Below, piece after piece: positions 1 to 64,000 of a DNA stretch of 64,000 nucleotides. The DNA comes from Achromobacter insuavis (lineage in GTDB: Bacteria > Pseudomonadota > Gammaproteobacteria > Burkholderiales > Burkholderiaceae_B): positions 124,001-188,000 of the forward strand of contig NZ_CADIJR010000002.1 of the NCBI RefSeq assembly GCF_902859645.1. Reading direction: 5' to 3'. The position numbers and the translations under genes are program-made. A model generated the notes under the pieces. It searched no databases and was not told where the DNA came from. It was given only the letters and a program-made list of their open reading frames with translations. Every line of letters starts with the position of its first letter. The first letter of the stretch is position 1.

Positions 1-467
1 GCAACCTGTCGTCCCAATTCTTCGCCAACATCTTGCTGGACGGCCTGGATAAGCACGTGAAGCACCACCTGCACGGCAAGCACTACGTGCGATACGTGGA
101 CGACTTCGTCTTGCTGCACCCATCAGCGCAATGGCTAGGGCAGGCCCTGGACTCGGTCAACTCCTACCTGCCACGGCTGGGCTTGGAACTGAACCCGCGC
201 AAAACCATCATCCAGCCTATCGATCGAGGCGTTGATTTTGCCGGTCATGTAATCAAGCCCTGGCGCCGTGAAGTGCGCCGCCGCTCCGTCCGCACGGCTG
301 TGCGACGAATCGAAGATCTGCCACAAGAGAGGGTCTTCGAGACGGGCAATAGCTACCTAGGGATGCTTCGCCATGCAGACGGCCACCGTGACCGCGCCCT
401 GATTGCCAATGCCATGCGCAAGCGCGGGTATGCCGTTCGATCCGATCTGAAAAAGGCCTATCGCTAA
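1..467 (+). CDS. Reverse transcriptase, DGR type, C-terminal 154 residues (5' end outside window)
   Basis: The reading frame is open from base 3 to the stop at 465-467, so the gene enters from the left edge and only its C-terminal part is visible. It opens with GNLSSQ-type residues (NLSSQFFAN visible), then YVDD at 93-104, the catalytic metal-binding motif of reverse transcriptases, then a thumb-like stretch (LELNPRKT, GVDFAGHVIKP). The GxxxSQ form in place of QGxxxSP is established as typical of DGR reverse transcriptases, such as that of Bordetella phage BPP-1. A DGR enzyme copies a template repeat with adenine-specific errors into a variable gene. In the usual order (variable gene, avd, template repeat, RT) those parts would lie upstream, outside the window. 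It could instead be another phage-borne RT class; the RT call is very firm, the DGR call moderately so. Confidence 0.85.
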   Translation, partial: NLSSQFFANILLDGLDKHVKHHLHGKHYVRYVDDFVLLHPSAQWLGQALDSVNSYLPRLGLELNPRKTIIQPIDRGVDFAGHVIKPWRREVRRRSVRTAVRRIEDLPQERVFETGNSYLGMLRHADGHRDRALIANAMRKRGYAVRSDLKKAYR

Positions 468-506
468 TCGCAAAGGCTCCCCTTTCCATTGCCCAGGAGA
501 TTCCAA

Positions 507-650
507 ATGAATTCGGATAGGCACATTCACACCGACCTAGACGACGAATCGTCGGACCGGCTCCTTGAATACGGGATCGTCGGGGCAATTTCTGGGCTAC
601 TGATTCTCTGCGCCATCGCGAGCATGGCGTTCAACCAACTTCTGAGGTGA
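507..650 (+). CDS. Small single-span membrane protein in prophage, 47 aa
   Basis: A 47-residue frame starts at ATG 507 behind a good ribosome site (AGGAGA at 495-500, 6 nt spacing) and ends 4 nt before the next gene's ATG. The N-terminal half is acidic and polar (HTDLDDESSDRL). The C-terminal half is one hydrophobic helix (roughly residues 23-45, GIVGAISGLLILCAIASMAF) ending in a short polar tail. I recognise no family. Its position directly after the reverse transcriptase, with tight spacing on both sides, supports it as a real gene of the prophage run. A holin-like or superinfection role is conceivable, but nothing in the sequence shows it. Confidence 0.6.
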   Translation: MNSDRHIHTDLDDESSDRLLEYGIVGAISGLLILCAIASMAFNQLLR

Positions 651-654
651 CGAC

Positions 655-1053
655 ATGACCGAATTCGAAATCAAGCACGGCCTCTTCCAGGACGAGCCCG
701 GGCCGCTGGAGCTGGCTGCATCCCCCGTATCCACGGTGGAGCAAGGGGATGCGGTGAAGCGGCTGCGCGATGCCATCGAGGGCGAATGCAGCGGCGTATG
801 GATCAGCGAGAAGCAGGCCATCGCCGTGCTGGCCCACCTGAACCACCCCGCTCCCGCTGCTGGCGATGCGCGGGATGCGCATTTCGACCTGTTGCAAGAC
901 GACATGGTGGTGGCGTCGGCCAGTGGCCCACGGGCGCAGGCCCTGCAAGAGATCCAGAACTATGCAGCCGTGTACGGCCAGGACGGCCCTGTGCAGATCG
1001 AGGAAGTCATCCGCATTCCGTTTAATGCCGCCCAGCGGCAGGGGGATGCGTGA
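655..1053 (+). CDS. Hypothetical prophage protein, 132 aa
   Basis: ATG 655 is preceded by GAGGTGA at suitable distance, and the stop TGA overlaps the next gene's ATG (TGATG at 1051-1055), so translation is probably coupled. The protein is acidic with no membrane segment or signal peptide. A central stretch (residues about 83-110) with DDMVVASASG and QALQEIQNYAAVYGQDG resembles the short soluble accessory proteins found near phage integrases, but I cannot name the family. Context is the plus-strand small-gene run between the reverse transcriptase and the integrase. Confidence 0.6.
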   Translation: MTEFEIKHGLFQDEPGPLELAASPVSTVEQGDAVKRLRDAIEGECSGVWISEKQAIAVLAHLNHPAPAAGDARDAHFDLLQDDMVVASASGPRAQALQEIQNYAAVYGQDGPVQIEEVIRIPFNAAQRQGDA

Positions 1054-1298
1054 TGGAACTCACCTACTACGAAAAGAAGGTACTCGCCGCACTGAGCGGA
1101 CCGGGCGCGTTGCTAACTCGCGATGTGGCCGACAGGGTGCGCCCGCGTTTCGGCAACCAGCATCAGCACAGCGCCGCCATGCGGGTTTGTCTGGTGCGCC
1201 TGGAAAAGCTGGGCCTGGTTCGACGCCTGGACAACGAGAAACCCGTTTGCTGGCAGCTCGCCGCCCAGCCGTCACAACGTAAGGGGGATGCGTGATGG
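1040..1298 (+). repeat. Duplicated gene-junction sequence (17 bp, two copies at 1040-1056 and 1282-1298)
   Basis: The identical string AGGGGGATGCGTGATGG occurs at 1040-1056 and at 1282-1298. Each copy sits across a gene junction: it encodes the C-terminal GDA and stop of one gene, supplies GGGGGA as ribosome site, and contains the ATG of the next. A degenerate third copy (AAGGAGATGTGATGG) lies at about 3956-3970 at the start of the DUF4224 gene. Conserved translational-coupling junctions like these could let phage genes be swapped as cassettes; that reading is inference. Confidence 0.7.
1053..1295 (+). CDS. Small winged-helix-like prophage protein, 80 aa
   Basis: Start ATG 1053 overlaps the preceding stop; a GTG three bases earlier is possible but less likely. 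The protein (MELTYYEKKVLAALSGPG at the start) has the layout of a small winged helix: helix, LLTRDVADRV helix, NQHQHSAAMRVCLVRLEKLGLV recognition-like helix, then a short wing with RRLDNEKPVCWQL. This fits a DNA-binding regulator of the phage early region, but the family is not certain. It ends in KGDA within the second copy of the repeated junction sequence, overlapping the next gene. Confidence 0.6.
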   Translation: MELTYYEKKVLAALSGPGALLTRDVADRVRPRFGNQHQHSAAMRVCLVRLEKLGLVRRLDNEKPVCWQLAAQPSQRKGDA

Positions 1299-1498
1299 CA
1301 CAAGACCGCCAACCCATGAAGCGCGAGACACCCGACCTTTACAAAATGAACCTGCCTGACGGCAAGACCTGCGGCGACTGCGCGCATTTCCGCCGCTGCA
1401 ATCTGATGTTCGGCCATATCGCGGGCGACGAGCAATGCGACTGGGCGCCGTCGCGCTTCATCGCCGCCCAGCCAGCACAACAGGGCGCGGGGAGGTGA
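1295..1498 (+). CDS. Small cysteine-rich prophage protein, 67 aa
   Basis: ATG 1295 overlaps the upstream TGA. The short basic protein carries four cysteines in a CGDCAHFRRC...C arrangement (CxxC at about residues 25-28, then two more Cys), which looks like a small metal-binding site or zinc ribbon. The CGDC-HF-RC pattern recurs in small phage proteins of unknown function. It ends 2 nt before the next ATG, whose ribosome site GGGGAGGTGA lies inside its last codons. Confidence 0.6.
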   Translation: MAQDRQPMKRETPDLYKMNLPDGKTCGDCAHFRRCNLMFGHIAGDEQCDWAPSRFIAAQPAQQGAGR

Positions 1499-1500
1499 GC

Positions 1501-2142
1501 ATGGACGTTGCCGCTCTGTTCGTGGAAACGGACGGCGCCTATTTCGGCGTGCCTGGCGTGGACCCGTGGGACGAGCCGCGGGACGCACGCCGGTACGCCG
1601 GGCATCGTCCTGTCGTCGCCCACCCGCCCTGCCAGCGCTGGGGCCGGTACTGGCATGGGCCACCCAACAAGCCGCACCAGTTCCGGCTCGGCGAAGACGG
1701 CGGATGCTTCGGCGCCGCGCTGACCGCAGTGCGCAACTACGGCGGCGTGCTGGAGCATCCGGCCGACTCTCGCGCCTGGGGCTGGTTTGGACTGAAGAAG
1801 CCGCCGCGCGCCGGCCGGTGGGTGCGCGCCGATGAATTCGGCGGCTGGACCTGCTATGTCGAGCAAGGGCATTACGGCCACATGGCGCGCAAGGGGACGT
1901 GGCTCTACGCCGTCGGCACCGATCTTCCTGAACTGAAGTGGGGCCGGTCACCCCAGCGCATCCACCCGCGCGCCCTGGAACTGCACGGCTACGAGAAGGC
2001 CCGCCGCATCGGAATGATGGCCATGGTGGGAGGCAAGGACAAGACCCGTATCCGCGACGCTACGCCGCCCGAATTCCGCGACGTTCTGCTAGCCATCGCC
2101 CGCAGCGCGGGCACATCAATCAACAAGGAACTGGACCTATGA
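1501..2142 (+). CDS. Phage protein with a cytosine-methyltransferase-like PPC motif, 213 aa
   Basis: I chose ATG 1501 (MDVAALFVETDG) because GGGGAGGTGA precedes it; a longer frame from 1435 would run far into the upstream gene. Residues about 37-44 read VVAHPPCQRWG, resembling the catalytic PPC loop of C5-cytosine methyltransferases, and GGVLEHPADSRAWGWFGL follows. The other methyltransferase motifs, notably an S-adenosylmethionine FxGxG loop and an ENV motif, are not evident. Proteins of this shape are widespread in phages and usually left as hypothetical. It may be a degenerate or atypical DNA-modifying enzyme, or simply share the loop. Stop and next start overlap (ATGA). Confidence 0.6.
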   Translation: MDVAALFVETDGAYFGVPGVDPWDEPRDARRYAGHRPVVAHPPCQRWGRYWHGPPNKPHQFRLGEDGGCFGAALTAVRNYGGVLEHPADSRAWGWFGLKKPPRAGRWVRADEFGGWTCYVEQGHYGHMARKGTWLYAVGTDLPELKWGRSPQRIHPRALELHGYEKARRIGMMAMVGGKDKTRIRDATPPEFRDVLLAIARSAGTSINKELDL

Positions 2143-3059
2143 CCAATCAGAACCAGAACAACGCCGCCCAGGCGGCCAACGAGAAGGACGACGCGCAGCG
2201 CGTCAAGGGCATTGGCCCGGCGTATCCGTACACGCCGAACACCGCATCGCCTACGCCGCTGCCCAAGCTGCGCGCCCCTGTAGCCGATGAGTGGGCAGCG
2301 TTTGAAAAGTGGCATGTGTCGGATTTCGGCCGTAGACCGGTCCCCTTCCGCCAGGGAGACACCGCCCGCTGGGAGGGCTGGCGAGGCCGCGCCGCCCTGG
2401 CAAGCGCCCCTGTAGCCGGGGAGGCGCAGAGGCCGCTAGGTTACGTCGCAGTACTGCACGCGCCGTGCAGCGCTCGCTATTTCTCGCGCATTACGGACCA
2501 GCATCAAGCCCGAATTTGCGCGGATCAATGGGCCAAGCAATACGCAGACGTGACGCCGGGGCCTTGGCCTACAGAAGCGGTGGCCGTGTATGCCGCGCCC
2601 CAGGCCAGCGCCGATGCCGAGCTGTGCGCCGCCTTCAACGAGTGGCTGGACAAGACCGACTTCATCCAGAAGCGGATCGCGTCCGGCAAGCTGCCCGTGA
2701 AGTACCTGGGCTGGCACCGCGCCGACGTGATGCGCGATCTGATCGACCAGGCCAGCGCCGAGCCGGCTCGGCCCTGCTCCTGCCCCAGCGGTGACGGCTC
2801 CCTGCGCCATCCGTGCGCTGTGCATCCGGCCGACCGCCAGCAGCGCGCCGGGGGTGCGGACGTCGGCCGGCTGCTGACCGCCGCCAAGGGCATGACCAAG
2901 CTGTACGGGCATGTATGGGACCGGGCTGATGGCGCGCTGGTGGTGTTTCCTGAGAACGTCGCACGATTCGATGTCGCTTTCGACGCCTTGCGCGCCGCAG
3001 TTGGCGAGGTGGTGGACGATGCCACCCAGCCCGAACAAGGGGAACGCGATGAAGGTTGA
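2139..3059 (+). CDS. Hypothetical prophage protein, 306 aa
   Basis: Start ATG 2139 overlaps the preceding stop as ATGA; a longer frame to 1938 is rejected as overlap. The N-terminus is polar and low-complexity (NQNQNNAAQAANEKDD). Two tryptophan-rich stretches follow (EWAAFEKWHVSDFGR, ARWEGWRGRAALASAP), then PLGYVAVLHAP. A cysteine cluster near residue 210 (PCSCPSGDGSLRHPCAVHP) could bind a metal. The C-terminus is helical. Such patchwork proteins are common in early regions of phages of Burkholderiales; no function can be assigned. The stop overlaps the next gene's start by about 10 nt. Confidence 0.6.
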   Translation: MTNQNQNNAAQAANEKDDAQRVKGIGPAYPYTPNTASPTPLPKLRAPVADEWAAFEKWHVSDFGRRPVPFRQGDTARWEGWRGRAALASAPVAGEAQRPLGYVAVLHAPCSARYFSRITDQHQARICADQWAKQYADVTPGPWPTEAVAVYAAPQASADAELCAAFNEWLDKTDFIQKRIASGKLPVKYLGWHRADVMRDLIDQASAEPARPCSCPSGDGSLRHPCAVHPADRQQRAGGADVGRLLTAAKGMTKLYGHVWDRADGALVVFPENVARFDVAFDALRAAVGEVVDDATQPEQGERDEG

Positions 3060-3300
3060 TCTGACGATGGTCGAGTTGAAGGTGCTGGGCGCCGTGCTGA
3101 ACAACCACAAGTACATGCTCAAGGCCATCATGAACGACGCCGATATCTCGCAGGCAGTGAAAGACGCCGAGGTGGCCAAGCACAAGCGCGCCGGCCAAAT
3201 CCTGCGCAAGCTGCGCGCCGCGTACAAGTCGGAGCGCCCCAGGCGTGCCGTAATGCATTCAGGCGCGCAGACCACCGAGGAAGGAGGAAATCATGCGTGA
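3049..3300 (+). CDS. Hypothetical basic helical prophage protein, 83 aa
   Basis: ATG 3049 lies behind AAGGGGA and inside the end of the upstream gene, which signals coupling. The protein is lysine- and arginine-rich and helical, with no cysteine pair, signal or membrane helix. Its stretch from VELKVLGAVLNNHKYMLKAI to RKLRAAYKSERPRR might be a small nucleic-acid-binding or protein-interaction module. No family recognised. The last bases carry AAGGAGGAAAT, the ribosome site for the next gene, which it overlaps by 8 nt. Confidence 0.55.
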   Translation: MKVDLTMVELKVLGAVLNNHKYMLKAIMNDADISQAVKDAEVAKHKRAGQILRKLRAAYKSERPRRAVMHSGAQTTEEGGNHA

Positions 3301-3967
3301 ACGCCCTATCCTGTTCACCGGCCCGATGGTGCGCGCCATCCTGGCCGGCAACAAGACGCAAACGCGGCGGGTTGCCAAGGAATTCGCAGGCCGCGACGAC
3401 CTGGACGCGATTCTCACCAGATTCCCGAACCAGAACGGCTGCCCCTACGGCCAGCCCGGCGAGCGCCTATGGGTGCGGGAAGCGTTTCGCTTTGCCGCGA
3501 GCCTCGATCGCCTCTCGCCTAACGACGTGGGAGAGAAGGCGCTCGACGCCGGATACAACACGCCTTGGGCACCCACGCAGTTTGAAGCAGACGGCCGCCG
3601 CGCTGGCGCTTGGCACGGCTTCGACACGCCGCCCACCGGCACCACGCCCGGCAAGCTGCGCCCTGGCATTCACATGCCGCGCTGGGCCTGCCGCCTGGTC
3701 CTGGAAATCACCGGCGTGCGCGTGGAGCGGTTGCAGGACATTAGTGGAGCTGATTGCTGGGCAGAGGGTATCGAAGAATGCGACGGATCGCTTGATGAAG
3801 TGGAAATCTGCCGTCTGGCCAAGACGATGGGACGCACCTTCGAAGATCCGCAGCCGACCTATGCGGCACTCTGGGAGCAGATCAACGGTGCCGGCTCCTG
3901 GCTGGCAAACCCATGGGTCTGGGTCGTGGAGTTCCGCCGCGCCGACACCGACAAGAAGGAGATGTGA
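3293..3967 (+). CDS. ASCH-like phage protein, 224 aa
   Basis: The start region PILFTGPMVRAILAGNKTQT followed by RR, then GERLWVREAF, RPGIHMPRWACRL and a C-terminal NPWVWVVEFRR are the landmarks of a phage family with an ASCH-like (PUA-related) fold, often loosely labelled morphogenetic protein. ASCH folds generally bind RNA or modified nucleotides, so an RNA- or nucleotide-related role is inferred, not shown. The length is normal for the family. A strong ribosome site (GGAGGAAAT) precedes ATG 3293. Its stop overlaps the next ATG. Confidence 0.7.
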   Translation: MRERPILFTGPMVRAILAGNKTQTRRVAKEFAGRDDLDAILTRFPNQNGCPYGQPGERLWVREAFRFAASLDRLSPNDVGEKALDAGYNTPWAPTQFEADGRRAGAWHGFDTPPTGTTPGKLRPGIHMPRWACRLVLEITGVRVERLQDISGADCWAEGIEECDGSLDEVEICRLAKTMGRTFEDPQPTYAALWEQINGAGSWLANPWVWVVEFRRADTDKKEM

Positions 3968-4233
3968 TGGCACACGCAGCCCAACACCAAGCACCGGCCG
4001 CCGACATGTTCCTGAGCCCGGCCGAGGTGGCCGAGATGACCGGCATCCGGCGCGGCACCAAGGGCAAGCCTTACCCTGTCCTGCAGGTGGAATGGCTGCT
4101 TGCCCACGGCTACCCGGCGCACGTGAACCGTGCCGGCCGGGCTATAGTCGCGCGCAGTGCCGTGGATGGCCAGCGCCAGCGCGCGGCCGAGCCGGCCAAT
4201 GCCGAATGGACCCCTGACGCCTGGAGAGCATGA
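3967..4233 (+). CDS. DUF4224 domain protein next to integrase, 88 aa
   Basis: The core MFLSPAEVAEMTGIRRG followed by QVEWLLAHGYPAHVN and RAIVARS matches the DUF4224 pattern: a short helix-turn-helix-like motif found almost always beside phage integrases. By position and fold it may act as excisionase or as a regulator of recombination; that is inference. Start ATG 3967 follows GAAGGAGATGTG, and the stop overlaps the integrase start by 4 nt (ATGA at 4230-4233), so the two are translated together. Confidence 0.7.
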   Translation: MAHAAQHQAPAADMFLSPAEVAEMTGIRRGTKGKPYPVLQVEWLLAHGYPAHVNRAGRAIVARSAVDGQRQRAAEPANAEWTPDAWRA

Positions 4234-5318
4234 GCATGGGGCGCAAGCCTACCCGCAATCGCTTGCCGCCTGGCATGCGCGCGCGCCACCGCGGCGCCAA
4301 GACCTACTACTACTTCGACCTGGGTGGCAAGCCGCGCAAGGAAGAGCCGCTGGGGTCCGACTTCGTCGAGGCCATGCGCCGCTGGGGCCAGCTCACGCAG
4401 CAGTCGGTCGGCGCCGCCGGCCAGGTCACATTCCGTCAGGCTGCTAACCGATACTTCGCCGACATCGTGCCGACGAAGGCGCCGCGCACGCAGGACGGCA
4501 ACCAGATCGAACTCGAATTCCTGTGCGAGATCTTCGACAAACCCCCGGTCGCGCTGGAGTTGATCAAGCCTGTCCACGTCACCCGGTACATCCGCTGGCG
4601 CATGGGGAAAGCGGCGGACTGGTTCCGCGAGAAGGGCCGGGAGGTGCCACCCGATGCCGGCCACGTCCGCGCCAACCGCGAAATCGCGCTGTTCAGCGCC
4701 ATTTTTAACTACGCCCGCGAGATCGGCCTGACCGACGCACCGAACCCCGCCCAGGGCGTGCGCAAGAACAAGGAGCGCGGCCGCGACACTTACGTCGAGG
4801 ACGACACCTATGCGCAGGTCTGGAAGGCTGCGGACGAGCCGCTGCAGGACGCCATGGACCTGGCCTACCTGGCGGGCCAGCGGCCGGCCGACACCCTGCG
4901 GTTTCTGGAGACGGACATGCGCGACGGCTTCCTGCATGTACGCCAGGGCAAGACCGCCCAGAAGCTGCGCATCGAGATCACCGGCGAGCTGGCGCAGGTG
5001 GTCGACCGGATCAAGGCCAGGAAGGCCCGCTACCGTGCCGACAACAAGGTGGTCAGCCTGTACCTGGTGGTGAACGAATCCGGCCTGCCGCTGACCGCCG
5101 GCGCGCTGCGCGATCGGTTCGACAAAGCCCGCCAGGCGGCCGGCGTGCCCAAGGCCGCGTTCCAGTTCCGCGACCTGCGCGCCAAGGCCGGCACCGACAA
5201 GACCGAGGCCGCCGGCGACATCCGCCAGGCCCAGAAGCAGCTCGGCCATGGGTCGGTGACGACCACCGAGAAGTACGTCCGGCGCCGCAAGGGCGACAAG
5301 GCAGCACCCACTCGGTAA
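4230..5318 (+). CDS. int: Phage integrase, tyrosine recombinase, 362 aa
   Basis: This protein integrates and excises the element by site-specific recombination. The N-terminal half (residues 1-160) holds a DNA-binding and SAM-like core-binding domain. The catalytic domain shows the first Arg in AGQRPADTL, the Lys in VRQGKTAQKL, the second Arg box as FQFRDLRAKAGT, and the LGHGSVTTTEKYV segment with the conserved His and the nucleophilic Tyr. The box II histidine position (HxxR) holds Arg, as in a known subgroup of phage integrases. It reads toward the tRNA 77 bp away, the classic layout for integration into a tRNA 3' end. The alternative start ATG 4236 is two codons downstream. Confidence 0.95.
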   Translation: MSMGRKPTRNRLPPGMRARHRGAKTYYYFDLGGKPRKEEPLGSDFVEAMRRWGQLTQQSVGAAGQVTFRQAANRYFADIVPTKAPRTQDGNQIELEFLCEIFDKPPVALELIKPVHVTRYIRWRMGKAADWFREKGREVPPDAGHVRANREIALFSAIFNYAREIGLTDAPNPAQGVRKNKERGRDTYVEDDTYAQVWKAADEPLQDAMDLAYLAGQRPADTLRFLETDMRDGFLHVRQGKTAQKLRIEITGELAQVVDRIKARKARYRADNKVVSLYLVVNESGLPLTAGALRDRFDKARQAAGVPKAAFQFRDLRAKAGTDKTEAAGDIRQAQKQLGHGSVTTTEKYVRRRKGDKAAPTR

Positions 5319-5324
5319 GCCGGT

Positions 5325-5354
5325 TTGCGGAAAAGGCCCAGGATTGCGGAAAAG
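5325..5354. repeat. 11-bp direct repeat between integrase and tRNA
   Basis: TTGCGGAAAAG occurs at 5325-5335 and at 5344-5354, a 19-bp period, close to two helical turns. It lies between the integrase stop and the probable attachment core. Direct repeats in this place are often arm-type integrase binding sites; that is inference from position and spacing. Confidence 0.5.
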
Positions 5355-5384
5355 AAAACGGGTCTTGGATTACTCCAAGACCCG
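5349..5384 (-). terminator. Intrinsic terminator after the tRNA
   Basis: CGGGTCTTGGA (5359-5369) and TCCAAGACCCG (5374-5384) form a perfect 11-bp stem with a 4-nt loop. Read on the minus strand it is followed by TTTTCTTTT. It would end the transcript of rpoD and the tRNA. It lies on the element side of the tRNA 3' end, so it may have come in with the prophage. Confidence 0.85.
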
Positions 5385-5394
5385 CGAGTTTCTT

Positions 5395-5473
<79 letters not shown>

Positions 5474-5480
5474 AGGAAAC

Positions 5481-7748
<2,268 letters not shown>

Positions 7749-8462
7749 AGTCGCTTCCGTGGTCGTCGCAACCCGTTCGGGCATGTTGCACCGCATGACG
7801 CCGCTGCCAGGCAAAGGCCTTTCGCGGCATCCCTACGGGTAAATCAGGTGAATCGGCGGAAGCCCCGCGGCTGCGTTGTTCGCAGCACCGGCTCTTGCGA
7901 GCCCGCCTGGCGTCGTTGCGGTCCGTGACCGGCTGGGCGCCTGGCGTGCATGGCTTCATCCCGCGATGGACTTCGGGCGTCGAGGGGGGGCTGTCTGCCT
8001 ATAAATAGGCGTTGCTTGCCTGTCGGGCCTTGCCCTTGGCAGCTGGATAGACACAGCACCCAAACCTCAGACGCGGCGCGAAGATAACCGTCGCCGGACT
8101 GCGTGATTCACCGCTCAGCTATAGTAATTAACTATGTAACAAGTTTGACGCACACGTCCGCTTTTTTTTCGTGCTGGCGCCTGGGGCTTACCCGCCCCGG
8201 ACCGACCCGCTCAACCGGTATCGGTCCTGTCCGCCAGCCCGGCGCATCTTCAGCCGACCTGCCCATCAAACCCTAAAACAATTAGATTCCGGCGGCGAAA
8301 ATAGATTCCGCCCGCCGTTCTTTTTCCTGCAGCTTCTGTAATCGGCTTCTGTAATCGTTTTCCCGCGGCACTGAGAGTCCTGCCCCCTCTCTCGTCACCA
8401 CCTCGTCGCCATACGGCGTTCGTGGCAATGTCGCGGCGGGAAAACCCTTGATTTTACCGCAT
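7749..8462. other. Long dnaG-rpoD spacer, no gene recognised
   Basis: The 714-bp gap between dnaG and rpoD holds no convincing coding frame; frames across 8282-8728 and 7711-7959 are shadows of neighbours. An AT-rich island at 8118-8150 contains the inverted repeat ATAGT-AATTA-ACTAT (8121-8135). On the minus strand it offers TTGTTA and TATAGC elements, though with only 13 bp between them, so a separate rpoD promoter here is plausible but not proven. CCTATAAATAGG near 7999 is a second small palindrome. The length suggests independent control of rpoD. Confidence 0.5.
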
Positions 8463-10535
8463 TTAGCGTATGCCGGCACCTTTGAGCACCAACATCCGGC
8501 TGGACAGCTCCAAGTAGCGCTTGCGCGCCTCCTCGGTGGCCAGGCCCGCCGCCGCCAGCTTGGACATTTCCGCCTTCGCCGAATCGAATTCGATGCGGCG
8601 CAGCGCGTCATCCCACTCGGTCTGCGGATCGGGCAGATCCTCTTGCGACAGGATGTCGACCCGCAATCCCTTGAGCACCGTGGCGAGGTCCGAGTCCGGC
8701 TCGGCTGCCTCCAGCAAGGCGCCCACATGGCGCGCGCCGCTGGCCTGCGCCAGCATGATCAGGTCCCTCACCAATCCTAGATGGGGGCCGTGGTCGATGA
8801 CTTCAAGCTGCTGGTCGCCCATGGAGTCGACCAGTTCCGGATGGGCCAGCAACAGACTCAGCAGGCGCTTGGCCAGCGACGGCATGGTGCGGCGTCCTTC
8901 GAAGCCGCCGACGTCATCGCGCTTGCCCTTCCAGTTGCCCTTGCCGCCTTTCCAGTCGCCCTTGCCCTTCCAGTCGCTCTTGCCCTTCCAATCGCCCTTG
9001 CCTTTCCAGTCCTGCTTGCCGGCGCCGCCATTCCAGCCACCGCCCGATTCGCCGCCCTGCGACGAAAACTGGCCATAGTCGGCATACTCGCCATCGTCGG
9101 CGGGAATGTCGTGGAAATCGTGGCCGGCGAAGTCGTAGCCGCCATCGTGCGGGGCGCCGTCGTGCGGCGCCGCCGTACCGGAGGCGGCCACGATGCCCGC
9201 CTCACCGGCGTTCGGCTTGGCGGGCGCGCCGAACGGCTTGGCGGGCTGCTGCGCCAGCACCTGTGCCATTTCCTCGGGCGTCAGCTGCACCAGCTTGGCC
9301 ATCTCGCGTTCGATCTGCACGCGCAGCGCGCATTCCGGAATCGACGCCAGCAGCGGCTTGGCCTCGTGCAGGCAACTGGCGCGGCCCTCGGCCTCTTCCA
9401 TGTTGTGGCGCGAGGCCAGCTCGTCCAGCAGGAAGCGCGACAGCGCCACCGCCTCGCCCAGGCAGGCGCGGAAGGCCTCCGCGCCCAGTTCGCGCACATA
9501 CGAATCCGGATCGTGCTCGGTCGGCAGGAACAGGAAGCGGATGGCGATGTCGTCGCGCAGCACCGGCAGGCACGCCTGCAGCGCGCGCCACGCGGCGCGG
9601 CGGCCGGCGCCGTCGCCGTCGAAACTGAAGATGACCTTGTCGCTGGTGCGCAGCAGCTTCTTGACGTGATCCGGCGTGGTCGCGGTGCCAAGCGTGGCGA
9701 CGGCATTGGCGATGCCCTGCTGCGCCAGCCCGACCACGTCCATATAGCCTTCGACCACGATGACCTGGCCTTCCTGGCGGATCGCCTGGCGCGCTTCCCA
9801 CAGGCCGTACAGCTCCTGGCCCTTGGAGAACAGCGGGGTTTCCGGCGAATTCAGGTACTTGGGCTCGCCCTTGCCGATGATGCGGCCGCCAAAGCCGATC
9901 AGGCTGCCGCGCGCATTGCGGATCGGGAACATGACCCGTTCGCGGAAGCGGTCGTAGCGGCGGCCGTCCTCGGACTCGATGACGAGACCTGATTCCACCA
10001 GCGTGGGATCTTCGTAATTGGGAAAAACCTGCGACAGCCCGTGCCGGTCCGTGCCGGACCAGCCCAGACCGAAATGCGCGGCAATCTCGCCGGTCAGGCC
10101 ACGCTGCTTCAGATAGCGGATCGCCGCGGGCGATGCGCGCAACTGCTTCAGGTAATGGGCCTGGGCGGCGTCCAGCACTTGCGTGTGGCGGGACTCCTCG
10201 GCCTTGCGGCGCGCGGTTTCCTGCTGCTGGCGGGGGCTGCGGTTTTCTTCGGGGACCGTCATTCCCGCCGAAGCCGCGAGCGTGCGCACGGCTTCGGGGA
10301 AACTGGCGCCCGTGTGCTCCATCAGGAAGGTGATGGCACTGCCATGCGCTCCGCAACCGAAGCAGTGATAGAACTGCTTGGTGGGGCTGACAGTGAACGA
10401 CGGACTTTTTTCGTTATGAAAGGGGCACAGGCCAAGCAAGTTGGCCCCACCCTTTCGCAACTGCACGTACCGCCCGACGACATCGACAACGTCGACCCGG
10501 GCGAGTAGTTCCTGGATGAATGATTCTGGAATCAA
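8463..10535 (-). CDS. dnaG: DNA primase
   Basis: Makes RNA primers at the replication fork and docks on DnaB helicase. The start is TTG 10535: an in-frame stop lies five codons upstream, and IPESFIQELLARVDVVDVV aligns directly with the E. coli N-terminus. The CHC2 zinc finger uses C37, H40, C58 and C61. The Toprim core has VVEGYMDVVGL and SFDGDGAGRRAA. The C-terminal helicase-binding domain begins after about residue 545. Residues roughly 507-538 are a run of DWKGKG-like repeats in a Gly/Asp-rich linker, making the protein 690 aa versus 581 in E. coli. It lies 19 bp after rpsU, with tandem inverted repeats across the start codon. Confidence 0.97.
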   Translation of the reverse strand: MIPESFIQELLARVDVVDVVGRYVQLRKGGANLLGLCPFHNEKSPSFTVSPTKQFYHCFGCGAHGSAITFLMEHTGASFPEAVRTLAASAGMTVPEENRSPRQQQETARRKAEESRHTQVLDAAQAHYLKQLRASPAAIRYLKQRGLTGEIAAHFGLGWSGTDRHGLSQVFPNYEDPTLVESGLVIESEDGRRYDRFRERVMFPIRNARGSLIGFGGRIIGKGEPKYLNSPETPLFSKGQELYGLWEARQAIRQEGQVIVVEGYMDVVGLAQQGIANAVATLGTATTPDHVKKLLRTSDKVIFSFDGDGAGRRAAWRALQACLPVLRDDIAIRFLFLPTEHDPDSYVRELGAEAFRACLGEAVALSRFLLDELASRHNMEEAEGRASCLHEAKPLLASIPECALRVQIEREMAKLVQLTPEEMAQVLAQQPAKPFGAPAKPNAGEAGIVAASGTAAPHDGAPHDGGYDFAGHDFHDIPADDGEYADYGQFSSQGGESGGGWNGGAGKQDWKGKGDWKGKSDWKGKGDWKGGKGNWKGKRDDVGGFEGRRTMPSLAKRLLSLLLAHPELVDSMGDQQLEVIDHGPHLGLVRDLIMLAQASGARHVGALLEAAEPDSDLATVLKGLRVDILSQEDLPDPQTEWDDALRRIEFDSAKAEMSKLAAAGLATEEARKRYLELSSRMLVLKGAGIR
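8922..9015 (-). repeat. 18-bp tandem repeat in dnaG encoding (G/S)DWKGK units
   Basis: About five imperfect copies of an 18-bp unit (plus-strand form CCCTTGCCCTTCCAGTCG) lie in tandem. On the coding strand each gives a six-residue unit such as GDWKGK or SDWKGK, with one variant GNWKGK and one GG insertion. Copies differ at a few bases, so the array is old enough to have diverged, or mixes units. It falls in the linker before the DnaB-binding domain. Confidence 0.85.
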
Positions 10536-10550
10536 TAGATTCTGGAATCA
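10522..10550. repeat. Tandem inverted repeat across the dnaG start
   Basis: GATTCTGGAATCA occurs at 10522-10534 and again at 10538-10550, a 16-bp period. Each copy is itself a small palindrome (GATTC-TG-GAATC). The pair fills the rpsU-dnaG gap and covers the dnaG TTG start, where no purine-rich ribosome site is visible. It could be a processing site, a translational damper or a protein-binding site. Confidence 0.6.
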
Positions 10551-10554
10551 GAAA

Positions 10555-10767
10555 TCAATACAGGCGCGGGGGCAGTTGCTGGCTACGGATGCGCTTGTAG
10601 TGGCGCTTCACGGCGGCGGCGTGCTTGCGCTTGCGCTCGGCCGTGGGCTTCTCATAGAACTCGCGCGAGCGCAGTTCGGTGAGCAAACCGGTCTTTTCGA
10701 TGGTGCGCTTGAAGCGGCGCAGAGCGGCTTCAAACGGTTCGTTTTCCTTCAGTCGAACGATAGGCAT
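10555..10767 (-). CDS. rpsU: 30S ribosomal protein S21
   Basis: Small basic ribosomal protein (70 aa) that helps the 30S subunit bind messenger RNA. The sequence [20 protein letters not shown] and the tail ending [17 protein letters not shown] are characteristic of S21. ATG 10767 gives the standard family N-terminus; the upstream extension to 10797 is rejected. It is the first gene of the classical macromolecular-synthesis operon and is followed at 19 bp by dnaG. Confidence 0.97.
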
Positions 10768-11208
10768 AAAGTGATTGGCCTGCTTGTAGGGTAACAAAAG
10801 TTGATGACAAACCTGGCTTGCTTACCAGCAACGCCACGGGGTTCCCGGCGGCAAACCGCCTGTCAGCCCAGGCCGCAGACCATGCATACGCGAATATAGT
10901 AATCGGGCATGCCCATCCGGGCCAAGAGATCCGCGCACCTGGACAACCCAGGCCACCGACCTCTCATTTTCCGCTTCCAGGCGCGAGCGCCAAGAGCCTT
11001 GCAGCGCTAAATTCGCTGGCTGTTTCCGTTACCCAAAGACTACCCAGAGAGTAACAAGCCAAGTTCGGTTTAGCGATAACCAGCGATTCTAGCATGGTCA
11101 TGGCTATTTTGACTACCGGGAGAACAGTCCGGCGCAATGCCCCGGCGCTTGCCGCCCCTGTCGCGCGCGGGCGGCAGGGATCGCCGGACTATCCGTCCCC
11201 GAAAGGCC
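10768..11208. other. Intergenic region upstream of rpsU, no gene seen
   Basis: This 441-bp stretch separates rpsU from the phosphoribosyltransferase gene, both on the minus strand. Short frames in it lack a ribosome site and family resemblance. The only structure I can point to is the candidate promoter at 10896-10925, which would give rpsU a leader of about 120 nt. A TAGAAT box (minus strand, about 11088-11093) has no good partner. Confidence 0.5.
10896..10925 (-). promoter_or_regulatory. Candidate sigma-70 promoter for rpsU-dnaG-rpoD
   Basis: On the minus strand TTGGCC (10920-10925) and TACTAT (10896-10901) are 18 bp apart, each matching four of six consensus bases. The position upstream of rpsU is right. 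The match is modest, so this is a candidate only. Confidence 0.35.
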
Positions 11209-11751
11209 TCAGGCCTTCGAGCCCTTGCGGATCCAGGCTTCCAGCTGGTGCGGACGCAGGCTGTCGTAGTCTTCGAAGGGCTGGTGGATCCAGGGGTTGG
11301 TCGGCAGCTTGTCGACGTAATAGTCGGGCTGCGCCAGGGAATGCCCTTTCCACCACAGCACGGCGCTGCGCAATTCGGTGATGTCGGCGAACTGGCTCTT
11401 GAGGTGGTCGTACACCTTCATGAAGGTCTTGCCGGTATCCACCATGTCGTCCACCAGCAACACCCGCCCGGACAGCGTGCCGCGCGTGATGGTGATGAAC
11501 TGCGCGATATCCATATCGCCCTGCTTGGTGCCCGCGGCTTCGCGGTAGCTGCTGGTCGCCAGAATGCCCAACGGCACATCAAAAATACGGGACATGACGT
11601 CGCCGACGCGCATGCCGCCGCGCGCCAGGCACAAAATCTTGTCGAACTCCCAACCGGACTGGTGCACCTGCAAGGCCAGGCGCTCGATCAAGCGGTTGTA
11701 ATCGTCCCACGTCACCCACAGATGGCTATCGTCACTGGTTGGCGCGCTCAT
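11209..11751 (-). CDS. Phosphoribosyltransferase family protein
   Basis: A type I phosphoribosyltransferase of 180 aa, probably a purine (xanthine or hypoxanthine-guanine) salvage enzyme that joins a base to PRPP. The PRPP loop is VLLVDDMVDTGKT; the substrate-entry loop ARGGMRVGDVMSR and the flexible-loop segment TSSYREAAGTKQ are in the expected order. ATG 11751 (MSAPTSDD) is preceded by AGGAGA; a TTG two codons earlier is the alternative. It lies downstream of purA with a strong terminator between them, so it has its own transcript although both act in purine metabolism. Confidence 0.85.
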   Translation of the reverse strand: MSAPTSDDSHLWVTWDDYNRLIERLALQVHQSGWEFDKILCLARGGMRVGDVMSRIFDVPLGILATSSYREAAGTKQGDMDIAQFITITRGTLSGRVLLVDDMVDTGKTFMKVYDHLKSQFADITELRSAVLWWKGHSLAQPDYYVDKLPTNPWIHQPFEDYDSLRPHQLEAWIRKGSKA

Positions 11752-11769
11752 AGGCAAGGATCTCCTGCG

Positions 11770-11816
11770 TGAAAATACGAAAAGGCCGCCGCCGGTATGA
11801 GACCGGCGGCGGCCTT
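11770..11816 (-). terminator. Intrinsic terminator of purA
   Basis: AAGGCCGCCGCCGGT (11782-11796) pairs with its complement at 11802-11816, a perfect 15-bp stem with a 5-nt loop. On the minus strand it is followed by TTTTCGTATTTTC. It sits 18 bp after the purA stop. Confidence 0.9.
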
Positions 11817-11834
11817 GCGAATAATAACCCGATG

Positions 11835-13202
<1,368 letters not shown>

Positions 13203-13206
13203 TTAG

Positions 13207-14364
13207 TCACAGCGTTCTGACCGTCCAGGCGCCATCCTGCAGCGCCAGCTCGCGATCGCAAACGAATTCGTCCTGATCCTGCTCGTGACCGGGCAATACC
13301 TGAACGACGATTTCCCCTGACCGGCGCAGGCGGCGGACCGCCTCGACCAGGGCGGGGGCTTGCCCCCAGGGCGCGCGAACCGCACGCGCCCGTTCCGCCG
13401 GCGGCAAACCCGCCGCCAGCTTGCGTAAATCCAGACTGAAGCCCGTGGCCGGACGCGCGCGCCCGAATGCCAGGCTGACGTCGTCGTAGCGGCCGCCGCG
13501 CACCAGCGCGTCGCGCCAGCCCTCGGCGTACAGCGCGAACTTGATGCCGGAGTGGTAGCCGTAGCCGTCCACGTCCGCCAGGTCGACGCCAAAGTCGACG
13601 TTCGGCTGACCATCCAGCAACACCTGCAGCGCATCCAGCGCGGCGACGACGCCGGGCAACAGCGGCAGGTCGTGGCGGGCCCGCTTCAGCACTTCGGGGC
13701 CGCCATAAAGCTTGGGCAGCAGCTGCAACGCCTTGAGCGTTTCAGCGCGCATGCCGGGCGTGCGCTCGGCCAGTTCCGTCAGGCCCGGCACGTCTTTCTC
13801 GCGCATCAGGCGGATGACGTCCTGAGAGACCGCGGCCGCGGCCGGATCGGCTTCGACGATGCCGCGCAGCACGCCGGGATGGCACAGCACCAGGCGCGGA
13901 TTGCGCACACCGGCGATGGCCACCGTTTCCAGCACCAGCTGGATGATCTCGAGGTCGGCCTCGAAACCGGCATGGCCGTAGATTTCGGCGCCGATCTGCA
14001 GCAGCTCGCGGCTGGACAGCAGGTCCGCCGGGCGGGCATGCAGCACGTTGCCGCAGTAGCACAGGCGGGTCACGCCGGCGCGGTTCAACAAGTGCGCGTC
14101 GATGCGCGTGACCTGGGGAGTCATGTCGGCGCGAACGCCCAGCGTGCGGCCCGACAGCTGGTCGACCAGCTTGCAGGTGCGCAGATCCAGATCGCTACCG
14201 GTGCCGGACAGCAATGAATCGATGTACTCGACCAGGGGCGGCGCGACCAGCTCGAAGCCGTAAGTACGGTACAGATCGAGAAGTTCGCGGCGCACTTCCT
14301 CGATGCGCCGGGCCTCTGCCGGAAGTACGTCGGCAAGGCTCTCGGGCAGCAACCAGTTACCCAT
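13207..14364 (-). CDS. hisZ: ATP phosphoribosyltransferase regulatory subunit
   Basis: Class II histidyl-tRNA-synthetase-like protein of 385 aa that lacks aminoacylation. It forms a complex with the short form of HisG in the first step of histidine synthesis. The N-terminus [20 protein letters not shown], then [14 protein letters not shown] and [12 protein letters not shown], follow the HisZ pattern. The true HisS is encoded separately at 22661-23950, which supports HisZ here. It is downstream of hflC but separated by two terminators, so hisZ-purA appears to be its own transcript. Confidence 0.93.
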
Positions 14365-14412
14365 GAATGTTTACCTGAATAACGCCTAGAGATGCGTGGG
14401 CGTCGCCCAAAC

Positions 14413-14453
14413 GAAAAAGCGGCTGAGGGGGCGTAAGCCCGCTCAGCCGCTGC
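14413..14453 (-). terminator. Terminator-like hairpin in the hisZ leader (possible attenuator)
   Basis: AGCGGCTGAG (14418-14427) pairs with CTCAGCCGCT (14442-14451), with a further GC-rich inner stem. On the minus strand the stem is followed by TTTTT. It is 49 bp upstream of the hisZ start and downstream of the separate hflC terminator. A TACAAT box lies just upstream of it on the minus strand, at about 14482-14487. It could end a short transcript or attenuate hisZ-purA. Confidence 0.65.
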
Positions 14454-14564
14454 GGAATGTTTTCTAGCTTACGGGGTATTGTACATGGTTCAGCCAGCAG
14501 CGCCAGCCCGTGGCGCAACACGTCCCCCATTGCCCCGCCGCACGGGCCGCCGGCGCAACCCGGC

Positions 14565-14599
14565 CAGAAAAAAGCCCCCAGGAAAAACCTGGGGGCTTC
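14565..14599 (-). terminator. Intrinsic terminator of hflC
   Basis: AAGCCCCCAGG and CCTGGGGGCTT (14572-14598) form a perfect 11-bp stem with a 5-nt loop, followed on the minus strand by TTTTTT. It is 25 bp after the hflC stop and ends the hfq-hflX-hflK-hflC run. Confidence 0.9.
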
Positions 14600-14623
14600 G
14601 CATGCCGTCCGCGGCGCCGCCTT

Positions 14624-15526
14624 TTACTTGGCGGGCACGGTCACCGGGGCCAGGGCCTGGCCGGCGGGGTCCTTCATGAACTGGAAGAAACTGGAGCTGG
14701 GGTCGACCACCAGCACGTCGCCCGGCTTCGAGAACGAAGCGCGGTAGGCTTCCAGGCTCTTGTAGTACGTGTAGAACTGCGGGTTCTTGCCGTAGGCCTG
14801 CGAGTAGATCGCGGCGGCCGCGGCATCGCCCTCGCCCATGATCGTCTGGGCCTTGGCGTAGGCCTGGGCCACGATCACTTCGCGCTGGCGATCGGCTTCG
14901 GCGCGGATCTTCTCGCCCTCGGCGGCGCCGATCGAGCGCAGCTCGTTGGCGACGCGGGTACGCTCGGCTTCCATGCGGCGGTACACCGATTCCGAGATCT
15001 CGGGCGCGAACTCGATGCGGCGCAGGCGCACATCGACGATCTGCACGCCCAACGGCTCGGCGCGCTTGGCGACGTTGGTCAGGATTTCGGCCATGATCTT
15101 GTCGCGTTCGGTCGAGACCACGTCGCGCACCGTGCGCACGTTGACCGAGGCGTTGAGCGCGTCGCGGATCTGCGCCTGCAGGCGTTCCTGCGCGGCGCGT
15201 TCGTTGCCGCCGAAGGTCACGTAGTACAGGCGGGGATCCGCGATGCGCCACTTGACGTACGAGTCGATCAGCAGGTTCTTCTTTTCGGAAGTCTGGATGC
15301 GCTCGGCTTCGTTGGTTTCGATGGTCAGGATGCGCTTGTCCAGCGTCACCACGTTCTGGAACGGCGGCGGCGCCTTGAAGTACAGGCCGGGCTCGTTGAT
15401 GACCTTGCGCACTTCACCCAGCGAGAACACCAGGGCGTAGTCGCGCTCGCGCACCACGAACACGCAGGAAGAAAGGGCGGCCAGCACGATGAGCAGGCCG
15501 ACCAGGATAGGCATAAGACGTTGCAT
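14624..15526 (-). CDS. hflC: Protease modulator HflC
   Basis: Inner-membrane SPFH/prohibitin-domain protein (300 aa) that assembles with HflK around the FtsH protease and limits its access to membrane substrates. One N-terminal membrane helix (about residues 5-25, MPILVGLLIVLAALSSCVFV) precedes the SPFH domain (RKVINEPGLYFKAPPPFQNV) and a long helical stretch. GAGG precedes ATG 15526. It follows hflK by 18 bp in the same transcript and is closed by a terminator. Confidence 0.95.
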   Translation of the reverse strand: MQRLMPILVGLLIVLAALSSCVFVVRERDYALVFSLGEVRKVINEPGLYFKAPPPFQNVVTLDKRILTIETNEAERIQTSEKKNLLIDSYVKWRIADPRLYYVTFGGNERAAQERLQAQIRDALNASVNVRTVRDVVSTERDKIMAEILTNVAKRAEPLGVQIVDVRLRRIEFAPEISESVYRRMEAERTRVANELRSIGAAEGEKIRAEADRQREVIVAQAYAKAQTIMGEGDAAAAAIYSQAYGKNPQFYTYYKSLEAYRASFSKPGDVLVVDPSSSFFQFMKDPAGQALAPVTVPAK

Positions 15527-15544
15527 GATCAGGAATCCTCCGGG

Positions 15545-16849
15545 TTAGCGCGACTGACGATCGCGGGGCAGCGCATTGCTATTGCTGCTGCCGGAGGGTT
15601 GCGGGGCCGGCGCCGCGCCACCACGCAGTGGCGCTTGCAGCGGCGGGCTGACCAATGCGGGCGATCCGGGGTTGCCTACCGCGGACTTGCTGGCATCCTG
15701 GGCGGCCAGATGCATGATCTTGTCCAAGGGCAGGTACAACATGTTGTTGTTGCTCTTGGTGTCGACCATGACCTTGCTGGCACGCGTGAAGATGTCCTGC
15801 ATGCTCTCCAGGTACATGCGCTGGCGCATGACCTGCGGCGACTTCTCGTATTCGCCCAGGATGCTGGTGAAGCGCGCGGTATTACCCTGCGCATCGCCCG
15901 TCACCTTGGCGCGGTAGCCTTCGGCCTGCTCCAGCATGCGCGAGGCCTGGCCGCTGGCCAGCGGCACAACCTGGTTGGCGTAGGCCTGGCCTTCGTTGAT
16001 CTGGCGTTCGCGATCCTGGCCGGCCTTGACGGCATCGTCGAACGCGGCCTGGACCTGTTCGGGCGGCTGCACGTTCTGGATGGCGACGGTGCTGACCTGG
16101 ACGCCGGTCTGGTAGCGATCGAGGATCTGCTGCATCAGCGCCTGGACCTGCGTGGCGACCGTGGTACGGCCCTCGTACAGCACGAAGTCCATGGACTGCT
16201 TGCCGACCACTTCGCGCATGGCCGTTTCAGACGCCTGGCGCACGGAGTCGTCCGGGTCGCGGGTCATGAACAGGTAATCGGGCGCGCCATCGGCGCGCAG
16301 GCGGTATTGCACGACGAACTGCATGTCGACGATGTTCTCGTCCGTCGTGAGCATCAGCGCCTCGGGCAGCACCTTGTTGCGGGCGCCGCCACGGAAACCG
16401 ACCTCGAACGTGCGCAGTTGCGACACGTTGACCATTTCGTGGCTCTGGATGGGATACGGCAGGCGCCACTGGAAGCCGGCTTGTGAAGTGCTCTTGTATT
16501 TGCCGAACTGCGTGACGACCGCGACCTGGCCTTCCTGGACGATATAGAAGCCGCTGGCCGCCCAGATGCCGACCGCGACCAGGGCGATCACTCCCAGTCC
16601 GATGCGGGCACCGCGCGGCGACGGCGGCGTCATGCCGCCGCGATTGCCACCGGGGCGGTTGTTGCCGCCCCCGCCCTTGCGGCCGAATAACGATCCGATG
16701 CGATTATTGAAATCGCGCCAGACCTCGTCGAGGTCTGGCGGACCGTCTCCGTTGCCTTGGGGCCGCTTGGGCGGCGGCTCGGAGCCATTATTGTTTCCAC
16801 GACCCCAGCCGGGGTCATTCAGATTGAAGAGTTTGATAATTCGAGGCAT
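15545..16849 (-). CDS. hflK: FtsH protease activity modulator HflK
   Basis: Partner of HflC in the large periplasmic cage around FtsH. The N-terminal 80 residues are Gly/Pro/Asn-rich and cytoplasmic. One membrane helix lies at about 83-103 (IGLGVIALVAVGIWAASGF), followed by the SPFH domain (GKYKSTSQAGFQWRLPYPIQ) and a helical region. ATG 16849 (MPRIIKLFNLNDPGWGRG) gives the family N-terminus and overlaps the end of hflX by 35 bp. A longer frame to 16879 is rejected. At 434 aa its length is ordinary. Confidence 0.95.
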   Translation of the reverse strand: MPRIIKLFNLNDPGWGRGNNNGSEPPPKRPQGNGDGPPDLDEVWRDFNNRIGSLFGRKGGGGNNRPGGNRGGMTPPSPRGARIGLGVIALVAVGIWAASGFYIVQEGQVAVVTQFGKYKSTSQAGFQWRLPYPIQSHEMVNVSQLRTFEVGFRGGARNKVLPEALMLTTDENIVDMQFVVQYRLRADGAPDYLFMTRDPDDSVRQASETAMREVVGKQSMDFVLYEGRTTVATQVQALMQQILDRYQTGVQVSTVAIQNVQPPEQVQAAFDDAVKAGQDRERQINEGQAYANQVVPLASGQASRMLEQAEGYRAKVTGDAQGNTARFTSILGEYEKSPQVMRQRMYLESMQDIFTRASKVMVDTKSNNNMLYLPLDKIMHLAAQDASKSAVGNPGSPALVSPPLQAPLRGGAAPAPQPSGSSNSNALPRDRQSR

Positions 16850-17921
16850 TGTTTCCCACAATCTGTCCGGTCTCCGCAATTGCCCCGCGCAACGCGTCCA
16901 AACCGGCGCGCTCGGTGGCGCTTACAAATACTCGCGCAATCGTACCATGGGCGTCGCGCTCCGCCCGGGGTTCCAGGCCAGCACGGTCGATCTTGTTGTA
17001 TACCAGAATGGTGGGAATCGCGGCAGCCCCGATTTCCGCCAGCACCTTGTTGACCTCGAAGATCTGTTCGTCGCGCTGCGGGCTGGCGGCATCGACCACG
17101 TGCAGCAGCAGATCGGCGTGCACGGTTTCCTCGAGCGTGGCGCGGAACGCCGCGATCAGGTCGTGAGGCAGGTCGCGGATGAAGCCCACGGTATCCGACA
17201 CCACCACATTGCCCGCCCCTTCGATCCAGATGCGGCGGGTGGTCGTATCGAGCGTGGCGAACAACTGGTCCGCCGCGTAGGTATCGGCGCGGGTCAAGGC
17301 ATTGAACAGCGTCGACTTGCCGGCGTTGGTGTACCCCACCAGCGACACCGACAGGGCGCCGCCCCGGGCACGCGCGCGGCGCTGCGTGACGCGCTGGCGC
17401 TCGACCCGGTCCAGGCGCTCGCGCAGCGTCTTGACCTTGGCGCCGATCATGCGGCGGTCCATTTCGAGTTGCGATTCGCCGGGACCGCGCATGCCGATAC
17501 CGCCCCGTTGACGCTCCAGGTGGCTCCACATGCGCGTCAGCCGCGTGGCCAGATGCTGCAGCTGCGCCAGCTCGACCTGCAGCTTGCCCTCGTGGCTCTT
17601 GGCGCGCAGCGCGAAGATGTCCAGGATCAACGCCACGCGATCCACCACGCGCAGGTTGAAGACCCGTTCCAGGTTGCGCTGCTGGGCCGGCGACAGCGGC
17701 TGGTCGAACAGGACGATGTCGGCCAGCAGCGCCTGGGCCATGCCCACGCCTTCGTCGGCCTTGCCGGAACCGATGAAGAACTTGGCGTCGGGACGGTCGC
17801 GGCGGGCCGTGAGCGTGCCGACGATTTCCGCGCCGGCGCCCTTGGCCAGCATGGCGAATTCCTCGGCATGGGCCGTGAAGTCGGGATCACCCAGATCCAC
17901 GCTGATGATCAGTGCGCGCAT
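16815..17921 (-). CDS. hflX: Ribosome-associated GTPase HflX
   Basis: GTPase that binds 50S subunits and splits stalled ribosomes, especially under heat stress. The N-terminal HflX domain includes GSGKADEGV and VLFDQPLSPAQQRNLER. A coiled linker with RGGIGMRGPGESQLEMDRR leads to the G domain: G1 VGYTNAGKST, G3 DTVGFI, G4 NKID. At 368 aa it is a little shorter than the E. coli protein (426 aa). It is placed between hfq and hflK as in many proteobacteria. Confidence 0.96.
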   Translation of the reverse strand: MRALIISVDLGDPDFTAHAEEFAMLAKGAGAEIVGTLTARRDRPDAKFFIGSGKADEGVGMAQALLADIVLFDQPLSPAQQRNLERVFNLRVVDRVALILDIFALRAKSHEGKLQVELAQLQHLATRLTRMWSHLERQRGGIGMRGPGESQLEMDRRMIGAKVKTLRERLDRVERQRVTQRRARARGGALSVSLVGYTNAGKSTLFNALTRADTYAADQLFATLDTTTRRIWIEGAGNVVVSDTVGFIRDLPHDLIAAFRATLEETVHADLLLHVVDAASPQRDEQIFEVNKVLAEIGAAAIPTILVYNKIDRAGLEPRAERDAHGTIARVFVSATERAGLDALRGAIAETGQIVGNNASNYQTLQSE

Positions 17922-17944
17922 ACATGCACCATTTTGGAGCCAAA

Positions 17945-17981
17945 GCGAAAATGCCCGCCGACGTCGACCGTCCGGCGGGCA
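17945..17981 (-). terminator. Hairpin between hfq and hflX
   Basis: TGCCCGCCG (17952-17960) pairs with CGGCGGGCA (17973-17981). On the minus strand the stem is followed by TTTTCGC, a short T run. It probably gives partial termination after hfq, letting Hfq be made in excess of HflX. Confidence 0.65.
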
Positions 17982-18005
17982 ATAAAAGGTACTGCGGGAG
18001 CGAGA

Positions 18006-18242
18006 TTACTCAGCAGGGACTTCCACCTGGAAATTCACGGCGCGAGCGGGAACCACGGTGGAAATGGCGTGCTTGTAGACCATTTGCGTGACCGTGTTAC
18101 GCAGCAGCACCACGTATTGGTCGAAAGATTCGATTTGCCCTTGAAGCTTGATACCGTTCACCAGGTAGATCGACACCGGCACATGATCCTTGCGCAGCGT
18201 GTTCAGGAACGGATCTTGCAGAGTTTGCCCTTTATTGCTCAT
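18006..18242 (-). CDS. hfq: RNA chaperone Hfq
   Basis: Sm-like hexameric chaperone that pairs small RNAs with messenger RNAs. The 78-aa protein has Sm1 ([20 protein letters not shown]) and Sm2 ([11 protein letters not shown]) motifs and the N-terminal [15 protein letters not shown] that lines the RNA faces. The C-terminal tail is very short, as in other betaproteobacteria, compared with 102 aa in E. coli. It heads the hfq-hflX-hflK-hflC run; about 160 bp to hisC leaves room for its promoter. Confidence 0.98.
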
Positions 18243-18403
18243 TGGCCAGGCTCCATTTGTTTGTTATTGAGTGATGACGCGCTTTTTACAGGTGGGGCAC
18301 GCCGAAACATGTACTCTACAGGGTTTTCCCGGCCCGTGCTACTTGTGTCGGATGCAAAAGTTGACACCAGAGTTTTCCGCCGGAAAGGCCCTTCAGCCGG
18401 GGG

Positions 18404-19471
18404 TCAGACGAGCTCGGCGAGCGCTTTCAGAAGCAATTCGCACTGCGCATCCGTGCCCACTGTAATACGCAGAAACTGGTCTATGCGCGGCAGGCGGAAA
18501 TGGCGCACGATGATGCTGCGTTCGCGCAGGCCGGCGGCCAGCGCGGCGGCATCGCGCGACGGGTGGCGGGCGAACACGAAATTGGCGCTGGACGGCAGCA
18601 CATCGAAGCCCAGGGCCTCCAGGCCGGCCGTCATCCGACCGCGGGTCTGGATCACCGCCTGGCGGGTCTGCTCGAAATACTCCACGTCCTCGAGCGCCGC
18701 GACCGCGCCGGCCGAGGCGAGGCGATCCACCGGGTAGGAATTGAAGCTGTTCTTGACGCGTTCCAGGCCGTCGATCAGCGCCGGGCTGCCGACCGCGAAG
18801 CCGACCCGCAGGCCCGCCAGCGAACGCGACTTGGACAGCGTCTGGATGACCAGCAGGTTGTCGTAGCGCGTGGTCAGCGGGATGGCCGACTCAGCGCCGA
18901 AATCGACATAGGCCTCGTCCACCACCACCACGCAATCCGGATTGCCCGCCAGCACGCGCTCGATCTCGGCCAGCGTCAGCGCGCGGCCAGTGGGCGCGTT
19001 GGGGTTGGGGAAGATGATGGCGCCGGCCTGGCCATGGCGGCCCGGCAGGTAGTCGTCGACGTCGATGCGGAAATCATCGGTCAGCGGCAGGGTCTCGTAA
19101 TCGATGCCGTACAGGCCGCAATAGACGGGATAGAAGCTGTAGGTGATGTCCGGAAAGCGCAGCGGGCGCTCGTGCTTGAGCAGCGCCAGGAAGGCGTGCG
19201 CCAGCACTTCATCCGAGCCGTTGCCGACGAAGACGCTGGCCGGCGCCACGCCGACGGCCGTCGCCACCGCCTGGCGCAGGCGGTCGGACGACGGATCGGG
19301 ATAGAGCTTGAGCGTGTCATCGCACGCCGCGCGGATCGCCTCGAGCACCCTGGGCGACGGCCCGTAGGGATGCTCGTTGGTGTTCAGCTTGACCAGGTTC
19401 TGAAGCTTGGGCTGCTCGCCCGGCACATACGGACTGAGCGTCCCGACCACGGGACTCCAGAAACGGCTCAT
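18404..19471 (-). CDS. hisC: Histidinol-phosphate aminotransferase
   Basis: PLP enzyme (355 aa) that moves an amino group from glutamate to imidazole-acetol phosphate in histidine synthesis. [12 protein letters not shown] starts the fold; [10 protein letters not shown] and [10 protein letters not shown] bind the cofactor; the Schiff-base Lys is in [15 protein letters not shown]; the C-terminal Arg is in FLRITVGTD. The start ATG 19471 is 3 nt after the stop of der, so it is the last gene of that transcript. Some genomes carry a second hisC in the his operon; this copy may be the isolated one. Confidence 0.93.
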
Positions 19472-19474
19472 GGA

Positions 19475-20830
19475 TCAGCTTTCCTGCGCGTAGGGGTTGT
19501 GCGAAGACTTGAATTCGATCCGCAGCGGCGTGCCGGCCAGATCGAAGGCGTTGCGGAAACGGGTTTCCAGGTAGCGGCGGTACGAATCGGGCACCGAATC
19601 GAGCGCGTTGCCGTGGATGACCACCAGCGGGGGATTCTGCCCGCCCTGGTGCGCATAGCGCATCTTGGGACGGAAGATGCCCTTGCGGGGCGGCGGCTGC
19701 TGCTCGACGGCGGCCTGCAGCTCGCGCGTCAGCTTGGGCGTGGAGAGCTTGGCGAACGCGGCGGCGTGAGCGGCATTGACCGACTTGAGCAGCGGCTTGA
19801 TGCCCTGGCCGCGCAAGGCGGAAATGGTGTGCACGCGGGCGAACGACAGGAAGCGCAGCTTGCGCATGAATTCGCGCTCGATGCGTTCCTTTTCCTCGCC
19901 GTCCAGGCCATCCCACTTGTTGACGGCCACGACCACGGCGCGCCCGGTTTCCAGCACGAAGCCGGCGATGTGGGCGTCCTGCTCGGAGATTTCGGTCTGC
20001 GCGTCCAGCATCAGCAGCACGACGTTGCTGGCCTCGATGGCCTGCAGCGTCTTGATGACGGAGAACTTCTCGACCGCCTCGAACACCTTGCCGCGCTTGC
20101 GCAGGCCGGCGGTGTCGATCAGCGTGTAGCGGCGGCCATCGCGCTCGAAGTCGATCTCGATGGCGTCGCGGGTGGTGCCGGGCATGTCGAACGCGATCAC
20201 GCGCTCTTCGCCCATCAGCGTGTTGATCAGCGTGGACTTGCCGACGTTGGGACGGCCCACGATGGCCAGCTTGATGCGATGGTCGTGCTCGCCCTCTTCC
20301 GCCGGCTCTTCGTCCTCGGCGGGCGGCTCGGCCAGGTCCTGGAGCGCGAGTTCGATCAGGTCGACGATGCCGTCGCCGTGCGCCGCCGAGATGGGATAGG
20401 GTTGCCCCAGGCCCAGCTCGTGGAATTCGGCGATGGCGGCGCCCGCCCCCATGCCTTCGGCCTTGTTCACCGCCAGCAGCACGCGCTGCTGCCCCGACTT
20501 GCGCAGCAGCGTGGCGATTTCGTGGTCATGGGCGTTGAGCCCGGCGCGCGCGTCCACCAGGAACACGACGACATCGGCCTCGGCGATGGCCTGGCGGGTC
20601 TGGCGCGCCATTTCCAGCAGGATGCCATCCTTGGCGACCGGCTCGAAACCGCCCGTGTCGATGGCGATGAAGGGGATATCGCCCACCCTGCCCTCGCCGT
20701 AATGGCGATCGCGGGTCAGGCCGGAAAAATCGGCCACCAGCGCGGCGCGCGATCGCGTCAGGCGATTGAATAGGGTCGATTTCCCCACGTTGGGGCGGCC
20801 GACCAGGGCAACGACAGGCTTGAAAGACAC
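19475..20830 (-). CDS. der: Ribosome biogenesis GTPase Der (EngA)
   Basis: Essential GTPase with two tandem G domains that helps mature the 50S subunit. The first G1 motif is [17 protein letters not shown] at the very N-terminus; the second, [17 protein letters not shown], is near residue 187. NKAEG and NKWDG are the G4 motifs. The C-terminal KH-like domain ends the protein at 451 aa, a normal length. The start codon is GTG at 20830 (plus-strand CAC). It follows bamB and precedes hisC, as in many Burkholderiales. Confidence 0.97.
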
Positions 20831-20855
20831 GGTGTAAGGCTTTGTTCTTGAGGGT

Positions 20856-22013
20856 TTAGTTGGTGCCGATCAGGACGAGATTGCCATTGCCCGTCTGGAC
20901 CAGCACACCTTGGGAAGTCGTCTGCGGCGGCGAAACGATGGCACCGCCGCCCACCGACAGGCGCGCCATCAGGCTGCCGTCGCTGCGCGACAGGAAATGC
21001 ACATAGCCGTCCAGGTCGCCGACCGCGAGCGCGCCGCCCAGCAGGGCCGGCACGGTGAGCTGGCGGTTCTTCAGCGCAGCCTGCTTCCAGACGTTGCCGC
21101 CGTTGTCCAGCGCGAAGGCGTTGACCACGCTGTTCTGGTCGGCCGAGTAGGCAAAGCGCTGGTCCAGGGTCATGCCGCTGACGCTGGAGAAGTCCTTGGC
21201 CCAGATCGGACGGCCGCCGGCCGTGACGTCAAAGCACACGATACGCCCTTGGTAGGCCACCGCGCAAAGCAGGTTACCGGCGATGCGGGGCGCGCCGACC
21301 ACGTCGGTCAGGCGTTCCAGGTCGCTGGCGCCGCGCGGGGTGGCGACGGTGCCTTCCCATTGCACGTTGCCGCTGTCGGAGGCGATGGCCATCATCTTGC
21401 CGCCGGGCAGGCCGGTGATGACGAGGCCTTCGGCCAGCACCATCTGCGCGGCGCTACGCAGGGCCAGCGCCGGGCCGGGGCGCTGCACGCTCCAGAGACG
21501 CTCGCCGTTGTTGGCGTCGAAGGCCTGGATGCGGTAGTCGCCGCTGCGGACCACGACGATGCCATAGCCCACCACCGGCGGGATGTTGACGTCGCTGGTG
21601 GCGCGCACCTTCCATTTGACCTTGCCGCTGTCATCAAAGGCGACCACGTCGCCATCGGGCGAGGCCACGGCCGTGGTGGTGCCATCGCTGCCGGCGCCCG
21701 CGGTCAGCTTGACGCCGGCCTGCGACTTCCAGATGGGACGGCCGCTTTGCAGGTCGAACTTGCCGACCGAGCCATCGGGCGTGGCGGCGTAGATGGCGTT
21801 TTCCAGCACCGTGGGCGCAAAGCCCAGGCCGGAACCGCTGCCGATCGAGGTCGACCAGACCTGGCGCACCGACATGCCGGCCTTGTACTCGGTCAGGGGA
21901 GCGGGGTCGTAACGGCCGTCGTCATGGGAAAACAGGCCGCAACCGCCGAGGGCGAGCACGCCCGTCAGGCAAACCGCGCCACGCCACGTCCGGCCAAAGG
22001 CAAATTTACGCAT
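20856..22013 (-). CDS. bamB: Outer membrane protein assembly factor BamB
   Basis: Periplasmic beta-propeller lipoprotein of the BAM complex, which inserts outer-membrane barrels. The N-terminus has a lipoprotein signal with lipobox LGGC (Cys25 counted from ATG 22013), then repeated PQQ-like blades ([53 protein letters not shown]). ATG 22013 is preferred; a GTG three codons upstream overlaps the stop of the previous gene. The order yfgM-like, bamB, der is conserved in proteobacteria. Confidence 0.95.
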
Positions 22014-22018
22014 TACAG

Positions 22019-22657
22019 TCACGCTCCGCTCAGGGCATCCAGTTTCAGTTGCACAACCTGGGTCAGCGGATTCGCCGTGCCCAGGCCATCAATGGCGCTT
22101 TGCCATGCCGCACGCGCATCCTCGCGCTTGCCTTGCGCCGCGAGGATATCGCCACGGCGGTCGGCGAACAAGGCGGCGAACGCGGCCGGGGCGTTGTTCA
22201 GCTGCCCCAGCGCGGCATCGTATTGCTTCTGGTCGAGCAAGAGGCCCGCCAGGCGCAGCCGGGCGACGGCCTGCATGGACGGGTTCTTGGTCTGGCCGGC
22301 CAGCCATTCGAGCTGCTGGCGGGCGCCGTCGACGTCCTTCTGGGCCTGCAGCGCCTGGGCCGCCACCAGCGCGCCACGGGTGGCGTAGCCGGTCGAGCCG
22401 TACTGGTCGCGCAGGGTCGCCGCGGCGGCCTTGATGCGCACCGACGAATCGGCGCCGCCCAGGCGGGCCGCGTCTTCGAGCGCCTCGAAATAACCCATGG
22501 CCTGGTTCGCCTTGTGCGACTGGTAGGCCTTCGAGCCCCACCAGCCGCCCCAGGCCACCGCCACGGCGGCCACCAGCGACAGCACCAGCGTGCCGTAGCG
22601 GGCCCACCACGCCTTGATTGCGTCGAGTTTTTCCTGTTCTTCCAGATCGTATGCCAT
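22019..22657 (-). CDS. YfgM-like ancillary SecYEG/periplasmic tetratricopeptide protein
   Basis: A 212-aa protein with a short cytoplasmic start (AYDLEEQEKLDAIKAWWARY), one membrane helix (about residues 20-40, YGTLVLSLVAAVAVAWGGWW) and periplasmic helical repeats. This is the YfgM family: in E. coli it associates with the Sec translocon and the chaperone PpiD. It lies between hisS (3 bp away) and bamB (nearly overlapping), the usual context. The function is family-based. Confidence 0.88.
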   Translation of the reverse strand: MAYDLEEQEKLDAIKAWWARYGTLVLSLVAAVAVAWGGWWGSKAYQSHKANQAMGYFEALEDAARLGGADSSVRIKAAAATLRDQYGSTGYATRGALVAAQALQAQKDVDGARQQLEWLAGQTKNPSMQAVARLRLAGLLLDQKQYDAALGQLNNAPAAFAALFADRRGDILAAQGKREDARAAWQSAIDGLGTANPLTQVVQLKLDALSGA

Positions 22658-22660
22658 GCC

Positions 22661-23950
22661 CTAACCCTTGAGATTCTTCAATACGTCGGCCAAGCCCGCC
22701 AACGGGACTTGCTGCTGCGCGGCATCGCCTTGGGCGTCGGCGCGCAGGAATTTGATGCTGGCGGTCTGCGAAGCCACTTCATCGGCGCCAAGGATAACCG
22801 CAACGCGGGCGCCGCTGGCGTCCGCGCGCTTGAATTGGGACTTGAAGCTGGCGGCGCCGGCGTGCACCACCACCGACAGGCCTGCATCGCGCAGGTCTTC
22901 GCCAACCCGGGCGGCCAGGCGCTGCGCGTCCTCGCCCTGGTGCACGACGTAGACGTCGCACTCGGCCGGGGCGTCGACCTGCACGCTCTGTTCCCACAGG
23001 TCCAGCAGGCGCTCCATGCCGATGGCGAAACCGACGGCCGGCGCGGCCTTGCCGCCCAGCAGTTCGATCAGGCCGTCGTAGCGGCCGCCGCCGCACACCG
23101 TGCCCTGGGAACCCAGGCGGTCGGTGACCCATTCGAAGACGGTCAGGTTGTAGTAGTCGAGCCCGCGCACCAGGCGCGGGTTGAGGCGGTATTCGATGCC
23201 GGCGTCGGTCAGGCGCTGGCACACGCCGTCGAAGTGGGCGCGCGACTCCTCGCCCAGGAAGTCGAACAGGCGCGGCGCGCTGTCGGCCATTTCCTGCATG
23301 GCGGGGTTCTTGGTGTCGAGCACGCGCAGCGGGTTGGTGTACAGGCGGCGCTTGCCGTCCTCGTCGAGGATGTCGACGTGCTTTTCCAGGTGCGCGATCA
23401 GGGCGGCGCGGTGCGCGGCGCGCTCGGCCGGCTGGCCCAGCGAGTTCAGTTCGAGGCGCACGTCGGTCAGGCCCAGCAGCTTCCACAGGCGGGCCAGCAT
23501 GACGATCAGCTCGGCGTCCACATCGGGACCGGCGAAGCCCAGGGCCTCGACGTCGATCTGGTGGAACTGGCGGTAGCGGCCGCGCTGCGGGCGCTCGTGG
23601 CGGAACACCGGACCGATCGAGTAGACGCGCTGCGGGCGGTCGTACAGCAGATTGTGCTCGATCGAGGCGCGCACGATGCCGGCGGTCATCTCGGGCCGCA
23701 TGGTCAGCGATTCGCCGTTGAGCGCATCGGTGAACGTGTACATCTCTTTTTCGACGATGTCGGTCACTTCGCCGATGCCGCGCGTGAACAGGCGCGTATG
23801 CTCAAGCACGGGCGTACGCACATTGCGATAGCCATAGCCGCGCAGCCAGCCGCGCACGATTTCCTCGAATTGCTCCCAGCGGGCGCTGGGCCCTGGCAGC
23901 AGGTCATTCATGCCGCGGATGGCGGCGACTTTCTGGAAAGCTTGAGTCAT
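22661..23950 (-). CDS. hisS: Histidine-tRNA ligase
   Basis: Class II aminoacyl-tRNA synthetase for histidine (429 aa). Motif 2 is [16 protein letters not shown], the histidine-specific segments are [15 protein letters not shown] and GGGRYDGL, motif 3 is [10 protein letters not shown], and the C-terminal anticodon-binding domain follows. ATG 23950 ([19 protein letters not shown]) is chosen; ATG 23959 is possible, and the longer frame to 24052 would overlap ispG. It lies 55 bp after ispG in the same direction. Confidence 0.96.
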
Positions 23951-24005
23951 CTTGATCATGCCGCCCCGCGCGCTGGCAAGCGCGCCTCGCGGCCACACCC
24001 TTTCT

Positions 24006-25292
24006 TTAATGAGAGGCGAGCGCGCCATAGCGGCGCGCCACGTAGTCTTCAACGATGGCCTGGAATTCTTCGGCGATATGGTCGCCCTTCAGGGTGACCG
24101 TGCGCTCGCCGTCGACGAACACCGGCGCGGCCGGCACCTCGCCGGTGCCCGGCAGGCTGATGCCGATATCCGCGTGGCGGCTTTCGCCAGGCCCGTTGAC
24201 CACACAGCCCATGACCGCGACGTTCATGCTTTCGACGCCGGGGTACTGGGCGCGCCACACCGGCATCTGCCGGCGCAGGTAGGACTGGATGCTATCGGCC
24301 AGTTCCTGGAAGAACGTGCTGCTGGTGCGGCCGCAACCGGGGCAGGCCACCACCATGGGCGTGAACGCGCGCAGGCCCATGGTCTGCAGGATTTCCTGCG
24401 CCACCACGGCTTCGCGGCCGCGGTCGCCGCCGGGTTCCGGCGTCAGCGAAATGCGGATGGTGTCGCCGATGCCCTGCTGCAGCAGCACGGCCAGCGCGGC
24501 GGTCGAGGCGACGATGCCCTTGCTGCCCATGCCGGCCTCGGTCAGGCCCAGATGCAGCGGATAGTCGCAACGCGCCGACAGGTCGCGGTAGACCGTGATC
24601 AGGTCCTGCACGTGGCTGACCTTGCACGACAGGATGATGGCGTCGCGGCGCAGGCCGAGTTCCTCGGCGCGCTGGGCGTTGGTGATGGCGGACACCACCA
24701 GCGCGTCGCGCATCACCGCCTGCGCTTCCCAGGGCTGGGCGCGGCGGCTGTTCTCGTCCATCTTGCGCGCCATCAGCTCGTGATCCAGGCTGCCCCAGTT
24801 CACGCCGATGCGCACCGGCTTGTCGTAGCGACAAGCCACCTCGATCATCTGGGCGAAGTTGTCGTCACGACGCTTGCCGCCGCCCATGTTGCCGGGGTTG
24901 ATGCGGTACTTGGACAGCGCCTGGGCGCAGTCCGGGAATTGCGTCAGCAGCTTGTGGCCGTTGTAGTGGAAGTCGCCCACCAGCGGCACATCCACGCCCA
25001 TGCGGTCGAGCTGCTCGCGGATCGCCATGACTTCCTTGGCGGCCTCGGGCGTATTGACGGTGATGCGCACCATCTCGGAACCGGCCAGCGCCAGTTCCTT
25101 GACCTGGATCGCCGTGGCGATGGCGTCGGCGGTGTCGGTGTTGGTCATGGACTGGACCACCACCGGCGCGTCGCCGCCGATCATGACCGTGCGGTCGCCC
25201 CACTTCACCGCCACCGAACGCGTGACGCGGCGGGAAGCCGCGCCCACTGAGGGCGGCGGCGCATCCTGGCAAGGCAGAGAGGAATCTTGCAT
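24006..25292 (-). CDS. ispG: 4-hydroxy-3-methylbut-2-en-1-yl diphosphate synthase (flavodoxin)
   Basis: Iron-sulfur enzyme of the non-mevalonate isoprenoid pathway. The TIM-barrel part contains [14 protein letters not shown] and [11 protein letters not shown]; the cluster cysteines sit in [10 protein letters not shown] and [11 protein letters not shown] with the conserved Glu. At 428 aa it carries the extra middle stretch typical of betaproteobacteria compared with 372 aa in E. coli. It stands between the RodZ-like gene and hisS, a conserved neighbourhood. Confidence 0.96.
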
Positions 25293-25307
25293 CGGCTAAA
25301 CCGGTAT

Positions 25308-25808
25308 TTACTTGGACAGCTTGGGGAGCCAGTCGAACGCCAGCCATTGCTGCGGCAGCCAGCCCTGCCAGAAGGCGTAGGCGACGCCGGCGGCCAGCAC
25401 CAGAACGATGGCGATCAGCCAGCCCCAGGAGGTCGAGGACGCGCGATCGTCATCCGCGCTCGACTGGGGAATGGAGTGCGCGGAATGCAGCGCGCCCGGG
25501 CTCAGCTTGACCGGGCCGGTGACGCGGGCCTTGGGATCGAGCGAATCGACGATGGCCTGGGAATCGGCGCCCAGCATGCGGGCGTAATTGCGGATCAGAC
25601 CGCGCAGCGAGACGCCGGTGGGCAGCTCGCCCCACTGTTCGTTCTCGAGAGCCTCGATCTGCTTGGCCGAAAACTTGATGCGGCTGGACACTTCCTCGAG
25701 CGACCAGCCCTTGGACTGGCGCAGCGTGCGCAGCGCCGAGCCCACCTTGCCCGAACCCCCTGCGCCCGCGGGCGTTTCTGAAACTGCAGAAGCGATATCC
25801 TGCGTCAT
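25308..25808 (-). CDS. RodZ-like helix-turn-helix membrane protein (short form)
   Basis: Residues about 20-92 form the RodZ/HTH_25 helix-turn-helix ([36 protein letters not shown]), followed by a Ser/Pro-rich linker and a single membrane helix at about 128-148 ([19 protein letters not shown]). Full RodZ proteins continue into a periplasmic DUF4115 domain; here only about 18 residues follow the helix, and the frame closes at a stop before ispG. RodZ links MreB to the membrane and shapes rod cells. The start overlaps the rlmN stop by 4 nt. Confidence 0.85.
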
Positions 25809-26959
25809 GCATGCACCTGTCTAATTGGTATGGTCTGGCGCTGCGCGGCGTTCCGTTCGGTAATCCGGGTACGGTCGCGCACTTCTCCGGCCAGTTGACC
25901 ACAAGCGGCATCGATATCGTCCCCCCGGGTCTTGCGGACCGTCGTGATGATGCCGGCGTCCATCAGACGCTGGGCGAACACCTTGACGCGGGCCGTGGGC
26001 GAACGCTTCAGGCCGGACGCGGGGAAGGGATTGAACGGGATCAGATTGAGCTTGCAGCGGATCTGGCGTGCGATGTTTATCAGTTCCTTGGCGTGCTGGT
26101 CGGTATCGTTGATGCCGTCCAGCATGCAGTATTCAAACGTGATGAAGTCGCGCGGCGCGAAAGCCAGGTAGCGTTCGCACGCGGCCAGCAACTCCTTCAA
26201 CGGGTACTTCTTGTTCAGCGGCACCAGCTCGTCGCGCAGCGCGTCATTGGGCGCGTGCAGCGACACGGCCAGTGCCACCGGACAGTCCTGCGACAGACGG
26301 TCCATCATGGGCACCACGCCCGAGGTCGACACCGTGACGCGGCGCCGCGACAGGCCGTAGGCGTTGTCGTCGAGCATCAGACGCAGGGCCGGCAGGACCT
26401 GGTCGTAGTTGAGCAGGGGCTCGCCCATGCCCATCATGACCACGTTGCTGATGACGCGGGTGTCTTCGGTGGCGCGGGCGCTTTCCAGGCGCGCGGTGCC
26501 GATGTCGGCCTCCAGCACGCGCTTGGCCCACCACAGCTGGCCGATGATCTCGCTGGTCTTGAGGTTGCGGTTGAACCCCTGGTGCCCGGTCGAGCAGAAA
26601 CGGCAGTTCACCACGCAGCCGGCCTGGCTGGAGATGCACAACGTGCCGCGGTCGTCTTCGGGGATGAAGACGGTTTCGATGGCGTTGCCCTGCCCCACGT
26701 CGAACAGCCACTTGCGGGTGCCGTCGGACGAGCGTTGCTCGGTGTTGACGGCCAGCGCCTCGATGACGCAACGCGACGCCAGCTGGCCGCGGAAATCGCG
26801 GGCCAGGTCGGTCATGGCGTCGAACGAATCGGCGCCGCGCTGGTGCATCCAGCGCTGCAGCTGACGGGCGCGAAACGGCTTGCCGCCCCACTGCCCGACG
26901 AGTTCGGACAGGGCGGAGCCATCCAGCCCCAGCAGATTGATTCGTTCGACGGATTCCAT
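25805..26959 (-). CDS. rlmN: Dual-specificity 23S rRNA/tRNA adenine-C2 methyltransferase
   Basis: Radical-SAM enzyme that methylates A2503 of 23S rRNA and A37 of some tRNAs. The cluster-binding CxxxCxxC is C115-C119-C122 ([17 protein letters not shown]). The C-terminal methyl-carrying cysteine is in [13 protein letters not shown], and [14 protein letters not shown] is the SAM-binding motif. At 384 aa it is full length. It is directly upstream of the RodZ-like gene with a 4-nt overlap and follows ndk. Confidence 0.97.
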
Positions 26960-26999
26960 GACCTGGTATTGCTATGACGCTAAAACGATTTCCGGAAAA

Positions 27000-27425
27000 T
27001 CAACGGCTGTGGATGTTGATTTCGGGGAAGAAGAAAGCCACTTCGACAGCGGCCGTTTCCGGCGCGTCCGAGCCGTGCACGGCGTTGGCGTCGATGCTGT
27101 CGGCGAAGTCGGCGCGGATCGTGCCCGGGGCGGCCTTCTTGGGGTCGGTGGCGCCCATCAGGTCGCGGTTCTTCAGGATGGCGTCCTCGCCTTCCAGCAC
27201 TTGCACGAACACGGGACCGGAGATCATGAAGTCAACCAGGTCCTTGAAGAAGGGGCGTTCCTTGTGCACGGCGTAGAAACGCTCGGCGTCGGCGCGCGAC
27301 AGCTGGGCCAGGCGGGCGGCGATGACCTTCAGGCCGGCTTGTTCGAAACGGCCGACGATCTGGCCGATGACGTTCTTGGCGACGGCGTCGGGCTTGATGA
27401 TCGAGAGGGTACGTTGGATGGACAT
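27000..27425 (-). CDS. ndk: Nucleoside diphosphate kinase
   Basis: Balances nucleoside triphosphate pools by phosphotransfer through an active-site histidine. The 141-aa protein starts [21 protein letters not shown], has VMVL-equivalent [15 protein letters not shown] and the catalytic [12 protein letters not shown]. Length and order of motifs are standard. It is the first gene of the run ndk, rlmN, rodZ-like, ispG, hisS, and its promoter must lie in the gap shared with valS. Confidence 0.97.
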
Positions 27426-27860
27426 GAAAAACTCCGAAAACGGATTGCTGACTGGTTTCTATGATTGCCTGGCGTGGCCTGCGCTCGTTGGTGTCACCCT
27501 TCAAGCGGCATCGCGCCATGGGCGCGCAAGCGGCTCGGAACAGCTGCGTTGACAGCGCGTTCCGGGCCGTCCCGGCCGCCTGTGCCAAGGCGGGGATTCG
27601 ACACTGCCTACCCTTCGGAGTGATCCCGGGGTTGCCCCCGGGGCCGTCCCGCCTCGAGTGCTTCGCTCGGTTCATTGTGCTGAAATTCGCAGCGTTTTTT
27701 CAATGAACTTTTGGCGAAACCTCAATGAATTCAGGGACTTCTAAAAGGTTTACAGTAACCCGGTATTCTAACACGCCGATACGACCGCATTACATCTTAA
27801 AATGAGCGGTTTGCTTGCCCGTTTTCATCGACCGGGCGCCCTGTCTGCCGGAACCCTGTA
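27426..27860. other. Divergent intergenic region between ndk and valS
   Basis: These 435 bp must hold the promoters of both genes. On the minus strand TTGAAA and CACAAT, 18 bp apart at about 27672-27701, are a fair ndk candidate. No convincing sigma-70 pair was found for valS; an AT-rich stretch ends close to its start (27720-27805). TTCATTG and CAATGAA near 27672-27730 recur as short inverted or direct elements. A GC-rich palindrome (CCCGGGG) lies near 27627-27643. I see no gene. Confidence 0.45.
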
Positions 27861-30755
27861 ATGACTCAAGCCGCTCCCCCGAACGCCGCGCCCGCCGCGA
27901 CCGACTCCCCGGAACTCTCCAAGAGCTTCGAACCCGCCGAACTCGAATCCCGCTGGTACGCCGAGTGGGACAAGCGCGGCTACTTCGCCGCGGGGTCGCA
28001 CGTAAAAACGGGGACGGAATCGCAACCCTACGTCATCCAGTTCCCGCCGCCCAACGTGACGGGCACGCTGCACATGGGCCACGCGTTCAACCAGACCATC
28101 ATGGATGGCCTGATCCGCTACCACCGCATGCTGGGCGACGACACCGTCTTCATTCCGGGGACGGACCACGCCGGCATCGCCACGCAGATCGTGGTTGAAA
28201 GACAGCTCGACGCCCAGAAGGTTTCGCGCCACGACCTCGGCCGTGAGAAATTCCTCGAGAAAGTGTGGGAATGGAAGGAAAAGTCGGGCAGCGCCATCAC
28301 CGGCCAGGTGCGCCGGCTGGGCGCCTCGGCCGACTGGCCGCGCGAATACTTCACCATGGACGAACGCATGTCGCGCGGCGTGGTGGAGACCTTCGTGCGC
28401 CTGCATAAACAGGGCCTGATCTACCGCGGCAAACGCCTGGTCAACTGGGACCCCAAGCTGCTGACGGCGGTGTCCGACCTGGAAGTCCTGTCGGAAGAGA
28501 CCGACGGCCACATGTGGCACATCCTCTACCCCTTCGTCGACGGTCCGCAGACCATCGTCGACAAGGACGGCCAGACGGTCACCCTGCGCGGCATGACCAT
28601 CGCCACCACCCGCCCCGAGACCATGCTGGCCGACGGCGCGCTGTGCGTGCACCCCGAAGACCCGCGCTACAAGCACCTGGTCGGCAAGGAAGTCGAACTG
28701 CCGCTGTGCGACCGCAACATCCCCATCATCGCGGATGACTTCGTCGACCCCGAATTCGGCACCGGCTGCGTCAAGATCACCGGCGCGCACGACTTCAACG
28801 ACTACGCCTGCGCGATGCGCCACGACCTGCCGCTGATCGTGATCTTCACGCTCGACGCGCACATCAACGAGAACGGCCCCAAGCAGTTCCAGGGCATGGA
28901 GCGCTACGAGGCCCGCAAGGCCGTGGTCGCCCAGCTGGAAGCCGAGGGCTACCTGGTCAAGGTCGAGCCGCACAAGATGATGCAGCCCAAGGGCGACCGC
29001 ACCGGCGTCGTGCTCGAGCCCATGCTGACCGACCAGTGGTTCGTCGCCATGAGCAAGCCGGCCCCCGAGGGCACGCTCAACCCGGGCAAGAGCATCACCG
29101 AAGTGGCGCTGGAAGTCGTGGCCGACGGCCGCATCCAGTTCTACCCGGACAACTGGACCACCATCTACAACCAGTGGCTCAACAACATCCAGGACTGGTG
29201 CATTTCGCGCCAGCTGTGGTGGGGCCACCAGATTCCCGCGTGGTACGCGGAAGACGGCCAGGTGTTCGTCGCCCACGACGAAGCCGAAGCCATCCAGCAG
29301 GCCCGCGCCGCCGGCGTCACCGGCGAGCTCAAGCGCGATCCGGACGTGCTCGACACCTGGTTCTCGTCGGGCCTGGCGCCCTTCACCACGCTCGGCTGGC
29401 CCGACAAGACGCCCGACCTGGAACGTTACCTGCCGTCCAGCGTGCTGGTCACCGGTTTCGACATCATCTTCTTCTGGGTCGCGCGCATGGTCATGCTGAC
29501 CACGCACCTGACCGGCCAGATCCCGTTCAAGCACGTCTACATGCACGGCCTGATCCGCGACGCCGACGGCCAGAAGATGAGCAAGTCCAAGGGCAACACG
29601 CTCGATCCGATCGACCTGATCGACGGCATCGACCTGGAAGGCCTGGTGGCCAAGCGCACCTACGGCCTGATGAACCCCAAGCAGGCCGGCGCCATCGAGA
29701 AGGCCACGCGCCGCCAGTACCCGGACGGCATCCCCGCCTTCGGCGCCGACGCGCTGCGCTTCACCATGGCCGCCTACGCGACCCTGGGCCGCAACATCAA
29801 CTTCGACCTGAAGCGTTGCGAGGGCTACCGCAACTTCTGCAACAAGCTCTGGAACGCCACCCGTTTCGTGCTGATGAACACCGAAGGCCACGACCTGACC
29901 GGTCCGGACGCGGGCGAAACCTCGTTCGTCGACCGCTGGATCGTCAGCCAGCTGCAGGCGCTGGAAGCCGACGTGGCGCGCGGCTTTGCCGACTACCGCT
30001 TCGACAACATCGCCAACGCGCTGTACCGCTACGTCTGGGATGAATACTGCGACTGGTACCTGGAACTGGCCAAGGTGCAGATCCAGACCGGCACGCCGGC
30101 CCAGCAACTGGGCACGCGCCGCACGCTGATCCGCGTGCTCGAAGGCGTGCTGCGCCTGGCCCACCCGATCATTCCGTTCATCACGGAAGAACTGTGGCAG
30201 AAGGTCTCGGTGGTGGCCGGCAAGCGCCAGGAAGGCGTGGCCGACAGCGTCAGCGTGCAGCCGTTCCCGCAGGCCAACCCGGCCGCCGTGGACACCGCCG
30301 CCGAAGCCGACGTGGCCGAGCTCAAGGCCCAGGTCGAGGCCGTGCGCGCCCTGCGCGGCGAGATGAACCTGTCGCCGGCCCAGAAGGTGCCGCTGTGCGC
30401 CCAGGGCGATGCGCCCACGCTGACGCGCAACGCCCCCTACCTGGCCGCGCTGGCCAAGCTCAGCCAGGTCGACGTGCTGGACGTCCTGCCCGACGCCGGC
30501 GCGCCGGTGCAGGTGGTCGGCGCCAGCCGCCTGATGCTGCACGTCGAGATCGACGTCGCCGCCGAACGCGTGCGCCTGGACAAGGAAATCGCGCGCCTGG
30601 AAGGCGAGATCGCCAAGGCCAACGGCAAGCTGTCCAACGCCAGCTTCGTCGAACGCGCCCCGGCCGCCGTGGTCGAGCAGGAAAAGGCCCGCGTGGCGCA
30701 GTTCGGCGAGACGCTGCAGAAGGTGCGCGAACAGCGCGGCAAGCTGGGCAATTGA
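27861..30755 (+). CDS. valS: Valine-tRNA ligase
   Basis: Class I synthetase (964 aa) that charges tRNA-Val and edits mischarged threonine. The HIGH box is TLHMGHAFN after PPPNVTG; the KMSKS loop is [14 protein letters not shown]; the CP1 editing domain includes [19 protein letters not shown]; the C-terminus is a long coiled coil ([20 protein letters not shown]) as in other ValRS. It is the only plus-strand gene in this part of the window and ends 20 bp before a strong terminator. Confidence 0.98.
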
Positions 30756-30775
30756 TCGCCTGACCCGCCGCACGC

Positions 30776-30808
30776 AAAAAGCCCCGGACAGGTCCGGGGC
30801 TTTTTTTC
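30776..30808 (+). terminator. Intrinsic terminator after valS
   Basis: GCCCCGGA and TCCGGGGC form the stem, flanked by A runs before and TTTTTTT after. It works for valS on the plus strand and, by its symmetric A tract, probably for the converging oxidase gene on the minus strand. Confidence 0.92.
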
Positions 30809-30855
30809 GCGGGCATCTTGCCGATGCGCATCGCGTCGGCGGGTATCGCGCCGGC

Positions 30856-32145
30856 CTACACGCCGCCGTCCGTCATGCGGTACCACGTGACCACCGCATT
30901 GACGTACAGGCGCCGCAACCCATACAGCGGGAACGACCTCACCGGCGACAGCGGCACCGGCAGCGCCTTGGCGTCGCCGCTGACGAGGTATTGCGCCATG
31001 GCGCGGCCCATGCTGGTCTGCAGGCCCACGCCGCGCCCCTGGCAGCCGATGTCCACCAGCAGGCCGGGCTGCGGCTCGTGCAGGTGCGGCAGGTAGTCGC
31101 GGGTGATGGCCACGCGGCCGCACCAGCGATACTCGAACGGCGTGCCGGCCACCTGCGGGAACATCTTCACCATGACGCGCTCCAGGTGAGCCCAGTCCTG
31201 CGGCCCCTTGGGCTCGCGGAACGGCCCGCGCCCGCCCATCAGCAGGCGGCCCTGGTGGTCCAGCCGGAAATAGAGCAGCAGGTTGCGGGTGTCGGAGGTG
31301 ACCTGTCCTTCCGGAAAGATGCCCGCGCGCAGGCGCTCCGGCAGCGGCGTGGTGGCGACCTGGAAGGTGTTGGCGTCGATGATCGAGGTCTTCAGGCCTG
31401 GCAGCAGGTCGGCGCCGTAGGCATTTGTGCACATCACCACGCGGTCGGCGGTCACGCTGGCGCCGCCGGCGGTGGTGGCGGTCCACTTGCCGCCGTCGCG
31501 CTTGAGCCCGGTGACGGGCGTGTCGGTGTGGATCACCGCCCCCGCGTTCAAGGCGGCCCGCGCCAGGCCGCGCGCATAGCTCAGCGGCTGCACCGCGCCC
31601 GCGCGCCGGTCGATCCAGCCGCCCAGATAGCGATCGGTGCCGATCAGGCGCGCCACCTCCGCCTTGTCCAGCGGTTGCGCGTCGGCGCCATGGCGCGCCC
31701 ATTGCGCGGCGCGGGCGTGCGCCAGTTCCAGCGCCGCGGGGGTGTGTGCGCCCTGGATCCAGCCGCTGCGCACGTGCGGCACGTCCATTGCGTGCCGCTC
31801 GATCAGGTTGAACACCGAATCGGCGGTGGCGCCGGCGAAGCGCACCAGGCGCTCACCGCGTTCGCCGCCGAACATCGACACCAGCGCATCGGGATCGTAT
31901 TTGAGGCCGGGAATGACCTGGCCGCCGTTGCGACCCGAGCCGCCGAAGCCGATCTCGCGCGCCTCCAGCAGCACCACCCGCACGCCCTGCTCGGCCAGGT
32001 GCAGCGCGGTGCTCAGGCCGGCATAGCCGCCGCCCACCACCAGCACGTCGGCCTGCGCGGACTGCGTCAGCGGCTGCGTGTCCGGCGGCGCCGCCGCGGT
32101 GGCGGCCCAGAGCGACGGGGAAAGTGGAAACGGCGTCTGCGACAT
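30856..32145 (-). CDS. FAD-dependent amine/amino-acid oxidoreductase (DAO superfamily, PuuB-like)
   Basis: A 429-aa flavoprotein with an N-terminal dinucleotide fold VLVVGGGYAGLSTALHLAEQ, the FAD-attachment-type segment IGFGGSGRNGGQVIPGLKYD, and the C-terminal WCGRVAITRDYLPHL and GCQGRGVGLQTSMG. These features match the gamma-glutamylputrescine oxidase/PuuB and YobN-like branch of the DAO family. The substrate is probably a secondary or primary amine or amino acid carried in by the adjacent ABC transporter; the exact one cannot be read from sequence. It is the last gene of the run. Confidence 0.85.
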   Translation of the reverse strand: MSQTPFPLSPSLWAATAAAPPDTQPLTQSAQADVLVVGGGYAGLSTALHLAEQGVRVVLLEAREIGFGGSGRNGGQVIPGLKYDPDALVSMFGGERGERLVRFAGATADSVFNLIERHAMDVPHVRSGWIQGAHTPAALELAHARAAQWARHGADAQPLDKAEVARLIGTDRYLGGWIDRRAGAVQPLSYARGLARAALNAGAVIHTDTPVTGLKRDGGKWTATTAGGASVTADRVVMCTNAYGADLLPGLKTSIIDANTFQVATTPLPERLRAGIFPEGQVTSDTRNLLLYFRLDHQGRLLMGGRGPFREPKGPQDWAHLERVMVKMFPQVAGTPFEYRWCGRVAITRDYLPHLHEPQPGLLVDIGCQGRGVGLQTSMGRAMAQYLVSGDAKALPVPLSPVRSFPLYGLRRLYVNAVVTWYRMTDGGV

Positions 32146-32154
32146 GATGGTTCC

Positions 32155-32882
<728 letters not shown>

Positions 32883-32886
<4 letters not shown>

Positions 32887-33536
32887 TTGGCGGCACTCCT
32901 CTTTTCCAGATGCCGCACCAGCAGGATCAGCGGCACGCACATCACCAGATACATCAGCGCCACCAGCGAGAACACGGTGGCGTTCTTGAACGTCGACACG
33001 GCGATCAGCTTGCCCTGCAGGGCGAGCTCGGCCACCGTGATGGTGGAGGCCTGCGACGAGTCCTTGAGCATCATGATCATGATGTTGCCGTAGGGCGGCA
33101 GCACGATCTTGACGGCCTGCGGCAGCACCACGCGGCGCATGGTCATGCTCCAGCTCATGCCCATCGCCATGGCCGCCTCGATCTGGCCGCGGTCGATGGC
33201 CTCGATGCCGGCGCGGAAGTTCTCGGCCTGGTAGGCCGAGTAGGCAATGCCCAGGCCGATGATCGCGGCCTGCACCGCCGTCAGCGCGATGCCCATGTCC
33301 GGCATCACGAAGTAGATGTAGAACAGCAGCACGATGATCGGGATGCCGCGCAGCAGGTTGATCACGCCCGCGCTGAACTTGGACAGGTATTTGTTGCCGG
33401 AGACCCGCATCAGCGCCCACACCAGTCCCAACACCGTGGACAGGACCAGCGACCCGAGCGTCACCAGGATGGTGAGCTTGGCCCCCTGCAACAGGATCGG
33501 CAGGTATTCCGCCGCGTCTTTGAAGAATTCCGTCAT
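32883..33536 (-). CDS. Polar amino acid ABC transporter, permease
   Basis: Integral membrane permease (217 aa) of the HisMQ/GlnP class, with about five helices and the conserved coupling loop [20 protein letters not shown] followed by [12 protein letters not shown]. Only one permease gene is present, so it would act as a homodimer. ATG 33536 ([16 protein letters not shown]) is preferred over GTG 33548. It lies between the binding-protein gene (119 bp upstream) and the ATPase (4-nt overlap). Confidence 0.92.
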
Positions 33537-33655
33537 GACTCGATTCACCCCAACTGGGCCGCCTCCGGAAACCCGGGTCGCGGCCGGTCCGCGCGCCAGG
33601 GCGCGCAGTCCGGGCGGACGCCTGTCGCGGCGCCGCGCCCGCCATCAAACGGGCG

Positions 33656-34408
33656 TCAGCCGCCCAGCCCCCACTTCTTCAGGATCTGGTCGATGGCGCC
33701 ATCGGCCTTCAGCTTGGCCAGCGCCTTGTTGATGCGTTCGAGCAAGGCGGTATCGTCCTTGCGCGTGGCCAGGCCCAGGCTGCCCATGACGGTGGGCTGG
33801 TAGGACTGCGCCATCTTCAGGTTGGGATAATTGCCCTGGGTCAGGATGTACGCGGCGATCGGGTAGTCCATGAAGCCGCCCTGGATGCGGCCGGCATTGG
33901 CGTCGCGCATCATGTCCGGCGGGTTGTCGTAGAGCTTCACTTCCTTGAACACGCCGCTCTTCTGGATCGGCTCGACGAAGGCGGTGCCGACCTGCACGCC
34001 GACCGTCATGCCCTGCATGTCGGCGAAGGACTTGTATTCCTTGTTGTCGCTCTTGAGCACCATCAGGCCTTCGCCATAGCGATAGACCGGCTCCGAGAAA
34101 CTCACTACCTGCTGGCGCTGCGGCGTGATGAACATGGCCGCCGAGACGATGTCGATGCGCTTGGAGGTCAGCGAGCCGATCAGCGCTGAAAACGCCATGG
34201 GTTCGATCTGCACCTCGAAACCGGCCTCCTTGCCGACCGCCTTGACGATGTCGACCATCACCCCCTCGATGGAATTGGTCTTGGTGTCGAGAAAGGTGAA
34301 CGGACTGCCGGTGGGCGTGGACCCCACCTTCAACACCGTCTGGGCCTGCGCGGCCGTGGCCGTGGACAATGCTGCGAATACAGAGACAACCAGAGTCTTG
34401 AATTTCAT
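33656..34408 (-). CDS. Periplasmic amino-acid/amine-binding protein of the ABC transporter
   Basis: Solute-binding protein family 3, 250 aa. The signal peptide ends near STATAAQAQ (residues 1-22). The mature protein begins [20 protein letters not shown] and has the two-lobed pattern with [20 protein letters not shown] and [19 protein letters not shown] precedes ATG 34408. The ligand is unknown; the neighbouring FAD oxidase suggests an oxidisable amino acid or amine. A TTCCGGAA palindrome (34434-34441) lies in the short upstream gap. Confidence 0.92.
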
Positions 34409-34498
34409 GACATTTCCTCATCTAGGCAAAGAGTTCCGGAACGTGCCCGGAAGGCGGATGATCCCCAGTGTCATCGCGCCCATTCACTGCCCGCGCGC

Positions 34499-35173
34499 TC
34501 AAGGCGGCGGTTGCGTCACATCCCCCGCGGCTTGATTGATATTCGAGATGGCCCAGATGACCTCGGTCGCCTGCAAGCCGGGATTGCGCCAGCGCCGCGG
34601 CGTGCTGCTGGCATAGCAGAAGCTGTCGCCTTCCTTGAGCAGCACGACGCGGTCGCCCACCCAGAGTTCGAGCGTGCCCTTGAGCACCACGCCGATCTGC
34701 TCGCCCTGCCCGGTCACGAACAGCTCGTTGCCGGTCGAGCCGCCAGGCTCGATGGTGGCGCGGCACAGGTCCATGCTGCGGCACGCGGGCGGCGTGTACA
34801 TCTCCTTGACGATGCCCTTCTCGCGCAGGTCGATGTAGCGGTGCGTGCCGGCGCGGGCGACGCGGCCGCCGTCCTCGCCTTCGGTGTGTTCGGCGTTGCG
34901 CAGCAAGGCGTTGACCGACACCCCGAACTCGCGCGCCAGCTGGTGCAGCGTCTTGACCGACGCCGAGCTCAGGCCGCGCTCGATCTGGCTTAGCAGGCCC
35001 ACCGACATGGCGCAGGCCTGCGCCACGTCCGCCAGTGAGCGGCCGTGCTGCTTGCGCAATTGGCGCAGTTGCTGGCCCAGCCACATGTCGACGGCGGATT
35101 CGGGACGGCCCGCCGCCAGCGCTGGCCTGGACAGCGCGTCGGCATCACGCGGCACGGGAGAGGATCGGCTCAT
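34499..35173 (-). CDS. XRE-cupin transcriptional regulator (PuuR-like)
   Basis: 224-aa regulator: an XRE helix-turn-helix at about residues 34-92 (LRQLRKQHGRSLADVAQACA, SVGLLSQIERGLSSASV) and a C-terminal cupin domain (about 120-215; LFVTGQGEQIGVVLKGTLEL, EGDSFCYASSTPRRWRNPG). This architecture is that of PuuR, repressor of putrescine use. It is upstream and in the same direction as the transporter and oxidase genes, which it probably controls. Inverted half sites right before its start suggest autoregulation. Confidence 0.9.
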   Translation of the reverse strand: MSRSSPVPRDADALSRPALAAGRPESAVDMWLGQQLRQLRKQHGRSLADVAQACAMSVGLLSQIERGLSSASVKTLHQLAREFGVSVNALLRNAEHTEGEDGGRVARAGTHRYIDLREKGIVKEMYTPPACRSMDLCRATIEPGGSTGNELFVTGQGEQIGVVLKGTLELWVGDRVVLLKEGDSFCYASSTPRRWRNPGLQATEVIWAISNINQAAGDVTQPPP

Positions 35174-35201
35174 ATGAAAATTTCATTTTTATGTAATTTT
35201 C
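35174..35201. promoter_or_regulatory. Candidate operator upstream of the XRE-cupin gene
   Basis: ATGAAA-A-TTTCAT (35174-35186) is an inverted repeat right next to the start codon. TTTTCA (35196-35201) repeats the half site in the same AT-rich patch. Position and symmetry suit a repressor site; the link to this regulator is inference. The rest of 35202-35427 shows no gene. Confidence 0.5.
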
Positions 35202-35427
35202 AATACTAAGGAGCGAGGCGAGCCGCTACAACCTAGGAGCATCCCTAGGCCGCCTGGGTCCTGGAAAAAGGGAAAAGACTTGCGGACAAGGTCCGCACGA
35301 CGGATGGCAAGACGGCGGGAGGCGCTCTTGGAACCTGGACAGATAGGGGCGGTCGCGGACTATCGCGCGCCGGATCGAAGCGCGGGATTTGCGGCCTGGC
35401 GCGAAGCCGGCAGATGCGCCGGCCGGC

Positions 35428-36246
35428 TCAGGAAGCCTTGGGTTTGGATCCGCGGCGGCGCTTGGCGGGCAGCGGCGGCAACGGCTCGCCGGCCAGCTCG
35501 GCCAGGAAGCGCTCGTCGGCCAGCGACAGCCAGCCCTGGGCGCGGGCCGATTCGATCAGCTCGGGACGCCGCGCAACGGTCAATGCCAGCGAGCGTTCCC
35601 GGCGCCAGCGCGAGATGTTGGCATGGTGGCCGCTGAGCAGCGGCGCCGGCACGGGCGCGCCCTCGTAGACTTCGGGGCGCGTGTAATGCGGGCTGTCCAG
35701 CAGGCCGGACAGCGTGTCGTTGAAGGAGTCCTGCAACGCGGAGTCGCCGTCGTTCAGCACGCCCGGCAACAGGCGCACCGCGGCGTCGATCACGGCGAGC
35801 GCCGCGATCTCACCGCCGGACAACACGAAGTCGCCCAGCGAGATTTCGTGCGTGACGCAGCGCTCGATGAAGCGCTGGTCGACGCCTTCGTAGCGACCGC
35901 AGATGAGAATCAGGCCGTCGCTGGCGGCCAGCGCCTCGGCGCCGGCCTGGTCGTAACGCTTGCCCACGGGCGCGAGCAGCGCCACCGGGGCCGGCCCCAG
36001 GCCTTGGGCCGCGCGCGCCGCCTGGGCGGCATTGACGGCGGCTTCCAGCGGAGCCGCCATCATCACCATGCCGGGGCCGCCGCCATAAGGGCGGTCGTCC
36101 ACGGTACGGTGGGGATCACTGGTGAAATCACGCGGATTCCAGGCATGCAGGGCCCACCGGCCCTGGGCATGGGCCCGGCCGGTGACGCCCAGGTCGCGCA
36201 CCACCCCGAACATCTCGGGAAAGAGTGTCACGACATCGATGCGCAT
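35428..36246 (-). CDS. trmD: tRNA (guanine37-N1)-methyltransferase
   Basis: Essential SPOUT-family methyltransferase (272 aa) that methylates G37 next to the anticodon and prevents frameshifting. The N-terminus [35 protein letters not shown], the knot [14 protein letters not shown] and [15 protein letters not shown] are diagnostic. It overlaps the end of rimM by one base. The C-terminal extension ([11 protein letters not shown]) is short and basic. In most bacteria rplS follows; here the next gene downstream is unrelated. Confidence 0.97.
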
Positions 36247-36863
36247 CAGAGATCCGCGGGCCAGTCGCTATCGATGCGGCGCGCGGCCAGATCGACGGCT
36301 TGGATGTGCGCGCGCACGAACGGAACGAGCATTTCGGCGGGCTTTCCCTTGGCGTTCAGGAGAGGTTCGGGGCCGTCGGCTCCGACCTTCTGGCACAAGA
36401 CTTTCAAGACGGCGTGAGCGCCGTTATCCAGGACCTCGTCCACCACGCCGATGAGCGCGGCATCGCCATTCGCCGTGGTGTACAGCGAACAGCCAATGAG
36501 ATCGACCCAGTAGTATTCGTCTTCTTCGGGCGCGGGGAAGGAACCCCGCGGCGCCTGCACGGAAAAACCGCGCAGCGCTTCGGCCTGGTCACGGTCGGCG
36601 ATGCCGGCCAGCTGGGCCACCACGGTGGCCCCCTGCGAACGGACTTGCACGACCTTGTATGCGACAGGCGCAGACGCGACAGCGCCCCGCGCCAATTCAG
36701 GCACAGGGCGAGTCAACCACCATTGAGAAGCTGAGAGCAGCACTTCGGCATTGGCCGAATGCGGCTGCACCTTGACCCAGCCTTTCACACCGTAGGCCGC
36801 ACTGATGCGACCCAGCTCGATCAAGTCCGCAGGCGCCGCGTTGGAATGTGCGGCATCAGACAT
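36246..36863 (-). CDS. rimM: Ribosome maturation factor RimM
   Basis: 16S rRNA processing factor (205 aa) that binds S19 and aids 30S head assembly. The N-terminal domain starts [20 protein letters not shown]; the C-terminal PRC-barrel contains [33 protein letters not shown] and [15 protein letters not shown]. It lies 67 bp after rpsP and overlaps trmD, the conserved order. Confidence 0.95.
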
Positions 36864-36930
36864 GTATCGGGCTATCGGTTTCGTACAGCGTAGCTAGAAA
36901 CTAGCAGGGTTCAGGCGTGCGACGCGGGCA

Positions 36931-37191
36931 TTAAGCCGCGGCGGAAACCTTGGCCGAGTAGTCCTTGACCAGGCGCTCGACGGCCGGCGACAGCTGGGCG
37001 CCGTTGCTGGTCCAGTGTTGCACGCGATCCAGCGCGATGCGCAGGTTTTCCGCGCCTTCGTTGCCGACGGGGTTGTAGAAACCCACGCGCTCGATGAAAC
37101 GGCCGTCGCGACGGTTACGCGAATCGGTGGCCACCAGGTTGTAGAACGGACGCTTCTTGGACCCACCGCGGGCCAGGCGAATCACCACCAT
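36931..37191 (-). CDS. rpsP: 30S ribosomal protein S16
   Basis: 86-aa ribosomal protein; [35 protein letters not shown] and the [15 protein letters not shown] segment identify S16, which stabilises the 30S body. First gene of rpsP-rimM-trmD. Its promoter must lie in the divergent gap upstream. Confidence 0.97.
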
Positions 37192-37682
37192 AGGTAATCC
37201 CTTGAATTAGTTGTGAAAAACGGGAAATTCTAGCACTTAAACAAGCCGGCTGGCAAATGCCCGTGCTGAATATCGGGAGACGCGGCGTGATTTATACGCG
37301 AAAACACCACATATGCACCACATACGGGTATTCTACAAAATCCGGGCCGGAGCCCGCCGCAGACAGAGTGTAGCCCGTCACGGGCCGCTGTGCCGCGCCG
37401 AGGCGCAGGAAGATCGCCCGGCGGCGTTTCCATCCGGAACGCGCCGCCGGACCGGCGCCCTTGGCAAGTGCGTGTGAAGCATTTCCCCGATTGGAGAGAT
37501 CGGAATGTCATCCTGCGCCACATCCGCAAGCCCGCCTCCCCTGGCCGCGCCGCAACGGCGCCGCCCTTCTCCGCCCTCGCGTCCCCCGCGCCTGCGCAAA
37601 CGTCCCCGGTTTCTCGGCGACTGATCGCACCCCTTTTTTCCCGCGTTTTCCCCCAACTTCCTCTACCGGAGGGTGCTGCACC
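37192..37682. other. Divergent intergenic region between rpsP and the secreted-protein gene
   Basis: The 491-bp gap contains no supported gene; frames such as 37378-37656 lack ribosome sites and overlap each other on both strands. CACCACATA is repeated at 37305-37313 and 37316-37324, an 11-bp period, one helical turn. TATAAA on the minus strand (about 37291-37297) and TAGAAT nearby are possible -10 elements for rpsP without clear partners. Confidence 0.45.
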
Positions 37683-38264
37683 ATGAAGAACCGTAAAACT
37701 GTCTTCACCCCTGTCGCGCGCCTGGCGGCAACAGGGCTGCTGGCGGGCATGCTGGCGCTGCCGATGGCGGCCCAGGCCCGGGTGGTCGGCGCCGCGCTGA
37801 CCACCGCCACCGGCAAGGTCACCGCGGTGGACCCCGCCACCCGCACCATCACCCTGCAGGGCGCCAACGGCAATGTGGTGGATGTCCAGGCGGGCCCGGA
37901 AGTGCGCAATTTCAAGCAGATCAAGCCGGGCGACTCGCTGACGCTGGACTATTACGAGTCGGTGGCCGTCGATGTGCGCCCGGCCGGCTCGGGCGCCCCC
38001 GAAGTGGTCACCCAGACCGCTGGCACGCGCAGCGCCAAGGGAGCCAAGCCGGGCGGCGCGGTCGGGCGGCAGACCACCATCACCGCCGAGATCTGGCACA
38101 TCAACAAGAGCGCCAATCTCGTCACCCTGAAGGGCCCGCAGGGCGCGCTGCGCACGATCCAGGTGCAGGATCCGGCAATGCAGGCGCGCCTGGCGAAACT
38201 GAAGGAAGGCGATCTGGTGGACTTCACCATCACGCAGGCGGTGGCGGCGGCCATCCATAAATAG
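37683..38264 (+). CDS. Secreted or periplasmic protein of unknown function, 193 aa
   Basis: GGAGG lies 10 nt before ATG 37683. A basic start (MKNRKTVFTPVARLAATGLL) and hydrophobic stretch end at AAQARV, a typical signal peptide (about residues 1-32). The mature part has beta-rich repeats: TGKVTAVDPATRTITLQGAN and later TAEIWHINKSANLVTLKGPQ, each followed by a KPGD/KEGD turn, resembling two OB-like or DUF-type barrels. I do not recognise a named family. It stands alone, on the opposite strand from rpsP and from the genes after it. Confidence 0.75.
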   Translation: MKNRKTVFTPVARLAATGLLAGMLALPMAAQARVVGAALTTATGKVTAVDPATRTITLQGANGNVVDVQAGPEVRNFKQIKPGDSLTLDYYESVAVDVRPAGSGAPEVVTQTAGTRSAKGAKPGGAVGRQTTITAEIWHINKSANLVTLKGPQGALRTIQVQDPAMQARLAKLKEGDLVDFTITQAVAAAIHK

Positions 38265-38301
38265 ACGGCGCGGCGCGCAGACGCGCGCCATCGCGCCAAA
38301 C

Positions 38302-38333
38302 AAAAAGGCCAGCCCGGAAAGGCTGGCCTTTTT
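38302..38333 (+). terminator. Bidirectional intrinsic terminator
   Basis: AAAAAGGCCAGCC (38302-38314) pairs with GGCTGGCCTTTTT (38321-38333). It is placed 38 bp after the secreted-protein gene on one side and 15 bp after the TusA-like gene on the other, so it can serve both converging transcripts. Confidence 0.92.
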
Positions 38334-38347
38334 CATGGAGCGCCGGA

Positions 38348-38603
38348 TCAGCGGCGGCGCAGGTAATGCACGCCGCGACCATCGGCCTCGTGTTGCGCGA
38401 CCAGCACGTTGCCGGTCTGGCGGGCGAACGCCTGGAAGTCGCGGATGGCGTTGCGGTCGGTGGTCAGGACGCGCAGCACCTGGCCGCTTTCCATCTGCGC
38501 CAGGGCCTTCTTGGCGCGCAGGATCGGCAACGGGCAGGTCAGGCCGCTGGCGTCGACGTCCTGGTCGAAGGACGGCGCCGGCACGGCCGGCGCGGCGTCC
38601 AGA

Positions 38604-38617
<14 letters not shown>
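38348..38617 (-). CDS. TusA-family sulfurtransferase-like protein, 89 aa
   Basis: A small protein of the TusA/SirA fold. The signature [15 protein letters not shown] carries the conserved sulfur-accepting Cys28. The tail [19 protein letters not shown] is typical. TusA relays sulfur for tRNA thiolation; other members serve molybdenum cofactor or sulfur oxidation, so the exact role is open. It overlaps the end of alaS by 14 bp and so is probably translated with it. Confidence 0.85.
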
Positions 38618-41228
<2,611 letters not shown>

Positions 41229-41261
41229 CGTGGATGAAGCAGAATTTAGGCGAATCTTTGA

Positions 41262-41699
41262 TTATAGAGGGTTGTCGGCGCCTTGCACCGTCGGGGACGA
41301 CCCGCAGGCGCCGCGGCCTTCCCGGGGCAGGCACGACGCGCGGCGCGCCCGCGCCGCCAGGCGGCCGCCGCGGAACGCCAGGTCGTCCCAGCGGCCGGCC
41401 AACACCACGTAGGGATCGCGCCGCGCATAAGGCAGGACCCGCTCGCCGGCGGCATCGACGCCAAAAATGGCCGGCACCGGCTGGCCCGGCGCGAATTGCA
41501 GCCAGGTTTCGCGGCCGTCGTCGAACACCTGCATCGGCGCCACCGCCGGATCGCCGGACAGCCGCCAATCGAAATCGTACGCCCGCGACGCGGCCCCGGC
41601 CGCCCGCCAGGACGCGCCGGCGGCCGGCCGCGCGGACGGCCACGCCGCGCATCCGGCCAGGCCCGCCAGCCCCGCCGCCAGGAAGAATCTTCGTATCAT
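41262..41699 (-). CDS. Putative lipoprotein with VirB9/TrbG-like region, 145 aa
   Basis: ATG 41699 gives MIRRFFLAAGLAGLAGCAAW, a lipoprotein signal with lipobox LAGC (Cys17). After a Pro/Ala linker the stretch RAYDFDWRLSGDPAVAPMQV, FDDGRETWLQFAPGQPVPAI and YARRDPYVVLAGRWDDLAFR resembles the C-terminal domain of VirB9/TrbG proteins of type IV secretion, but here it stands alone with no secretion genes nearby. It is probably a solitary outer-membrane lipoprotein. It is transcribed toward alaS. Confidence 0.7.
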   Translation of the reverse strand: MIRRFFLAAGLAGLAGCAAWPSARPAAGASWRAAGAASRAYDFDWRLSGDPAVAPMQVFDDGRETWLQFAPGQPVPAIFGVDAAGERVLPYARRDPYVVLAGRWDDLAFRGGRLAARARRASCLPREGRGACGSSPTVQGADNPL

Positions 41700-41867
41700 C
41701 CGCGCCACCTTCGCAAAGACGGCGGCCCGGAAGCGGGCCGCAACGCCATCATGGTGCAGGCGCGCGGGCAATCCTCACAGATCGGCATGTACGCAGGGAG
41801 CAATCGATCCCGCTCACGCCGGCGCCACGCAACCGCGCCGCCCCCCCCTCCCCGCCGGCCGCGCCCA

Positions 41868-41899
41868 TGAAAAAAAGCCCGGTTCGGAAACCGGGCTTT
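41868..41899 (-). terminator. Intrinsic terminator of the solute-binding protein gene
   Basis: AAAGCCCGGTT and AACCGGGCTTT form an 11-bp stem, followed on the minus strand by a T run (TTTTTTT). It is 47 bp after the stop of the binding-protein gene. The 41700-41945 gap holds nothing else of note. Confidence 0.9.
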
Positions 41900-41945
41900 C
41901 GGGGAGCCAGGCGGCGCCGCGGCGCCTGCCTGGCGAGGCCTGCGA

Positions 41946-43286
41946 TCAGCGCTGCGTGGCGATGGCGCGGGCCTGGTTGGCGGCGTTGTTCAGGGCCGAC
42001 ACCGGCGGCGTCTTGCCTTCCAGCGCGTCGTTGAGCTGCTGGTTGAACACGGGCTCGATGCGGTCGTAGTTGGCCATGCGGAAGCCGCGGCTGTTGGCGA
42101 CCGGGCGGGTGCTCATCGAGGCCACCACGGCTTGCGCGCCGGGGATGCTCTTGTAGAACGACACGTCCGAGGCGCGGAACGCGGCTTCGGTCAGCGGCAG
42201 GTAGCCGGTGCGCTGGTGCCATTCCGCCGCGATCACGGGCTTGGACAGCCAGGCCAGGAACTGCGCCGTGGCCTTTTCCTCGTCCTTCGGACGGCCATCC
42301 AGCGCCCACAGGGCCGAACCGCTCACGAAGGGCTGGCCGCCGGTCTGGGTGGCCTGGTCGTAGTAAGGCAGCGGCGCCACGCCGAAGGCCAGCGACTTGG
42401 TGTTCAGGAACTGGCCGAACGAACCCGAGTTGCCGGTCAGCACCGCGCACTCGCCCTTGGCGAACAACTTGTCTGCGCTGTTGTCGGCGGTGTGCGCCAT
42501 GAACAGCAGCGAACGCTTCCAGCTGACCATCAGCGAGATGTGGCGCATGTAGAGCGTGTCGAACTGCATCGCCGGCGCCGCGCTCTTCTTGGTGACCGCG
42601 TCCAGGCCGTTGTTGTTGCTGGTGTACAGCTGGTTGTTCACCGGCGCCAGGTTTTCCAGGTGGACCGAGACCTGGTCGCTGGAGGCGTAGGGACAGTCGA
42701 GGTCGGCGACGTCGCGCAGCTTCAGCAGCTCGGCCTGCAGGCCGGTCCAGGTGCGGGCGGGCTTGTTGGGATCGAGGCCGGCTTTCTTGTAGGCGGCGGT
42801 GTTGTAGAACATCACCGGCACTTCGGCCATCCACGGGAAGGCCAGCAGGCGGCCCTTGCCGTCGCGGATGAAGCTGCTGGTGGCCGGCACGAACCAGTTC
42901 AGGTCCTTGATCGGATACTTGGCCAGCAATTCGTACATCGGCAGGATGGCCTTGTGTTCGGCCACGACTTCCGGCGAGTGGTTGTCGTTCAGCTGCACCA
43001 GGTTGGGGGCCTTCTTGGCCTTGACCGCGGCGGTGGCTTCCTGCTGCAGTTGCGCCTGCGAGGCGAAGGCGCGCAGGGTCACTTTGACCTGGTCCTGCTC
43101 CTTGTTGTACTGCTTGGCCAGCTTTTCGAATTCGGCCTTGTTGGCGTCCGGCAGCGTGTGCCAGACCTGGATTTCGACGGGCGCGGCATGGACCGCGCCC
43201 GCGACCGCCATGGCGGCGCCAAAGACCCATGTGCGCCGGCTGGCGAACATCGCGCGGGCAATGCCCGCCAATTGCAATTTCTTCAT
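41946..43286 (-). CDS. Extracellular solute-binding protein (UgpB-like), orphan
   Basis: A 446-aa periplasmic binding protein of the sugar/glycerol-phosphate class. A twin-Arg-like start (FASRRTWVFGAAMAVAGAVH) and signal end at HAAP; the mature protein begins VEIQVWHTLPDANKAEFEKL and has LAFPWMAEVPVMFYNTAAY and GYLPLTEAAFR, as in UgpB. ATG 43286 is 4 nt after the stop of the DadA-like gene. No permease or ATPase gene is adjacent, so its transporter is elsewhere or it serves another purpose. Confidence 0.85.
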   Translation of the reverse strand: MKKLQLAGIARAMFASRRTWVFGAAMAVAGAVHAAPVEIQVWHTLPDANKAEFEKLAKQYNKEQDQVKVTLRAFASQAQLQQEATAAVKAKKAPNLVQLNDNHSPEVVAEHKAILPMYELLAKYPIKDLNWFVPATSSFIRDGKGRLLAFPWMAEVPVMFYNTAAYKKAGLDPNKPARTWTGLQAELLKLRDVADLDCPYASSDQVSVHLENLAPVNNQLYTSNNNGLDAVTKKSAAPAMQFDTLYMRHISLMVSWKRSLLFMAHTADNSADKLFAKGECAVLTGNSGSFGQFLNTKSLAFGVAPLPYYDQATQTGGQPFVSGSALWALDGRPKDEEKATAQFLAWLSKPVIAAEWHQRTGYLPLTEAAFRASDVSFYKSIPGAQAVVASMSTRPVANSRGFRMANYDRIEPVFNQQLNDALEGKTPPVSALNNAANQARAIATQR

Positions 43287-43290
43287 AGGT

Positions 43291-44547
43291 TCATAGACCA
43301 AGAAAAGGGAATTCCGGTTCTGGACGACGTCCGCTCAGCAGGTCGGCCAGTGCCCGGCCCGAGCCGACGCCCATCGTCCAGCCGAGAGTACCGTGTCCGG
43401 TATTGATATACAAATTGGGAATGTGACTGCGGCCGATGATGGGCACGTTCGAGGGAGTGGACGGGCGCAGGCCCGACCAATAGCTGACGCGCTCGAAATC
43501 GAGCGCGTCGGGAAAGAGTTCGCGGGCCAGCCGCGTCATGGCTTCGCAGCGGCCGGTGTTCAGGCCGCGCGAATAGCCGGACAGCTCGGCCGTGCCGGCC
43601 ATGCGCAGGCGATCGCCCAGGCGCGAGAACACCACCTTGTGGCTGCTGTCGGTCAGGCTGACCGTGGGCGCGCCGCCGGGGTTCAGGACCGGGAAGGTGG
43701 CCGAATAGCCCTTGGCCGGATAGACGTTGCACGGGATGCCGAGCGGACGCAGCAGCGACGGGCTGAAGCTGCCCATGGCCACCACGTAGGCGTCGGCCGC
43801 CAGGGTGCCGTAGCGGCCGTCGGGCTCGATCAGTTCGACGCCGCTGACGGCGCCGGCCTGGGTGATGAGCCGGGTGACGCGGGTGCTGTAGCGGAATTCG
43901 ACGCCGGCGCGCGCGCAGCGCTCGGCCAGCGCGACGGTGAACAGGTGCACGTCGCCGCTTTCGTCCTCGGGGGTGTAGTCGCCGCCGACGATGGTGTTGC
44001 GATGCGGCGCCAGGGCCGGCTCGATGGCGATGACCTCGTCCGTGGACACGACGCGGCGCTCAACGCCGAAGTCGCGCATCAGGCCCGCGGCGCGCTGCGA
44101 GTTCTCGAATTCGTGCTGGTCGCGGTAGAAATTCAGGATGCCGCGCTCGAGGTGGTCGTATTCGATGCCCAGCTCGGCGCGCATGCCGCGCAGCGTGGCG
44201 CGGCTGTATTCGGCCATGCGGACCATGGCGCGGATGTTCGGCGCCAGCCGGCCCGGCAGGCATTCGCGCAGGAAGGCCAGGCCCCACATCCACTGGCGCC
44301 AGTCCAGCTGCGGGCGGAACAGCAGCGGCGCGTTGTCCTGGAACATCCACTTGAGCAGTTTCAGGGGCGCCTGAGGATTGGCCCACGGCTCGGCGTAGGA
44401 GACGGAGATCTGCGCGCCGTTGGCCAGGCTGGTTTCCTGGGCGGGTCCGGTGCAGCGGTCGATGACCACGACGTCGTGGCCCGCCTGGCTGAGCCACCAG
44501 GCGCTGGAGATTCCGATGATGCCGCTACCCAATACCGCTACTTTCAT
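43291..44547 (-). CDS. D-amino acid dehydrogenase-like FAD oxidoreductase (DadA family)
   Basis: A 418-aa flavoprotein; KVAVLGSGIIGISSAWWLSQ is the FAD fold, LANGAQISVSYAEPWANP and WSGLRPSTPSNVPIIGRSHI are DadA landmarks. DadA oxidatively deaminates D-amino acids to keto acids at the membrane. Whether this copy is the main DadA or a paralogue with another substrate cannot be told, since no alanine racemase gene is next to it. ATG 44547 is chosen; the frame extending to 44628 is rejected. The binding-protein gene follows at 4 nt. Confidence 0.85.
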   Translation of the reverse strand: MKVAVLGSGIIGISSAWWLSQAGHDVVVIDRCTGPAQETSLANGAQISVSYAEPWANPQAPLKLLKWMFQDNAPLLFRPQLDWRQWMWGLAFLRECLPGRLAPNIRAMVRMAEYSRATLRGMRAELGIEYDHLERGILNFYRDQHEFENSQRAAGLMRDFGVERRVVSTDEVIAIEPALAPHRNTIVGGDYTPEDESGDVHLFTVALAERCARAGVEFRYSTRVTRLITQAGAVSGVELIEPDGRYGTLAADAYVVAMGSFSPSLLRPLGIPCNVYPAKGYSATFPVLNPGGAPTVSLTDSSHKVVFSRLGDRLRMAGTAELSGYSRGLNTGRCEAMTRLARELFPDALDFERVSYWSGLRPSTPSNVPIIGRSHIPNLYINTGHGTLGWTMGVGSGRALADLLSGRRPEPEFPFLGL

Positions 44548-44672
44548 GCCCGCATTGCTCCCTGCCGGCCCACTGAGCCCGCGGACACGATGCCCGCGTC
44601 CCGTGGCAAGCCGCTGCCAAGATGACACCGCAGTTTACCCCGCCGCCCCGCCCCCGCCTACGGCCGACTCCA

Positions 44673-44718
44673 TCAAAAAAAGGGAAGGAACCCGCCGTGG
44701 CCGGATTCCTTCCCTTTC
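44673..44718 (-). terminator. Intrinsic terminator of the flavoreductase gene
   Basis: AAAGGGAAGGAA and TTCCTTCCCTTT (within 44679-44717) form a long stem with a GC-rich loop, followed on the minus strand by TTTTTTT. It lies 25 bp after the stop of the reductase gene. Confidence 0.88.
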
Positions 44719-44742
44719 GGATCATGCGCCGCCCTGCTGGAT

Positions 44743-45789
44743 TCAGGTCGCGGCCTTCGCCTGGTCGGCCTCGGACGTGAAGGCGTCGGCGTAGAACTCT
44801 TCCGGCGGCAGGCCGCGCTGGGCGCTGAATTCGCGCCGCGCGGCGTCGACCATGGGAGGCGCGCCGCAGGCGTAGACCTGGTGGCCCGACATGTCGGGGA
44901 TGTCCTGCAGCACGGCCTCGTGGACGAAGCCGTCGCGGCCGTTCCAGCCGTCTTCCTCGAGCGCGTTCGACACCACCGGCACGTAGCGGAAGTCCGGCAG
45001 GTCGCGGGCCCACGACTGCGCCAGTTCATCCATGTACAGGTCGCGCGGGCGGCGGCCGCCCCAGTACAGCGAGACCGGACGGCGGATGTTCTTGTGGATC
45101 ATGTGCTCGACGATGGCCTTGACCGGCGCGAAGCCGGTGCCGCTGGCCAGCAGGATGACCGGCTTGTCGCTGTCTTCACGCAGGAAGAACGAACCGAACG
45201 GGCCTTCCAGGCGCAGGATCTCGCGCTCTTTCATCTGGGTGTCGCCGGCGCCGAACACGTGGTCGGTGAAGACGCCGCCCGGCATGTGACGGATGTGCAG
45301 TTCCAGCGGGCTGCCGGTGTGCGGCGCGCCTGCCATGGAATAGCTGCGGCGGCGGCCGTCCTTGAGGATGACCTCGATGTACTGGCCGGCGTAATAGCGG
45401 AACTGCTCCGAGGCGGGCAATTGCAGCTTGAGCACGGTCACGTCCGGCGCCGCGCGCTCCATGGTCTGCACGCGCGAAGGCAGCTTGCGGATCTGGATGT
45501 CGCTGGCCAGGCGCACTTCGGTGGACTCGACCACCAGGTCGGACGCGGGCCGGGCCTGACAGAACAGGGTGTAGCCGTCGGCCAGTTCCTCGGGCGAGAG
45601 GATCTGCGCGGGGTACTGGCCGGCGTCGAACTCCCCGGACACCACTTTGCCCTTGCAAGTGGAGCAGGCGCCGTTGCGGCAGCTGTAGGGCAGCACGATG
45701 CCCGCGGCCAGGGCGCCGTCGAGCACGGTCTGGCCGGGCTCGACCGGGAATTGATGCTTGCTGGGTTGAATGATGACCTGGAAGCTCAT
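44743..45789 (-). CDS. 2Fe-2S ferredoxin-FAD/NAD(P)H reductase (annotated family: CDP-6-deoxy-delta-3,4-glucoseen reductase)
   Basis: 348-aa electron-transfer protein. The N-terminal plant-type ferredoxin binds a 2Fe-2S cluster with C37, C42, C45 and C77. The FAD domain has RRRSYSMAGAPH; the NAD(P) domain has ILLASGTGFAPVKAIVEHM and VYACGAPPMVDAAR. The family was named for AscD of ascarylose synthesis, but no sugar genes are near, and in this group of bacteria the single-gene copies likely feed electrons to an unknown oxygenase or reductase. It lies 55 bp after panD. Confidence 0.88.
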   Translation of the reverse strand: MSFQVIIQPSKHQFPVEPGQTVLDGALAAGIVLPYSCRNGACSTCKGKVVSGEFDAGQYPAQILSPEELADGYTLFCQARPASDLVVESTEVRLASDIQIRKLPSRVQTMERAAPDVTVLKLQLPASEQFRYYAGQYIEVILKDGRRRSYSMAGAPHTGSPLELHIRHMPGGVFTDHVFGAGDTQMKEREILRLEGPFGSFFLREDSDKPVILLASGTGFAPVKAIVEHMIHKNIRRPVSLYWGGRRPRDLYMDELAQSWARDLPDFRYVPVVSNALEEDGWNGRDGFVHEAVLQDIPDMSGHQVYACGAPPMVDAARREFSAQRGLPPEEFYADAFTSEADQAKAAT

Positions 45790-45844
45790 GATGAAACGGA
45801 TCAGGGTTGACGGCGCGCCACGCGGCGCGCCGCCCGGCCCGGCC

Positions 45845-46213
45845 TCAGGCCGGGAACTTGCGGATTTCCTTGACGCGGTTGGCGTCGTCCACCAGCACGA
45901 CCTGCGGCTTGTGGGTGGCGGATTGCTCTTCCGACATCGGACCGTAGGTGCAGATGATCATCAGGTCGCCGACCTGCGCCCGGCGCGCGGCCGCGCCATT
46001 GAGCGAGATGATGCCGCTGCCGCGGGCCGCCTTGATGATGTAGGTATCGAAGCGTTCGCCATTGTTGATGTTGTAGAGCTCGATGCGTTCGAACTCGCGC
46101 ATGCCGGCAGCGTCCAGCAGGTCTTCGTCGATGCCGCAAGAACCCTCGTAGTGGAGGTCGGCTTCGGTGACCGTGACGCGGTGCAGCTTTGCCCGCAGCA
46201 TGATGCGTTGCAT
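45845..46213 (-). CDS. panD: Aspartate 1-decarboxylase
   Basis: Pyruvoyl enzyme (122 aa) making beta-alanine for pantothenate and CoA. The self-cleavage site is Gly24-Ser25 in [17 protein letters not shown]; the remainder [19 protein letters not shown] and [20 protein letters not shown] are typical. ATG 46213 ([13 protein letters not shown]) gives the standard start; the longer frame to 46402 overlaps the divergent gdx promoter. It is encoded divergently from gdx. Confidence 0.96.
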
Positions 46214-46322
46214 GATGGGAATATCCTGGTTTCGCGTGCCGGAACGCGAAGTGATGCGATAAATGTGAAAACACCCGCGGATGGCGCGCACCTGCGGGCA
46301 TGCAGCCCGACGACACCCGGTT

Positions 46323-46350
46323 TTGCCGTCGGAAGCCGGTATTCTATAAT
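46323..46350 (+). promoter_or_regulatory. Sigma-70 promoter of gdx
   Basis: TATAAT at 46345-46350 is a perfect -10 box, with TTGCCG at 46323-46328, 16 bp apart. The predicted start, near 46357, falls at the first base of the riboswitch hairpin P1, which fits a leader that begins with the sensor. Confidence 0.7.
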
Positions 46351-46358
46351 TTTTGCCG

Positions 46359-46481
46359 CGACGGGACGGCCCGTTGCTGCGTCCGCCGCCACATGGCGGC
46401 ATTTGCCATCGGCAACGGCGGCATTGGCCATTGCCGGCAACGCATCAATCCGGGGACGACCCCTCTCAAGTAGGAGTCGTC
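46359..46481 (+). promoter_or_regulatory. Guanidine-II (mini-ykkC) riboswitch in the gdx leader
   Basis: Two hairpins carry the ACGR loops that define this class. P1: CGACGGG-ACGG-CCCGTTG, 46359-46376, a 7-bp stem with one G-U. P2: GGGG-ACGA-CCCC, 46452-46463. The ribosome site AGGAG (46472-46476) can pair instead in a competing hairpin: GACGAC (46455-46460) with GTCGTC (46476-46481), extended by CCT with AGG. P2 formation would break that and free the site. Spacer length (75 nt) is larger than usual and holds extra GC-rich hairpins. Guanidine binding is known for the class. Confidence 0.82.
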
Positions 46482-46799
46482 ATGACCTGGATCATCCTTG
46501 TGCTGGCCGGCCTGTTCGAAATCGTCTGGGCCGTCGGCCTCAAATACACCCATGGCTTCACGCGCCTGATGCCGTCCCTGGTGACGGTGGGCGGCATGCT
46601 CATCAGCTTCTGGCTGCTGGCGCTGGCCATGAAGACGCTGCCGCTGGGCACCGCCTACGCGGTGTGGGTCGGCATCGGCACCGTCGGCGCCTTCGTGGCC
46701 GGCATCATCCTGTTCGGGGAATCCATCAGCTGGCTGCGCATCGCCAGCGTCACGCTGATCGTGCTGGGCCTGGTCGGCCTGAAGCTGTCGTCGGCCTGA
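46482..46799 (+). CDS. gdx: Guanidinium exporter (SMR family, SugE/Gdx)
   Basis: A 105-aa four-helix small multidrug-resistance protein. The conserved proton/substrate glutamate is E13 in [38 protein letters not shown] is the Gdx-type signature that separates guanidinium exporters from EmrE-like drug pumps. It acts in the inner membrane as an antiparallel dimer. The guanidine-sensing leader directly upstream supports the specific role. Confidence 0.93.
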
Positions 46800-46851
46800 G
46801 GGTTGGACGCCTGATTCCCACGGCCCCGGCCTCGCGCCGGGGCGCGGCGGG

Positions 46852-47724
46852 CTAGAAATCCAGTTCGATCTCGACCCCGTCGCCCACCTTCAGGCGCGCG
46901 CCGGCCGGCGCGTCGACAATGGCGTTCTGGCCGAACACCACGCCGATATCCAGATTGCGGTAGCCCGCCAGCGTGCGGCCGGGCTCGTCGTGCTGCACGG
47001 CGGTGCGCTGGTCGATGTCGGGAATCGAGCAGCGCGTGCACGGCTTGACGAACGCCATGCTGACCGCGCCGGTCGTGATCATGGCGGTGTGGTCTTCCTC
47101 GAAGGCCTCCCACTCGCCCTGCACCACGATGTTGGGCCGGAAACGGTCCATCGGCACCGGCGCCACGCCCTTGGCCCGCAGGCGGGCGTTCAGGTCGTCC
47201 AGCGAGGCCTGGTTCGCCACCAGCAGCGGAAAGCCGTCGGCGAAGCCGAAGAAATGATCGCCCCCGAACACGTCGGCCAGGTCGGGATGGCCGGCGGTCC
47301 ACTTGTCCACCCATTCGGGCTTGGCGGGCCGCGCCGCCGCGGCATCCACCTTGTACAGACGGCAAGGCGTCTTGAGAAAATCGGAACACCATTGCGCCGC
47401 GGCCTCGCTTTCGCGGCGCGCGTCGAGCGTGTCCTTCCAGACGCCGACCGTCTCCACGCCCGGCTGCAGGGCCGATCCATCCAGCGGCACCTCCAGGTCG
47501 GGCATGCCGGGCGCCGACAGGCGCAGCGCGTCGGCGGTGAGCGCCGTGCGGATCAGCGCCATGGCGGACCACTGGCGCTGCGTCATGAACTGGCCGTCGG
47601 CCGACACCAGCATCCAGCGGCGATCGTGCGCCAGCCCGGCGCGGTCCACCGGCGATTCGGCCAGGTCGATGCCGGCGCAGGATTTGACCGGGTAGATATG
47701 CAGGCTGAGGATGCGGGCGGACAT
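46852..47724 (-). CDS. MOSC domain protein (YcbX-like, molybdenum cofactor sulfurase family)
   Basis: 290-aa protein with an N-terminal MOSC_N beta-barrel (RILSLHIYPVKSCAGIDL, DRRWMLVSADGQFMTQR) and a C-terminal MOSC domain with the conserved cysteine in FVKPCTRCSIPDID. YcbX and mitochondrial mARC proteins use molybdenum cofactor to reduce N-hydroxylated compounds; a similar role is likely. YcbX often carries a C-terminal ferredoxin, which is absent here. ATG 47724 is preferred over the frame start at 47760. Confidence 0.88.
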   Translation of the reverse strand: MSARILSLHIYPVKSCAGIDLAESPVDRAGLAHDRRWMLVSADGQFMTQRQWSAMALIRTALTADALRLSAPGMPDLEVPLDGSALQPGVETVGVWKDTLDARRESEAAAQWCSDFLKTPCRLYKVDAAAARPAKPEWVDKWTAGHPDLADVFGGDHFFGFADGFPLLVANQASLDDLNARLRAKGVAPVPMDRFRPNIVVQGEWEAFEEDHTAMITTGAVSMAFVKPCTRCSIPDIDQRTAVQHDEPGRTLAGYRNLDIGVVFGQNAIVDAPAGARLKVGDGVEIELDF

Positions 47725-47773
47725 GGCGGCGGATGCGGGCGTGGCGGGGAGCCAGAGCATAGCGGATGGCCAG

Positions 47774-47802
47774 CGAAAAGCCCAGGCCGGGGGCCTGGGC
47801 TT
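47774..47802 (-). terminator. Intrinsic terminator of the ectoine operon
   Basis: AAGCCCAGGCC and GGCCTGGGCTT (47778-47802) form an 11-bp stem with a short loop, followed on the minus strand by TTTTC. It is 47 bp after the ectD stop. Confidence 0.8.
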
Positions 47803-47848
47803 GAGTGGCGTGCGAGGGACGGCGCCACACCGCCCCCGCCGTGACGCG

Positions 47849-48775
47849 TCAGCCGCCGACCAGCTTGAGCGTATCCAGCGGCGTCACCGCCTTGAACGCC
47901 TTGCGCGTGGCGATGTGCTCGGGACGCGGGGTCAGGCCGTACTTGGGCGGCTCCAGCGTGTTTTCCATGCTGTTGTAGACCATGAACACATTGGCGCGCG
48001 GCCACGGCGAGATGTTGCTGTTGGAGCCGTGCATGGTGTTGCAGTCGAAGAACACCACCGAGCCCGCCTTGGCGGTCATGGTGCGGATGCCGCCCTGCTC
48101 GACCAGCAGTTGCAGGCTGACCGGATCCGGCACGCCGTACTCCTGCTTCTTGAGCGACTGCTTGTAGTGGTCGTTGGGCGTTTCGCCGACGCACGAGATG
48201 AACTGTCGGTGCGACCCCGGCACCAGCATCAGCGGGCCGTTGCAGTCATTGTTCTCGGTCAGCAGCACCGAGCAGCTCAGCGCGCGCATCGACGGCATGC
48301 CGTCTTCCACGTGCCAGGTCTCGAAATCCGAGTGCCAGTAGAACTCCTTGCCCTTGAAGCCGGGCTTCATGTTGGCGCGGGACTGGTGGATGTAGACCTC
48401 GGACCCCAGGATCTGGCGCGCCACGTTGACCAGCCGCGGATCACGCACCAGGCGCGCCAGCACGGGGTTCAGCACGTGCACCATGAAAATGGAGCGCACG
48501 GCGTTGCTGCCGGGCTCGGTGATCGACTCTTCGCGGCGGATGATCGACGGGTCGCGCGTCATGCGCTCGACCTCGGCCGACAGCGCCCGCACTTCGGCGT
48601 CGGAGAACAGGTCCTCCAGCAGCAGGAAGCCATCGCGCTCGTAGCTGCCGATCTGCTCGCCGCTCAGGGCGTTGGCGTAGTTGCCTTCTTCATAGACCAC
48701 CGGATCCTGGCGGGAAATGATGGCGGAACTTCGATCCGTACGGGAGGCGTACGGATCCTGCGCAGGTGAGATCAT
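47849..48775 (-). CDS. ectD: Ectoine hydroxylase
   Basis: Fe(II)/2-oxoglutarate dioxygenase (308 aa) that turns ectoine into 5-hydroxyectoine. The iron ligands are in FYWHSDFETWH (HxD) and CNTMHGSNSNIS; the EctD consensus segment around QSRANMKPGFKGKEFYWHSD is intact. It is the last gene of ectRABCD, 15 bp after ectC, and is followed by a terminator. Confidence 0.97.
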   Translation of the reverse strand: MISPAQDPYASRTDRSSAIISRQDPVVYEEGNYANALSGEQIGSYERDGFLLLEDLFSDAEVRALSAEVERMTRDPSIIRREESITEPGSNAVRSIFMVHVLNPVLARLVRDPRLVNVARQILGSEVYIHQSRANMKPGFKGKEFYWHSDFETWHVEDGMPSMRALSCSVLLTENNDCNGPLMLVPGSHRQFISCVGETPNDHYKQSLKKQEYGVPDPVSLQLLVEQGGIRTMTAKAGSVVFFDCNTMHGSNSNISPWPRANVFMVYNSMENTLEPPKYGLTPRPEHIATRKAFKAVTPLDTLKLVGG

Positions 48776-48790
48776 GCGAACCTCCTTGTA

Positions 48791-49195
48791 TCAGGCCGCT
48801 TGGGCTTCGGCTTCAGGCAGGGCGTAGACGCCCTCTTTGTCGTGCACTTCCTGGCCGGTCAGCGGCGGGTTGAAGACGCAGATGACGCGCAGCGGCTCCT
48901 TGCCGCCGCACAGCCAGTGCTCGTCATGCTCGTTCAGGGCGTAGACCACGCCGGGGCCCAGCTCGTACTTCTTGCCGTCGGCAATCGTCTCGATGGAGCC
49001 GTCGCCCTCGATGCACCACACCGCTTCCAGGTGGTTCTTGTAGTGGATGTGGGTGCGGCCGCCCGGGAAGATGGTGGTCTCGTGGAAGGAAAAGCCCATC
49101 CCGTCCTTCTTGAGCAGCACGCGGCGGCTGACCCAGGTGTCGGTGCGGACTTCGTCGGCGGTGCCGATCACATCTTTGACATTGCGTACGATCAT
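48791..49195 (-). CDS. ectC: Ectoine synthase
   Basis: Cupin-fold enzyme (134 aa) that closes the ring of N-gamma-acetyl-diaminobutyrate to give ectoine. MIVRNVKDVIGTADEVRTDT, HYKNHLEAVWCIEGDGSIE and LNEHDEHWLCGGKEPLRVI are the typical landmarks, with the metal-binding Glu and His. Its start overlaps the ectB stop, so the two are coupled. Confidence 0.97.
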   Translation of the reverse strand: MIVRNVKDVIGTADEVRTDTWVSRRVLLKKDGMGFSFHETTIFPGGRTHIHYKNHLEAVWCIEGDGSIETIADGKKYELGPGVVYALNEHDEHWLCGGKEPLRVICVFNPPLTGQEVHDKEGVYALPEAEAQAA

Positions 49196-50499
49196 TGACG
49201 TTTTCCTCCAAATTTCAGGATGCGGGCGGACTGCCCCTCTTCGGCCAGCGCGTCGGCCACGCTCGCCTCGATCACGTCCAGGCCCTTGGACAGCAGGTCT
49301 TCCTCGATGGTCAGGGCCGGCAGCAGCTTGAGCACTTCGTCGTGCGCGCCCGAGGTCTCGATGACCACGCCGCGCTTGAAGGCGTTGGCGGCGATGCGGT
49401 TGGACAGCGCCGGGGTGGCGTTGCTGACCAGGCCCTGGATCAGGCCGCGGCCGCGCACCGACAGGCCGGCGTTGGGATAGCTGTGCACCAGGTTTTCCAG
49501 CCAGTCGCGCACCAGGCGCTCCTTGCGCTGGATCTCGGCGGTGAACGCGGTGTTGGCCCAGTAGGTTTCCAGCGCCTGGGTGGCGGTGACGAACGCCAGG
49601 TTGTTGCCGCGGAAGGTGCCGCTGTGGGCGCCGGGTTTCCAGACGTCGAGCTCGGGCTTCATCAGCACCAGCGACATCGGCAGGCCGAAGCCCGACAGCG
49701 ACTTGGACAGCGTGATGATGTCAGGGCGGATGCCCGCGGCCTCGAAGCTGAAGAAGGTGCCGGTGCGGCCGCAGCCGACCTGGATGTCGTCCACGATCAG
49801 CAGCATGTCGTGGCGCTTGCAGAGCTTGTCCAGTTCCTTGAGCCAGCGCAGCGTGGCGACGTTGACGCCGCCCTCGCCCTGCACCGTCTCGACGATGACG
49901 GCGGCGGGCTTGTCCATGCCGCTGCTGGGATCTTCCAGCATGCGCTCCAGGTAGGCCATGGTGTCCACGTCCGGGCCGAAGTAGCCGTCATAGGGCATGA
50001 AGGTGGTGTTGGCCAGCGGGTAGCCGGAGGCATCGCGGAACTTCATGTTGGCGGTCACCGCCAGCGAGCCGCCGCTGACGCCGTGAAAGCCATGCGTGAA
50101 GGAAATCACATTGGGGCGCCCCTTCACCTGGCGCGCGATCTTGAGCGCCGCCTCGACCGCGTTGGTGCCGGTGGGGCCGGTGAACTGCAGGGTGTATTGC
50201 CAGTTGCGCGGCTTGAGCAGCACGCGGTCGACCGCCTCGAGGAAGCTTTTCTTGGCGCTGGTGGCCATGTCCAGGCCATGCACCACGCCGTCGGCCTGCA
50301 CGTACTCGAGCAGCTTTTCCTTGAGAATGGGATTGTTGTGGCCGTAGTTCAACGTGCCGGCGCCGCTGAAGAAGTCGATGTATTCGCCACCGTCCTCATC
50401 CACCAGCGTCGATCCCCTGGCCTGGCTGAATATCACGGGAAACGACCGGATATAGCCCCGTACTTCCGACTCCATCCGGTCGAAGATTTTCAAGTCCAT
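49192..50499 (-). CDS. ectB: Diaminobutyrate-2-oxoglutarate aminotransferase
   Basis: Class III PLP enzyme (435 aa) making L-2,4-diaminobutyrate from aspartate semialdehyde. The lysine is in IITLSKSLSGFGLPMSLVLM; FFSGAGTLNYGHNNP and SFTHGFHGVSGGSLA are EctB-specific. ATG 50499 (MDLKIFDRMESEVRGYIRS) is the standard start; the longer frame to 50571 is rejected. It follows ectA after 120 bp and overlaps ectC. Confidence 0.97.
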   Translation of the reverse strand: MDLKIFDRMESEVRGYIRSFPVIFSQARGSTLVDEDGGEYIDFFSGAGTLNYGHNNPILKEKLLEYVQADGVVHGLDMATSAKKSFLEAVDRVLLKPRNWQYTLQFTGPTGTNAVEAALKIARQVKGRPNVISFTHGFHGVSGGSLAVTANMKFRDASGYPLANTTFMPYDGYFGPDVDTMAYLERMLEDPSSGMDKPAAVIVETVQGEGGVNVATLRWLKELDKLCKRHDMLLIVDDIQVGCGRTGTFFSFEAAGIRPDIITLSKSLSGFGLPMSLVLMKPELDVWKPGAHSGTFRGNNLAFVTATQALETYWANTAFTAEIQRKERLVRDWLENLVHSYPNAGLSVRGRGLIQGLVSNATPALSNRIAANAFKRGVVIETSGAHDEVLKLLPALTIEEDLLSKGLDVIEASVADALAEEGQSARILKFGGKRQ

Positions 50500-50619
50500 G
50501 TGATTAATCCTCCCTTTCATCTCATAAGTTGACAGACGGCCAGATCCCTTCCGCATGCGCGCCGGGCGCATCCGGATGCGTCAAAGCCATCCCGGTTTTC
50601 GACAGGACCGCGTTGCCGC

Positions 50620-51183
50620 CTACGGGGCGGGCAAGGTGAACGGGCCTATCCTCAACAACATCTCGTCGTCATGGTCCGCGCCGCCGAAAAGCTGCCGGTC
50701 GAAGAACGGCTGCTCGGAGACGTGGGCGCCCAGCTCGCCGGCGAGGCCGGCAAAGGTGCGGCGCGATGCCTGGTTGTCAGGCGCCACCGTGGTTTCAAGA
50801 TGACGAACATGCGCGAGCCCCTCGCGTTGCAAGAGCGCCCGAAGCATGGCGCGGCCTAACCGTTGGCCGCGTGCGCGGGTGTGCACGGCGACCTGCCAGA
50901 CGAACAACACGTCGGGCCGGTCGGCAAGCACGTAAGCGGAGATAAATCCATCGATGCGTCCTCCGGCGCTTTCGGCCAGGACGCAGGTGCCGCGGTTGTG
51001 CTCGCACAGGAGCAGGTACGCGTATAGAGAATTGAGGTCGAGTGGCGGGCACTCGGCAATGAGCTGGTGGATCGCGGCGCCGTCCTTGCGGCGGGGCTCA
51101 CGCAACAGATGCGTTTTGCTGCCCGCCGCCGGCGCCACGGCACTTGAGTTCGTAGTGGTGTCGTTCAGTTCGTTTGCTCTCAT
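50620..51183 (-). CDS. ectA: L-2,4-diaminobutyric acid acetyltransferase
   Basis: GNAT acetyltransferase (187 aa) that makes N-gamma-acetyl-diaminobutyrate. [40 protein letters not shown] and [15 protein letters not shown] are the EctA/GNAT motifs. ATG 51183 overlaps the ectR stop by 4 nt (ATGA), so synthesis is coupled to the regulator. The first 25 residues are a Ser/Thr/Ala-rich tail. Confidence 0.96.
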
Positions 51184-51728
51184 ACAACCAATCCTGATTC
51201 GGGAGGCGCGCCACCCGTGGGCACCTCGAGGATGGGCGACGATACGTCGCCCTGGGTTTCCGTCGCGACCCCGCTCTCTTCTTCCATGAGCGCCACGATG
51301 CGCTCGAGCGACAGGGTGATGGTGGCCTGCTCCAGCTCCGGCAACGCGTTGAGCGCGTCGGCCAGATGCTTTTGCAGCGGCGACGGCGCCTGCTGCGCGA
51401 CCTCGCGGCCGGCGTCGGTGGCGGTCACGAAGACGATGCGGCGGTCTTCGCGGCCGCGCTCGCGGCGGATCAGGCCCTTGTCTTCCAGGCGGTCGAGAAT
51501 GCCGACGACCGTGCTGGGGCTGACATGGATCTCGCGGCTGATCGCCGTGGCCGTCAGCGGACCGTTGGCGATGACCGTGCGCAGGCACATCAGCTGCGGC
51601 GCGGTGATGTGGCTCACGGCGGACAGCTGGCGCGAGTGCAACGCGATGGATCGCGTGATCCGGCGCAGTGCCCGCAGGATGCGCAGGTCATATTGCTGCG
51701 CGGGGTCGGTTACGGTCTGTTTATTCAT
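51180..51728 (-). CDS. ectR: MarR-family regulator of ectoine synthesis
   Basis: 182-aa MarR-type winged-helix protein: [20 protein letters not shown], then the recognition region [20 protein letters not shown] and wing [14 protein letters not shown]. EctR-like proteins repress ectoine genes at low salt. Here the gene is the first of the operon and lies in the same direction as ectABCD, so it is co-transcribed and probably autoregulated. The C-terminal 35 residues are an acidic, low-complexity tail. Confidence 0.92.
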
Positions 51729-51730
51729 GA

Positions 51731-51744
51731 CTGAATTAGTTCAG
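51731..51744. promoter_or_regulatory. Candidate EctR operator
   Basis: CTGAA-TTAG-TTCAG is an inverted repeat with 5-bp arms, 2 bp upstream of the ectR start codon and about 14-27 bp after the predicted transcription start. TTAG-TTCAG-CTAA (51736-51748) is an overlapping second symmetry. A site here would block elongation or RNA polymerase clearance. Confidence 0.6.
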
Positions 51745-51764
51745 CTAAATTGATTTCTATACGA

Positions 51765-51793
51765 ATGATATGGGTGACCTATCCCTGTGTCAA
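51765..51793 (-). promoter_or_regulatory. Promoter of ectRABCD
   Basis: On the minus strand TTGACA (51788-51793) is a perfect -35 box; after exactly 17 bp comes TATCAT (51765-51770), five of six consensus bases. The transcription start would be near 51758, about 30 nt before the ectR ATG. Such strong boxes fit a promoter held down by a repressor. Confidence 0.8.
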
Positions 51794-51947
51794 ACCCGAT
51801 CACCGGCCATTTTGTAATCATTTCCGCGCTATCCGCCGTCATGTCGCCAGGGGCTTCCCAGGAGGGCGGCGTCGTTACGATATGTCGGAGTTGCCCTACG
51901 ATCCGCAAATAAAACAACTGTTTTTCCATTCAATATAGATGTAGCAT

Positions 51948-52925
51948 TTGTTTTATAGAAAACGACTTGCCCGCTCCGCCACCGTGATCGCTCCCCTGCA
52001 AGACCACCTGCGCCATCTCAGCGCGACGTTGCCCGCCGAACTGCAGCGCGCCGCGCATTGGGTATTGGCCCATCCAGCCGAAGTGGGGCTGTGGTCGATG
52101 CGGCGCCAGGCGCAGGCGGTGGGCGTGTCGCCCGCCACCATGCTGCGGCTGGCCCGCGCCGCGGGCCATGACAGCTACGAGGCGTTCCGCGCCCCGTTCC
52201 AGCGCGCGCTGGCCGGCGGCGCCGAGGACGGCCTGCGGCAGCGCGCCGCGCGCTTGCAGGCCTCGCACGCGCGCCAGGCCGGCGGCGACGGACACGACGC
52301 GCTCACCGACCTGCAGACCGCGGCGCTGGCCTCGATCTGGCAGGCCAATGACGCCGCCGCCTTCGACGCGGCCGTCGACGCGCTGCTGCGCGCCCGCCAG
52401 GTCGGCTTCCTGGGCACGCGCTCGGCCTTCGGCATCGCCTTCCAGATGCGCTACGCCTACCACCTCATACGCCGCAACGGCCTGTTGATCGACGGCCTGG
52501 GCGGGGCCGCGGCCGAAGACGCCGACAGCCTGCAGCCAGGCGATGCGCTGGTGGTGGTGTCGCAAGCCCCCTACCCCACGGCCACGGTGCGCCTGACCCG
52601 TCAGATCGCCGCGCGCGGCGTCACCGTGCTGGCGCTGACCGACAGCGCCGACAATCCCGTGGCGCGGACGGCCGGCCACGTGCTGCGCTTCGCCCGCGCC
52701 GACGAGCCCGGCCCGGACGCGCCGGCGCTGCGCGGCCCCGGCTCGTTCTTCCACAGCACCGCGGGCCTGCTGGGACTGGCCGAACACCTGATCGCGCGGC
52801 TGGCGGCCCGCGGCGGCGACGAGGTGCTGCAGCGCCTGGCCGAAATCGATGCCCGCCTGCAGGCGGACGGCGCCTACTGGCAGGACGCGCCGCCCAAGCG
52901 CGGCCGCGCGCCGCGATCCGAATGA
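51948..52925 (+). CDS. MurR/RpiR-family transcriptional regulator
   Basis: 325-aa regulator: an N-terminal HTH_6 domain (about residues 15-95; ELQRAAHWVLAHPAEVGLW, VGVSPATMLRLARAAGHDSY) and a C-terminal SIS sugar-isomerase fold (about 130-270; VGFLGTRSAFGIAFQMRYAY, GDALVVVSQAPYPTATVRL, VLALTDSADNPVART). RpiR proteins usually sense phosphosugars; members next to aminotransferases sense other ligands. The start is uncertain: TTG 51948 or GTG 51984, neither with a good ribosome site. The aminotransferase follows 58 bp downstream. Confidence 0.85.
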   Translation: MFYRKRLARSATVIAPLQDHLRHLSATLPAELQRAAHWVLAHPAEVGLWSMRRQAQAVGVSPATMLRLARAAGHDSYEAFRAPFQRALAGGAEDGLRQRAARLQASHARQAGGDGHDALTDLQTAALASIWQANDAAAFDAAVDALLRARQVGFLGTRSAFGIAFQMRYAYHLIRRNGLLIDGLGGAAAEDADSLQPGDALVVVSQAPYPTATVRLTRQIAARGVTVLALTDSADNPVARTAGHVLRFARADEPGPDAPALRGPGSFFHSTAGLLGLAEHLIARLAARGGDEVLQRLAEIDARLQADGAYWQDAPPKRGRAPRSE

Positions 52926-52983
52926 ATCACCCCGGTTGAATCGCCCTTTCCCCTTCCCCACGCCTTCCGCGGAGTTCCACGCC

Positions 52984-54324
52984 ATGACCAGTACCCACGT
53001 TCTCCACCGCTCCCTGCGCAGCACGCCCCCGGTCGCGGTCCGCGGCCAGGGCGCCTGGCTCTACGACCAGGCGGGCCGCGCCTACCTGGATGGCTCCGGC
53101 GGCGCCGCGGTCTCGTGCCTGGGGCACAACCATCCGGACGTGCAGGCGGCGATGCACGCGCAGATCGACGCGCTGGCGTATGCCCACACCAGCTTCTTCA
53201 CCACCGAGGTCGCCGAGCAACTGGCCGCGACGCTGGTCGCCGACGCGCCGGCCGGCACCTCGCATGCGTACTTCGTCTCGGGCGGCTCGGAGGCGATCGA
53301 GGCCGCGCTGAAGATGGCGCGCCAGTACTACGTCGAGATCGGCCAGCCGCAGCGCCGCCACATCGTGGCGCGGCGCCAGAGCTATCACGGCAACACCATG
53401 GGCGCGCTGGCGGTGGGCGGCAACGCCTGGCGCCGGGCGCAGTTCGCGCCGCTGCTGATCGACGTGGCGCACGTGTCACCCTGCTATGCCTACCGCGACC
53501 AGGCGGCTGGCGAAACCGATGAGCAATACGCCGAACGCCTGGCGCAGGAATTGGAGCAGACCTTCCAGCGCCTCGGCCCCGACAGCGTGATGGCCTTCGT
53601 CGCCGAGCCGGTGGTGGGCGCGACCTCGGGCGCGGTGACTGCGGTGCCGGGCTACTTCCGCCGCATCCGCGAGGTCTGCGACCGCCACGGCGTGCTGCTG
53701 ATCGCCGACGAGGTCATGTGCGGCATGGGCCGCACCGGCACCTTGTACGCCGTCGAGCAGGAAGGCATCACGCCCGACCTGATCACCATCGCCAAGGGCC
53801 TGGGCGGCGGCTACCAGCCGATCGGCGCGGTCATGGCGCAGGAACGCATCGTGCAGGCGATGCAGCAAGGCAGCGGCTTCTTCCAGCACGGCCACACCTA
53901 CCTGGGCCACGCCACCGCGTGCGCGGCCTCGCTGGCGGTGCAGCAGGTGATCAAGCGCGACAACCTGCTGGCGCGCGTGCGCGCCCAGGGCGACGGGCTG
54001 TGCCAGCGCCTGCGGCAGGCGCTGGGCGACCATCCGCACGTCGGCGATATCCGCGGCCGCGGGCTGTTCATGGGCGTGGAGCTGGTGCAGGACCGCGCCA
54101 GCAAGGCGACCTTCGACCCGGCCCTGTCGTTGCATGCGCGCATCAAGCGCGAAGCCATGGCGCGCGGCCTGATGGTCTATCCGATGGGCGGCACCATCGA
54201 TGGCCGCCAGGGCGACCACGTGCTGCTGGCCCCGCCCTTCATCATCACGGACGACGAGCTGGACCAGTTGACCGACCGCCTGGCCGGCGCCATCGACGCC
54301 GCCATCGCCGACAGCGGCCGCTGA
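52984..54324 (+). CDS. Class III aminotransferase (omega-amino acid/diaminobutyrate type)
   Basis: 446-aa PLP enzyme. YLDGSGGAAVSCLGHNHPDV, YFVSGGSEAIEAALKMARQY, VLLIADEVMCGMGRTG and the lysine in LITIAKGLGGGYQPIGAVM are in place; HGHTYLGHATACAA is also typical. The family covers aspartate-semialdehyde, beta-alanine and omega-amine donors, so the substrate is open. It is paired with the RpiR regulator, on the opposite side of the regulatory gap from the ectoine operon. ATG 52984 is preferred; the upstream extension would overlap the regulator. Confidence 0.85.
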   Translation: MTSTHVLHRSLRSTPPVAVRGQGAWLYDQAGRAYLDGSGGAAVSCLGHNHPDVQAAMHAQIDALAYAHTSFFTTEVAEQLAATLVADAPAGTSHAYFVSGGSEAIEAALKMARQYYVEIGQPQRRHIVARRQSYHGNTMGALAVGGNAWRRAQFAPLLIDVAHVSPCYAYRDQAAGETDEQYAERLAQELEQTFQRLGPDSVMAFVAEPVVGATSGAVTAVPGYFRRIREVCDRHGVLLIADEVMCGMGRTGTLYAVEQEGITPDLITIAKGLGGGYQPIGAVMAQERIVQAMQQGSGFFQHGHTYLGHATACAASLAVQQVIKRDNLLARVRAQGDGLCQRLRQALGDHPHVGDIRGRGLFMGVELVQDRASKATFDPALSLHARIKREAMARGLMVYPMGGTIDGRQGDHVLLAPPFIITDDELDQLTDRLAGAIDAAIADSGR

Positions 54325-54340
54325 ACCGCCGCGGCCGGCG

Positions 54341-55591
54341 CTAGCCGGCCTGCCCCGGCGACGGACGGCGCCACGCGGGCCAGGCGCCGATGGTCAGGGC
54401 GCGCAGCAGCCATTCGACCGGGCCGTAGGCGTGGCGGCGCAACCACCACGCCGACAACGGCAACTGCGCCAGGAAGATCGCCACGGCGATCACCAGCGCC
54501 GCGCCCGGCGACACGCTGCCCGTCAGGCGCAGGCCCCAGCCGGTGAAGAGGAAGGCGCACAGCGCCGATTGCATCAGGTAGTTGCTCAGGGCCATGCGGC
54601 CGGCCGGCGCCAGCGTGCGCGCCAGCGCGGCGCCCGGCCGCGTGCGCATCGCCAACAGCAAGGCCGCGGCGTACGACATGCTCAACAGCGGCGCCGTGAA
54701 CAGATCCATGGCCAGGCCCGGGGTTTCCCACAACGGGGACATCGACGGCAAGGCGGTGGTCGCATAGGCGGCGGACCCGGCCAGCCCGGGCAACGCTCCC
54801 AGCGCGCACAGCAGCCACAGCGCCCGCGGCTGGCGCCACGGATCGGCCAGCGCCTGACGCCGGCCCAGCGCATAGCCAACCAGGAACATGGCGAAGACGA
54901 ACGGTCCCTGCACCAGCAGGATCACGCCCCAGATGCTGCTGGTCAGTTCGTACCAGTGGCGGGCGATGGTGCTGGCGATCGTGCCGCGATAGGCGTCGAT
55001 GGCGGCCTGCGAATCGGCCGCGGAGACCACGCTGGCGGCGCGGCTCAACTCGACGGTGCCGACGGGGTCCAGCAGGCTCAACGCCGCCAGCAGGGCCCAC
55101 GCCAGCGACGCCAGCCCGATCAGCCAGAGCGCGCGGCGCAAGGCGCGGCCCGGCTCCATGCGGCGGCAGGCCATCAGCGCCAACCCCAGCAAGGCATAGG
55201 TCAGCAGGATGTCGCCCTGGTAGAACAGCACCGCGTGCGCCAGCCCCAGCAGCGCCAGGCCGGCCAGGCGCCGCAGGAAGCGCGGCCCAAAGGCGGCGCC
55301 GCCGCGTTCGGCCGCGCTCATCTGCAAGGTGAAGCTATAGCCGAACAGGAACGAGAACAGCAGGTAGAACTTGGTCTCGAACAGCCACGCCACCAGCCAG
55401 CGCACCGCCACGTCCCACGGCCCCGAGAAGGCGGGGTCGGTGATGCCGTTGGCGTAGAACGGCGACGCGAACACGCCGATGTTGACGACCAGGATGCCGA
55501 ACAGCGCGAAGCCGCGCAGCGCGTCGACCTGGGCCAGGCGCGGCGGCGCGGCCGTGGCGGCGCCGACGAAGGCGTTTTCGGCGGCGTTCAT
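54341..55591 (-). CDS. DUF418 multi-span membrane protein
   Basis: 416-aa integral membrane protein with about ten helices, beginning with the family motif RLAQVDALRGFALFGILVVN, then FETKFYLLFSFLFGYSF and the C-terminal ALSNYLMQSALCAFLFTGWG. DUF418/YeiB proteins belong to the acyltransferase_3-like superfamily; their role is unknown. ATG 55591 overlaps the TetR gene's stop (ATGA), so it is co-transcribed with its likely regulator. Confidence 0.88.
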   Translation of the reverse strand: MNAAENAFVGAATAAPPRLAQVDALRGFALFGILVVNIGVFASPFYANGITDPAFSGPWDVAVRWLVAWLFETKFYLLFSFLFGYSFTLQMSAAERGGAAFGPRFLRRLAGLALLGLAHAVLFYQGDILLTYALLGLALMACRRMEPGRALRRALWLIGLASLAWALLAALSLLDPVGTVELSRAASVVSAADSQAAIDAYRGTIASTIARHWYELTSSIWGVILLVQGPFVFAMFLVGYALGRRQALADPWRQPRALWLLCALGALPGLAGSAAYATTALPSMSPLWETPGLAMDLFTAPLLSMSYAAALLLAMRTRPGAALARTLAPAGRMALSNYLMQSALCAFLFTGWGLRLTGSVSPGAALVIAVAIFLAQLPLSAWWLRRHAYGPVEWLLRALTIGAWPAWRRPSPGQAG

Positions 55592-56211
55592 GGCCGCGCT
55601 CCCGCCGCGCCGGGCGCGGGCGGCAGGCAGCCCTGCAACGCCGCGTCGAGCAGCCGCCCGCCGGCGGCCGCGTCGAACCGCGGATCCACCACCGACCGGC
55701 TGTAGATGCCGTCCAGCAGCAGCAACAGCAGGTCGGCCATTTCCGCCACGGGCCGCGGCATGGCGTCCGGCGGCAGGCCCTGCCAGACCGCCGCCAGCAG
55801 CGCCGTCAGCGACGCCTTGCGTTCGCTTTCGTTCGCCATGACCAGCGCGTGTACCCGCGGATTGCGCACCGCCTCGGCCAGGATCTCCATGCCCAGGCGG
55901 ACAAAGCCCGGATCGCGGTACTGCGCCAGGTTCTGGTCGACCCAGCCGACCAGGGCGGCGCGCGCATCGCCGGCGCCGCCGCCGGCCTGGCGGTGTTCGC
56001 GCAGCGTGTCGGTGTCGGATGCGATCAGCGCCTCGATGATCTCGGCCTTGCTGGCGTAGTAGTGGAACAGGTTGCCCGGGCTCATCGCCGCGCGCGCGCA
56101 GATCTGCGCGGTCGAGGTGGCATGGAAGCCGTTTTCGGCGAAGCACTCGGCGGCGGCGGCCAGGATCTGGCGGCGCCGCTCCTGCTGCCGGGCGGGGTCG
56201 ATTTTGCGCAT
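55588..56211 (-). CDS. TetR-family transcriptional regulator
   Basis: 207-aa repressor with the N-terminal helix-turn-helix at about residues 12-58 (RRQILAAAAECFAENGFHAT, MSPGNLFHYYASKAEIIEA) and a ligand-binding C-terminal domain (VRLGMEILAEAVRNPRVHAL). It precedes and overlaps the DUF418 gene. An inverted repeat 17 bp upstream is its probable operator. Confidence 0.92.
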   Translation of the reverse strand: MRKIDPARQQERRRQILAAAAECFAENGFHATSTAQICARAAMSPGNLFHYYASKAEIIEALIASDTDTLREHRQAGGGAGDARAALVGWVDQNLAQYRDPGFVRLGMEILAEAVRNPRVHALVMANESERKASLTALLAAVWQGLPPDAMPRPVAEMADLLLLLLDGIYSRSVVDPRFDAAAGGRLLDAALQGCLPPAPGAAGARP

Positions 56212-56227
56212 GTCGCGTGGGATTCAA

Positions 56228-56255
56228 TTAATAGACTGATTGATCTATCTATTAA
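56228..56255. promoter_or_regulatory. Probable TetR operator
   Basis: TTAATAGA (56228-56235) and TCTATTAA (56248-56255) are perfect 8-bp inverted arms with a 12-bp spacer that also contains GATC. The position right before the regulator's start suits autorepression. Confidence 0.65.
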
Positions 56256-56291
56256 ATATCGCGCCCCCGGAGTTGGTCAAGTCCAACTCCG

Positions 56292-56325
56292 GAAACAAAA
56301 CGGCGGACCCCGCGAGGTCCGCCGT
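56292..56325 (-). terminator. Intrinsic terminator of parC
   Basis: ACGGCGGACC (56300-56309) pairs with GGTCCGCCGT (56316-56325). On the minus strand the stem is followed by TTTGTTT. It is 28 bp after the parC stop. Confidence 0.85.
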
Positions 56326-56352
56326 GCTTCGCGAATGCCGCCCGGACCGCGA

Positions 56353-58674
56353 TCAGCCCAGCACCGGCGACAGCAGCGGCTGCTTGGGCCGCACGTCCAG
56401 CGCCCGCCCCTTGCGCGCGCGCTTGCCGACGTACACCGCCAGCGCCGCGCCCACCAGGATGTCCTCGGTGTGCTTGTTGCGGTAGATGCCGGCCGCGCGC
56501 AGGCCGAGCGCGCCGATCGGCACGGTCTGGTCGAGCTTGTCGGCGCCATCCAGCCCCATCAGGATGGTGCCGCGTCCGCCGCCGGACAGCGACTTGAGTT
56601 CGTCCAGCCCGAACACCAGGAACTTGCCCTTCTGCGACAGCAGCGCCAGTTGCGTGGCGCCCTCGAACAGCGGCACCGGGCGCAGCAGCTCGTCGCCCGC
56701 CTCCAGCGTGATGAACTGCTTGCCGGCGCGCTGGCGGCTGGTCATGTCCGACAGCTTGGCGGCAAAGCCATAACCGCCGCGCGTGGCCAGCAGCCAGCGG
56801 CTGTCGGCCGCGGCCGCGATGGTGTGGACGATGCGGGTGCCGCTTTCCAGGTCGATCATGGTGGTGACCGGCTGGCCGTCGCCGCGCGCCGACGGCAGGC
56901 CGGACACCGGCACCGAATAGACGCGGCCGTTGTCGCCCATGGCGATCAGCGTATCGGTGGTGCGGCATTCAAACGCGCCATAGAGGTCGTCGCCCTGCTT
57001 GAAGCCGAATTGCGAGGCATCGTGGCCGTGGCCCTGACGGGCGCGCAGCCAGCCCTTCTGCGACACGACCACGGTAACCGGCTCGTCCAGCACCTTGGTT
57101 TCGAGCACGGCGCGCTCGGCGGTCTCGATCAGGGTGCGGCGATCGTCGCCATACTGCTTGGCGTCGGCCTCGATTTCCTTGATGAGCAGGCGCTTGAGGG
57201 TGTTGGGATTGTCCAGCAGTTCCTGCAGCGAGACCTGCTCCTTGCGCTTGTCCGCGAGCTCCTGCTCGATCTTGAAGCCTTCCAGGCGCGCCAGCTGGCG
57301 CAGGCGCATTTCGAGGATGTCCTCGGCCTGCCGCTCGGACAGGTTGAAACGCTCCATCAGGGCCACGCGCGGCTCGTCGGATTCGCGGATGGTCTGGATG
57401 ACCTCGTCCACCTTCAGGTAGACCACCATGCGGCCTTCCAGCACGTGGATGCGGTCTATCACCTTGTCCAAACGGAACCGGGTGCGGCGCAGCACGGTGT
57501 GGGTGCGGAACGCCAGCCACTCGACCAGCACGTCGCGCAGGCCCTTCTGGCGCGGACGGCCGTCGGTGCCGATGCAGACCAGGTTGACCGAGGCGCTGCT
57601 TTCCATGCTGGTCTGCGCCAGCAGGGTGTTGACGAATTCGTCGCGGTCGACGCGCGAGGTCTTGGGCTCGAACACCAGGCGCACGGCGGCGTCCTTGCCG
57701 GATTCGTCGCGCACCGCGTCCAGCAGGTTCAGCATCACGGCCTTGGCCTGCGTCTGCTCGGGCGTCAGGCTCTTCTTGCCGCTCTTGACCTTGGGGTTGG
57801 TGATTTCCTCGATCTCTTCGAGCACCTTCTGGCACGAGGTGCCCGGCGGCAGCTCGGTGACCACCAGCTGCCACTGGCCGCGCGCCATTTCCTCGAACTG
57901 CCAGCGCGCCCGCACCTTGAGCGAGCCGCGCCCGCCCGCGTAGATCTGGGCGATGTCGGCGGCCGGCGTGATGATCTGGCCGCCGCCGGCGAAGTCCGGA
58001 CCGGGGATCATGCCGAACAGCTCGGCGTCCGGCAGTTGCGGCTGCTTGATCAGCGCCACGCAGGCCTGCGCCACTTCGCGCAGGTTGTGCGGCGGGATTT
58101 CGGTGGCCATGCCGACCGCGATGCCGGACGCGCCGTTCAGCAGCATCACCGGCAGGCGCGCCGGCAGCATCTGCGGCTCCTGCTGGCTGCCGTCGTAGTT
58201 GGGCACGAAATCGACCGTGCCTTCGTCGAGCTCGTCCAGCAGCAGCTTGGCGATCGGCGTCAGGCGCGCTTCGGTGTAGCGCATGGCGGCGGCGTTGTCG
58301 CCGTCGCGCGAACCGAAGTTGCCCTGGCCGTCGATGAGCGGATAGCGCAGGGAGAAGTCCTGCGCCATGCGCACCATGGCGTCATAGGCGGCCTGGTCGC
58401 CGTGCGGGTGGTATTTGCCCAGCACGTCGCCGACGACGCGCGCGGACTTCACCGGCTTGGCGCCGGCCGCAAGCCCCATGGCCTGCATCGCGAACAGGAT
58501 GCGGCGCTGCACGGGCTTCTGCCCGTCGCCGACGTCGGGCAGGGCCCGGCCCCGCACCACGGACACGGCATAGTCCAGATAGGCCTGTTCGGCATAGCGC
58601 GCCAGGGTGATGGCGGCATCGCCGCCCTCGTCGGGCGCGGCGTCGAACAAACCGTGTTGATTGCTGTCGGTCAT
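56353..58674 (-). CDS. parC: DNA topoisomerase IV subunit A
   Basis: Cuts and rejoins DNA to separate daughter chromosomes (773 aa). The active tyrosine is Y133 in [13 protein letters not shown]. The quinolone region reads [15 protein letters not shown]: the serine of E. coli position 80 is Gln93 here (codon 58393-58395), and E. coli Glu84 is Asp97. The C-terminal beta-pinwheel domain carries degenerate repeats ([31 protein letters not shown]). It is the third gene after parE and the YcxB-like gene. Confidence 0.97.
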
Positions 58675-58709
58675 GATGGTTTCAGGTAGATAGATTCATT
58701 GAAACGGCG

Positions 58710-59320
58710 TCATCGGGGAGCCGCGGCGCCCAGCAGCTGGGCATCGGCCACGTGCTCGCGCAACTGGGCGCGCACCGCGTCCAGCGTGGCGGCGTCCTGC
58801 CTGCGCTTGGGAATGATCACGCCTTGCAGCGTCCCCAGGATGACATACAGATGCTGCGGCGCTTCCTCGACCCGCCGCACGTCGTTCCAGTCGATGCGGC
58901 CGGAGGCGTCGGCGATACGGTCGTCGATGCCGTCGGCGCCGAAGACCAGCTGGTGACGCCCCAGGAACAGGCCGTCGGGCCGCTTGGCCAGCATGCGGCG
59001 CGTGTTCATGCGCACCAGCCCCGGCAGCACGAACTCGTAGGCCAGCGCCAGCAGCGCCAGGATGCCCAGGCCCACCGCCAGCCCCTCGAAGTACACCGGC
59101 AGCAGCAGGCTCCAGTTGGGGCCATGCCCGTCCCAGGTCTGCCAGACCAGGTAGCCCAGCAGCACCACCACCATCAGCACCGCGAAGCGCAGGTGCGACA
59201 GATAGCGGCGGCGCCGCAGTTCCGGCCGCTTGTACACGTACGCCGCGAACTCGGCGTAGTCGTCGGCGGTGAGGTCGACCGCCATGGCGGCGGCCGGCGA
59301 CGGGGACGCGGACGGCGTCA

Positions 59321-59321
<1 letters not shown>
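58710..59321 (-). CDS. YcxB-like two-span membrane protein, 203 aa
   Basis: A short N-terminal stretch (LTADDYAEFAAYVYKRPELR) leads to two membrane helices (about 46-62 and 75-101: FAVLMVVVLLGYLVW, FEGLAVGLGILALLALAY), then a cytoplasmic C-terminal region with GIDDRIADASGRIDWNDVRR and VIIPKRR, which matches the YcxB-like C-terminal domain. Function unknown. It overlaps parE by 3 nt (ATGA) and precedes parC by 35 bp, so it is embedded in the topoisomerase IV transcript. ATG 59285 is an alternative start. Confidence 0.75.
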
Positions 59322-61282
<1,961 letters not shown>

Positions 61283-61608
61283 GTTATCCCCAACATCTGT
61301 GGAAAAAAACCGACATTTTACGGATAAGCCCAGATTCTGCGCGGCTCCGGGTGGGATGCGCACGACCTGACCAGCTCCGAATTCGGTAGGATGACGATAG
61401 AGACACAGCCAGCGGATCCGGGTTCAATGCCCCGGATCGCGATAACTGCGCCGCGATATCCTACACAAAAGCGGCAAGTACTGTTGTTATAAACAGTGGT
61501 ATGCCTGTTGTTTTTGACAGTGGTATGCTTTAATCCATTCCACAAACAAGAACAACGGCAAGGCGTCCCTTTTTTCGCCTTTTGCTGCCGAACCCGAGAA
61601 TCACCATC
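61283..61608. other. Divergent gap between parE and trxA with repeated elements
   Basis: No gene is seen in these 326 bp. ACAGTGGTATGC occurs twice, at 61493-61504 and 61517-61528, with a 24-bp period, and ACTGTT/AACAGT (61480-61485 and 61492-61497) form an inverted repeat beside the first copy. TTGACA overlaps the second copy (61514-61519). Candidate -10 boxes on the plus strand (TATGCT, TTTAAT) are not well spaced from it. Confidence 0.5.
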
Positions 61609-61935
61609 ATGAGCGACCAAATCAAGAACGTCAGTGACGCGAGCTTCGATGCCGATGTGTTGAAGTCCGGCCAGCCGGTGCTGGTGGACTACTGGGCTGC
61701 CTGGTGCGGCCCCTGCAAGATGATCGCCCCGATCCTGGAAGAAGTCGCCACCGAATACGCCGGTCGCCTGACGATCGCCAAGCTCAACGTGGACGAGAAC
61801 CAGGGCACCGCCGCCAAGTACGGCATCCGTGGCATCCCCACCCTCATGCTCTTTAAAGACGGCCAGGCTGCCGCCACCAAGGTTGGCGCGCTGTCGAAGT
61901 CGCAACTCACCGCATTCCTGGACGGCGCGTTGTAA
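61609..61935 (+). CDS. trxA: Thioredoxin
   Basis: Small dithiol protein (108 aa) that keeps cytoplasmic disulfides reduced and serves reductases. The active site is WCGPC with Cys33 and Cys36; [16 protein letters not shown] and the cis-proline segment [12 protein letters not shown] are diagnostic. ATG 61609 ([10 protein letters not shown]) gives the family start; the longer frame from 61582 is rejected. rho follows in the same direction, as in many proteobacteria. Confidence 0.97.
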
Positions 61936-62052
61936 ACTGCGTGCTGTGAACGAAGGCGCCGCCCTGGGGGCGGCGCTGCTTCCATACCGCGCGAGCCCGT
62001 CCGTGGCGCGCCGCCAGAACCCTCCTTTACTCTTCCCCCAACACTCACCGCG

Positions 62053-63312
62053 ATGCACCTCAACGAACTGAAGGCGCTGCATGTCTCGCAGCTGCTGGAA
62101 ATGGCCGCTGGCCTGGAAATCGAGAACGCCAACCGCCTGCGCAAGCAGGAGCTGATGTTCGCCATCATGAAACGGCGCGCCAAGCAGGGCGAGCAGATCT
62201 TTGGCGACGGCGTGCTGGAAGTCCTGCCCGATGGCTTCGGTTTCCTGCGCTCGCCCGAGACCTCGTATCTGGCCAGCACGGACGATATCTACATTTCGCC
62301 GTCCCAGATCCGCCGCTTCAACCTGCACACCGGCGACTCGATCGAAGGCGAAGTGCGCACGCCCAAGGATGGCGAGCGTTATTTCGCGCTGGTCAAGGTG
62401 GACAAGGTCAACGGCGTGGCGCCCGAGGCGATCAAGCATCGCATCATGTTCGAGAACCTGACGCCGCTGCATCCGAACCGGACCATGCGCCTGGAACGCG
62501 ACATCAAGAGCGAAGAGAACCTGACGGGCCGCATCCTCGACGTCTTCGCCCCCATCGGCATGGGCCAGCGCGGCCTGATCGTCGCCAGCCCCAAGTCCGG
62601 CAAGACGGTGATGATGCAGCACATCGCGCACGCCATCACCACCAACTACCCCGACGCGGTCATGATCGTCCTGCTGGTGGACGAGCGTCCCGAGGAAGTG
62701 ACCGAAATGCAGCGCACCGTGCGCGGCGAAGTGGTCGCCTCGACCTTCGATGAGCCCGCCACCCGCCACGTGCAGGTCGCCGAAATGGTCATCGAAAAGG
62801 CCAAGCGCCTGGTCGAAATGAAGAAGGACGTGGTGATCCTGCTGGACTCGATCACCCGTCTGGCCCGCGCCTACAACACCGTGGTGCCGGCTTCCGGCAA
62901 GGTGCTGACCGGCGGTGTCGACGCCAACGCCCTGCAACGTCCCAAGCGCTTCTTCGGCGCCGCGCGCAACCTCGAGGAAGGCGGTTCGCTGACCATCCTG
63001 GGCACCGCGCTGATCGAGACCGGCAGCCGCATGGACGAAGTCATCTACGAAGAATTCAAGGGCACCGGCAACTCCGAAGTGCACCTGGAACGTCGCCTGG
63101 CGGAAAAGCGCGTCTACCCGTCCATCAACCTGAACAAGTCGGGCACCCGCCGCGAAGAACTGCTGATCGCGCCGGACCTGCTGCAGAAGGTCTGGGTGCT
63201 GCGCAAGTTCATCCACGACATGGACGAAGTCCAATCCATGGAATTCATCCTGGACAAGATGCGCGCCACCAAGACCAATGCCGAATTCTTCGACATGATG
63301 AAGAAGAAGTAA
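62053..63312 (+). CDS. rho: Transcription termination factor Rho
   Basis: Hexameric RNA-dependent ATPase (419 aa). The N-terminal domain ([20 protein letters not shown]) precedes the RNA-binding OB fold ([19 protein letters not shown]). Walker A is [13 protein letters not shown], Walker B is [16 protein letters not shown], and the Q and R loops follow ([20 protein letters not shown]). Full length and close to the E. coli protein (419 aa). It is 117 bp after trxA and is followed by an intrinsic terminator. Confidence 0.98.
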
Positions 63313-63346
63313 GCCGTCGCCGCCCGCATGCCGGGCGCACGCATCG

Positions 63347-63391
63347 ATTTGGCGAGGATTGCCCCACGGCGGTCCTCGCCAAATGCTTTTT
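63347..63391 (+). terminator. Intrinsic terminator of rho
   Basis: ATTTGGCGAGGA (63347-63358) pairs perfectly with TCCTCGCCAAAT (63373-63384), followed by GCTTTTT. It lies 34 bp after the rho stop, so rho itself ends at a Rho-independent site. Confidence 0.9.
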
Positions 63392-63410
63392 GGGCCGGCA
63401 TTTCCCGCCG

Positions 63411-63512
63411 GCCCGCCTCTGATCCTCGCCGGGTTTCGCGCCGGCCCGCATTCGATCCACGCCGGCGTTCACGGCCGGGCCGCATCCGATATCCGGGGGG
63501 ATCCCCCCGGCT
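63411..63512. repeat. Degenerate GC-rich repeat after rho
   Basis: About three imperfect units of some 31-32 bp follow each other, sharing a CCGGCCCGC...GATCC..CGCCGG core. The stretch ends in the palindrome CCGGGGGGATCCCCCCGG near 63494-63511, which is 5 bp after the stop of the small secreted-protein gene and may form its terminator. Origin unknown. Confidence 0.55.
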
Positions 63513-63516
63513 GGAT

Positions 63517-63864
63517 TCAATGCAATTTGGGATCGGGGAACGGCAGCTTGTCCTGCGACATGCTGGGCTGGGCCTTCCACTTCTTGCCCTGCTTGTAGAA
63601 ATCCATCTGGTTCTCGTTGACCGCGGCGCCCATCGTCACCGCCACCGTGCAGGCGACCTGCCCCGCGTGGGAGGCCTGTTCCGCGGCCACGCAGGTGCCC
63701 AGCTTGACCTCGGACGGGCGCGACAGGCCGGTGCCCGCGAGCATGTCGACGATCGCATCCGTGGCCTCGGGAATGGTGGGCAGGACCAGGTTCTGGGCCT
63801 GGGCCCAGGCGGAAACACTCATCAGTGCGAGCACCGTTGCCAGGCGGATGCGGGACTTGGCCAT
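63517..63864 (-). CDS. Small secreted protein of unknown function, 115 aa
   Basis: A signal peptide (MAKSRIRLATVLALMSVSAW to AQAQ, about residues 1-24) precedes a short mature part with two cysteines (GTCVAAEQASHAGQVACTVA) likely joined in the periplasm, and a C-terminal YKQGKKWKAQPSMSQDKLPF. No family recognised. It converges on rho; the repeat region lies between them. Confidence 0.7.
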   Translation of the reverse strand: MAKSRIRLATVLALMSVSAWAQAQNLVLPTIPEATDAIVDMLAGTGLSRPSEVKLGTCVAAEQASHAGQVACTVAVTMGAAVNENQMDFYKQGKKWKAQPSMSQDKLPFPDPKLH

Positions 63865-63968
63865 GCGACGACTCCATCAGTAGCGGGACTGACGAGAGAT
63901 TAATGGCGCCGCCGCGTTGCTGTCTGTACGGTCTGTATCCCAATGTCAGGAAACCGCGGCCAGCCGGA

Positions 63969-64000
63969 TCAGTGCTCGATGAACTCTTCCAGGCTGCGCG
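63969..64000 (-). CDS. C-terminal end of a gene running off the right edge
   Basis: On the minus strand the window edge leads into codons giving RSLEEFIEH and the stop TGA at 63969-63971. Only ten codons are visible, so no function can be given. The gap to the secreted-protein gene (about 100 bp) holds nothing else. Confidence 0.35.
   Translation of the reverse strand, partial: RSLEEFIEH

Follow-up and report, generated by a model that had tools for sequence, protein, structure and literature searches.

The window, a 64,000-nucleotide stretch of the Achromobacter insuavis genome, spans C2:124001-188000 (C2 is the host contig; window positions are C2 minus 124000, and L002 positions are C2 minus 105000) and opens inside the gene for a reverse transcriptase (RT) of a diversity-generating retroelement (DGR). 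Window 3-467 is an open frame of 154 codons, with NLSSQFFANILLDGLDKHV as its first residues and a stop at 467; the start of the gene lies on the same contig, about 0.62 kb upstream of the window. The whole gene is intact, with no internal stop, and encodes 361-366 residues (366 when counted from the ATG at 123367; Table 1). DGR RTs are distinguished by (I/V/L)GxxxSQ in domain 4, a motif defined in PMC3521204, together with YxDD. The complete protein carries the first as IGNLSSQ, within GLPIGNLSSQ, where the glycine of GNLSSQ depends on bases just outside the window, and the second as YVDD. It matches PF00078 with 61 bits (cut-off 29.6) and phrog_1423 with 376 bits, which agrees with an earlier reading made from the letters of the window (here called the sequence-only reading) that placed an RT with a DGR signature at the left edge.

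Table 1. Coordinates of the retroelement and of the prophage features that surround it.
Feature	Position	Strand	Evidence or remark
Left attachment repeat	C2:83983-84031		direct repeat
Target C gene, distal	C2:116352-116804	+	VR1 116690-116794; hairpin 116821-116838
Target A gene	C2:121682-122251	+	VR2 122137-122241; hairpin 122269-122281
Target B gene	C2:122294-122707	+	VR3 122584-122688; hairpin 122714-122728
Avd gene	C2:122736-123122	+	PF22296, phrog_3206; between target B and TR
RT-15 RNA (Rfam RF03018)	C2:123076-123265 (L002:18076-18265)	+	covariance model, 157 bits
TR	C2:123262-123366	+	repeat search; 105 nt, abuts RT
Whole RT gene	C2:123382-124467	+	361-366 aa
C-terminal part of DGR RT	window 1-467	+	PF00078, phrog_1423, motifs, tree
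YVDD catalytic motif	window 93-104	+	read in frame, within RYVDDF
Tyrosine integrase of the DGR-bearing prophage	window 4236-5318	+	phrog_1, 150 bits
Right attachment repeat	window 5393-5441 (C2:129393-129441)		direct repeat inside tRNA-Met (gene window 5395-5473, minus strand)

Generic similarity to other RTs might suggest that the enzyme belongs to a retron, a group II intron or a defence system and that the repeats described below are unrelated to it. TIGR04416 (group II intron RT/maturase) scores 90 bits and NF038233 (retron) 41.5 bits, and in a PADLOC search run without cut-offs 85 families match the RT, the best being 'RT' at 134 bits, with RT_UG4 at 86 bits. We consider the chance of this negligible: the NCBIfam scores all lie far under their cut-offs (300 bits for TIGR04416 and 235 bits for NF038233), no other NCBIfam retron model matches at E 1 or better, and the five Drt models that match (defence RTs, DRT/Abi) are also far under cut-off, while the GxxxSQ motif, Avd and the adenine-specific repeat pairs point to a DGR. 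Consistent with the placement that the sequence-only reading had anticipated, the RT tree groups the lineage with proteobacterial DGR RTs that have template and variable repeat pairs, apart from the BPP-1/VHML/BalMu group (96/89) and from three group II intron rows. In this tree, from which four of the eight intended outgroup rows are absent, support for the monophyly of the clade is weak (63/42), several branches are very long, and the single retron row is too long-branched to place, sitting at an unresolved fork.

The element lies in a prophage of about 45.4 kb bounded by a 49-bp direct repeat within tRNA-Met, the phage context that had been surmised from the window. Portal, major head, tail sheath, tape measure and baseplate genes occupy the minus strand at C2:87-105 kb, and the plus strand carries repressor and exonuclease genes, an SSB gene (named from sequence), the DGR and the integrase. 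Immediately past the attachment site is an rpoD-like sigma factor gene (window 5481-7814, minus strand; named from sequence), and directly to the left of the prophage is a second prophage-like stretch (C2:65001-84000, L004) whose integrase-like C terminus, recognized by eye, adjoins the left attachment repeat. A minus-strand ORF between the repressor and the first target (L002:9388-10419) shows a weak Sie-like PHROG match (superinfection exclusion; E 4e-5).

Template repeat, variable repeats and target genes

The 20 kb upstream of the window contain one template repeat (TR) and three variable repeats (VRs), all on the plus strand, with the TR 15 nt upstream of the start of RT homology and about 0.64 kb outside the window. 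The sequence-only reading, which saw no template-like repeat downstream of the RT, had placed the template and one variable gene upstream; the location was correct, whereas three variable genes are present instead of one. An avd-like gene, a repeat pair differing mainly at adenines of one copy and a C-type-lectin gene ending in the variable copy had likewise been anticipated, and all are found. The Avd gene matches PF22296 (46.3 bits, cut-off 40) and phrog_3206 (95.8 bits), and scores 52 bits with NF033474, under the cut-off of 80. Over the inner 98 nt of the roughly 105-bp repeat, every mismatch falls on a TR adenine (VR1, 13/13; VR2, 12/12; VR3, 16/16; total, 41/41). At the edges of the 105-base alignment, outside this core, each VR has three or four non-A differences, which are read here as putative repeat ends. 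A genome-wide search for the 3′ end of the repeat gave no further copies, the pattern at up to three mismatches being found four times, all within the element; with the 105-nt repeat as query, the remaining matches in the genome were short and weak.

Each VR sits at the 3′ end of a small C-type-lectin (Lcl_C) gene. The three products (150-161 aa for the VR1 gene, 189 aa for the VR2 gene and 137 aa for the VR3 gene) are all Lcl_C/DUF1566-like, with PF07603 scores of 32.1, 40.0 and 34.5 bits, respectively; that of the VR2 gene alone is above the cut-off of 34.9. Among the targets of relatives, Lcl_C was found in 69 of 74, these 74 having been picked among high-scoring matches to the family model.

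Hairpins also follow a fraction of the target genes. Perfect stems of at least 6 occur after 87 of 252 target stops (11.6 expected from shuffles), after 14/124 RT stops and after 6/124 TRs. Hairpins with a G-N-A triloop and a stem of at least 5 were found after 56 of 252 targets, compared with none after 129 RT stops and 26 in 5912 background windows. Most targets lack this form, and most surveyed targets have no hairpin by these criteria. T-rich sequence comes after only 3 of the 56 G-N-A hairpins, and most of them are therefore not ordinary terminators. Published DGR hairpins have stems of 7-10 bp and GRNA tetraloops (PMC3240598); the loop in the present lineage has 3 nt, versus 4 in the BPP-1-type hairpin. 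Two of the three Achromobacter targets are followed by the G-N-A form and the third by a CTTG-loop hairpin.

The RT frame is open across much or all of the TR in eight loci (L017-L023 and L002), and in the record of Burkholderia phage Magia the annotated RT start precedes the TR. This open frame probably arises incidentally, when A-rich codons are read in a different frame.

Template RNA and proposed mechanism

Directly 5′ of the TR lies a full-length match to the RT-15 RNA, well above its gathering score of 82 bits, which ends at the first TR bases. RT-15 is present in 24 of 24 clade members tested, the Achromobacter one included, and reaches the gathering score in 2 of 11 more distant loci; because the other nine lack it at that score, only a portion of the DGR tree carries the motif. 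RT-15 was likewise missing from six more phage DGR loci, of which five had only 200 nt of flank. In all 26 loci (18 in one comparison, eight by position) the motif ends between -10 and +5 nt from the TR start. In one RT-15 scan, the five matches over the cut-off besides that of this element each adjoin an RT 60-70% identical to the one described here; TR/VR pairs were seen in two of these loci, the other three being in reverse orientation and outside the cover of the scan for pairs. Three matches under the cut-off, with no RT beside them, were dropped.

For the 200 nt up to the TR in 48 relatives, the consensus fold has 46 pairs, 31 of them with compensatory changes, and a covariation score of 0.40 v 0.16. 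In the same fold 95% of cells pair, compared with 82% in shuffles and 29-42% in slid controls, the last of which are biased in favour of the structure because it was predicted from the same alignment, itself not fitted to the structure. On the other side, over 151 nt that begin with roughly the last 10 nt of the TR, this program gives 0 pairs in the 48 relatives, from a gappy alignment. With another scoring and 118 loci, pairs are predicted within the initial ~100 nt of the RT gene, where they are 54-97% paired and of few pair types; given the gappy alignment and these pairs, the 3′ flank is called unsupported rather than unstructured. The 118-locus fold also predicts pairs that may link RT-15 to the central part of the TR. 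Four pairs predicted to join the RT-15 region to bases beyond the 3′ end of the TR are poorly supported, and such pairing was rejected; a hammerhead match of 20.8 of 34 bits, below threshold, was judged to be chance.

In most members RT-15 lies upstream of both TR and RT, as would be expected if it were a regulatory leader of the RT mRNA with no part in template RNA function. The two possible partners are separated in five clade loci (L046, L063, L149, L178 and L180), where 315-1077 nt of other sequence lie between the TR and RT homology, in at least L046 and L178 holding an ORF that looks by eye like a DNA methyltransferase. In these loci RT-15 stays with the TR, which makes a leader rather unlikely.

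In BPP-1, the 3′ spacer is both the site to which bRT-Avd is recruited and the location of the priming adenine (PMC12875486); by analogy, RT-15 would recruit Avd-RT as that spacer does. The positions of the two RNAs differ: the BPP-1-type locus L202 has the TR (2695-2826), then the RF03022 'Phage_DGR' RNA (2840-2972), then the RT, whereas the RNA described here is 5′ of the TR, and RF03022 has no match up to E 1 in L002:11000-20000. Among the Rfam matches it is RF03022 that bears the name of DGRs, RF03018 being labelled 'RT-15 RNA' without a DGR link, and no paper listed by the literature searches, including ones naming RT-15, tied it to DGRs, which is not proof of absence. The RT RNA motifs were reportedly first described by Weinberg et al. 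in 2017. In BalMu-1 (L204:25-168) an RT-14 RNA (RF02921, 70 bits) stops immediately short of the RT gene, and further RT-associated Rfam RNAs may belong to DGRs.

With every DGR part and the adenine-only pattern read directly from the sequence, the identification as a DGR is near certain on these grounds. Our main reading, to which we give a probability of roughly 0.88, is that a temperate, contractile-tailed phage carries a complete DGR, which would operate as follows. Avd and RT would act on a single transcript composed of RT-15 RNA and then the TR; the RT would copy the TR, misincorporating opposite adenines, and the resulting cDNA would replace the VRs of the three target genes. The conserved 3′ end of the repeat (..FRVRPVR.. 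/ GTGCGTCCCGTCCGC) would direct this replacement, as would, at least to some extent, the hairpins just after the target genes. About a dozen residues of the C-type-lectin binding face would be rewritten as a result.

We infer that this copy is probably active now. The cassettes of the Pseudomonas aeruginosa phages Haboob, from Denmark, and phPA-G, from Portugal, are near-identical and differ at 25/68 VR positions with a template A, 0/142 other VR positions, 0/105 TR positions and 61/2653 positions elsewhere in the cassette (Fisher P for the contrasts, 2e-14 and 7e-22). Of the ten near-identical pairs compared, this one alone shows many VR changes; L144/L140 has one (1/50) and eight have none, one of the eight being without a VR in range and several representing the same contig or population. 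Unchanged VRs in several near-identical relatives would also suit a decayed DGR, one that diversified its three lectins in the past and no longer works, and a single genome cannot reveal activity. Against decay, which we hold to be quite improbable, the RT, Avd, RNA and repeats are all intact, and no VR holds an internal non-A change.

Lineage and comparison with known DGRs

A tblastn search of phages with the RT returned 117 records. Among the 40 matches listed, eight have an RT identity of 60-63%, LPPA56 57%, and the other 31 26-35%. The nine records at 57-63% represent seven phages of Shewanella, Pseudomonas and Burkholderia (zrk29-1, of the same length and identity, is counted with QDWS): Burkholderia phage Magia (PMC7883833), QDWS, Haboob, phPA-G, Cruim01, LPPA56 and SC_8_H2H8_2017. 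All seven share lineage and layout with the Achromobacter element, with the TR abutting the RT and two or three small targets further upstream, and differ from it in hosts and neighbouring genes; RT-15 is present in QDWS, Haboob, Magia and SC_8 (the four tested) and is annotated in the Cruim01 record. Identity to the RT of the BPP-1-type Bordetella phage is about 31%, in accord with the suggestion of the sequence-only reading that this may be a DGR lineage separate from that of BPP-1.

Contig scans gave at least 566 relatives in genomes and at least 581 in viral contigs, of which the best 80 of each were kept. TR/VR pairs were sought in 170 loci, 136 of which have an RT at least 57% identical. 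The 124 of these that hold at least 1.9 kb upstream comprise 92 with two VRs, 24 with three, two with four, five with one and one with none; after dereplication by prophage the corresponding numbers are 88, 24, 2, 4 and 1 of 119, and 114/119 have two or more. The 279 VRs kept are all upstream of the TR, the count having taken same-strand pairs only; a recount gave no opposite-strand pair in the 136. Of 34 less related loci 22 were usable, with two VRs in 7, one in 11 and none in 4, and in three less related DGRs (L092, L103 and L104) candidate VRs lie on other strands or flank the RT on either side. Within Achromobacter the element occurs in 3 of 43 genomes (E 1e-60 or better). The lineage is thus large, and it is not that of BPP-1.

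The BPP-1 DGR (mtd, avd, TR, brt) has in common with this one the Avd protein, a TR with adenine-specific mutagenesis, the order target-TR-RT and a VR gene upstream (BPP-1-type locus L202); the BPP-1 RT also carries GxxxSQ. It differs in having one tail protein as target, versus three small targets here, which are in a non-late position. The paper on Magia reports a DGR with short target genes and names genes 47 and 57 (PMC7883833); beyond these, a third Magia VR lies in gene 46 (L019:12163-12627). Multi-VR DGRs from Burkholderia, Ralstonia, Pseudomonas and Collimonas appear in the DiGReF survey (PMC3521204, Table 2), and DUF1566 targets are already listed in PMC6642488. These share with the present lineage several VRs per RT, DUF1566/Lcl_C targets and related hosts, and probably belong in part to it; the passages concerned say nothing of the phage arm or of the RNA, and the prophage association test of DiGReF was by its own account unsuccessful (PMC3521204). 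According to Roux et al., viral DGR targets are mostly tail proteins in three of six DGR clades (PMC8144416), and their clade 3, mixed viral and cellular, may hold the lineage described here. Legionella Lcl (C-terminal domain 8Q4E) is a collagen-like adhesin, as the name of NF046116 states, whereas the targets here are free-standing and mostly without export signals. As a DGR the element belongs to a familiar type; the lineage counts as a variant through the 5′ placement of its RNA, if that is undescribed. The mechanism of DGRs is known mainly from BPP-1, where the 3′ spacer recruits the RT and primes the cDNA, and a large lineage with a conserved RNA on the other side makes alternative DGR priming directly testable.

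Role of the variable proteins

The targets are short, and 16 of 249 have a membrane-like stretch, their lengths and signal-peptide figures coming from an HMM-guided choice of ORFs. In the phages whose genomes were read, they lie in the arm from repressor to integrase, not among the tail genes. This arm is not uniform, since integrase-like matches are on the opposite strand in 17/86 cases and repressor-like matches in 12/79. The late-gene seeds bear chiefly on the phages they came from: 11 of their 13 matches are in phages of origin and only two loci lie outside the seven phages. VRs in tail genes were found neither in the Achromobacter genome, where the ORF at L003:1282-2229, judged tail-fibre-like by its sequence and by its place beside the baseplate genes, has none, nor in the parts read of the seven phages. 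The check yielded one extra VR, the third of QDWS, which is in the early arm; the closest other candidate in Magia, located in the tail-fibre region but on the other strand and with 4 of 22 mismatches non-A, was taken as chance.

We give even odds to the targets being binders from an early or lysogeny operon that are not parts of the virion and that counter host defences or rival phages within the infected cell or lysogen. Action in the cell is suggested because their neighbours are early or lysogeny genes in phages with different tails and because most have no export signal. A rival interpretation is that the small lectins join the virion tail as trans-encoded receptor-binding tips, their genes lying outside the late operon, so that the DGR switches host tropism as in BPP-1. 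Mtd of BPP-1 is a separate small gene product, and fold relatives of the lectin domain are found in tail fibres, some phage relatives being fused to tail-fibre or collagen parts. Moreover, the tail-fibre protein that the BPP-1 DGR varies is Mtd (PMC6642488), and host range is what the Magia authors propose (PMC7883833). However, annotated phages have their targets in the arm between repressor and integrase, across from the late genes; the cassette occurs both in contractile-tail phages (the Achromobacter prophage and Magia) and in Haboob and phPA-G, annotated without a sheath; and orphan homologues retain the early position. On balance this virion role, the main rival of the in-cell one, seems less likely than not.

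A broader proposal, tentative and somewhat short of even, combines the in-cell role with the template RNA: a second phage DGR architecture, in which RT-15 would bind the RT 5′ of the template, priming would be unlike the 3′-spacer self-priming of BPP-1, and two to four soluble lectin-fold binders expressed from the repressor/early operon would act in the cell and not as a host-range switch. Hypervariable proteins of the early arm that are neither secreted nor part of the tail would, if confirmed, widen the uses that phages make of targeted mutation, perhaps to defence evasion or competition with other phages. In Medea1 (L193:7992-9300), the place of the DGR is taken by a tandem pair of DUF1566 genes followed by methyltransferase genes, and neither an RT nor an Avd is annotated in that stretch; this locus is perhaps a lost DGR.
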